Positions 1 to 41,108 of a DNA stretch of 41,108 bases are shown in pieces. Under the pieces are notes generated by a model. It saw only the letters and a program-made list of their open reading frames with translations. It ran no database searches and was not told where the DNA came from. The stretch is from assembly GCA_028345065.1 (NCBI GenBank), contig JAOMCN010000016.1, positions 1-41,108 on the forward strand, given 5' to 3'. Every line of letters starts with the position of its first letter. Positions within the stretch are counted from its first letter, which is position 1. Source of the stretch: Rhodospirillales bacterium (GTDB taxonomy: Bacteria > Pseudomonadota > Alphaproteobacteria > Rhodospirillales > UBA2165). The translations under genes and the position numbers were made by a program.

Positions 1-328
1 AGTCGCAATTTTATCTTTTATTCTTGCTCTAATTTTTGAAGAATTTTTAATTCAAAACATCCAATTAGAAATTATAGAAATTCTATATGCTGGAATATTA
101 TCGAGTGGTTTTGCTTTTCTGTTACAAATTTATGGGCAAAGATTTATTTCTCCTGCACCGGTAGCAATTATATTTTCGATGGAGGGTGTGTTTGCAGCTA
201 TAGCTGCATGGTTTTTTCTGGAACAGATACTCAACTTTGATCAGATTTTGGGATGTTTTTTTATACTGTTGGGGGTCTTGATTTCTCAATTGTGTCCTAT
301 GATTAGTCGCAAATACTCTTCGGACTGA
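1..328 (+). CDS. EamA/DMT-family membrane exporter, C-terminal part only
   Basis: An open frame enters at the window edge (codons from base 2) and stops at the TGA at 326-328, giving about 108 residues. The sequence is strongly hydrophobic, with a segment around GILSSGFAFLLQIYGQ, then the pattern SPAPVAIIFSMEGVFAAIAAWFFLEQ and a last helix GCFFILLGVLIS. A polar turn, a Pro-Ala-containing helix with a conserved Glu, and a final hydrophobic helix are typical of the second EamA repeat of drug/metabolite transporters. The substrate cannot be told. It is convergent with the TRAP operon, whose last gene ends at 403. The N-terminal half lies outside the window, so full length and start are unknown. 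Confidence 0.75.
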   Translation, partial: VAILSFILALIFEEFLIQNIQLEIIEILYAGILSSGFAFLLQIYGQRFISPAPVAIIFSMEGVFAAIAAWFFLEQILNFDQILGCFFILLGVLISQLCPMISRKYSSD

Positions 329-402
329 GAATTTCATATTTTTAGAGATAATACTAAGCGTATCAAATACACTAAAATCTTTAAATCGGTCTCAATAATG
401 TT

Positions 403-1734
403 CTATTCAATAGCCAATAAACTTGGAATGATTAAGGTTAGGGAGGGAACGGCAATTATCAAAGCTACTCTAATGAAGTCCGATGTTATGAAAGGAACTA
501 CACCCTTAAAAGTATCAATCATGGGAACGTCTTTAGCCATGGAATTAATGACGAAGACGTTCAGGCCTACGGGTGGAGTAATTAGCCCCATCTCCACGAC
601 GATCAACGAAATAATACCAAACCAGAGTTTGAGATCTTCACCTTCGAACCCAAATCCAAAATCAAGGCCTGCAATAATTGGCCAGAAAATGGGTACTGTG
701 AGTAAAATCATGGACAAACTATCCATGACAAAACCCAATAAGATATAAAGGGCTATCATACCGAGCAGTATGGTGAATGGTGAGAAACCGGAATGTTGGA
801 AGAAGTCTGCAGCAAGATTAGGAAGTTCAGAAAATCCTAAAAAAGCATTGAAGATGGCCGCGCCTAGTAGGATTAAGAAAATCATCGCGGTGGTTTGCCC
901 GGTGCTTATGAGAGCGTCAAAAAAACCCTGGAGACGCATTTTTCCTTTGGTGATGGCAATGATAAATGCACCCACCGCTCCTACGCCTGCACCTTCGGTG
1001 GGAGTAAATATGCCCGCATAGATACCGCCCATAACAAGTATAAAAATTGCGATAACCGGCCAAATTTCTGCCAAAGCAGCCCATTTGACCGAACGTGTTT
1101 GGCGTTCCCCGGCTGGTCCAGCGTCAGGATTGATCCGGACTACAATAGCGATGGTTAGGATGTATCCAAGCGCAGCAAGTATCCCTGGTATAAAGGCTGC
1201 TTGGAATAAGGCGGCGACGCTTGCTTCTACCATTACTGCGTAAATAATTAAAATTAGGGACGGTGGGATCAGTATTCCCAGTGTTCCGCCGGCGGCCAAC
1301 GCGCCTGTGGCCAGTGAGCCGGAATAGTTAAAGCGCCTTAATTCCGGAAGTGCAACTTGTCCCATTGTCGCTGCTGTTGCTAGCGACGATCCTGTAATTG
1401 CCCCAAAACCAGCACAACCTCCAACCGCAGCCATAGCAACGCCACCCCTATGATGTCCCAACCAAACATTCGCAGCATTAAACAGGGCCTGACTGAGACC
1501 CGCTTTTGCAGCAAATTGCCCCATAAGAATAAAAAGGGGCACGACCGATAAAATATCTGAGGTAAAGCGCCAATACGTCTCTGTTTTTAAATAACTTAAT
1601 AGTGCTACTGGGCCGGCAATCGTAACATATCCCACCATCCCGACACTTATCATGGCCACGCCTATCGGGATGCGTACTGCGAGCAGAAGTAACAGAACAC
1701 CAAAACCTGTTACACCAATTTCAAAGTCACTCAT
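403..1734 (-). CDS. dctM: TRAP transporter large permease (DctM)
   Basis: This 443-residue protein is the length expected of a TRAP DctM subunit, the Na+-coupled inner-membrane permease that moves solute delivered by the periplasmic DctP protein. About a dozen hydrophobic segments are visible. Family signatures include RIPIGVAMISVGMVGY near the N-terminus, the GGCAGFGAITGSSLATAATMG region around residues 105-125, the GGTLGILIPPSLILIIYA stretch, and the C-terminal MGLITPPVGLNVFVIN. It is the last gene of a dctP-dctQ-dctM operon, 14 bases after dctQ. The ATG at 1734 has only a weak upstream purine run. The transported solute is not predictable. Confidence 0.95.
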   Translation of the reverse strand: MSDFEIGVTGFGVLLLLLAVRIPIGVAMISVGMVGYVTIAGPVALLSYLKTETYWRFTSDILSVVPLFILMGQFAAKAGLSQALFNAANVWLGHHRGGVAMAAVGGCAGFGAITGSSLATAATMGQVALPELRRFNYSGSLATGALAAGGTLGILIPPSLILIIYAVMVEASVAALFQAAFIPGILAALGYILTIAIVVRINPDAGPAGERQTRSVKWAALAEIWPVIAIFILVMGGIYAGIFTPTEGAGVGAVGAFIIAITKGKMRLQGFFDALISTGQTTAMIFLILLGAAIFNAFLGFSELPNLAADFFQHSGFSPFTILLGMIALYILLGFVMDSLSMILLTVPIFWPIIAGLDFGFGFEGEDLKLWFGIISLIVVEMGLITPPVGLNVFVINSMAKDVPMIDTFKGVVPFITSDFIRVALIIAVPSLTLIIPSLLAIE

Positions 1735-1748
1735 GTTTTTCGTCTCGG

Positions 1749-2285
1749 TTATTCGTTGAAGTAGCGGTTTGCTCTAGTTTCGGCAATGCTACGGCCGAGT
1801 GTATAGATGATGATAATGACCAGAAAACTCATGAAAACTATTGAGATAGGAAATGTGCTCCATCGGGGAAATCCAATGGTCATAGAGACTTCGTTGACGT
1901 CGTGCATATCTATCGCACCATAGATCATCCGCCAGGTTAACATTAATCCGATCGCTAGAAAGATGAGGCTGGCAATAATGTCTGCAATTGTTTTTGCTCT
2001 TGTAGGGGCGCTATTCATGAAAAAGTCGACCAGGACGTTACCACGCATAAGCTGGCAATAGGGCAAGCAGGCAAACACCGCAACACCCGTGCCAATGGCG
2101 ACTAACTCAAAATCACCTGGTACGGGAGCATCTAAGAATTTGCGACCAAATACGCTAATGGTAGTCAGGATAGCAAGAGTGAACAATATCACTCCTCCAA
2201 AGACCGCCATCCATTTAGATATTAAATAAAGAACCCGGCCCAAAGGATCTGTGGGCCGGGCTTTTGTGTCACCTATTTCCGACAC
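1749..2285 (-). CDS. dctQ: TRAP transporter small permease (DctQ)
   Basis: The 178-residue product has four hydrophobic helices (about residues 30-50, 65-85, 105-125 and 145-165) and the FELVAIGTGVAVFACLPYCQL region typical of the DctQ small subunit, which packs against DctM. The only in-frame start before an upstream stop is GTG at 2285. No convincing ribosome binding site precedes it, and the first codons carry a perfect 9-bp GC-rich hairpin (2234-2260), so initiation is probably inefficient or coupled. It lies 35 bases after the dctP stop and 14 before dctM. Confidence 0.9.
   Translation of the reverse strand: MSEIGDTKARPTDPLGRVLYLISKWMAVFGGVILFTLAILTTISVFGRKFLDAPVPGDFELVAIGTGVAVFACLPYCQLMRGNVLVDFFMNSAPTRAKTIADIIASLIFLAIGLMLTWRMIYGAIDMHDVNEVSMTIGFPRWSTFPISIVFMSFLVIIIIYTLGRSIAETRANRYFNE
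2234..2260 (-). promoter_or_regulatory. Strong hairpin at the start of dctQ, dctP-dctQ junction
   Basis: Bases 2234-2242 (CCCGGCCCA) and 2252-2260 (TGGGCCGGG) form a perfect 9-bp stem, eight of the pairs G-C, with a 9-base loop. In the operon's direction it covers roughly codons 9-17 of dctQ, and the RNA after it is U-rich (TTCTTTATTTAAT). It resembles a leaky terminator or a 3' stabiliser of dctP mRNA. The pairing is seen; the function is inferred. Confidence 0.5.
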
Positions 2286-2320
2286 AATTTTATGTCAACA
2301 AACTAAGGATGATAAAATCC

Positions 2321-3361
2321 TTACTTTGAATACTTTTCAATCATTGCGCGTGCATCCTTTACCAGTGCAGGTCCGTCTACACCAATCTTTTCCATTTCAT
2401 CATACCAACGGTCAAAAACTGGCCCCGCAGCTGCCTTCAATCGGGCAACTTCTATTGCGGGTATTGTATGAAACTTATTCTTTTTCTTTGACGCCACGAC
2501 TTTACGACCAGGCTCTTCAATCTTGACCCAAAGTTCTCCCGCAGCCTTCGCAATATTGCGGCCGGAATTGGCATCCAACACGCGCTTAAGGTCATTCGGT
2601 AGCCCCTCATACTTCTTCTTATTCATCAGAAGAGTGAAAACGTTTGTACCTAAGCGAGGTTGGTGTCCCTCTAAAATTGAAAAATGACTAACCAAATCCT
2701 GGGTTTTTACGGCTGGTGCAATTTCGTAAGGGAGTGTCACACCATCAATTACTCCCTTTGAGAGCGCACCGGGGATACGCGGCAAGGGCATGCCGATGCC
2801 TATCGCACCAAATGCTTGTAGCATCCAAACTCCGCCCCGAGACGCGGCGCGAATTTTCATGCCTTTGAGATCTTCCATTTTTAGGACAGGCTTTTTAGTT
2901 TGAAATAAGAAACCTGCATGCACATGGAGCAACAAGGGATGATAATCATTTAGGTCTGGTCCAAGATGTTTAGCTTGGAAATCTTGCAGAGCCAACGTCG
3001 TGGAAACAGGATCCTTGTGAACAAATGGGAGCTCAAAAGGTTCGACGCGCGGCATTCGACCCGGAGTAAAACCGGGCAGAGTCCAGACAATATCGACAAC
3101 CCCGTCTTTAGCTTGATCCAGTAGTTGGGTAGGTTTTCCACCTAGTTGCATTGTCCAAAACAACTTGACTTTGAGCTTGCCGCCAGAGTCTTTGGCAATT
3201 TTAGCTGCCCAAGGTTTATAAAACTTAGATGGATTGGCAACCGGCGGAATAAAAGTATGCCACTTCAATGTGACTGCTTGTGCGTCAGTTGGCACCCCGT
3301 TGATCGACACGCCCGCTAAAACGGCGGCAGATAAACTTAGTAGTGAGAACTTCTTAAGCAT
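2321..3361 (-). CDS. dctP: TRAP transporter periplasmic solute-binding protein (DctP)
   Basis: This 346-residue protein starts with a signal peptide (KK, then a hydrophobic stretch to about residue 24, cleavage likely after an Ala near ADAQA/TDAQA) and continues as a DctP-family binding protein. Visible features are the opening LKWHTFIPP strand, the LKGMKIRAASRGG segment that carries the Arg usually binding a solute carboxylate, and GVIDGVTLPYE. The start is fixed by an excellent ribosome binding site, GGGAGGT, 5 bases before ATG 3361. It is the first gene of the operon. The ligand is unknown; a carboxylate is likely from family knowledge. Confidence 0.95.
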   Translation of the reverse strand: MLKKFSLLSLSAAVLAGVSINGVPTDAQAVTLKWHTFIPPVANPSKFYKPWAAKIAKDSGGKLKVKLFWTMQLGGKPTQLLDQAKDGVVDIVWTLPGFTPGRMPRVEPFELPFVHKDPVSTTLALQDFQAKHLGPDLNDYHPLLLHVHAGFLFQTKKPVLKMEDLKGMKIRAASRGGVWMLQAFGAIGIGMPLPRIPGALSKGVIDGVTLPYEIAPAVKTQDLVSHFSILEGHQPRLGTNVFTLLMNKKKYEGLPNDLKRVLDANSGRNIAKAAGELWVKIEEPGRKVVASKKKNKFHTIPAIEVARLKAAAGPVFDRWYDEMEKIGVDGPALVKDARAMIEKYSK

Positions 3362-3411
3362 CGTAACCTCCCTCAGAAACTTAGATCAACTTAATATGTT
3401 TCGCTTAATTT

Positions 3412-3506
3412 GGTGACCCAATCAAACCAAGAATGCAAAATTCGGCTATAGGTTTGCAGTTCATCCCAATTTAATCAATGCTAATCTTACCGGTCACCCA
3501 ATTAAA
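3412..3506. repeat. Two near-identical 15-mers upstream of dctP, possible operator pair
   Basis: GGTGACCCAATCAAA (3412-3426) recurs as GGTCACCCAATTAAA (3492-3506), 13 of 15 identical and 80 bases apart. The heptamer cores GGTGACC and GGTCACC are reverse complements of each other. The second copy runs into a tandem 12-mer, CCAATTAAAAAG/CCAATTAAAATG (3498-3521). Both sit in the spacer upstream of the TRAP operon, so binding by a regulator is possible. No regulator gene adjoins. Confidence 0.35.
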
Positions 3507-3564
3507 AAGCCAATTAAAATGATAAGGACGGCAATCAACTTAATATTGCTAAAATCTTCAAATA

Positions 3565-4341
3565 TCAATTGGTTTCCAATTCGCACCAAACAGGCGTGTG
3601 ATCAGAAGGACGCTCCCATCCGCGTGGCGATTTATCGATGCCTACGTTATTTAGTCGGTCTGCAGCGTGAGGTGATAATAATAAATGATCAATACGGATG
3701 CCGTTATCTTTATTCCACGCTCCACCTTGGTAATCCCAATAAGAATAGTGTCCCTCTTCCTGATTTTTGGCCCGGAAAGCATCAGTAAGTCCTAGGTAAA
3801 TTATCTTTCTCCACTCTGCATGGGTTTCAGGCCGGTATAGGGCGTCACCTTCCCAACTGCCGGGCGCATAACAGTCTCGTTCCTCAGGAATAACGTTGTA
3901 GTCGCCACCCAAAACAAACGCTTCTTCATGAGAGAGGAGAGTTTTAATGTGGTTGTGCAATCTCTCCATGAAAGAAATCTTATAAGGAAATTTATCTGTT
4001 TCAACCGGATTGCCATTTGGGACATAAATTGAGGCAACCCTGACGTTAAACGTAAATGCTTCAATGTATCGCGCCTGCAGGTCTTCTCTATCACCCGGTA
4101 GTTCCGTTAAATCAATTTCTATAGGTGATTTAGAAAGAATGGCTACACCGTTATAAGTTTTCTGGCCTTTGACAGCTATGTTGTAGCCTTTGTCTTCAAT
4201 TTCATCACGTGGAAACGCCTCTTCGATGCATTTGAGTTCTTGAAGCAATAAAACGTCGGGGGAAAATTCTTCCAACCAACGAAGGAGAAGAGGCAACCGA
4301 GCCTTTACAGAGTTAACGTTCCAGGTTGCGATTTTGATCAT
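3565..4341 (-). CDS. xth: Exodeoxyribonuclease III (AP endonuclease)
   Basis: The 258-residue product is a Mg2+-dependent ExoIII/APE1-family nuclease for base-excision repair of abasic and 3'-blocked DNA. Key motifs are TWNVNS with metal-site Asn8, QELK with Glu35, NGVAILSK, the catalytic Asp147 and Asn149 in GGDYNV, RIDHLLLSP, and the final SDHTP with Asp247 and His248. I chose ATG 4341 because MIKIATWNVNS is the family's usual N-terminus; a longer frame to 4377 would overlap erpA. It follows erpA by 11 bases and is probably cotranscribed with it. Confidence 0.95.
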   Translation of the reverse strand: MIKIATWNVNSVKARLPLLLRWLEEFSPDVLLLQELKCIEEAFPRDEIEDKGYNIAVKGQKTYNGVAILSKSPIEIDLTELPGDREDLQARYIEAFTFNVRVASIYVPNGNPVETDKFPYKISFMERLHNHIKTLLSHEEAFVLGGDYNVIPEERDCYAPGSWEGDALYRPETHAEWRKIIYLGLTDAFRAKNQEEGHYSYWDYQGGAWNKDNGIRIDHLLLSPHAADRLNNVGIDKSPRGWERPSDHTPVWCELETN

Positions 4342-4352
4342 TAAAAGACAAG

Positions 4353-4691
4353 TTATACGGAGAAGGAAATGCCACACCCACAGGAAGCTGTTGCGTTGGG
4401 TATATTTAGGCGGAAAGAAGCACCCGCAAGGTCATCTACGTAATCCAACTCTGAGCCTCCCAGTAACTCTAGAGACATTTCATCTATGATCACCTTTATG
4501 CCACCAGTTTCAAATATCTTATCATCACTATTTTGGGTCTTATCTAGATCGAAACTATATTCAAACCCAGAGCAACCCCCGGCAGATACCATTACCCTCA
4601 GCATAAGGCTTTCTATACCTTCGCTTGCTACTAATTCTCCAACACGTTTTGCAGCACTTTTGGTAATTGAAATTTGCTGTGATGTGCTCAT
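4353..4691 (-). CDS. erpA: Iron-sulfur cluster insertion protein, ErpA/IscA family
   Basis: This 112-residue HesB/IscA-type A-type carrier has the three conserved cysteines, Cys40 in SAGGCSGF and Cys104 and Cys106 in SCGCG, which hold a cluster for delivery to apoproteins. The invariant FxxDLAGA-like stretch appears as YVDDLAGASF. ErpA is preferred over IscA because the gene stands alone beside xth and dgt, as in many alphaproteobacteria, rather than in an isc or suf cluster. It is divergent from the dGTPase gene across 100 bases. Confidence 0.88.
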   Translation of the reverse strand: MSTSQQISITKSAAKRVGELVASEGIESLMLRVMVSAGGCSGFEYSFDLDKTQNSDDKIFETGGIKVIIDEMSLELLGGSELDYVDDLAGASFRLNIPNATASCGCGISFSV

Positions 4692-4791
4692 AACAAACTG
4701 CTACTATCTCCAAGGTTTACCAGATGATAACATTTTATAACCTTCTATGTAATCACTAATAAAAAGCTGTCAAACAACAATTAAAATTGTC

Positions 4792-5955
4792 ATGGATATT
4801 ATTAAATTTTCTCCCTACGCAAGTTTTCCTCACTTAAGTCGTGGTCGCCTATATCAAGAAGAGGAAAGCCCTACGCGGACCACTTTCCAGCGAGATCGCG
4901 ACCGGATTATACACTCCACTGGATTCCGAAGACTTGAGTATAAAACACAGGTATTTGTAAATCATGAAGGTGACCACTATCGAACTCGTTTAACACATAG
5001 TTTGGAGGTTGCCCAAATTGCCCGTTCCATTGCCAGATCTTTGCAGCTAAATGAGGATTTATCGGAGGCTTTGGCTCTAGCCCATGATCTTGGGCATACT
5101 CCCTTTGGTCATGCCGGCGAACATGCTCTTTCGAAAATGATGGAAGATTTTGGAGGCTTTGATCATAATGCACAGTCACTGGCTATCGTCACCAAGCTTG
5201 AACGACGCTATCCTGGCTTCGAAGGTCTTAATTTGACATGGGAGACTTTGGAGGGATTAGTCAAACACAATGGGCCTTTAATCAAGGATGGGGAACGGGG
5301 TTTTTTGCCGCACCACATTAAAGACTTTGTACGTAACTACGATTTGGAATTACATACTTTCGCGAGTGCCGAGGCCCAGGTTGCAGCGTTAGCGGATGAC
5401 ATCGCGTATAATAATCATGATTTAGATGACGGCCTGCGGGCCGAATTGTTTGAAATTAAGGATATGAGTGCATTGCCATTGGTGGGCAGGATTTTTTCAT
5501 CGGTGGAAGAGGAATATCCCGACATCGACACGTCTTTAATAATCCACGAAGCGGTCAGAAGGTTAATCGGTGATATGGTTTCTGACTGCTTAGCAGAGAC
5601 GGAAAATCGCCTAAAGCAATCTGCACCTAAAACTGTGACTGATATACGCAATTTGAATCGCCCTGTAGTCGGATTTTCTGGTGAAATGGTCGATATAGAT
5701 AGAAGTCTAAAAGAGTTCTTATTTGAGAACATGTATCGGCATGCAAAAGTCAATACAATGACCCGAGAAGCTTCCAAAATAGTCTGCAGATTATTTGAAG
5801 AATTTATCAGTGATCCAACGAAATTACCCAAGGAATGGCAGGCTAAGTCTGATATTAAGGGTGGTGAGATAACAGCTCGTGCAGTGGCTGATTATATAGC
5901 GGGAATGACGGACCGGTTTGCTTATGTTGAACACGCCAAGCTAATTAAAACCTAG
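4792..5955 (+). CDS. dgt: dGTPase-like dNTP triphosphohydrolase
   Basis: This 387-residue HD-superfamily enzyme would hydrolyse dGTP or other dNTPs to nucleoside and tripolyphosphate. The N-terminus has the family's [10 protein letters not shown]...[24 protein letters not shown] region. The metal-binding HD residues are His69 in RLTHSLEV and His98-Asp99 in [16 protein letters not shown], with the last Asp likely in [10 protein letters not shown] near residue 205. The length matches the shorter type-2 subfamily common in alphaproteobacteria. Only 11 bases separate it from argS, so it likely heads the operon. Confidence 0.93.
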
Positions 5956-5966
5956 GGAATTACTAC

Positions 5967-7724
5967 GTGAACTATTTTTCATACCTGCGACAAAAAATCC
6001 TAGAAGTACTGCTTAAGTTGGAAAAGGATGAAGTAATACCAAAGGGGCTGAATCACTCACATATTACGGTAGAATTTCCACGTGATCCTAAGCACGGGGA
6101 TCTATCCACGAATGCAGCCTTGGTTTTGGCTAAGCTCGCAAAATTGAAGCCGAGTGATTTGGCGGGTCTTATAATTGAACATTTAACACTACTACCGGAA
6201 GTTAATGATGCAGAGGCAGCCGGCCCGGGTTTTATAAATATTCGCCTTTCTTCAAACTTTTGGTGGGATAGGCTTCGAGAAATTGTTGCAGATGGAACTA
6301 ACTATGGAAATTCAGACATTGGTAGAGGCATTCCTGTTAACATAGAGTACGTTTCTGCTAATCCCACCGGACCACTTCATGTGGGACACGCCAGAGGGGC
6401 TGTTATAGGGGATGCCTTGGCCTCAATATTATCTAAGGCTGGATATAATGTAACCAAAGAATACTATATTAACGACGCCGGCACGCAGGTTGATGTCTTG
6501 GCGCGTTCTCTTTATCTGCGATATCAAGAATGTCACGGCGCTAAAATCGAACAGATGCCTGACGGGCTGTATCCTGGATCGTATTTGGTCGATATAGCTA
6601 AATTGCTAAAAGAAAAGGACGGCGACAAATGGATGAGTGCAAGCGAAAAAGAGTGGTTAGCGCCGTTCCGAAAATTTGCCATCGATGCTATGATGGACTT
6701 GATCCGGGAAGATTTGGACTTACTCGGGGTGCGGCATGACCATTTTAGTTCAGAGAGAATAATGGTTGAAAAGGGAAGAGTTAATGAAGTCGTCAAATTT
6801 CTTGAAGGGCAAGGATTGACATATACTGGCATCCTTGAAGCTCCAAAGGGAAAAAAACTGGATGACTGGGAAGAGAGACCACAAACATTGTTTCGATCTA
6901 CGCAATTTGGTGACGATATAGATCGTCCAATCAAAAAGTCTGATGGCAATTGGACCTATTTTGCTTCTGATATGGCCTACCATTTAGATAAATTTAAACG
7001 CGGCTTCTTTGAGATGATCGATATAATGGGTGCAGATCACGGCGGTTATATCAAACGAATGGATGCTGCTGTTAACGCGCTTACACAAGGTCAGGGATCT
7101 TTGGATGTTAAGTTATGTCATATGGTCAATCTCATGGAAAATGGTAAGTCCATCAAAATGTCAAAACGTTCAGGTGCATTTACTAAGCTTCGGGACGTAC
7201 TAGATTTAGTTGGTAAAGACGTTGTGCGTTTTATTATGCTAACTCGAAAAAATGATGCCCCCCTCGATTTTGACCTAAGAAAAGTTATGGAAAAAAGTCG
7301 AGATAACCCAGTATATTATGTTCAGTATTCCCACGCACGTTGTCATTCGGTTCTTCGGCATGCAAAAGAAGTTTTTGAAAAACTAGAATTGACTCCGGAT
7401 GCTATCGAGAAAGCACCCTTGGAGCTTTTAAGTGATTCGGGAGAGTTATTGTTGATAAAGCAAATGGCAGCTTGGCCAAGAACTTTGGAAAATGCCGCTG
7501 AAGCTCGTGAGCCTCATAGAATTGCTTACTATTTAATTGAATTATCTGGGACCTTTCATGCACTGTGGACCAAGGGTGCTAAGGAGGATACAAGTCTCAG
7601 GTTCGTAACCGATAATAATAAACCGCTAACTCTAGCCCGATTAGTGCTTGTTGGGGCATTGGCCTCGGTGATCGCTTCAGGATTGCAGGTAATTGGGGTG
7701 GAACCAGTCAAAGAAATGAAATGA
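5967..7724 (+). CDS. argS: Arginyl-tRNA synthetase
   Basis: This 585-residue class I aminoacyl-tRNA synthetase charges tRNA-Arg. The N-terminal additive domain is followed by the HIGH-type motif HVGH (138-141, in [19 protein letters not shown]) and the KMSKRSG motif near residue 395. The C-terminal anticodon-binding helical domain ends in [14 protein letters not shown], typical of the family. The start is GTG at 5967, 11 bases after the dgt stop. Its stop overlaps the start of the SPOR gene (ATGA at 7721), so the two are translationally coupled. Confidence 0.97.
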
Positions 7725-8713
7725 TAGCACCTGCTGATAGAACATTGGATGCCCCTGACGATGTAGAATCGGACGAAGTACCACTCGACGAAATCCCTGA
7801 GTTGGATCATGGCGAAATAAGGTCGGATAATATTGAGTTTGAGAGAGTGGCGCAACGTTCACCAAAACGTCGTAAGGGTTTTCGCTTCATTTTATTAATT
7901 ATCATTATCATTGTAGCCTCTGGGGGAACCTGGATAATATGGGGAAAATATTGGTTAAAACCTGATCCTAACCAAATCCCTCTAGTAATCGCCCCTAATG
8001 GTGCCTTTAAAATCAAGCCAATCATACCCGGAGGGATGCCAATTCCTAATCGGGATATAACAATTTATGATGATGCATTCGGCAAAAATCCAACGCGACC
8101 GGAAGGTGAAAACGTTCAGGAAGTACCAGAACAGCCACTGCCTATGCCTGGAAATAGTTTATCGACTTTGAAAAGTCCTGACCCCAATGTAATTCGGCCT
8201 TCATCTAAAACAGTTGAAACTCTATTGCCGGAGACCGTTAACCCTAAATTGGGCGTCAAGGGTAAGGCGGGGATACTGCAGTCATCTGTCGAACCCAAAA
8301 CATCGTCTTCTACAACACGGACTTCTATAAAAAATGCCAGTAAAGATATTACGCCAAATAAGGAGAGTAGGGCTGGATTACCAGATGCCGCCACTCCGTT
8401 GCAAAGTAAGCCCGTGGGGAACTTAGACGCCGTTCCTTCTTCGGCTAGTATTTCGACGAGATCATTTCAGATTCAACTAGCTGCGGTTCGTAAAGAAACG
8501 GCCGCGCAAAATGAATGGCGCCGTCTTAAAGCACGCCACCGCACACTCCTGAGTAATTTAGAGTTAAACGTTGTAAAGGCTGATCTTGGGGCTAAAGGTA
8601 TTTATTTCCGATTAAGAGCCGGTCCTCTAAAAGATGCGGAATCGGCAAAAAAACTTTGCAGGGAGTTGTCTAAAGTCAAGGTTCGTTGTCTAGTAATACG
8701 GCCGGAAAAATAA
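7721..8713 (+). CDS. SPOR-domain membrane protein
   Basis: This 330-residue protein has an acidic cytoplasmic N-terminus, one membrane helix (about 55-72, [19 protein letters not shown]), a long low-complexity periplasmic linker rich in Pro, Ser and Thr, and a C-terminal SPOR domain (about 248-328). SPOR domains bind denuded peptidoglycan glycan strands at division sites. The start ATG overlaps the argS stop by 4 bases. Placement between argS and nagZ is the usual alphaproteobacterial order. A direct role in division is inferred from the domain only. Confidence 0.85.
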
Positions 8714-8715
8714 CA

Positions 8716-9738
8716 GTGGGTCGCAAAATTCCGCTGGCCGCTATACTCGGCTGTGCTGGTAGTAAACTTTCAAAAAATGAGCAAGCCCTGTTTAAGGAAA
8801 CTAATCCATTTGGATTGATCCTTTTTGAGAGAAATTGTGTTAACCCGGGCCAGGTAAAAGCTTTAACCAACGAGTTCCGACATGTGATTGGCCAAGAGGG
8901 TGCACCTGTTTTTATTGATCAAGAGGGGGGGCGAGTGACCCGTCTTAAGCCGCCTCACTGGCGACATCCTCCGCCAGCTCAAAGTTTCGTAGATTTGGCT
9001 AATTTAAAAGGCGAGGAAATTGCAAGTAAAGCTATACAATTAAATTTTCGTCTTATTGCTGAAGAGCTCCATGCGTTAGGGATTAATGTCAATTGTACTC
9101 CAGTTTTGGACATTCCTATAGGTTGTGCTGACCCGATTATCGGTGACCGGGCGCTAGGCAACGACCTTGAACTCATCAAAAAATTAGCTATCGCAGTTTG
9201 CGATGGGCTTCTCTCAGGACGAGTATTACCGGTAATCAAACATATACCCGGACACGGACGGGCACTAGTTGATAGTCATACAGACCTCCCCACGGTCGAT
9301 GCAACAATTGAGGAGTTAATGGAGACCGATTTTGAAGCGTTTCGATGTTTTAACCAAATGCCATTAGCAATGACGGCCCATATAATATTTTCGGAAATTG
9401 ATGAAAATAATCCGGTAACTAACTCACCCAGGGTAATCGAAAAAGTAGTCCGAGGGTATATAGGATATGATGGATTATTAATATCGGATGATCTCTCGAT
9501 GCAGGCTTTATCAGGAGGTATAAAGGAAAGAACCACGGAGGCTCTCGATGCCGGGTGCGACTTGGTCCTTCATTGTAACGGAAAGATGGATGAAATGATT
9601 TCCGTTACTGCTGGCGCAGAGAATATGACTGCTAAGGCTTGTGAGCGTTGGTCACGCGCCACCCAGTTATTACCCACTGCGGGAGATTTCAATGTGCACG
9701 ACACACTATCCCAATTTAATGATCTAATGGTTGGCTGA
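8716..9738 (+). CDS. nagZ: Beta-N-acetylhexosaminidase, muropeptide recycling
   Basis: This glycoside hydrolase family 3 enzyme of about 340 residues removes N-acetylglucosamine from muropeptides in the cytoplasm during cell-wall recycling. The signature KHIPGHG...DSH is intact (Lys175, His176, His180, Asp186, His188), and the nucleophile lies in ISDDLSM (Asp258-Asp259 region). I prefer GTG 8716, just after the SPOR stop, giving nearly the E. coli NagZ length; a TTG at 8686, with AAGG 4 bases upstream and a 28-base overlap, is also possible. The stop overlaps the next gene by one base. Confidence 0.92.
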   Translation: MGRKIPLAAILGCAGSKLSKNEQALFKETNPFGLILFERNCVNPGQVKALTNEFRHVIGQEGAPVFIDQEGGRVTRLKPPHWRHPPPAQSFVDLANLKGEEIASKAIQLNFRLIAEELHALGINVNCTPVLDIPIGCADPIIGDRALGNDLELIKKLAIAVCDGLLSGRVLPVIKHIPGHGRALVDSHTDLPTVDATIEELMETDFEAFRCFNQMPLAMTAHIIFSEIDENNPVTNSPRVIEKVVRGYIGYDGLLISDDLSMQALSGGIKERTTEALDAGCDLVLHCNGKMDEMISVTAGAENMTAKACERWSRATQLLPTAGDFNVHDTLSQFNDLMVG

Positions 9739-10424
9739 TGGAGGAATACGGGGTCCTTTTCCGTATTTCAGCATGGGTATTGCCTATATTAATAGCTATA
9801 CCTTTGCATGAAGCGAGCCACGGCTGGGTTGCCTGGAAACTAGGTGACGATACAGCATACAAAATGGGACGAGTTACATTTAATCCTTTAAACCACATTG
9901 ATCCTTTTGGAACTATAATTTTGCCTGGTACGCTCTTAATTATTTCCGGAGGAACCGCAGCCTTTGGTTATGCAAAACCAGTACCCATAAATTATTGGAA
10001 TCTTAAACATTGGAGGCGAGATACGATTCTTGTCGCTGCAGCCGGACCAACATCGAATTTGATTCTAGCATTTTTGTCGGCACTTTTGTTCTACATCGTG
10101 CCGATTTTCCCCCAACCTATTAAGCCTTGGTTAGGTGCTGCAATATATTCATCCATGGCAATTAATTTAATATTATTTGTTTTCAATATGTTGCCGCTTC
10201 CCCCGTTAGATGGTGGTCGGCTTGCCGTTGCAATCTTGCCATGGCGATTGGGGCAATTATTTGCCCGTTTGGAACGAGCGGGTATTGTTATCATTCTAAT
10301 TGCATTGTTCTTATTGCCTTGGATGGGTAGGCAGGTTGGTTTGGATGTTGATGTGTTCAATTGGTTGGTTTTGCAGCCCGCTCAATACTTGATGATTTTC
10401 ATAACGTTAGCGGTGGGAATTTAA
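9738..10424 (+). CDS. Site-2 protease family (M50) membrane metalloprotease
   Basis: This 228-residue integral membrane protein has the zinc motif HEASH (His24, Glu25, His28) in the first helix and the third-ligand motif NMLPLPPLDGG (Asn150, Asp158). It also has the NPLNHIDPFGTIILP and GYAKPVPIN loops of the compact YwhC-like M50B group. It lacks the PDZ domain of RseP, so it is not the sigma-E protease. The substrate is unknown. It sits between nagZ (one-base overlap) and scpA (6 bases), a conserved arrangement. Confidence 0.9.
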   Translation: MEEYGVLFRISAWVLPILIAIPLHEASHGWVAWKLGDDTAYKMGRVTFNPLNHIDPFGTIILPGTLLIISGGTAAFGYAKPVPINYWNLKHWRRDTILVAAAGPTSNLILAFLSALLFYIVPIFPQPIKPWLGAAIYSSMAINLILFVFNMLPLPPLDGGRLAVAILPWRLGQLFARLERAGIVIILIALFLLPWMGRQVGLDVDVFNWLVLQPAQYLMIFITLAVGI

Positions 10425-10430
10425 AATAAA

Positions 10431-11279
10431 ATGGCCGAAGACATGGAAACAAATTTTAGTAAATTTGAAGATGATAAAGAGTTTGCCCCATCATCTGACC
10501 AGCGGTTAGTTTTGGATGTGGATGGTTTTGCGGGGCCGATCGATGTGCTTTTAACTTTGGCTCGTGAACAGAAGGTGGATCTGACCCAAATTTCAATACT
10601 CGAATTAGCAGATCAGTATTTGGCTTGGGTGGCGAAGTTACGCCAAGCTAATTTAGAGCTCGCGGCCGATTACCTTGTAATGGCTGCTTGGCTGGCCTAT
10701 CTAAAATCACTTTTACTACTACCCACTTCCACTGATGATGAAGAGCCAACAGGTGAAGAAATGGCCGCTGCCCTTCAGTTTCAGCTTTTGCGGCTTGAAA
10801 GTATGCAGCAAGCCGGTGAAAAACTTTTGAGCCGGGATCAGCTTGGTCGGGATTTCTTCCGACGGGGCAATCCGGAAAAATTTGGCTATAACCTGAACAG
10901 CGCCTTTGAGGCCAGTATATATGATTTACTAAAGGCCTACGGCGAACATACCCATCGATCAAATGTTAAAATTCTTCGCGTAGAGTTGTCCGATCTTTAT
11001 TCGACAGATGACGGACTAAAGTGGTTAACCAAAATGTTGGGTTCAATGCCTGATTGGACGAGCTTATTACAGTTTTTACCTGCTGAAATTAAAGGCGATT
11101 TAGTCAGCCGCTCTATGGTGGCATCGGCCCTATCGGCTGCGCTTCAACTTACCAAACAGGGTGAATTGAAAATACGACAAACCGAGACCTTTGGGGCTGT
11201 ATATGTGCGCGCAGCTCAAAACGCTAGTGAGTTCGGAGGCAATAAATCTATTCATCCAGTGGAGATAAAATTAAAATAA
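10431..11279 (+). CDS. scpA: Segregation and condensation protein A
   Basis: This 282-residue protein is the kleisin subunit that bridges SMC heads for chromosome segregation. Typical features are the N-terminal FAGPIDVLLTLAREQKVDLTQISILELADQYL segment, the LAADYLVMAAWLAYLKSLLLLP helix, and a C-terminal winged-helix region around SALSAALQLTKQGELKIRQTETFGAVYVR. An acidic extension of about 20 residues precedes the core. Its stop overlaps the scpB start by one base (TAATG), so the two are coupled. No smc gene is in the window. Confidence 0.95.
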   Translation: MAEDMETNFSKFEDDKEFAPSSDQRLVLDVDGFAGPIDVLLTLAREQKVDLTQISILELADQYLAWVAKLRQANLELAADYLVMAAWLAYLKSLLLLPTSTDDEEPTGEEMAAALQFQLLRLESMQQAGEKLLSRDQLGRDFFRRGNPEKFGYNLNSAFEASIYDLLKAYGEHTHRSNVKILRVELSDLYSTDDGLKWLTKMLGSMPDWTSLLQFLPAEIKGDLVSRSMVASALSAALQLTKQGELKIRQTETFGAVYVRAAQNASEFGGNKSIHPVEIKLK

Positions 11280-11944
11280 TGAGTGAATTATTCCAATATA
11301 ATTTGAGGTTATTAGAAGCTTTATTATTCGCTTCTGAAAACCCAATTCCAGAAAAAATAATTGCCGACCGTCTTCCTGGAGGGGTGGATATTCAACCGTT
11401 ATTGAGGAAGTTAACCGCAATGTATAAAAACCGCGGTGTGAACCTTGTTAAAGCTGGGAATAATTGGGCTTTCCGAACCGCTCCTGACATTAGAGCACAG
11501 CTTGTTGTTGAAAAGGAAATGATCCGCAAGTTGTCCCGTGCTGCAGTTGAAACCCTTGCCATTATTTCCTACCATCAGCCAATTACCCGTGCGGAGATTG
11601 AAGAGATTCGTGGTGTGAGCGTTAGTAGAGGTACTTTGGATGTTCTTCTTGAAGCTGCCTGGATCAGGCCTCGAGGTCGTCGCCGGACGCCAGGAAGGCC
11701 AGTAACTTGGGGAACCACTGAGAGCTTTTTAGATCACTTTGGCCTTGAGAGCCTTGATGACTTGCCGGGTCTTGATGACTTAAAAGCTTCGGGCCTAATG
11801 GATAAACGCCCCGCTATCCAAACTTTAACAACGCGAGGTAACGTGGCGCTGATGAAAGATCCTGACGTTTTAGAAGAAGTAACAAATACGGGAAGCGTCG
11901 TCTGGGAGCCTCTTGATCCAGATCAAGACGACGTCCTAACATAA
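11279..11944 (+). CDS. scpB: Segregation and condensation protein B
   Basis: This 221-residue partner of ScpA in the SMC complex consists of two winged-helix domains. It shows the family core LLEALLFASENPI at the N-terminus and the highly conserved ETLAIISYHQPITRAEIEEIRGVS (about residues 90-113), followed by RGRRRTPGRPVTWGTTESFLDHFGL. The C-terminal tail of about 45 residues is acidic. It is coupled to scpA by a one-base overlap. In many alphaproteobacteria tatA follows directly; here an unrelated gene intervenes. Confidence 0.95.
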   Translation: MSELFQYNLRLLEALLFASENPIPEKIIADRLPGGVDIQPLLRKLTAMYKNRGVNLVKAGNNWAFRTAPDIRAQLVVEKEMIRKLSRAAVETLAIISYHQPITRAEIEEIRGVSVSRGTLDVLLEAAWIRPRGRRRTPGRPVTWGTTESFLDHFGLESLDDLPGLDDLKASGLMDKRPAIQTLTTRGNVALMKDPDVLEEVTNTGSVVWEPLDPDQDDVLT

Positions 11945-11993
11945 GAAAAGGTGGATCGAAAGTCTAATACTGTGTCTTAAAGGATGGACCGAT

Positions 11994-13136
11994 TTGCGCT
12001 ACGAGATCTTCGTTACTGTCTGGGGGAAGCGCTTTGTCAGGAGATTTGTGGAGTTTGCACTCGCCAGCCAATTAGCACCCGGCAATATTCCAGCACTTAG
12101 TGCAGCCGCAGATGTTACTTATAGAATATACACAGATCGGGCATCTGAAATTTACTTCCGGCCGGAAATAACTAAGCTTAAAAAATTGGCAATCGTCGAG
12201 TTTGTATTTTACGAAGACTTGGCTTACCGAAATGTTACTCTCTTGGATGCTATTAACAATTCTGATCCGACTATCGTCAAACATAATGTCCAACGTGAGA
12301 CCTCTCGGCATCATATGAACCTGGCGAAAGAGTCAAGTGAAACCGCAATTATGTTATTGGATTCGGATTTTATTTTTTCGGATGGTTCATTCGCACATAT
12401 TCATGAACAGCGCGTAAAAGGCAAAAAAGCTTATGCTGGGATGTTTGTTCGGTTGATTGAGGAGAAAGCTATACCAATTCTCAGGTCACTCCTACCTAAA
12501 CCCCTATCGCCCCGGGAGCTAGTTCGAATTGGTATGGATAATATGCACCCCCTTCCTCGTTCCATGTTTATCGACGCTAAAAAACCTTCAATGTACCCTA
12601 CCCAGATAAATTGGAATGTTAGTGATAATGGTTTTGTCGCCAATTGTTTTTTTCCTCACCCTCTCATGTTTGAGCAGCGGCCAGAAATTATAAACTATTT
12701 TAGCACTATGGATTATGAGGTGCATCTAAGGGCGGTAACCGTGAATGACGACCTTTATTATTGCCAATCCTCGGAAGACCTTATGTTTTGTAAAATAAGC
12801 CCAGAAAGTTATTTTGGAAGCATGGAGGCGGGGTCGCCGCCTTCAATTGACGTTATGGCGCGATTTGTAATTTTTAATACGAACATTCGCCATCGTTTGT
12901 TCATGGGCAACCCTGTGCGATATTTGGCTAGAGAGAACGAGAAGGCTTTCAGAGCAGTCGAAAGAGAGGCTAGAAGTTACAGCGAAGCAATTTATAAAAA
13001 TGCTGAACTTCTTCTCGCTGAATTATCTCCATCTGACCCTAAAATGGCCTTATATGCGAAATCTTTTTTGGGGCCGATCGAAAATTTTATATCCCCACAA
13101 ATACATTCACGCATGAAAGATGTTCTGCCAAAATAA
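11994..13136 (+). CDS. Unassigned protein with glycosyltransferase-like features
   Basis: I do not recognise this 380-residue protein's family with certainty. The N-terminus alternates strands and helices (YEIFVTVWGKRFVRRFVEFAL, then VTYRIYTD), and a DSD motif occurs in AIMLLDSDFIFSDGSF near residues 118-133, which resembles the metal- and nucleotide-sugar-binding DxD of GT-A glycosyltransferases. There is no signal peptide or clear membrane helix. The start is TTG 11994 with AAGGA about 10 bases upstream; the nearby ATG 11984 is out of frame. It lies between scpB and tatA, followed by a very AT-rich spacer, and looks like an insertion into conserved gene order. Confidence 0.8.
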   Translation: MRYEIFVTVWGKRFVRRFVEFALASQLAPGNIPALSAAADVTYRIYTDRASEIYFRPEITKLKKLAIVEFVFYEDLAYRNVTLLDAINNSDPTIVKHNVQRETSRHHMNLAKESSETAIMLLDSDFIFSDGSFAHIHEQRVKGKKAYAGMFVRLIEEKAIPILRSLLPKPLSPRELVRIGMDNMHPLPRSMFIDAKKPSMYPTQINWNVSDNGFVANCFFPHPLMFEQRPEIINYFSTMDYEVHLRAVTVNDDLYYCQSSEDLMFCKISPESYFGSMEAGSPPSIDVMARFVIFNTNIRHRLFMGNPVRYLARENEKAFRAVEREARSYSEAIYKNAELLLAELSPSDPKMALYAKSFLGPIENFISPQIHSRMKDVLPK

Positions 13137-13375
13137 ATAAACAAAAAAATGTTTGTAATATAGTTCATTTACTTGAAAATTATCTAAAATGTTGAATAAA
13201 TATTTTAATTGTTTAAGTAATTTTATTTTTGTTATTAAGAGTATAAATATAATTCAAATTAATAGGATACCTTTAACCTTCAATTGAAAAGGTTTCCGTT
13301 TACGTTGCCCTTGGTTGCCGATTCTGCCATTATTCAGGCTGATCTTTTTAAATACAGGCATGGAAGAGTTAAGTT
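13137..13375. other. AT-rich spacer upstream of tatA
   Basis: No gene is seen here. About the first 130 bases are very AT-rich with A and T runs, unlike neighbouring DNA. An interrupted dyad AACCTTCAA/TTGAAAAGGTT sits near 13277-13296. The tatA promoter probably lies in this spacer, but no single -35/-10 pair stands out. Confidence 0.5.
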
Positions 13376-13597
13376 ATGGGAATTGGTGGAATTTGGCAGT
13401 GGGTAGTTGTCCTAGCAATTGTCCTAGTCTTATTTGGCGGGCGCGGAAAGATTTCCCAATTAATGGGTGATTTTGGTAAGGGGCTGAGATCCTTTAAAAA
13501 AGGAGTCAAAGAAGATGAGCCCGAGCCTGTAGAGGCTAAGGATGTTCCCTCATCAGCGAAGGCTTCAACGGTGGAAGCTCAGTCTGAAAAAGACTGA
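13376..13597 (+). CDS. tatA: Twin-arginine translocase subunit TatA
   Basis: The 73-residue TatA forms the pore-like oligomer of the Tat pathway, which exports folded proteins. It has the expected short N-terminal membrane helix (about 5-20, [15 protein letters not shown]), the [24 protein letters not shown] amphipathic helix, and an acidic tail. In place of the common FGRGK it reads FGGRGK. ATG 13376 gives the standard N-terminus. It starts the tatABC set; tatB follows after 75 bases. Confidence 0.95.
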
Positions 13598-13672
13598 CGA
13601 ATGGGCGTCAGTTAAAAGACCTGGTGTTCATCCGCGATATTCATTATTGATTTTTAATTAGCGCGGGTCGCA

Positions 13673-14092
13673 ATGTTTGATATTGGCTGGCCAGAATTAT
13701 TCCTTATTGCGGTCGTCGTCCTATTGGTCGTCGGACCAAAAGAGTTGCCTAAAGTCCTTCGTAACGTGGGAATTTGGATTAATAAGGCAAAGGTAGTGAC
13801 TAGAGAGTTCCGAACTCATGTCGATGATATGATCCGTGAAAATGAATTGGAGGAGGTACGTGAAGAGATTAATACGGCGGGCCAGATGAATTTAGAGGCG
13901 GTAACTGAAAATACGATTGGTCTCCAGGATGAATTCAAAGATGCTGTGGAGTATGATGACGATGGTAATTATTCCGTTGAGGCATTTGAAGATGACTTGC
14001 ATCCTCCAAAGGATGTGAGTGATGCTGATGAGCATCATACTCCGATAGAAAAAGACGAAGATGATAATGCTCAATCAAAAAACAAAGAATGA
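13673..14092 (+). CDS. tatB: Twin-arginine translocase subunit TatB
   Basis: This 139-residue protein forms the Tat signal-peptide receptor with TatC. The N-terminal MFDIGWPELFLIAVVVLLVVGPKELPKVLR contains the membrane helix and the GPKELP hinge that distinguishes TatB from TatA. An amphipathic helix and a long, very acidic C-terminal tail follow (EYDDDGNYS, EKDEDDN). It lies between tatA and tatC, 27 bases before the latter. Confidence 0.95.
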   Translation: MFDIGWPELFLIAVVVLLVVGPKELPKVLRNVGIWINKAKVVTREFRTHVDDMIRENELEEVREEINTAGQMNLEAVTENTIGLQDEFKDAVEYDDDGNYSVEAFEDDLHPPKDVSDADEHHTPIEKDEDDNAQSKNKE

Positions 14093-14119
14093 TTTGAGCG
14101 CTGATAAGAGTGCAACTCA

Positions 14120-14938
14120 TTGAGTGACATTAACGACAGTCATAAAATGCCTTTAATGGAGCACTTGGTTGAGCTTCGTAACCGGCTCTTGAAGTCGGTA
14201 ATCGCTATTATATTGCTATTTTTTATTTTCTTTGCCTTTAAAGAACACATATATGCATTTTTGGTTCAACCTTTGGCAGATGTTCTAGCGGAGCGGGGGG
14301 GCACCCGCCGAATGATTTTTACTGCCCTCCATGAGGCGTTTTTTACCTATATCAAAGTGAGCTTCTGGACAGCTATATTTGTAGCATTTCCATTTGTGGC
14401 AGCACAGTTTTGGCGTTTTGTCGCTCCAGGTCTTTACGGTAACGAGAAAAAGGCGCTACTGCCTTATTTAATTTTATCACCTATCCTTTTCTTTCTAGGC
14501 GGCGCGTTGGTATACTATTTTATATTTCCGCTAGCTTGGCAATTCTTTATAAGCTTTGAAACAATTGGTTCGCCAGGTGCCTTGCCGGTTCAACTAGAGC
14601 CAAAGGTTAACGAATATCTTTCACTAGTGATGCGTTTGATATTTGCCTTTGGATTAAGCTTTCAATTACCAATTGTTCTCACACTGCTGGCTCGCGCAGG
14701 TTTGACGACATCTCGGGGCCTGGCTGACAAGCGTAAGTATGCGGTAGTTTTTTCCTTTATCGGCGCTGCCATCATCACACCGCCAGATGTTATTAGCCAA
14801 GTGGGTCTCGCCATACCAATCATCGTACTTTACGAAGTGTCAATTTTTGCTGTCCGAGCAGTCGAGAAAAAAAGGAGAAACCTAGAAGACGACTACGAAG
14901 AGGAAATAACAGAAGAGACAGACTTTAATTTGCCCTAG
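14120..14938 (+). CDS. tatC: Twin-arginine translocase subunit TatC
   Basis: This 272-residue, six-helix membrane protein recognises the twin-arginine signal. The N-terminal PLMEHLVELRNRLLKS and the SFQLPIVLTLLARAGL and GAAIITPPDVISQ regions are hallmark TatC sequences. The assigned start is TTG 14120 with a weak purine-rich upstream region; ATG codons at residues 10 and 13 are alternatives just before the conserved MEHLVELR. The charged C-terminal tail (EDDYEEEITEET) is cytoplasmic. It is followed by a 145-base spacer before serS. Confidence 0.95.
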   Translation: MSDINDSHKMPLMEHLVELRNRLLKSVIAIILLFFIFFAFKEHIYAFLVQPLADVLAERGGTRRMIFTALHEAFFTYIKVSFWTAIFVAFPFVAAQFWRFVAPGLYGNEKKALLPYLILSPILFFLGGALVYYFIFPLAWQFFISFETIGSPGALPVQLEPKVNEYLSLVMRLIFAFGLSFQLPIVLTLLARAGLTTSRGLADKRKYAVVFSFIGAAIITPPDVISQVGLAIPIIVLYEVSIFAVRAVEKKRRNLEDDYEEEITEETDFNLP

Positions 14939-15083
14939 TCAATTACTAATCCCTAACCAAGGGCGGGCAATTTTAAGATTTAAGCAACCATTATTTGTAA
15001 TACCTCCCTTGCTGGTATTTGCAGCGCAGCCTATAAGACTCTCTCGGGTAAACACATATTAAAACATTATTTGCTGGTTCCCT

Positions 15084-16373
15084 ATGTTCGACATTAAATT
15101 GATTCGCGAAGAACCTGAGATCTTTGATACCGCTCTTAAAAGGAGAAAATTAGAACCTCAGTCGTCAACGTTAATAGAAGTTGACAGAAAACGTCGAGAA
15201 CAGGAAACCCATGCCCAGCTTTTACAAACCCGACGAAACGAACTCTCTAATGAAATTGGCAAATTGAAAGCTGCAGGAGAGGATGCCTCCCAAGCTATTA
15301 AGGAAGTTGCCAATTCAAAAGAGAAACAAGCTGCGGCTGAGGAAGGTGCAAAACTCGCAAATGAGGAACTGAACAGGCTAATGGCCGGAATTCCCAATAT
15401 ACCGTTGCCTGATGTTCCCGATGGTTTGGATGCTGAAGACAATGTCGAAATTCGAAAATGGGGTGATCTGACGTCGTTCGACTTTTCGGTTAAAGAGCAT
15501 TTTGATATCGGTGAAGCTTTAGGGATGATGGATTTTCAGACTGCAGCAAAAATGTCGGGATCACGATTTTGTATGCTATCGGGATCACTTGCCCGTTTGG
15601 AACGAGCCTTAGGAGCGTTTATGCTGGATCTCCACACCACCGAACATGGTTACACAGAGATTAACCCGCCTGCCTTAGTGCGAGATAATGCCGCCTTCGG
15701 CACTGGACAACTGCCCAAGTTTAAGGAGGATTTGTTTAGAACTGAAAATGGCTACTGGCTAATCCCGACTGCCGAAGTTCCGCTAACCAATATAGTCAGT
15801 GGTGAAATTTTGGACGAAGTTGATCTGCCCCAGCGCTATACAGCTATGACGTCGTGTTTCCGGTCCGAAGCTGGTGCAGCTGGGAAGGATACTCGTGGCA
15901 TGCTTCGGCAGCATCAGTTCACTAAGGTGGAATTGGTGAGCATCACGCACCCTGACGCGTCTTCTATTGAATTGGAACGGATGACAAACTGCGCAGAGGA
16001 GGTGCTTAAACGCCTAGGTTTACCTTACAAAACGGTTTTACTCGCTACTGGGGATATGGGATTTAGTGCATCTAAAACCTATGATATTGAGGTGTGGCTT
16101 CCGGGGCAGAATGGAGGTCACGGTAATTATCGAGAAATATCTTCTTGTTCAACATGCGGTGATTTTCAAGCACGACGTATGAAGGCCCGTTATCGCTCAA
16201 AACATCAAAAAGGCACTCGCTTTGTTCATACTCTAAATGGTTCTGGAATTGCTGTGGGCCGGACTCTCATTGCCCTTTTGGAGAATTATCAGAAAGAAGA
16301 TGGTTCCGTTGAAATACCTGAAGTGCTTCAAAAATATATGGGTGGCCTCGAAGTGATCCGTAAGGACACCTAA
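15084..16373 (+). CDS. serS: Seryl-tRNA synthetase
   Basis: This 429-residue class II synthetase charges tRNA-Ser and tRNA-Sec-type substrates. An N-terminal coiled-coil arm spans about residues 27-100, rich in Lys, Glu and Ala. The catalytic core has motif 2, [22 protein letters not shown], and motif 3, [22 protein letters not shown] 15084 matches the family start MFDIKLIRE. It is followed by surE after 5 bases, and serS-surE-pcm-nlpD is a familiar proteobacterial arrangement. Confidence 0.97.
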
Positions 16374-16378
16374 GTTTA

Positions 16379-17194
16379 ATGGATGAGGCGCTAATAAATA
16401 AAGAAAATGTACGTATATTATTGGCTAATGATGACGGCATTGATGCTCCTGGACTTAAAATTCTGGAGAAAGTTGCAAATACGCTTTCCAGCGAGGTGTG
16501 GATAGTAGCGCCCGTTAAAGAACAAAGCGCGACCGGGCACTCGCTTACACTACGCCGACCGCTGCGCATTATAAAACGAGGACAGAGGCGATTTGCGGTA
16601 AATGGCACCCCCACTGACTGTGTTTTACTAGCCGTTAACCAAATAATGAAACATTGTAAGCCGGACTTGGTACTATCGGGTGTCAACAAGGGAAGAAATG
16701 TAGGTGAAGATATGACTTACTCTGGTACAGTTGCTGCTGCAATGGAGGCGACGCTCTTTGGAATTCCGGCGATTGCGTTAAGCCAGGATATGAATGAAGA
16801 GGATCATCGCGACCTACACCAAGATACAACACGAATTTATTCGGCTGCCCAAGGTTATGCAGCACAGGTCATAAAGAAGGTGACACAATTTGCATGGCAG
16901 AAAGATGTCCTGATCAACGTTAATTTCCCGGCTGTCCTGAGTAACGACGTACGAGGTATTGAGGTGACACGGGAAGGACGTAGCAACAAGCTAAGTGACG
17001 AAATCATTGAGCACCGAGATCCGCGGGATAAACGATATTATTGGATTGGTCAGAGGCGCGGTAGGACAAAACACTCTGTTGGCACGGATATTAACGCTAT
17101 CGAACGTAATGCCGTTTCTATAACACCAATCTCCATGAATTTGACACACAAACCAACAATAAAAATTCTCAAGGGCGTATTTGGCAGTGATTAA
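16379..17194 (+). CDS. surE: 5'/3'-nucleotidase SurE
   Basis: This 271-residue metal-dependent phosphatase acts on nucleoside monophosphates and is linked to stationary-phase survival. The metal-binding LANDDGIDAPGL motif (Asn17, Asp18, Asp19), APVKEQSATGHSLTL, NGTPTDCV and SGVNKGRNVGEDMTYSGTVAAAMEA are all intact. It is slightly longer than E. coli SurE (253 residues), mostly from an N-terminal extension of about 10 residues before VRILLAND. It lies between serS (5 bases) and pcm (18 bases). Confidence 0.95.
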   Translation: MDEALINKENVRILLANDDGIDAPGLKILEKVANTLSSEVWIVAPVKEQSATGHSLTLRRPLRIIKRGQRRFAVNGTPTDCVLLAVNQIMKHCKPDLVLSGVNKGRNVGEDMTYSGTVAAAMEATLFGIPAIALSQDMNEEDHRDLHQDTTRIYSAAQGYAAQVIKKVTQFAWQKDVLINVNFPAVLSNDVRGIEVTREGRSNKLSDEIIEHRDPRDKRYYWIGQRRGRTKHSVGTDINAIERNAVSITPISMNLTHKPTIKILKGVFGSD

Positions 17195-17212
17195 CGTCGA
17201 TTAGAGGATTGT

Positions 17213-17857
17213 ATGAACTTTGATCACCGGAGGATCCAAATCGTTTTGGCACTTCGTCGCCTTGGCGTAACAGATACCGCTGTTATGGCGGCCATGGAGG
17301 CTATCCCGAGAGAGGTTTTTGTTCCGCCTTCTCTTAGACGCCATGCGTACGAAGATACTACTCTCCCGATTGGCTACGAACAAACCCTTAGCCAACCAAG
17401 TGTTGTAGGTATCATGACACAGGCTTTACGTCTGACGGACAGAATGAAAGTGTTGGAGGTGGGCACCGGATCGGGATATCAGACCGTCGTCCTCGCCAGG
17501 CTTGCGCGGCGGGTTTACTCGGTCGAAAGGCATAAACCATTATTGGACAATGCTGAAGCTAGATTTCAAGACCTCCAAATTAACAATATTACAACAAAGT
17601 GTGGGGACGGTACTATTGGTTGGAAAGAGCAAACCCCTTTTGATCGAATTATTGTGACGGCAGCTTCTTTAGATGTGCCGCCGGTACTTGCAGACCAGTT
17701 GACGATTGGTGGTGTTATGGTCGTTCCTATTGGTTTGGAATCTACCTTGCAAAAGATTGTGCGGGTAACCCGTACATTGAATGGTCTGGAAACCGAAGAG
17801 TTGCGGGATGTAAATTTTGTCCCGCTAATACCAACGGAAGTATTGGCGAAGGTATGA
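17213..17857 (+). CDS. pcm: Protein-L-isoaspartate O-methyltransferase
   Basis: The 214-residue enzyme methylates isoaspartyl residues in damaged proteins using S-adenosylmethionine, starting their repair. Class I methyltransferase motif I is VLEVGTGSGYQT (about residues 82-93), preceded by the family's IGYEQTLSQPSVVGIMTQ. The motif FDRIIVTAASLDVPPVLADQL follows. The gene's TGA overlaps the ATG of the NlpD-like gene by 4 bases, so the two are translationally coupled. Confidence 0.95.
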   Translation: MNFDHRRIQIVLALRRLGVTDTAVMAAMEAIPREVFVPPSLRRHAYEDTTLPIGYEQTLSQPSVVGIMTQALRLTDRMKVLEVGTGSGYQTVVLARLARRVYSVERHKPLLDNAEARFQDLQINNITTKCGDGTIGWKEQTPFDRIIVTAASLDVPPVLADQLTIGGVMVVPIGLESTLQKIVRVTRTLNGLETEELRDVNFVPLIPTEVLAKV

Positions 17858-18906
17858 TTAGGATTAGTCCAATACTTTTGATGCTTTTAGTCGCTATACT
17901 ATCAGCTTGTGGAAATTTGGAGTGGCCCCCTAAGAGTACTGGCATTGGTTATTCAGGCAATGAAATAGGTTTGGTAAATTCTGCGAGGAATACTCATAAT
18001 TCTCCATTAACTTCATCTTCGCAAAAAAAAGATAAAAATTATCTTGAAAGTCGAATTGGAGAAAATTCCAGAGAACACATTGTTGCAAATGGAGAGACAC
18101 TTTGGAGAATTGCACAGGCACATAACACTGATATCTACGAACTCGCAATCTTGAACCAGATAGAGCCTCCGTTTCGAATATTTGTTGGGCAGAGTTTGAT
18201 ACTATCAAATTCTCCAGGAAAACCCCTTAAACTAGCTGCTTTCAAAAGAACTCAAGAGATCAGTAGGGAGGAACTTTCGCCTCCAACTATTTCAGAAAAA
18301 AAGCTCCTTACAAAAGGAGCGCGGAAAATAAAAACAGCTAATGACGATTTGACTTTTCTTGCAATTAACCCTGGCACAAAGCCACAGACAAAAAGAGGGA
18401 CTATTTTTTCCACCCATCCACCAAAAAATTCTAAAAGAAAATTGGGAATATTATATGGAACTATGTTGCCGCCGGTGCGGAAAGGCTCTTTATTCATCTG
18501 GCCAGTAAAGGGAGCATTAATCTCCAGATTTGGGGCTAAAGGTAGAGGGTTACATAATGACGGCGTAAATATTATGGCTCCGAAGGGGACGGTTGTCCGG
18601 TCTGCGGGCTCTGGTATTGTGGCTTATGCGGGAAACGAATTGCGCGGCTTTGGCAATTTGTTGCTGATAAAACATGGTAACGGATGGGTTACTGCATATG
18701 CACATAACGAAATCTTAACTGTGCGCCGGGGTGATAAGGTAAAAAAAGGGCAGGCAGTTGCCCGCGTTGGAAGTTCCGGAAACGTATCTCGTCCACAATT
18801 GCATTTTGAGATACGGAAAGGAAACAAGGCGGTCAATCCTATTTTAAAAATTAGCAATATTAATGGCCGTCGTACTGCAGTGCACAAGCGCATTTCAAAA
18901 GGCTAA
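17854..18906 (+). CDS. nlpD: NlpD-like lipoprotein with LysM and degenerate LytM domain
   Basis: This 350-residue lipoprotein has a signal peptide ending in lipobox LSAC (Cys19). A LysM peptidoglycan-binding domain follows (about 70-113, ANGETLWRIAQAHN...GQSLIL), then a C-terminal LytM/M23 domain (about 210-345). Two zinc ligands are replaced: in LHNDGVNI, Asn235 takes the place of the usual His and Asn239 of the Asp. Like E. coli NlpD and EnvC, it should therefore activate amidases rather than cut peptidoglycan itself. It is coupled to pcm. The symbol reflects architecture; DipM-like roles are possible. Confidence 0.85.
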   Translation: MIRISPILLMLLVAILSACGNLEWPPKSTGIGYSGNEIGLVNSARNTHNSPLTSSSQKKDKNYLESRIGENSREHIVANGETLWRIAQAHNTDIYELAILNQIEPPFRIFVGQSLILSNSPGKPLKLAAFKRTQEISREELSPPTISEKKLLTKGARKIKTANDDLTFLAINPGTKPQTKRGTIFSTHPPKNSKRKLGILYGTMLPPVRKGSLFIWPVKGALISRFGAKGRGLHNDGVNIMAPKGTVVRSAGSGIVAYAGNELRGFGNLLLIKHGNGWVTAYAHNEILTVRRGDKVKKGQAVARVGSSGNVSRPQLHFEIRKGNKAVNPILKISNINGRRTAVHKRISKG

Positions 18907-18934
18907 ATAAGTTGTTTTATTATCCGGCCTTTTT
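18897..18934. terminator. Probable bidirectional terminator between nlpD and DUF815 gene
   Basis: AAAAGGC (18897-18903) pairs with GCCTTTT (18927-18933), with a 23-base AT-rich interior that can pair further. A T run follows in the plus direction, and a shorter one in the minus direction. The structure overlaps the stop codons of both convergent genes, which are only 13 bases apart. Confidence 0.4.
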
Positions 18935-19777
18935 ACCTAGGCGGCCAGCAAAGTCCTGTATAAACTGCCATGCGACACGGCCTGAACGAGAGCCCCTCGT
19001 TATAGACCACTCCAAAGACTCTGCACGAATCATTTCTTTGTCGAAGTCCAGCCCAAAATTATTGGCATAGGCTTCAACAATTTCAAAATATGTTTCTTGG
19101 TTCAATGGGTGAAAACCCAGCCACAAACCAAAACGGTCTGAGAGAGAAACTTTTTCCTCAACCGCTTCCGCAGTGTGGATGGCGCTAGAACTTTCATTCT
19201 CGATCATCTCACGGGGCATTAAGTGGCGGCGGTTTGAGGTTGCATAAAAAATTATGTTTTTGGGACGACCTTCAATCCCTCCTTCGAGTACAGCCTTAAG
19301 AGATTTGAAGTTTGTATCTTCTGCTTCAAATGATAGATCATCACAAAACAATATACACCTTCGTTTTTGGTTTTTTAATATACTAAGTAAACGAGGTAGA
19401 GAGTGGATATCTTCACGATGGATTTCGACAAGTGCTAGGTTGTATCCATGTTTCTCATTTATGTTGCCATGAATAGCTTTTATGAGCGAACTTTTACCAG
19501 TGCCGCGGGCTCCCCATAAAAGAGCATTGTTGGCTGGTAAGTCCTCTGCAAAGCGTTTGGTATTGGCGTAAAGAATATCCGTCTGTAACTGGATACCACA
19601 TAGTAATTCTAGATCAATTCGATTAACTTCAAGTATGGTCTCTAGGGCCTCTGGATCAGAATGCCATACGAAAGCATCTGCGCCTGTTAGGTCCACGCCA
19701 GCAAGTTGTTTGGGCACCATACGTTCCAAGGCACTAGCGATGCGCTCTAAATAGGCTTGGGGGTCGTGCTCATTCAT
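18920..19777 (-). CDS. DUF815-family AAA ATPase
   Basis: This protein of about 285 residues carries a Walker A motif, GARGTGKSS (about 89-97), and a Walker B-like CILFCDDLSFE. The arrangement NALLWGARGTGKSSLIKA...LVEIHREDIHSLPRLL, YATSNRRHLMPREM and SLSDRFGLWLGFHPL identifies the DUF815 family. Its cellular role is not established. I chose ATG 19777 (GGGAG 10 bases upstream) over TTG 19783. It is convergent with nlpD; linkage to the yajC-secDF region is common in alphaproteobacteria. Confidence 0.9.
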   Translation of the reverse strand: MNEHDPQAYLERIASALERMVPKQLAGVDLTGADAFVWHSDPEALETILEVNRIDLELLCGIQLQTDILYANTKRFAEDLPANNALLWGARGTGKSSLIKAIHGNINEKHGYNLALVEIHREDIHSLPRLLSILKNQKRRCILFCDDLSFEAEDTNFKSLKAVLEGGIEGRPKNIIFYATSNRRHLMPREMIENESSSAIHTAEAVEEKVSLSDRFGLWLGFHPLNQETYFEIVEAYANNFGLDFDKEMIRAESLEWSITRGSRSGRVAWQFIQDFAGRLGKKAG

Positions 19778-19825
19778 TAACAAACTACTCCCGTCATAAG
19801 GGCGCGGGACACTAACATATGAAAT

Positions 19826-20374
19826 CTAAGGGTCAATATAATCCATTAGAATGCGCACCAATTCACGCAGTCTTTTTTCGATATTTGGGTCCCCGCATAA
19901 CCCGTCCGAACCGAAGACGTTGTTAACACTAGCTACACTGACTGGTCCGGGTAACACAATTGCGCCGATATGGGATAGCACACATCGAAGCTGTTCCAAA
20001 CTTTTGATAGCTCCTGCTGAGCCTGCTGCTACGCCCAAAATAACCATTGGTTTTCCAGCTAAAACAGAAGGAAAGCCTAGGTTTTCGATAATTAATTTTG
20101 CACATGCGCTCATACTACCGTGGTATTCAGGGGTTGAAAATATTATACCGTCTGCTTGCGAACAGATATCCTTGATTTTGAGCACGTCTCTTTCATTACC
20201 ATCAATTCCAGGCCATAAAAGGCTTAGTTTTGATGGATCAATAAGGTCAAAAGGGACATTGTTAATTTTCAACTCATCAATTATTGGTAGGAGTGCTTTG
20301 GACGTATAACTGTTTGGTCGGGAAGTACCAAGAATTACGATTATTCGTGCAGCTTGAAAATTTGGTTCATTCAC
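19826..20374 (-). CDS. NADPH-dependent FMN reductase family protein
   Basis: This flavodoxin-fold protein of about 182 residues has the phosphate-binding loop ILGTSRPNSYTSKAL near the N-terminus and the flavin-binding STPEYHGSMSACAKLIIENL segment. GKPMVILGVAAGSAG follows, as in the FMN_red family (quinone, azo or chromate reductases). I chose GTG 20374 because an excellent AAGGAT sits 6 bases upstream; a longer frame begins at ATG 20434 without a clear ribosome binding site. The true substrate is unknown. It separates the DUF815 gene from yajC and is divergent from yajC. Confidence 0.87.
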   Translation of the reverse strand: MNEPNFQAARIIVILGTSRPNSYTSKALLPIIDELKINNVPFDLIDPSKLSLLWPGIDGNERDVLKIKDICSQADGIIFSTPEYHGSMSACAKLIIENLGFPSVLAGKPMVILGVAAGSAGAIKSLEQLRCVLSHIGAIVLPGPVSVASVNNVFGSDGLCGDPNIEKRLRELVRILMDYIDP

Positions 20375-20451
20375 TTTTTCATCCTTTATATCAAATCGTT
20401 TGAATATTAATGGGCGTAATTGTCGTTGCAACATTCATATTTTTATTGGTC

Positions 20452-20476
20452 TGGAATTATTTACATAACAATTCCA
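20452..20476. promoter_or_regulatory. 25-bp dyad between FMN reductase and yajC genes
   Basis: TGGAATT (20452-20458) and AATTCCA (20470-20476) form a perfect 7-bp inverted repeat around 11 bases. The size and position between two divergent genes suit a dimeric repressor's operator. No T run follows, so it is unlikely to be a terminator. The regulator is unknown. Confidence 0.3.
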
Positions 20477-20502
20477 TAATTTGAAAAATCAAAAGGTTTA
20501 GT

Positions 20503-20530
20503 TTGCATTGAAGGCCGACCGCTATATATT
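20503..20530 (+). promoter_or_regulatory. Candidate promoter for yajC-secDF
   Basis: TTGCAT (20503-20508) and TATATT (20525-20530) are 16 bases apart and end 36 bases before the yajC ATG. The -10 is close to consensus, the -35 weak. This is a visual match only. Confidence 0.3.
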
Positions 20531-20566
20531 TCGCGCCATATAAAGATTTTATTTGAGGAGTCATTG

Positions 20567-20953
20567 ATGTTTATTTCGCCGGCGTATGCGCAGGGTGCTG
20601 GAGACGCAGGTGGCGGTTTTGCAACAATTTTGCCGCTGGTCCTTATCTTTGCGGTTTTTTATTTTTTGCTTATCAGGCCCCAACAGAAAAAAGCTAAAGT
20701 TCATCGTGAAATGCTGGGCTCAATCAGCCGTGGCGATAGGGTAATAACGGGTGGCGGCATAATGGGAAAGGTAACAAAAGTTGTTAATGACCAGGAACTG
20801 GCGGTTGAAATTGCTGAGGGGATAAAAGTGAGAGTGCAACGCAGTATGGTAGCGGGCGTGTTCTCTAAAGAAGGGGGATCTTCTACTATATCGGCGCCCG
20901 GTGATCAGCAGCAGACTGGTGGCTTATTAGGTGGCCTGTTTGGCCGAAAATAA
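20567..20953 (+). CDS. yajC: Sec translocon accessory protein YajC
   Basis: This protein of 128 residues has one membrane helix (about 20-42, ATILPLVLIFAVFYFLLIRPQQKK) and the conserved RPQQKK, GDRVITGGGIMGKV and VEIAEGIKVRVQRSMV stretches of YajC. YajC joins SecDF at the SecYEG translocon. ATG 20567 is preferred, with GAGGAG 5 bases upstream; TTG 20564 immediately before it is an alternative. It is 24 bases from secD. The Gly- and Gln-rich C-terminus is unstructured. Confidence 0.96.
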   Translation: MFISPAYAQGAGDAGGGFATILPLVLIFAVFYFLLIRPQQKKAKVHREMLGSISRGDRVITGGGIMGKVTKVVNDQELAVEIAEGIKVRVQRSMVAGVFSKEGGSSTISAPGDQQQTGGLLGGLFGRK

Positions 20954-20977
20954 AGTCAGAATAAATTAAAACTCGCC

Positions 20978-22564
20978 GTGGTCTATTTTGCTAAATGGAA
21001 AGTGGTATTAATCCTTGGGATTGTGAGTCTAGGATTTCTTTTTGCTGCTCCTAACCTTTTTGATGAAAAGACGACTAATCATTTTCCTGGATTTTTCCCG
21101 CACAAACAAGTGAACCTGGGGCTAGATCTTCGAGGAGGATCTCATCTTCTCCTGGAAGTCAAAGTAGAAGCCGTTGTTAAGGAACGCCTTAACTCCCTAG
21201 TGGATGGAGTTAGAATTGCCCTTCGCCGGGAAAAGATCCGTTACAAGAGATTGGGACATCGGGGTAAAGGCGTATTTGTCACCATTCTGCAGGCTGATAA
21301 GGTTGATTTAGCTAAAAGCTTACTCGCTGACATTGAAAAAGGCTTTGACGTTACCGTGGATGGCAGCCGTATTTCTGTCCGTCCGAATAAAGAAGGATTA
21401 AGAGAAATCCGGGACGCTGCAGTTGCTCAATCAATCGAAATTGTGCGTAGGCGGATTGATGAAACTGGTACCAAGGAACCGACCATACAACGTCAAGGTG
21501 AAGACCGCATACTCCTTCAGTTGCCGGGCGTAGATGATCCCGAACGGGTTAAACGACTTCTCGGACGCACAGCTAAGATGACATTTCATTTATTAGACCT
21601 GGACGGATCCATCGAGGAAGCGATGGAAGGGCGGGTGCCGCCTGGATCGCGATTACTACCTTCCATTAATAGTAATAGAGGGGGGAAGAAGGATGAACCT
21701 CGCCACTATCTTGTTCTAAAGCGCGTGGCTGTTGGCGGGGACCACTTGGTGGATTCTCAACCGTCCTTTGATAATCGAACCAACGAGCCCGTAGTTAGTT
21801 TTCGATTTGATACGGCGGGTGGCAAGCGGTTTGCTGATGTTACCCGTAAAAATGTAAATAAGCCGTTTGCTATTGTTTTAGATAATAAAGTCGTGAGTGC
21901 TCCTGTGATACGTGAGCCTATTTTGGGTGGTAGCGGGCAAATTAGTGGTGGGTTCACAACCGAGGAGGCCAACGATTTAGCATTACTTTTGCGGGCTGGC
22001 GCACTTCCCGCGCCTTTGGTTATTTTAGAAGAACGGACAGTGGGTCCAGGGCTTGGCGCCGATTCTATTGCTGCCGGAAAAGTTGCTAGCGTAATCGGAT
22101 TAGTGTTTGTCATCATTTTTATGGTTATTGTTTACGGCTTGTTCGGAGTATTTGCGGATATTGCACTACTCGTGAATATGGTGCTGATTGTATCCGTCTT
22201 GTCTGCATTGCAAGCAACCCTGACCCTTCCGGGGATAGCTGGTATTGTCCTGACCATCGGTATGGCAGTGGATGCCAACGTTTTGGTGTTTGAGCGCATA
22301 CGCGAAGAAGTGAGGGCAGGACGCACGCCTATATCTGCGATCGATGCCGGTTACTCCCGTGCAATTAGTACGATTATAGATGCAAATCTCACAACCTTGA
22401 TTGCCGCCGTTATACTATTTCAGTTTGGATCCGGGCCAATTAAAGGTTTTGCAGTAACATTAATGATTGGAATTATTACATCTATGTTTACCGCTATTAT
22501 GCTCACCCGGTTGCTGGTTGCTGGTTGGATCAGGCGTTCTAGGCCGACGAAGGTCCCGATTTAG
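20978..22564 (+). CDS. secD: Protein translocase subunit SecD
   Basis: This 528-residue, six-helix RND-family protein uses the proton gradient with SecF to pull exported proteins through the membrane. The first helix is followed by NLGLDLRGGSHLLLEV (D1 signature), a periplasmic domain with QSIEIVRRRIDETGTKEPTIQRQGEDRILLQLPG, and the C-terminal membrane domain with GIAGIVLTIGMAVDANVLVFERIREE, which contains the proton-relay Asp. The start is GTG 20978. It is followed by secF after 8 bases. Confidence 0.97.
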   Translation: MVYFAKWKVVLILGIVSLGFLFAAPNLFDEKTTNHFPGFFPHKQVNLGLDLRGGSHLLLEVKVEAVVKERLNSLVDGVRIALRREKIRYKRLGHRGKGVFVTILQADKVDLAKSLLADIEKGFDVTVDGSRISVRPNKEGLREIRDAAVAQSIEIVRRRIDETGTKEPTIQRQGEDRILLQLPGVDDPERVKRLLGRTAKMTFHLLDLDGSIEEAMEGRVPPGSRLLPSINSNRGGKKDEPRHYLVLKRVAVGGDHLVDSQPSFDNRTNEPVVSFRFDTAGGKRFADVTRKNVNKPFAIVLDNKVVSAPVIREPILGGSGQISGGFTTEEANDLALLLRAGALPAPLVILEERTVGPGLGADSIAAGKVASVIGLVFVIIFMVIVYGLFGVFADIALLVNMVLIVSVLSALQATLTLPGIAGIVLTIGMAVDANVLVFERIREEVRAGRTPISAIDAGYSRAISTIIDANLTTLIAAVILFQFGSGPIKGFAVTLMIGIITSMFTAIMLTRLLVAGWIRRSRPTKVPI

Positions 22565-22572
22565 GGGAGAAT

Positions 22573-23496
22573 ATGTTGAAAACACTAAATCTGGTTCCGA
22601 TTAAACCGAACCTCACATTTATCGGAAAACAAAAGTTTTTTTTCATTATATCCGTACTATTCTTAGTGGTGTCGATTGGTTCATTATTGACCCGTAGCCT
22701 TAATTACGGGATTGATTTCCAAGGTGGTATTATGATCGAGATCCGCACAACTCAAACCGGAAATCTGGCCCAGATGCGGAACCTTCTCTCTGATCTTAAA
22801 CTCGGAGAAATCTCTCTTCAGGAATTTGGTGAACCTACGGATTTTTTGATCCGCATTCAAAAACAAGATGGAGGAGAAAGAGCACAGCAAAAAGCTGTTG
22901 AAAAAGTAAAAGCCTCATTACCCACTGATGTGAAATATCGCAGAACAGAATTTGTTGGACCGAAAGTAAGTGATGAATTATTCCGTGACGGGGTTTTGGC
23001 TGTAATATTTGCCATCATGGGTATACTGGCCTACATATGGTTTAGATTTGAGTGGCAGTTTGGCCTTGGGGCGATAATAGCCCTTTGTCATGATGTGTTG
23101 ACGACGGTGGGCATTTTTTCACTTATCGGTCTGGAGTTTAATCTCTCGACGGTGGCAGCTATTCTTACCATAGCCGGTTACTCGATTAACGATACGGTTG
23201 TCGTATATGACCGCGTGAGGGAGAACCTGCGTAAGTACAAATCAATGCCACTAACCCAATTATTGAATAACAGCATCAATGAGACCTTGTCTCGCACCGT
23301 TATGACAAGTCTGACAACTCTGTTGGCGCTGGGATCCCTCTATATATTAGGTGGTGAGGTCATACGTGGTTTTAGCTTTGGAATGATTTGGGGGGTATTG
23401 GTTGGAACTTATTCCTCTGTTTGTCTCGCTGTCCCGCTTTTATTGTACCTCAATGTTGACCGGGGTACCGGAACAGATGATGCTAAAATTTCCTAA
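22573..23496 (+). CDS. secF: Protein translocase subunit SecF
   Basis: This 307-residue partner of SecD has the signature NYGIDFQGGIMIEI after the first helix, VGPKVSDELFRDGVLAVIFA, and the fourth-helix motif TIAGYSINDTVVVYDRVREN. Six membrane helices are visible, as expected. The gene is separate from secD, not fused as in some alphaproteobacteria. The Mth938-domain gene starts 51 bases downstream and may be cotranscribed. Confidence 0.97.
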   Translation: MLKTLNLVPIKPNLTFIGKQKFFFIISVLFLVVSIGSLLTRSLNYGIDFQGGIMIEIRTTQTGNLAQMRNLLSDLKLGEISLQEFGEPTDFLIRIQKQDGGERAQQKAVEKVKASLPTDVKYRRTEFVGPKVSDELFRDGVLAVIFAIMGILAYIWFRFEWQFGLGAIIALCHDVLTTVGIFSLIGLEFNLSTVAAILTIAGYSINDTVVVYDRVRENLRKYKSMPLTQLLNNSINETLSRTVMTSLTTLLALGSLYILGGEVIRGFSFGMIWGVLVGTYSSVCLAVPLLLYLNVDRGTGTDDAKIS

Positions 23497-23547
23497 AAGT
23501 TACCCATATAACATATAATTCTCTAATTAAGACGGCAGATATTTATA

Positions 23548-23931
23548 ATGTCACTTGACCTTTCACCGGTGAATATCGAAGGGCGTAATATCATTCAAAG
23601 TTATGGCAACGGAAAATTCCAGATTAGTGATAAAGAATATGACCATTCGGTCCTTGTTTTTTCGGACCAGATAATTCCTTGGGCGCCCATTGATACAAAC
23701 AACTTAATTATAGATGATTTCAAAAAGGTTCTAGAAGTTGGACCCATTGTTGAATTATTGTTACTTGGTTGCGGTAAGACAACGTGGTTTCTTCCCCTTC
23801 CACTCCGCGATGAACTAAAGGAAATGGGGTTGGTACTGGAACCAATGGATACCGGGGCGGCGTGCCGGACCTTTAATGTCCTTCTAGGCGAAGATCGGAA
23901 AATTGCGGCAGCATTGATGCTTGTCGACTAA
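23548..23931 (+). CDS. Mth938-domain protein (DUF498), NDUFAF3 homologue
   Basis: This 127-residue protein matches the Mth938-like fold: ISDKEYDHSVLVFSDQIIPW, VELLLLGCGKTTWFLPLPLRDELKEMG and MDTGAACRTFNVLLGEDRKIAAALM are typical. The mitochondrial member of this family, NDUFAF3, assists assembly of respiratory complex I. Placement right after secF is common in alphaproteobacteria and is compatible with a role in membrane-protein assembly. A bacterial function is not demonstrated. ATG 23548 starts it, and no catalytic residues are known. Confidence 0.88.
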   Translation: MSLDLSPVNIEGRNIIQSYGNGKFQISDKEYDHSVLVFSDQIIPWAPIDTNNLIIDDFKKVLEVGPIVELLLLGCGKTTWFLPLPLRDELKEMGLVLEPMDTGAACRTFNVLLGEDRKIAAALMLVD

Positions 23932-24104
23932 ATTCAAGATACCATAAATACCCTAAAAAATCGTAACACCATTTGTTTATCATATAGCCAATTCTATAAG
24001 TTGGATTGAGCAAGTAGATAAATTAGACCAGATCCATCTTGGGCTTAGATTAAACCGAATGGATTAATGTTATCCGGAGCGCACGCTCAGCCAGAACCAA
24101 GAAA

Positions 24105-24139
24105 AAAAACGGGGCCAATAGGCCCCGTTTTTCTTTTTT
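24105..24139. terminator. Strong intrinsic terminator, active in both directions
   Basis: Bases 24105-24116 (AAAAACGGGGCC) and 24121-24132 (GGCCCCGTTTTT) form a perfect 12-bp stem with an AATA loop. A further T run reaches 24139, and an A run lies on the other side. It sits between the convergent Mth938-domain gene and the PuuD-like gene, closer to the latter, and should end both transcripts. Confidence 0.92.
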
Positions 24140-24150
24140 AGGATAACAAT

Positions 24151-24657
24151 TTAGTAAATATTTTGTGCCGAAACCATGGAATACAGCATCGGTATAGACA
24201 GCATTGTATTCACTCGGGAAGCTAGGCCAGCTGATCTGGCGGCTTTTGGTTTCTCTTCGTCGCTGGCTTCAACTAAGCCAATAACTTTTTGCTGATTTGG
24301 CCAAATAATGAACCAAACGTTAAACGCCATAATAAGTCCCATCCACATGCCAAAACCGATGGCAGCATGTTTAGAGACATTATCTGTCAATCCCAAAGCT
24401 AATGCTTTGTGAAGATATTCGCTTTGATAAGCTAGAATGAGACCAAACACTATCGTCGATAGTGCAGCCCATCTGAACCAGAATAAAGCGACCGGCATTA
24501 TATGTTTAGGTATAGCGGGCCTAAGTTCAGCTGGAATTGTTGGTACTGTAGGTGTTTGAACAAAGTTGAAATACCACAAAAGTCCAACCCACATTACGCC
24601 ACTGAGGACGTGAAGCCACCGAACAATAAACATCAAATAATTAGAATCAAATTCCAT
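24151..24657 (-). CDS. PuuD/urate-oxidase-N-like membrane domain protein, short form
   Basis: This protein of about 168 residues has four hydrophobic helices: RWLHVLSGVMWVGLLWYFNFV, VALFWFRWAALSTIVFGLIL, HAAIGFGMWMGLIMAFNVWFIIW and NTMLSIPMLYSMVS. The RWLHVLSGVMWVG and NTMLSIPMLYSMV patterns match the N-terminal membrane domain of urate hydroxylase PuuD. It is far shorter than full PuuD and has no cytochrome c CxxCH motif, so urate oxidation should not be assumed. ATG 24657 and GTG 24660 are adjacent starts behind AAGGAGA. It follows the 31-residue peptide gene by 28 bases. Confidence 0.8.
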   Translation of the reverse strand: MEFDSNYLMFIVRWLHVLSGVMWVGLLWYFNFVQTPTVPTIPAELRPAIPKHIMPVALFWFRWAALSTIVFGLILAYQSEYLHKALALGLTDNVSKHAAIGFGMWMGLIMAFNVWFIIWPNQQKVIGLVEASDEEKPKAARSAGLASRVNTMLSIPMLYSMVSAQNIY

Positions 24658-24685
24658 CACGTATTTCTCCTTCTACTTTTAATAT

Positions 24686-24781
24686 TTATGCTCCGATGGC
24701 GTTTACAAGCAACACCATAACCACGGTGATAATGAGACCCAGAACGACGGTTCCTGTTAGTGAATCTAGTGGATTTCCCAT
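24686..24781 (-). CDS. 31-residue single-helix membrane peptide
   Basis: A short frame, MGNPLDSLTGTVVLG and then a hydrophobic helix LIITVVMVLLVNAIGA, stops with TAA at 24686-24688. ATG 24781 is preceded by the purine-rich GGGGAAAGAGAGAT, a good ribosome binding site, 4-6 bases upstream. One helix fills almost the whole peptide, as in small subunits of respiratory complexes. It lies 28 bases before the PuuD-like gene in the same direction, so the two probably form a transcription unit. I do not recognise a family. Confidence 0.6.
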   Translation of the reverse strand: MGNPLDSLTGTVVLGLIITVVMVLLVNAIGA

Positions 24782-24901
24782 GTTTATCTCTCTTTCCCCA
24801 ACAAAATTGAAAATATTAAAACGGCTATGCCTATTGTAATTCAAAATTTGGTTAGAAGTACAGACAGACGACACCCTATTACCTAATTTCTAACTGTTTA
24901 G

Positions 24902-26233
24902 TTAAGGGAAATTTTTTATTTGGGACTTTTCTACTGTTTCAGCAGCATTTTGACCAGACTGGACGGCACTTTCAATGGTTGCGGGAAGGCCAGTGTTGGT
25001 CCAATCGCCAGCTAGATGTAAATTTTCCCATTTTGTATATGAATTGGGCCTAAGTTTATCCTGTGCTGGGGTTTGAGAGATGGTAGCCCGGCGTTCTTTT
25101 AAAACACGGTAGGGCGGTAAGGGGATTACTTTTTCTGGGATAATTGTCGCTATTTCTTGCCATGCTTGTCTAGCTAAAACATTGGCTTCTTGTTCCACAA
25201 GGTCTTTGGCGTTGCTGATGGTCACGGAGAGGAGGTTATTTTTTCGAAATACCCACTGACACATTCCGTTGATAATACCGATAAATGGTACGTCATTGGG
25301 AAGGAGACACAATCGGTTAGGCTTAAAATGAATATTAACGATCGGGTGATATTTTGTTGGAATAGTGACTTCGGGGACGAGTGCTGCTATTTCGTTGGGT
25401 GGTAGAGCTAAGATGATGTGATCGTTCTTGCGACATGTCACCACTTCATTTCCAACGATATAGTTTTCCACTTGGTTATCTGAGAATGAGATTGATCTGA
25501 CTCGTGCACCAAATGTTATGCTGCATTTATGTTCGGCAAGATACTTAATTGCAGGGTCAATTAAGGCGGCGCTTAGGCCTTTAGGTGTGAGAAAAGGCTG
25601 GGCAAAAGCAGGACCACGAAGGAGCGTGAGTTCTAGCATTTTTCCTAATAACCTTGCAGATCCTTCTCTCGCATCAGTGTTTAGAACGGCATTGCTCAAA
25701 GGCTCCCAAAATCGTTTGAACATGGTACTGTTCGGATCAACGTGGTTAGTTAGTGTGGAATTGGGAGATGCGGCGGCAATCTTTTTAAGTACTAGGTAAT
25801 CTTTAATATGTGTACCTGGTATCCGCCGGTGCGGCAGGAATATCCAGAATGGAAGTTTTACATTACCCGGTTGTAGTGTCCATCGTTCAGCATTTTTCAA
25901 ATCAATAAAGGGAAAGGTACTAGGGACTGCTTGGAGGCCCCTGTCACCTCCAATAAGTCTCAGATAATCAAAAATTCCACGGTTGCCTCCCAATATCAGG
26001 TGGTTGCCATTGTCAATCAGGCAATCGAGGATCGAATCATGAAATGAGCGACATCGTCCACCAGCATGATTTGCAGCTTCATACACCCTAATTTCGAACC
26101 CTCTTTGCAGACAATACACAGCTGCTGAAAGGCCAGCCAAACCTGCACCGAAGATATGGACCCTAGTTAAGGATGTATTCAATTCTTTGCCCTTAGTGAA
26201 CGAGTTAATTTTTCCAATATCTGTAATATCCAT
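24902..26233 (-). CDS. hpnE: HpnE-like squalene-associated FAD-dependent desaturase
   Basis: This protein of 443 residues has an N-terminal Rossmann FAD motif HIFGAGLAGLSAAVYCLQRG, then GGRCRSFHDS and DNGNHLILGGNRG, and the C-terminal FAD segment LHLAGDWTNTGLPATIESAVQSGQNAA. This combination matches HpnE, the amine-oxidase-fold enzyme that works with HpnC and HpnD in squalene synthesis for hopanoids. No hpnC, catalytic hpnD or squalene-hopene cyclase gene is in the window. I chose ATG 26233; a longer frame to 26320 would run into the divergent neighbour. The symbol is tentative. Confidence 0.82.
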   Translation of the reverse strand: MDITDIGKINSFTKGKELNTSLTRVHIFGAGLAGLSAAVYCLQRGFEIRVYEAANHAGGRCRSFHDSILDCLIDNGNHLILGGNRGIFDYLRLIGGDRGLQAVPSTFPFIDLKNAERWTLQPGNVKLPFWIFLPHRRIPGTHIKDYLVLKKIAAASPNSTLTNHVDPNSTMFKRFWEPLSNAVLNTDAREGSARLLGKMLELTLLRGPAFAQPFLTPKGLSAALIDPAIKYLAEHKCSITFGARVRSISFSDNQVENYIVGNEVVTCRKNDHIILALPPNEIAALVPEVTIPTKYHPIVNIHFKPNRLCLLPNDVPFIGIINGMCQWVFRKNNLLSVTISNAKDLVEQEANVLARQAWQEIATIIPEKVIPLPPYRVLKERRATISQTPAQDKLRPNSYTKWENLHLAGDWTNTGLPATIESAVQSGQNAAETVEKSQIKNFP

Positions 26234-26260
26234 AAAAAGACTGCAAGACACCAATTTTTT

Positions 26261-27106
26261 ATGGCAGAAAAGGGAATGTTTAACTTTCTCTCTCTTTGTG
26301 CCCAAGAAGTTAGGCGTCACGATTGGGACAGGTATCTTTTCACTTTGTTTGCACCGGCAGACGTGAGAGAGGATCTATTTACAATTTTGGCGTTTAATAC
26401 GGAAATATCAAGAATACCAGATATGGTTAGTGAACCTTTACTCGGCCAAATCCGCTTACAGTGGTGGCAGGATTCAATTAATAACATTTATGCAGGCAGT
26501 TCAAATGGTATTCAAGGTCACTATATATTTGAACACATTCCCAGGGTAATACTTGAGCGAGGACTTTCAAAATCTCTTTTTGATCAACTTTTTGAAGCTA
26601 GAGCATCGGATTTTTCCTGCAATCCCCCGAAGAATGAGCAGGCCCTAGTAGATTATGTATTTGGGACCTCTGCGGCTTTAAATATTTTATTATTGGAGAC
26701 AATAGGAGAGAAAAATGGTTTCGAAGAAAAAGCCGCAGAGGTTGGTATTGCTTGGGGACTGACAGGTTTAATACGTGCTCTTCCAAATTTGGCAAATCAA
26801 GGGCGTTTTCCCTTGCCAATTAGCTTAATTGCACCTGATCAAAATCTCAGTGAGTTTAATAACGACATGGTTCACGCGATTCAATCAGTCTGTGTTATAG
26901 CAAAGGATTACCTTGATAGATCTCTGGAAAGAAATATCTCGGTGAGTAAGGTGCACCGATCAGTATTTTTATCTTCGATTTTAACCACTCTTTATCTAAA
27001 ACAAATTTCTGAGTCAGGGTATAACCCTTATTCCATTGACCCCAGAAATGGGAGGGTTGGCCGGCAAGTTGTGGTGGGTGTAGGAGCGTTATTAGGTAAC
27101 TACTGA
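26261..27106 (+). CDS. Squalene/phytoene-synthase-fold protein, NDUFAF6-like, probably non-catalytic
   Basis: This 281-residue protein has the fold's overall pattern but lacks the prenyl-diphosphate-binding aspartates. The first site, normally DDxxD after AFCR, reads AFNTEISRIPD with Ser50 and Arg51. The second, normally LRDVGED, reads IRALPNLA with Ala173, Asn176 and Leu177. The stretch MVSEPLLGQIRLQWWQDSINNIY resembles the matching part of NDUFAF6, a complex I assembly factor. Automated labels may call it phytoene synthase or HpnD, which the residues argue against. It is divergent from hpnE across only 27 bases and convergent with trmFO. Confidence 0.83.
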   Translation: MAEKGMFNFLSLCAQEVRRHDWDRYLFTLFAPADVREDLFTILAFNTEISRIPDMVSEPLLGQIRLQWWQDSINNIYAGSSNGIQGHYIFEHIPRVILERGLSKSLFDQLFEARASDFSCNPPKNEQALVDYVFGTSAALNILLLETIGEKNGFEEKAAEVGIAWGLTGLIRALPNLANQGRFPLPISLIAPDQNLSEFNNDMVHAIQSVCVIAKDYLDRSLERNISVSKVHRSVFLSSILTTLYLKQISESGYNPYSIDPRNGRVGRQVVVGVGALLGNY

Positions 27107-27266
27107 CGCTAAGTAAGCATTTTTGTTTTGAGGATAAAACTAAAAATTGTGGGCAATGGTAGGTGGTGAAATGTCAATAATTGTTATTTTTTTATTCTAA
27201 ATGTTTAATCGCGTACTTCAAAAATTTCTAGTTAATGTGATAGAATTATACTAGATGCTCTCTTGT

Positions 27267-28676
27267 CTAGACTTTTTCTTCCAACCATAGATCTGTTTGC
27301 TCCAGAGCGCGTCGAGCATATGCGGCTTTCCTTTCTCTTCCACGTATAGGCTTGACTTTGTTTTTGGGGTTTCCGCTGCCTTGCTCCGATAAGGGGGGGA
27401 ACAGACCAAAATTTACATTGATTGGTTGGTATGTTTTTGGATCTCCACCACCAGTTATATGTGCGAGTAAAGAGCCCAGCGCGGTCCCTGATTTAGGGTG
27501 TTGTGGAGAGAGGCCTAACTTCTCGTAAGCGGCAAACCTTCCAGCTAACAAACCAACGGCAGCACTCTCAACATAACCCTCGCATCCAGTGATCTGGCCA
27601 GCAAATCTTAGCCTGGGTTCAGATTTTAGTCGTAATGTGGGGTCCAGAAGCCTTGGAGCATTAATAAAGGTATTACGATGAATGCCACCTAAACGAGCAA
27701 ATTCTGCTTTTTCCAATCCCGGGATAGTCTGGAAAATACGGATTTGTTCGTCATATTTCATTTTAGTCTGAAAACCGACCATATTATAGAGTGTTCCAAG
27801 GGTGTTATCTTGGCGAAGTTGCACCACGGCCCTTGGTCTTTTACTTGGCAAATGTGGGTTAGTTAAACCGGTTGGTTTCATCGGACCGAAAGCAAGTGTT
27901 TCCAGACCGCGTTCTGCCATCACCTCTATGGGCAGACAGCCCTCGAAATAAGGGGTATTTTCTTCCCAATCATGGAATAAAACTTTTTCGGCATTCAGTA
28001 GCTCTGTGATAAAATTTTCGTACTCTTCATCATTTAATGGACAATTGATATAATCTGCCCCGTCACCCTTATCATAACGTGACTGAAACCAGACTTTTGA
28101 GAAGTCGATGCTATCCCTATAAGCTATGGGCGCAATGGCGTCATAAAAAGCTAGATTTTGTTCACCAGTTAACTCGGTAATGGATGACGTAAGAGAAGGG
28201 GAGGTAAGTGGTCCAGTGGCAATTATAACACTATCCCACTCCGTTGGAGGAAGCTCAGTCAATTCTAATCGAACGATATCTACAAGTTTTTCATTTTCCA
28301 ATGCGGATTGAACAGCCTGGCTGAATTCATCCCGATCTACAGCTAATGCGGATCCAGCTGGCACCCGATTGGCATCTGCACAACGCATGATTAGGGATCC
28401 GCATCGACGAAGCTCTTCATGAAGGACGCCGACAGCATTGTATTGAGCATCGTCTGAACGAAAAGAGTTTGAGCACACCAGTTCTGCGAGTACATCCGTT
28501 TGATGAGCATCAGTACAACGCTGAGGTCTCATTTCATACAACCGTACACTAATTCCCAACTGGGAAAGTTGCCAGGCTGCTTCAGATCCAGCTAGACCAC
28601 CTCCGACGACATGAACGACTTTGTCGTTTTTATATTTTAAATCCATATTTTTGAAATATCCTTCTACGACCCCCAT
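27267..28676 (-). CDS. trmFO: Folate-dependent tRNA (uracil-54-C5)-methyltransferase TrmFO
   Basis: This 469-residue FAD enzyme makes ribothymidine at tRNA position 54 using methylenetetrahydrofolate. The FAD motif [21 protein letters not shown] is followed by [51 protein letters not shown] and, near the C-terminus, [25 protein letters not shown], all hallmarks. ATG 28676 has GAGAG about 5 bases upstream; ATG 28646 is an alternative just before the conserved core. It follows uvrA by 42 bases on the same strand. Confidence 0.96.
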
Positions 28677-28718
28677 CGCAACTCTCTAACGGATAAAATC
28701 AGGGCCTAAATAGTAATT

Positions 28719-31622
28719 TTAGATATGCCCAATGTGTTCCATCGTTTTAGAAAGTTCAACAGCCAGGGAATTTTTCTTGCCTCGTTTAATTTTCTTTTTA
28801 AAACATCGGTCAAGGTACTGGCCAGTATAGCTTTCTGGCATTTTTGCAATTTCTTCGGGTGTTCCAACAGCAACGATATATCCGCCTTTAAAACCGCCTT
28901 CAGGACCTAGGTCGATTACGTGGTCTGCGGTTTTGATGACATCAAGGTTGTGTTCGATTACAATAACAGTGTTACCTTGATCAACAAGTGCTTGCAGAAC
29001 TTCTATGAGCTTACGTACATCTTCGAAATGTAGGCCAGTAGTGGGTTCATCAAGGATATAAAGGGTTTTGCCCGTAGCTTTGCGAGACAGTTCTTTTGCC
29101 AGTTTCACCCGTTGTGCTTCACCACCAGAAAGAGTGGTCGCTTGCTGCCCTATATGAATATAGCTAAGGCCTACGCGACAGAGTGTTTCCATCTTAGTAC
29201 GGATAATTGGCACTGCCTTAAAGAACTCCAGACCTTCCTCTACCGTCATATCGAGAACGTCAGCAATAGATTTACCTCGGAAGGTAATTTCCAACGTTTC
29301 ACGATTATAGCGTCTGCTCTTGCAAACATCACATTGGACATAGACGTCAGGGAGAAAATGCATTTCTATCTTAATGACACCATCTCCATGACACGCTTCA
29401 CATCGTCCACCTTTGACGTTGAAAGAAAAACGACCTGGTTTGTAACCGCGCGCTTTAGCATCGGGAAGACCAGAAAACCAATCCCTGATGGGCGTGAACG
29501 CGCCAGTGTAAGTGGCTGGATTAGAGCGGGGAGTGCGTCCTATAGGTGTTTGATCAATATCTACAACCTTATCAAGGAATTCAACGCCCAAGAGTTTGTC
29601 ATGGGCACCAGGGTGCAGGCGTGAACTATGAATCTTCCGTGCCAGGGCCTTATATAGCGTTTCAATGACCAGGCTCGACTTCCCTCCGCCGGAAACGCCG
29701 GTAATACAGGTAAACGTTCCCAGCGGAAATACAGCATCAATATTTTGAAGGTTATTTTCCTTCGCGCCTTTCAGGATTAATGTTTGACCTCTATGGCCAG
29801 ATCTTCGTTTCTTGGGAATTTCGATTTGTCGATCGCCATTCAGATATTGTCCTGTCAGGCTTTCTGAAACCTCCATGACGGTTGTCGGTGAACCAGTTGC
29901 CACCACCTGGCCACCGTGAATACCAGCGCCTGGACCCATGTCGACCACGGTGTCCGCATTCAAAATCGCTTCTTCATCATGTTCGACCACAACGACCGTA
30001 TTGCCAAGTTCACGCAAACGCTTAAGGGTTGTTAACAGTCGATTATTATCCCGCTGATGTAGGCCTATAGACGGTTCGTCCAGAACATAAAGTACCCCGG
30101 TAAGCCCCGAGCCTATTTGCGAAGCCAGCCGGATGCGTTGGCTTTCCCCGCCTGATAAAGTTCGCGAAGAGCGTGCCAAGGTTAGGTATTCCAATCCTAC
30201 ATTTTTTAAAAATCCGAGTCTTTCGTTGATTTCCCTAAGAATACGCCGAGCAATTTCATTCTGCTTCTTGGTGAGAGAGGTGTGCAACTCGCCAAACCAG
30301 GTCTTGGCTTCGTCAATCGTCATGTGTGCCACGTCCCCAATGTGTTTATTGCTTATCTTGACAGCTAACGCTTCCTGCTTAAGTCGGTTACCGTTGCATG
30401 AATCACATATTTTAGTAATTTGAAATTTGGAAAGATCTTCCCTTACCCAAGATGAATCAGTTTCTTGCCACCGTCGTTCCATGTTCGGTAACACACCTTC
30501 AAATACCTTGCTGAGCTTATAGGATTGCTTGCCATCACTATAGTGCATGGTTACATCGGTTCCACTAGAACCGTGAAGAATAATATCTCGGTGTTTTTTC
30601 TTAAGTTTACTCCAACGTGTGTCTAAGTTGAATCCATAATGTTTTCCGAGACTTTTTAGGGTCTGGCTATAAAATTGAGAACTTGAGTTATCCCAAGGTG
30701 CGATAGCTCCTTCGGCGAGCGATAGACTGTGATCAGGTACTGCTAACTCAGGATCAAAAAACATTTGGGTGCCAAGCCCATCGCAAGCTAGGCAAGCACC
30801 GAATGGATTATTGAATGAAAATAATCGAGGTTCAATCTCATCAATACTAAAGCCAGATACTGGGCACGCAAACTTGGCAGAAAATGTATTCCGATTTCCC
30901 GAATCAGCGTCTTCTGTGAAAGCCAACCCTTCAGAAAGATTAAGCGCTGTTTCAAAACTGTCGGCGAGACGTTGTTCTAATCCTTGGCGTATTACCAGAC
31001 GGTCCACAACAGCGTCAATATCATGTTTAAAATTCTTTTCTAGGATCGGGGTTTCATCAATTTGGTAAAAATCGCCATCTATTTTTACCCGTTGGAAACC
31101 TTTCTTGGCCAGTTCGTGCAACTCTTTTCTGTACTCTCCCTTACGGCCACGTACAATCGGTGCTAGAAGATAGATGCGAGTTTCATCTTTCATTTCCATC
31201 ACCCGATCGACCATTTCGGAAACGGTCTGAGCCTCGATAGGTAGACCCGTAGATGGCGAGTAGGGTATGCCAATGCGAGCGAACATGAGCCTTATATAAT
31301 CATAGATTTCTGTGACTGTTCCGACCGTCGAGCGTGGGTTGCGCGAGGTGGTCTTCTGCTCAATCGAAATTGCCGGGGAAAGACCTTCAATTGAATCCAC
31401 GTCAGGTTTTTGCATCAACTCTAGAAATTGTCTTGCGTATGCAGAGAGGCTCTCAACATAACGTCGTTGGCCTTCAGCATAGATTGTATCAAACGCTAAT
31501 GACGATTTACCGGAACCCGACAAGCCAGTGATCACCGTTAAGGAATCCCTAGGAATTTCAACATCAATATTTTTTAAATTATGTTCGCGGGCGCCGCGTA
31601 CGTTAATGGTCGCCATGCTCAT
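28719..31622 (-). CDS. uvrA: Excinuclease ABC subunit A
   Basis: This 967-residue damage-recognition ATPase of nucleotide excision repair has two ABC modules: Walker [10 protein letters not shown] (33-41) and GVSGGGKSS, and signature motifs [16 protein letters not shown] and [16 protein letters not shown]. The C-terminal zinc finger is intact (CEACHGDG...CDVCKSRR). The first finger has lost one cysteine: CPVSG with Ser255, though [10 protein letters not shown] keeps its pair; this is usual in alphaproteobacteria as far as I recall. ATG 31622 or the second ATG 31616 may start it. It follows the MFS gene by 50 bases. Confidence 0.97.
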
Positions 31623-31672
31623 TTATATGGACTGGTACCAAGGAAAAAGCGAGTCCGAATGACATGCTTTTA

Positions 31673-32857
31673 TTAAAATTCAGGTTTATGACTTGGCCTT
31701 AAAGATTTTCCTGTAAAGGCGAGGATAGCCATTATTGAGGCAAAAGAAGTGGCGCAATAGTAGAGTATATCAAAATCGAACGAGGCAATCATCAATCCAG
31801 CAACAAACGGTGATAATGTCTGGGCAAGCCGAAGTGCCATGCCATTGGCAGATGAAAAAGTAGCACGTAAGTCTTTTGGCGCAATCTCGAACAGGTGAAC
31901 CTGTATGAGAGGTCGGATTACCCCAAAACCAGCTCCATAGCAAAGGGCTGAGAACAATATTCCCAAGGGACCAGTGATAAAGGGAAGTGACGCCATTCCC
32001 GTTGCTAAAATTATAAATGAGGAAACTATAAGCGCGCGGCTAGAAAATAATTGCATCGCTTGGACTAAAAATACCGATGTAAGGGCACCAGTAATTGCGC
32101 GTGCTGAGATAATAACGCCAATTAGCGCAGGGCCAGTTCCAAAGCTGTGATTCATAAAAGAGGGTATATATGACACGAAGCAGCCAAAACCGACAAAAAT
32201 AAATCCAAAGGTAAAGAAACAGAGTTCAATGACACGCCGGTCTGCTAAATGTGTCCATGCATGATAGAGATAGTGCTTGTTCTTTGGATTCAGATCAGAT
32301 CCTGAACTCTGAAGTGTTGACATCATGTAGAACCCAACCGGCAAGGCAATCAGAGCTGTCATGAATGGGAAAAACCATGTGATTGATGCTAAAAGACCAC
32401 CAACCAATGGCAGAAGTCCGCTGCCTATGCCCTGTGTTCCCCCGACATATCCCATTATCTTGATACGGTCACTCCCGCCAAAAAAATCGGGTATTAGAGC
32501 GGTGCTAAGGGTAACAAGTGCGCTGCCACCAATTCCCTGTATAAAACGTAGACAAATTAAAGTTTCGCTATTTGATGCCAAACTCACTAGTCCACCGCAG
32601 AGGCCAAAAATCACCAAAGAAGGAAACAGGATAAGCTTCTTCCCAAAGCGATCTGCCAGGTAACCCGTGACAGGTACCAGCAACAAAGCTGGAAGAGTGT
32701 AAGAAGACATTAGCATCCATCCAATATCTCGATTATGTATACCAAATTCGAGTTGCACCGCAGACAAAGCGGGCCCAACAGCCGGTACAGCTAAGAGACT
32801 TACAAAAGTAGTTGAGATAATAACGTGGGCAGCGTTTTTGGAGTGACGATCAGGCAT
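31673..32857 (-). CDS. MFS transporter, DHA1-like
   Basis: The 394-residue protein has about 12 hydrophobic helices and the motif A pattern GYLADRFGKKL in the loop after helix 2, which marks the major facilitator superfamily. The GIHNRDIGWMLMSSYTLPALLL start and RFIQGIGGSALVTLSTALIPDFF in the fourth-helix region are typical of drug:proton antiporter subfamilies. The substrate is unknown. It is upstream of uvrA on the same strand and divergent from the flavin reductase gene across 318 bases. Confidence 0.88.
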   Translation of the reverse strand: MPDRHSKNAAHVIISTTFVSLLAVPAVGPALSAVQLEFGIHNRDIGWMLMSSYTLPALLLVPVTGYLADRFGKKLILFPSLVIFGLCGGLVSLASNSETLICLRFIQGIGGSALVTLSTALIPDFFGGSDRIKIMGYVGGTQGIGSGLLPLVGGLLASITWFFPFMTALIALPVGFYMMSTLQSSGSDLNPKNKHYLYHAWTHLADRRVIELCFFTFGFIFVGFGCFVSYIPSFMNHSFGTGPALIGVIISARAITGALTSVFLVQAMQLFSSRALIVSSFIILATGMASLPFITGPLGILFSALCYGAGFGVIRPLIQVHLFEIAPKDLRATFSSANGMALRLAQTLSPFVAGLMIASFDFDILYYCATSFASIMAILAFTGKSLRPSHKPEF

Positions 32858-33175
32858 ATTGATTCAATAATTGGTTTGGTTAGAAGCGGAAAGAAATTTA
32901 TGTTGTCATGGGTTAATAGTCACAGTGTCACCCTAAACTTGAAGCAGGGTGGGCCAATCAAAAGGTATATCTCTTTCCGTTTATTGATGGTCTCACAATT
33001 ATGCGAGTTGGGGTGAGTTCCTTGAAAAAAGAGGTAAATGTCTTTTGTAAATTAACCGTCCGATCACCTATTTGCTATTACTTTGTTCTCTTTCAAAGAG
33101 GTGGATCATTGGGTATACAATTCACTGACAGAGTAATTTTTTTTGAGGCTAAGAAGAATTCTGGACTAACAAAAT
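32858..33175. other. Divergent spacer between MFS and reductase genes, no gene seen
   Basis: This 318-base spacer must hold promoters for the two divergent genes. Short frames in it look random. It contains an inverted repeat CACCCT/AGGGTG (32929-32951, 11-base loop) and a 13-bp perfect dyad CTCTTTCAAAGAG (33088-33100), either of which could be an operator, and a T8 run near 33139. No RNA gene was recognised. Confidence 0.5.
33088..33100. promoter_or_regulatory. 13-bp dyad, possible operator
   Basis: CTCTTT-C-AAAGAG is a perfect inverted repeat with one central base, 76 bases upstream of the reductase ATG. Dyads of this size arise by chance in a 318-base spacer at appreciable frequency, so it is only a candidate. 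Confidence 0.2.
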
Positions 33176-34150
33176 ATGCAGCAATTGACACTCAAGGTTA
33201 ACAAACTTCGGCAGCTCACTTCTGGAATAAAGAGTTTTGAGTTTGTTTCCCCGGATGGAGATGATCTACCAGTATTTACTGCAGGAGCACACCTAGATTT
33301 TCACCTAGATAACGGCTTGATCCGGTCCTACTCTTTAGCCAACAATCCGGGGGAACCAAACCGGTATGTTACCGCTGTATTGCGGGAAGAAACGGGTGGT
33401 GGTGGCTCCAAATATATGCACGATAATGTATCTGTCGGTGACGAATTGCAAGTTACCGGGCCATCTAATAATTTTGAGCTGGTGGATATTTCTGGCACAC
33501 ATATTTTGTTGGGCGGAGGTATTGGCATTACCCCTCTTTTGGCAATGGGCCATAAGTTAAAAGCAGAGAATAGGACATGCCATTTACATTATTGTACCAA
33601 ATCTCGAGAGGAAACTGCATTTATTGAGGAAGTAGAAGAAATTTTCGGTGATAACCTTACTATTTATCATGACGGGGGCGATCCCTCCAAAGGCATTAAT
33701 CTCAAGGAAACCATTGGTGTGCAGACGAAAGATGCAAACCTGTATATTTGTGGGCCTGCAGGTTTATTAAGCGCTGCCCGAGATGTGACAAGCGGCTGGA
33801 CCGCTGGAAGTGTTCATTTTGAACTTTTTCAGACTACAAAATCTAAGGAAGAGAAAGCAGAAGAGGCAAAACTAGGCAATCGCAATCAGGCTTTCGAAGT
33901 TGAGCTGGCTCAATCAGGACAAACCTTGATGATTCCTGAAGATAAATCGATATTACAGGTGCTTTGGGAAAATGAAATTGAAGTTCTTCACGCCTGTGAG
34001 GAAGGTTGGTGCGGTAATTGTGTAGTAGACTATCTTGATGGTGGTGTAGATCACCGTGACGAGGTTCTCGATGATTTAGAACGTGAATCGAAATTGCAGG
34101 TTTGTGTTTCCCGAGCGCTGCCAGGAGAAAAAATTATCCTTGATTTGTAA
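33176..34150 (+). CDS. Phthalate-dioxygenase-reductase-type flavin/2Fe-2S oxidoreductase
   Basis: This 324-residue electron-transfer protein has three parts in order. First is a flavin domain with RSYSLANNPGE (about 45-55). Next is an NAD-binding domain with LLGGGIGITPLLAMGHK (about 111-127) and YICGPAGLL. Last is a plant-type ferredoxin domain with CEEGWCGNC plus a final Cys in LQVCVSRA. This order is that of the vanillate O-demethylase and phthalate dioxygenase reductases, which feed Rieske oxygenases. No oxygenase gene is in the window, so its partner is unknown. It lies between the MFS gene and ssb. Confidence 0.92.
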   Translation: MQQLTLKVNKLRQLTSGIKSFEFVSPDGDDLPVFTAGAHLDFHLDNGLIRSYSLANNPGEPNRYVTAVLREETGGGGSKYMHDNVSVGDELQVTGPSNNFELVDISGTHILLGGGIGITPLLAMGHKLKAENRTCHLHYCTKSREETAFIEEVEEIFGDNLTIYHDGGDPSKGINLKETIGVQTKDANLYICGPAGLLSAARDVTSGWTAGSVHFELFQTTKSKEEKAEEAKLGNRNQAFEVELAQSGQTLMIPEDKSILQVLWENEIEVLHACEEGWCGNCVVDYLDGGVDHRDEVLDDLERESKLQVCVSRALPGEKIILDL

Positions 34151-34389
34151 CTTCTTAGCCTGCAGTTCAAATTTTAATTTAAGTGTGTCTATTTGTTAGC
34201 GCACAAATGTAAAATCGTTTATGACCTCGAATTTGTTAAAGGTGGAACACCTATTTCGAGATATTGGAGGTTATCTGGTTATTTTGGGTCTCTGAGAATT
34301 ATTATTGTTAAGTTTATGGGTGTATCGCTATAAAAAAAACGCTAAACATGAGTTGATGAGGGGTAAAACTAAAAATAGGGAGGGCGAAT

Positions 34390-34872
34390 ATGGCTGGTAG
34401 TGTTAATAAAGTAATACTGGTGGGAAATCTTGGTCGAGACCCAGAGGTTCGCTATTCCCAGGATGGTAATAAGATCGTCAATATGTCGTTAGCTACCTCT
34501 GAATCTTGGACTGATCGGAGTTCCGGTGATCGCCGGGAAAAAACAGAGTGGCATCGTGTAGTAATCTTTAATGACCGCCTCGGAGAGATAGCGGAGAAGT
34601 ATTTAAAAAAGGGGTCCAAGGTATATTTAGAGGGCCAGCTTCAGACTCGGAAGTGGACAGGGAACGACGGACAAGAACGCTATAGTACTGAAGTGGTAAT
34701 TAACAGGTTCCGCGGCGAATTGACCATGCTCGACTCCCGGAGTAGTGGCTCCTTGGACGATGGCTCATCAGTGCAGGGGTCGGAATTTAGTGGTTCCGAA
34801 GAGAGCATGAAGGCCAACTCGGACGAAATAGGAACTGTGAGCGATCAGCTCGATGACGAAATTCCATTTTAA
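34390..34872 (+). CDS. ssb: Single-stranded DNA-binding protein
   Basis: The 160-residue SSB has an N-terminal OB-fold (about 1-112: [55 protein letters not shown]). A disordered linker rich in Ser and Gly follows, then the acidic C-terminal tip DDEIPF that docks partner proteins. ATG 34390 has GGGAGGG about 4 bases upstream. In many proteobacteria ssb is next to uvrA, divergently; here two genes intervene. No clear GTTC-N7-GTTC LexA box was seen in the upstream 239 bases. Confidence 0.97.
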
Positions 34873-34917
34873 ATATTTACTTGGTATCCTCTGCTAATAA
34901 TTTGTTAGGTTACCTTC

Positions 34918-35751
34918 ATGTCATTTGATCGGGGGAAAATTTTATCTCGACTTGAACCGGCGCTAAAACCTTTTGAAGAAAATCTTGATATAGCTGAAAT
35001 GGCATTGTTACTTGCGTCCCTAGACCTGCCAAACGAAGATCTAGCCCCATATCGTAAACATTTAGACCAAATTTCGTTGGACTTGGGTGTTGCAACGAGA
35101 AGTGTGCGTCACACCCGGGACTTGGCGGTTGCTCTTTCTGATGTTTTATCCGGTGTTCACGGTTACGCCGGCGATATCGCTACTTTTAACGATATGCAAA
35201 ATGCTAATATTATGAGGGTAATTGATCGCCGGAAAGGACTACCAGTGGCTTTGGGAATCTTATTAATTCACATGGCGAGAACCCAAGGTTGGGATATCAC
35301 CGGTTTAAACTTTCCAGGGTATTTTTTACTTCGCATTACTCACGAAGGCGAACAAAATTTGATTGACCCTTTTAACAAGGCCCAACGATTGACGATAGAC
35401 AAGGTACAAGGTCTGATTACTCAAATGAGGGGACCTGGTGCCCGGCTACAGCCTCATTACCTCAAATCTGTGAGTGATAGAGATGTAATCCTCCGGCTTC
35501 AAAATAATATAAAGACTCGGGCAATGGAGGCTGATGATTCAGAACGGGCCCTAGAGGTAATAGAGAGAATGTATCGTATCGCGCCGGATAATGCCGGTTT
35601 AGTCTCTGAAATGGCTGTATTAGAGGCTGAAAAAGGAAATATAAAGAGATCGTTAGAAAGTCTTTCCGATTTTTTGGTGCGTTGGAAAGGGCATCCTGAA
35701 GAGGAACAAATTTCTGCTCTAAGTGAAAACCTAAGACGGCGCCTAAACTGA
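34918..35751 (+). CDS. SirB1 family protein with transglutaminase-like and TPR domains
   Basis: This 277-residue protein has the SirB1 (transglutaminase-like core 2) region, with FNDMQNANIMRVIDRRKGLPVALGILLIHMARTQGWDITGLNFPGYFLLR (about 95-145) as its most typical part. The C-terminal 70 residues form a TPR-like helical repeat (ERALEVIERMYRIAPDNAGLVSEMAVLEAEKGN). No catalytic Cys is visible in the expected region, as is usual for this family. The function is unknown. It follows ssb by 45 bases and may be cotranscribed. Confidence 0.85.
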   Translation: MSFDRGKILSRLEPALKPFEENLDIAEMALLLASLDLPNEDLAPYRKHLDQISLDLGVATRSVRHTRDLAVALSDVLSGVHGYAGDIATFNDMQNANIMRVIDRRKGLPVALGILLIHMARTQGWDITGLNFPGYFLLRITHEGEQNLIDPFNKAQRLTIDKVQGLITQMRGPGARLQPHYLKSVSDRDVILRLQNNIKTRAMEADDSERALEVIERMYRIAPDNAGLVSEMAVLEAEKGNIKRSLESLSDFLVRWKGHPEEEQISALSENLRRRLN

Positions 35752-36038
35752 GAGCAAGACTTTTATCCACGGGTGTCTCCAACATCGGCCATATGGGCAA
35801 TAATTTTCATTTTTGATGCTGAATAGAACTTGACCTAGTTTGACAGGTGGGCTTTGGTTCCATTTTGTGGATGCTATCTCGTTTCTCAAATCAAAGTACT
35901 AGTAATGCCTTTGAGATTTATTGTCATTATGGTGAAATCGTCATTTGTGAAATTCTAAATGGATTTATCCGTGTTTATAGGCTGTAAAACCTTGTCAACG
36001 CTGGGACAGAGGAGCAATTAGTCGAAAATTTTTTATTT

Positions 36039-37247
36039 CTAGGAGATTAACTGCTGGTCAGTTATTGATCTACGCTGGACGATTTTTAGCCATATCACGG
36101 CAATCAAAATGACGGCAATCATAGGTAAAGCGGCAAGGTTAACCCACTGCCATCCTAGAAAGTGGTATAATGTACCGGCACATAGTGATGCTATAGCCAT
36201 GCCAGTAAAGACAATAAAGTCGTTCATTCCCTGGACCTTTGCTCTTTCTGAGGGAGTATGAACTTCGGTTAGGAGTTTAGTCCCCCCTGTGAACGCGAAA
36301 TTCCACCCAATACCTAAAAGAAAAAGCGAGAACCAAAAATAGGGGACACTAGTTCCAATCAAGGCAATAGCAACGGCCGCTGCTTGGAGTATTGCGCCGG
36401 TGGTAATGATGTTAAGGACTCCAAAGCGGTTGATCAAAGAGCCGGTAAAAAAACCAGGCGCAAACATACCAACTGTGTGCCATATTATTACGATTTTAAT
36501 CCATTCAAAATCGTAAACCAGGCCGACTTTCATAGCGATCGGTGTTGCCGTCATAAGTAAATTCATAACGACATATCCAAGGGTTGCAGAGATGACAGCT
36601 ACAATTGCCACAGGCTGAAGAATGACTTTAACCAATGGACGGCCTTTGTCACTATATTGTTTTTTGGATAGGCGGGGAATATCGATACCAATAACAATGA
36701 TACCAGTTGCTAACGTAAATATCGCCAACGCAACAAAAGATCCAGCAAACTCAACAGAACCCAACGCATCTTTGGTTAGTTCCACCGTTTCAGGCCCAAT
36801 AAAGGCTCCAAGAACCCCAGCTGCAAGAACGAGAGAAATAGCCTTTGCTTTAAAGTTGTCCGGGGCAGCATCGGCGACAGCAAACCTGTATTGTTGGGCC
36901 GCGGCACCGTAAAGTCCGAAAAGAAATATACCGAAGTTAAACCCTATAAAACTATTCTCCAATAACGCATACATGCTAAGCATTGCACCCACCGTACCGA
37001 TGAGTGAAGTGATGACAAATCCCGCTTTACGGCCAATCCACCTCATCAAATGAGCAGAGGGTATGGTTCCTGCGGCAGTACCTACAAGCATCATAGTGAT
37101 AGGTACGGTGGCATAGCGGACATCATCGCCCAACATGTTTACGCCTGTCAGAGTGGCTGACAAAAACGTGAGGCCACGGCCGCTATTAAATAAGCCCTGA
37201 CATATAGCCAAGACGAGGACATTTCTTTTATCTCGGGAGGAAGGCAT
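36039..37247 (-). CDS. MFS transporter
   Basis: This protein of about 402 residues has about 12 hydrophobic helices and an MFS motif A-like AHLMRWIGRKAGF after helix 2, with a weaker repeat NRFGVLN in the second half. The cytoplasmic linker IPRLSKKQYSDKGRPL separates the two halves. The substrate is unknown, and it is not closely similar to the MFS protein at 31673. I prefer ATG 37247; a TTG at 37286 would add 13 residues behind a weak AGAAG. It is convergent with sirB1 across 287 bases in which I see no gene. Confidence 0.85.
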   Translation of the reverse strand: MPSSRDKRNVLVLAICQGLFNSGRGLTFLSATLTGVNMLGDDVRYATVPITMMLVGTAAGTIPSAHLMRWIGRKAGFVITSLIGTVGAMLSMYALLENSFIGFNFGIFLFGLYGAAAQQYRFAVADAAPDNFKAKAISLVLAAGVLGAFIGPETVELTKDALGSVEFAGSFVALAIFTLATGIIVIGIDIPRLSKKQYSDKGRPLVKVILQPVAIVAVISATLGYVVMNLLMTATPIAMKVGLVYDFEWIKIVIIWHTVGMFAPGFFTGSLINRFGVLNIITTGAILQAAAVAIALIGTSVPYFWFSLFLLGIGWNFAFTGGTKLLTEVHTPSERAKVQGMNDFIVFTGMAIASLCAGTLYHFLGWQWVNLAALPMIAVILIAVIWLKIVQRRSITDQQLIS

Positions 37248-37331
37248 TGTTAGCTGGGCTTTAAAGCACTCGCTAGGTTGCTGCAAGCATTCTTCTAAAC
37301 TGTACCCAACTAGGCCGAATCAGTGGAATGT

Positions 37332-37390
37332 TTGTCTAAAAATGGTACATAAATAATCTGATTATCAACTTGGTGTGAACTTGTCTAAAA
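37332..37390. repeat. Exact 10-mer direct repeat upstream of gyrA and MFS gene
   Basis: TTGTCTAAAA occurs at 37332-37341 and again at 37381-37390, 49 bases apart, each followed within about 10 bases by an AAATAAT-like stretch. It may be a paired regulator site, or chance in AT-rich DNA. Confidence 0.25.
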
Positions 37391-37461
37391 CTAGCAAAAA
37401 TAATACAATTAAAACAATATGTTACAGGAATATAATTTGAGTAAAAAGAGGGCTAAATTAG

Positions 37462-37490
37462 TTGTTCGGAGAGGTATATTTTGGTATATA
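37462..37490 (+). promoter_or_regulatory. Candidate gyrA promoter
   Basis: TTGTTC (37462-37467) and TATATA (37485-37490) are 17 bases apart, about 77 bases before the gyrA start. Only the TTG of the -35 matches well. This is a visual match. Confidence 0.25.
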
Positions 37491-37566
37491 TATAGATGTT
37501 TAAGATTTGTTCTTGCAGACGTAAAAACTGCCCACAAATTCTGGTAATTCTAACTAAAAGGATGGT

Positions 37567-39426
37567 TTGTTGACGCCCCCTCCGGATACGCTTGATGATC
37601 TTCCACCAGAAGGATCTCCCCCAGTCGTACCGCCTGATGATATTCCCCCGGAGGAGGGTGAAGAAGGCGCTCCTCCGGGCAGGGAAGTAGTATCTGTCAG
37701 TATTGAGGAGGAGATGAAAAGCTCCTACCTCGATTATGCCATGAGTGTAATAGTAAGTCGTGCTTTACCTGACGTTCGTGATGGTCTTAAGCCTGTCCAT
37801 CGTCGCATCATATACGCTATGAAGGAAGGAGGGTATGATTTCAACAGGCCTTTTCGTAAATCTGCCCGAATTGTCGGCGACGTTATGGGGAAATATCATC
37901 CCCATGGAGATACGGCAATTTACGATGCGCTTGTGCGCATGGCTCAGGATTTCTCGATGCGATTACCCCTTATACAGGGACAAGGAAACTTCGGTTCGAT
38001 GGACGGCGATAGGGCGGCAGCCATGCGTTACACGGAGGCCCGTCTTGCCCGGTCAGCCCACTCCTTAATAGAGGATATTGATAAGGATACGGTTGATTTC
38101 AAACCAAACTATGACGAGTCTGTTCAGGAACCTTCCGTTTTACCAGCTCAGTTTCCTAATCTTTTAGTAAACGGGGCGGGAGGTATTGCCGTCGGTATGG
38201 CAACAAATATACCCCCGCATAACTTGGGCGAGGTAATTGATGCGTGCTTTGCGGTAATTGAAAATCCTGATGTAACTATCGATGAATTGATGGAGCACAA
38301 TATTCAGGGACCAGATTTTCCGACAGGCGGCATCATCCTCGGACGCCAGGGTATAATTTCGGCATTTCAAACAGGACGAGGTTCGATCTCCATTCGTGGA
38401 CGAGCTTCGATAGAGCCTCGAGGAAAAGACCGAGAAGCCATAGTGATTACTGAGGTGCCTTACCAGGTCAATAAGTCGCGTATGATTGAAATTATTGCCG
38501 AGGCGGTGCGGGATAAAAAGATCGAGGGTGTTTCTGACTTACGTGACGAGTCGGATAGGGACGGGGTGCGCGTGGTTGTAGAGACAAAACGTGATGCTAT
38601 GGCGGACGTCGTTCTTAATCAACTTTACAAATTTTCACCATTGCAATCGAGTTTCGGCGTTAACATGCTCGCCTTGAATGAAGGTCGGCCAGAAATGCTG
38701 AACCTAAAAGAGATATTGAAGGCTTTTATAAACTTCCGTGAAGAGGTTATCACAAGGCGTACGACTTTTGAGTTAGGAAAGGCACGTGATCGCGCGCATA
38801 TTATGGCCGGCTTGGCGGTTGCTGTCGAAAATATCGATGAGGTAATTGAACTCATTCGTAGTGCTAAAGATTCAGAAGAGGCGCGAGCACAGTTAATGGC
38901 TAAGCCTTGGTCAGCTAAAAATATCACGCCTTTAATCGACTTAATTGATGATCCTGAGTACCGGGTTATTGATGGTGCCTATCAATTATCCGAGATACAG
39001 GCACGAGCTATCTTGGACCTTCGTCTTCATCGATTGACTGGATTGGAACGCGATAAAATTGGTGAGGATTTAAGAGAGCTTTGTGAAAAGATCTCAGAGT
39101 ATCTCGAAATACTCGCCTCGAAGGAACTACTATTTAACATTCTACGAGACGAATTAGAAGAGATGCGAGAGCAATTCGCCAACGAACGTCGGACAACAAT
39201 TGAAGAAGGATATTTTGAACAAGATATTGAAGATTTAATCCAGCAGGAAGATATGGTCGTTACTGTTTCTGATGCAGGCTACATTAAGCGTGTTCCGTTG
39301 TCAGCGTACCGTGCACAAAATCGCGGTGGCAAAGGGCGTTCAGGTATGAGTACCCGGGACGAGGATTTTGTTTCAAACGTTTTTTGTGGCACATACCCAT
39401 CAACCTCTTTTATTTTTTTCATCTAA
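37567..39426 (+). CDS. gyrA: DNA gyrase subunit A, N-terminal fragment (frameshifted)
   Basis: This fragment has the whole breakage-reunion domain of type II topoisomerase Gyr[29 protein letters not shown], the quinolone-region [17 protein letters not shown] (Thr116 and Asp120 match E. coli Ser83 and Asp87) and the catalytic Tyr155 in MRYTEARL. It runs on through the GyrA-box stretch [18 protein letters not shown]. After about residue 606 the frame turns to nonsense and stops at 39426, because of one extra T in a T6 run. The start is TTG 37567 or 37570 behind AAGGA. About 38 Pro- and Glu-rich residues precede the conserved core. Confidence 0.95.
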
Positions 39427-40447
39427 TGGCATGGTCTACAAGTTAAAGGTGTACAAATTACCGCAAGGAACGCCGCAAGCTCGGGGTAAGGCTATGGTCA
39501 ATATTCTCCCCCTCGACGAGGGAGAGAATATCACGACGGTAATGGCGTTGCCTGAAGACGAAAGTAGTTGGGACAGCCTCTTTGTTATGTTTGCAACCGC
39601 GACCGGGAGCGTGCGGCGCAACCGCCTTAGTGATTTTACCGATGTAAGGGCTAACGGAAAAATAGCCATGAAAATGGATAAGGATGACCACTTGGTACGT
39701 GTAAGGGTTTTTGAAGAACAGGGTAACGTCTTTCTGGCTACTCGTAATGGAAAGTGTGTTCGGTTTCCCGTTACAGATGTACGAGTTTTCTCTGGCCGGA
39801 CATCAACCGGAGTGCGCGGTATCTCATTGACTAAAGGCGATGAGGTAATCGCTATGTCAGGCCTCAAACATGTAAAAGCAGAGGTCGCCGTTCGTGACGA
39901 TTATCTGCGTTCCGTTAATGCTGGACGACGTCTTTCGGGAGGTGACTATACTGATCGAGAAGAGGATGAATCGCGGGATAAAGGACTTGCGGATCGCCTC
40001 CGAGAAACTCAATTTGTCGAAATGGCTGACGCTGAAGAATACATTCTCACAGTTACTGCCGATGGAATGGGAAAACGAACATCAGCCTACGATTATCGTA
40101 TATCAAAAAGGGGGGGGAAAGGTATCGACAGCATTGATCTAAAACGTAAGGAAAAAAGTCTCACAACAGTGGTTGCAATAATTCCGGTTATTCAGACGGA
40201 TGAGTTAGTCATGGTGTCGGATGGAGGCCAAATTATTCGAATGCCGGTTGACGGTATCAGTTTTACTGGGCGTACGGCACGGGGGGTCACCTTGTTCAGA
40301 GTATCTGATGGAGAGCGAGTTGTTTCGGTTAGCCGCATTCGAGATGTAGAGCAGGTTGATGAATATAGCGATGAGCCGACTAAGGGGCCTGATGATAGTA
40401 GCGTTGAATCGAAGAGTACTCGGGAAGGAGTAGTAAACGAAAAGTAG
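39368..40447 (+). CDS. gyrA: DNA gyrase subunit A, C-terminal fragment (frameshifted)
   Basis: This frame continues GyrA exactly where the upstream fragment is lost: [47 protein letters not shown]. It contains the rest of the DNA-wrapping beta-pinwheel domain, with blades marked by repeats such as [36 protein letters not shown] and [24 protein letters not shown]. With one T removed from 39380-39385, bases 37567-40447 give a continuous protein of 959 residues. No ribosome binding site marks an independent start. The tail is acidic and Ser-rich. coaD follows 46 bases later. Confidence 0.93.
39380..39385 (+). other. T6 homopolymer causing the gyrA frameshift
   Basis: Bases 39380-39385 are six T. 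With five, the reading is [12 protein letters not shown], the expected GyrA sequence. With six, the frame ends at 39426. It is most simply a one-base insertion error. Confidence 0.9.
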
Positions 40448-40493
40448 CTTGAAATAGTTTTTATACTGCATTGAAGACAGAAGGATAAGGCCA

Positions 40494-40997
40494 ATGGCTG
40501 ATCGGACAGGAGTTTATCCAGGAACGTTTGATCCCGTGACCAATGGGCACATGGACATTATTTCACGTGCTGCACAGGTTGTAGATGCGTTGATCGTTGG
40601 TGTGGCGATTAACGCTGGTAAGGGTCCGTTATTTTCGTTAGATGAGCGGGTTGAGATGGTTGCAGAAGAAATAGAATTGGCAGCGAATACCAGAGATTGT
40701 CGGATAGAGGTGCGTTCTTTTGAAGGGTTGCTGACTAATTTTGCAGCCTCGTGCGGAGCTTCTTTGATTATACGGGGTCTTCGAGCCGTGACTGACTTCG
40801 AATACGAATTCCAAATGACGGGAATGAATACAAAGCTAAACTCAGAAATTGAAACGGTATTTCTCATGGCATCGGAAGGGGAACAATTTATATCGTCGAG
40901 ACTAGTGAAAGAAATTGGCAGTCTTGATGGAGACATTAGCCATTTTGTCAGCCCTCGAGTTCGTGAACGCATGTTGCTTCGTTTTGGCAACGGTTAA
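40494..40997 (+). CDS. coaD: Phosphopantetheine adenylyltransferase
   Basis: This 167-residue nucleotidyltransferase makes dephospho-CoA from 4'-phosphopantetheine and ATP, the penultimate step of coenzyme A synthesis. The N-terminal YPGTFDPVTNGHMDIISRA carries the TxGH-type nucleotide-binding motif (TNGH), and IIRGLRAVTDFEYEFQMTGMN and the ISSRLVKEIGSLDGDISHFV C-terminal region are typical of CoaD. ATG 40494 follows gyrA by 46 bases with AAGGATAAGG upstream. The order gyrA-coaD is common in alphaproteobacteria. Confidence 0.97.
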   Translation: MADRTGVYPGTFDPVTNGHMDIISRAAQVVDALIVGVAINAGKGPLFSLDERVEMVAEEIELAANTRDCRIEVRSFEGLLTNFAASCGASLIIRGLRAVTDFEYEFQMTGMNTKLNSEIETVFLMASEGEQFISSRLVKEIGSLDGDISHFVSPRVRERMLLRFGNG

Positions 40998-41108
40998 ATT
41001 GTCACGAGAATTTCATTGATTGACCGATCGTGTTGGCCTTCCTATTTTGTGCAAATTATTTGAGGCGACCCGCCTTGTTTCTAAGGCTGGTTGATGTTTT
41101 GCGGAATA

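Follow-up and report, generated by a model that had tools for sequence, protein, structure and literature searches.

A 31-codon gene probably encodes the detached first transmembrane helix of a short PuuD-like (DUF989) membrane protein in Alphaproteobacteria

The cytochrome c urate oxidase PuuD consists of an eight-helix membrane domain and a C-terminal cytochrome c domain, and the main text of the 2015 paper describing it gives an N-out/C-out topology with the loop between helices I and II in the cytoplasm (PMC4562309). As set out in the same text, short DUF989 proteins are four-helix proteins that occur in another gene context, and their helices are equated with PuuD helices I, II, V, and VI; a fifth N-terminal helix, either fused or separate, is not mentioned in that main text (PMC4562309). 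Beyond this paper, the literature searched (which included few subscription papers) offered no more than a passing reference to DUF989 and a remark on PQQ clusters, and neither a fifth helix nor a separate gene for it was found described there. The nearest precedent in kind for the arrangement reported here is subunit IIa of ba3-type (B-family) haem-copper oxidases (e.g., those of Thermus thermophilus and Aquifex aeolicus), a single-helix subunit of 34 to 41 residues that was missed in annotation and that stands for an N-terminal helix carried inside the larger subunit of relatives (PMC3128077).

The locus described here lies in a 41,108-nucleotide stretch of a Rhodospirillales bacterium genome (contig JAOMCN010000016.1; the whole stretch is referred to as the window), where a 31-codon gene for a one-helix membrane peptide precedes a short gene of the DUF989 family. 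The peptide shares with IIa the single helix, the omission from annotation, and the correspondence to an N-terminal helix of relatives, whereas IIa is a subunit of a respiratory oxidase and has a polarity opposite to that of the helix it replaces (PMC3128077). In addition, the split and fused helices here are clearly homologous in sequence, unlike the case of IIa, and the partner is a DUF989 protein. With a DUF989 partner and no Pfam match of its own, the peptide resembles ba3 subunit IIa in working only. We regard it as a helix-completing small subunit, a kind that is already known, for which the richness of split and fused forms is unusual.

The peptide frame reads ATG, 31 codons, and TAA on the minus strand, with GGGGAAAGAGAGATAAAC 5' of the ATG (Table 1). 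The gap between its stop and the PuuD-like start is shortened to 25 nt if an alternative GTG at 24660 is used, and the reading frame across the spacer varies among relatives. The earlier note on this DNA, made from the sequence alone, had pointed to a good ribosome binding site, an ATG, one hydrophobic helix, and a position 28 nt before a membrane-protein gene with a strong terminator, and all of these were seen, on the minus strand, which the note had not named. An HpnE-like gene, approximately 120 nt 5' of the peptide gene on the same strand, adjoins the locus in most window-family relatives and is absent there in more distant ones; the wider neighbors in the window are the PuuD-like and HpnE-like genes, DUF498, and secDF/yajC. 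The short puuD-like gene of SAR11 and others (L085-L140) is found downstream of a uvrA-like gene and opposite secF-secD-yajC. Gene order is kept over much of the class, yet a common pathway among the neighbors (HpnE-like, uvrA-like, secDF) was not found.

Table 1. Coordinates of features at the peptide locus within the window
Feature	Position	Strand	Basis
Peptide gene, 31 codons, probable detached N-terminal transmembrane helix (MGNPLDSLTGTVVLGLIITVVMVLLVNAIGA)	24686..24781	-	Homologues, pN/pS, profile search
Purine-rich ribosome binding site of peptide gene (GGGGAAAGAGAG)	24788..24799	-	Read directly
28-nt spacer between peptide gene and PuuD-like gene	24658..24685	-	Direct reading
Ribosome binding site AAGGAG of PuuD-like gene, inside spacer	24667-24672	-	
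Short DUF989/Urate_ox_N (PuuD-like) gene, 168 aa from ATG, four transmembrane helices	24151..24657	-	PF06181
Intrinsic-terminator-like hairpin, 15 pairs and T run, 3' of PuuD-like gene	24102..24135	-	Strong
Flavin amine-oxidase family gene (HpnE-like by position and family), upstream	24902..26320	-	Pfam PF01593

Judged by its conservation in sequence, the minus-strand frame (24781-24686) is a genuine gene. A scan of the window yielded 22 ATG-started frames of 22 to 60 codons that contain a transmembrane-like stretch; the peptide frame was the most hydrophobic of them and was one of the two preceded by a purine-rich ribosome binding site, a property that is kept in most window-family relatives. 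The earlier note had named conservation of the frame and its start, in relatives that keep the downstream gene, as the point on which its reading would fall, and this conservation was found: the start and position of the peptide were the same, and its length nearly the same, at 20 window-family loci that keep the core protein (i.e., the product of the PuuD-like gene). One of these relatives (L006) encodes the same peptide with 17 of the 31 codons differing at the third position and none at the first or second, and window-family relatives displayed up to 22 third-position differences with few at the first and second positions. The mean pN/pS over 190 pairs was 0.30 in the peptide frame, and the two alternative frames gave 0.97 and 1.84; these values are rough because synonymous sites approach saturation (mean pS of 0.63), although the contrast between frames is still plain. 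By this substitution pattern, the peptide frame is under purifying selection. Pfam and NCBIfam models gave no match to the peptide up to E = 1, a weak test for a query of 31 residues, and membership in CydX, CcoS, or another known small-subunit family was rejected on the same models with the same limitation.

The core protein matched PF06181 (Urate_ox_N, DUF989) with 64 bits (cut-off 26.9) and an E value of 2e-17, covering the profile in part as do the published short variants; with its partial match, four helices, and no cytochrome c, the downstream gene belongs with the short DUF989 proteins as described in the main text of the 2015 paper (PMC4562309). Its core helices are homologous to those of PuuD. 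The eight-helix domain and C-terminal cytochrome c of PuuD were not found in this protein of 168 residues, which has four helices and a DUF989 match only, and Pfam detected no cytochrome c domain. The earlier label of PuuD-like is apt for the family resemblance, but half of the PuuD helices and the cytochrome c are missing. RefSeq applies the name urate hydroxylase PuuD to proteins of about 168 residues (NZ_CP073765.1 MHY1_RS16920 and NZ_CP029178.1 DEF76_RS18990). This length is too short for eight helices plus cytochrome c, so the name most likely represents a wrong transfer; because the window pair possesses neither feature, the name is doubtful for the short relatives. HemJ (PF03653, UPF0093) was rejected as the identity of the core, which matched PF06181 only, and replacement of HemJ by the core was also rejected, as 53 of 60 relatives have HemJ independently, among them the genome of the window, where it lies elsewhere (G000:C1). 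No meaningful sequence match of the core to solved structures was found, and Foldseek returned nothing under an E value of 0.001. A second look at structure matches yielded generic four-helix bundles only; cytochrome b6 and the Escherichia coli superoxide oxidase were among them with Z of 10 to 12, scores that did not surpass those of designed bundles. A single His is fully conserved in the core alignments.

Relatives were gathered by using the downstream protein as query, with matches in 41 of 60 near genomes (some being longer PuuD proteins) and in 173 of 385 genomes in the class-wide search; a species collection yielded 80 named loci, largely from Rhodospirillales-like MAGs and Pelagibacteraceae. 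Two arrangements were observed 5' of the core: a separate small ORF, or a helix in frame at the PuuD-like N-terminus, as in L026 where MKNPLLSLEGTIICGLVLTIVLAIIIKGAG is followed directly by LDYAWWSFFFRWLHV. A profile built from both arrangements assigned 234 loci as 147 fused, 81 split, and 6 without a match. Four of the latter were divergent fused forms by eye (L107, L168, L208, and L227) and two were distant paralogues (33% identity); the helix is therefore present in 232 of 232 close homologues, fused in 151 and as a separate ORF in 81, a total that exceeds the number of independent cases as loci overlap between collections (135 after thinning, paralogues included). The separate ORFs are mostly 28 to 34 codons in length and lie just 5' of the core gene, with an ATG start in 80 of the 80 split peptides whose start could be traced, and fused forms also were read outside the class in further members of the phylum. 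When 25 genomes were searched with the peptide profile, one significant match was obtained in each of 19, always at this locus, and these were exactly the 19 genomes with the core protein; no peptide apart from the core was found in the 25.

Given the same start, the selection, and the co-occurrence, the claim of the earlier note that the frame encodes a real, conserved one-helix membrane peptide belonging with the next gene was borne out. Its suggestion that the peptide is accessory to a respiratory complex, in the manner of CydX or CcoS, was not, as relatives show that the helix belongs at the N-terminus of the downstream protein. CydX and CcoS are like the peptide only in size and in their single hydrophobic helix; they differ in lacking any sequence match and in gene context, and no oxidase genes, and hence no oxidase partner, were found among the ORFs listed around the peptide gene. 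Some versions of the helix contain a His (ITALHVIYM in the peptides of L022, L024, L068, L073, and L100) and others do not; the fused forms of SAR11 (e.g., L085) have a His-bearing TVHLSL version. The split peptides of L075, L141, and L146 are extended to 54 to 90 residues by a C-terminal tail rich in Ala, Thr, and acidic residues.

AlphaFold2 modeling of the fused homologue L074 (36 alignment rows) yielded five long helices (residues 8-29, 38-73, 79-111, 128-159, and 166-199) with a pLDDT of 91.5 and a pTM of 0.83, with helix 8-29 being the counterpart of the peptide. A split pair of the window family (L064), modeled as one chain across the in-frame spacer that it naturally has, with Gly at both stops, gave the same five helices (pLDDT of 90.4 and pTM of 0.83), and this model was aided by fused rows in its alignment. 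Residues L5, S7, L8, T11, G15, and T19 (or Ala) are conserved alike in the split and fused helix sets, and L8, T11, G15, and T19, along with M22, are located on one face in both; the helix moment had P values of 0.015 (split) and 0.07 (fused), with phases of 58 and 38 degrees. The presence of the helix as a fused or adjacent element in relatives, its co-occurrence with the core, and the models point to the peptide as a structural subunit, and it very probably supplies the first of five transmembrane helices in a membrane protein, the remaining four being encoded by the next gene. Moving from fusion to interaction relies on an argument of a general kind. The separate gene with its own ribosome binding site in the window, along with the long additional C-terminal tails on some split forms (L141, L146, and L075), would also suit a small protein that acts independently, as a regulator or assembly factor, on the core or on other proteins from outside the fold, in the way that some small membrane proteins modulate a transporter; however, this role is improbable considering that 151 of 232 loci have the helix and the core in one chain, that the high-confidence models place the peptide as the fifth helix, and that no second copy was found elsewhere in the genomes searched. 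It is very improbable that the helix is a mere signal anchor that sets the protein topology and has no structural role: the fused helix does stand before helix I and would hold the N-terminus inside, but a separately made peptide cannot anchor another chain, yet the split form is strongly conserved, and the conserved face is the same in split and fused forms. If the core has the topology of PuuD, the linker of only 8 residues in the fused model would predict an N-in/C-out orientation for the peptide.

The alternation between the two forms was analyzed on a tree built from the 135 core sequences left after thinning (95 fused and 40 split, paralogues included), with the peptide columns excluded. 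Split and fused forms alternate on this tree with at least 13 state changes, 4 of which are forced by firmly supported branches; the PQQ-cluster outgroup is split and the next basal rows are fused, with many forks being weak. The spacers in 79 of the 81 split loci measure 5 to 33 nt, with the other two at 63 and 67 nt, and they are distributed over the three reading frames as 25/33/23. Because all three frames are represented, a product of frameshifting or readthrough is not the general case. In a handful of lineages (L069, L077, L080, L118, and L127), a single in-frame stop alone parts the peptide from the core, so the split and fused states are close and only one step apart there. Those five loci, and a close spacing that fits translational coupling, are what one might expect if the frame were an upstream ORF that controls the PuuD-like gene by being translated, or if frameshifting or readthrough joined both parts into one protein. 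We consider this extremely improbable, as conservation is at the amino acid rather than the nucleotide level, the spacers occupy three frames, and a second stop is present within some of the in-frame spacers.

The two paralogues with 33% identity and further such matches resemble the short PuuD of pqqA-D-E/puuD-like/serC clusters, an order annotated on two plasmid records (L272 and L273) and earlier remarked on in Hyphomicrobium. A small hydrophobic ORF is located 5' of the puuD-like gene in L233, L234, L263, L269, L270, L271, and L273. When the peptide profile was applied to these seven ORFs, five beat all of their own shuffles, one was exceeded by one shuffle, and that of L234 gave no score. 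In L272, a distant PQQ-cluster relative, no such peptide was found upstream, which counts against the subunit reading. These ORFs, that of L273 at L273:2841-2973 among them, have no listed gene and contain a related motif (e.g., MLPHDSLVGTLLAGVVLTMVLAVVAHVLASSSGL); because the plasmid gene table is incomplete, the gap in L273 alone is weak evidence of a missed annotation.

We propose that the peptide and the core would be translated separately from their adjacent ribosome binding sites, probably on one co-transcribed mRNA, and that the peptide would insert with its N-terminus in the cytoplasm. As homology and the models suggest, its face of L8, T11, G15, T19, and M22 would pack on the four-helix DUF989 core, and the packed peptide would complete a fold that in most relatives is formed by a single chain. 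From the fold and by analogy to PuuD, we guess that the assembled protein is a membrane oxidoreductase, possibly with haem; the matches to haem-binding four-helix bundles are generic, so this role is only a guess. A more extended proposal, which we offer tentatively and consider rather doubtful as a whole, is that the pair represents an unrecognized two-gene membrane enzyme, probably a haem-binding oxidoreductase, that forms part of the core of many Alphaproteobacteria including SAR11, with an N-terminal helix that repeatedly moved in and out of the chain and a second version, with a homologous unannotated peptide, serving PQQ-type clusters.

These findings suggest that a tiny gene, of a class readily skipped in annotation, provides a consistent component of a membrane protein that is widespread, and database entries for the "four-helix" short PuuD relatives may lack a part. 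Studies of expression or structure that used just the annotated gene would miss a helix. The alternating forms offer a natural set for studying when and why one helix of a membrane protein passes to a gene of its own, and the pair provides a testable handle on a conserved protein that has been called urate hydroxylase without evidence.
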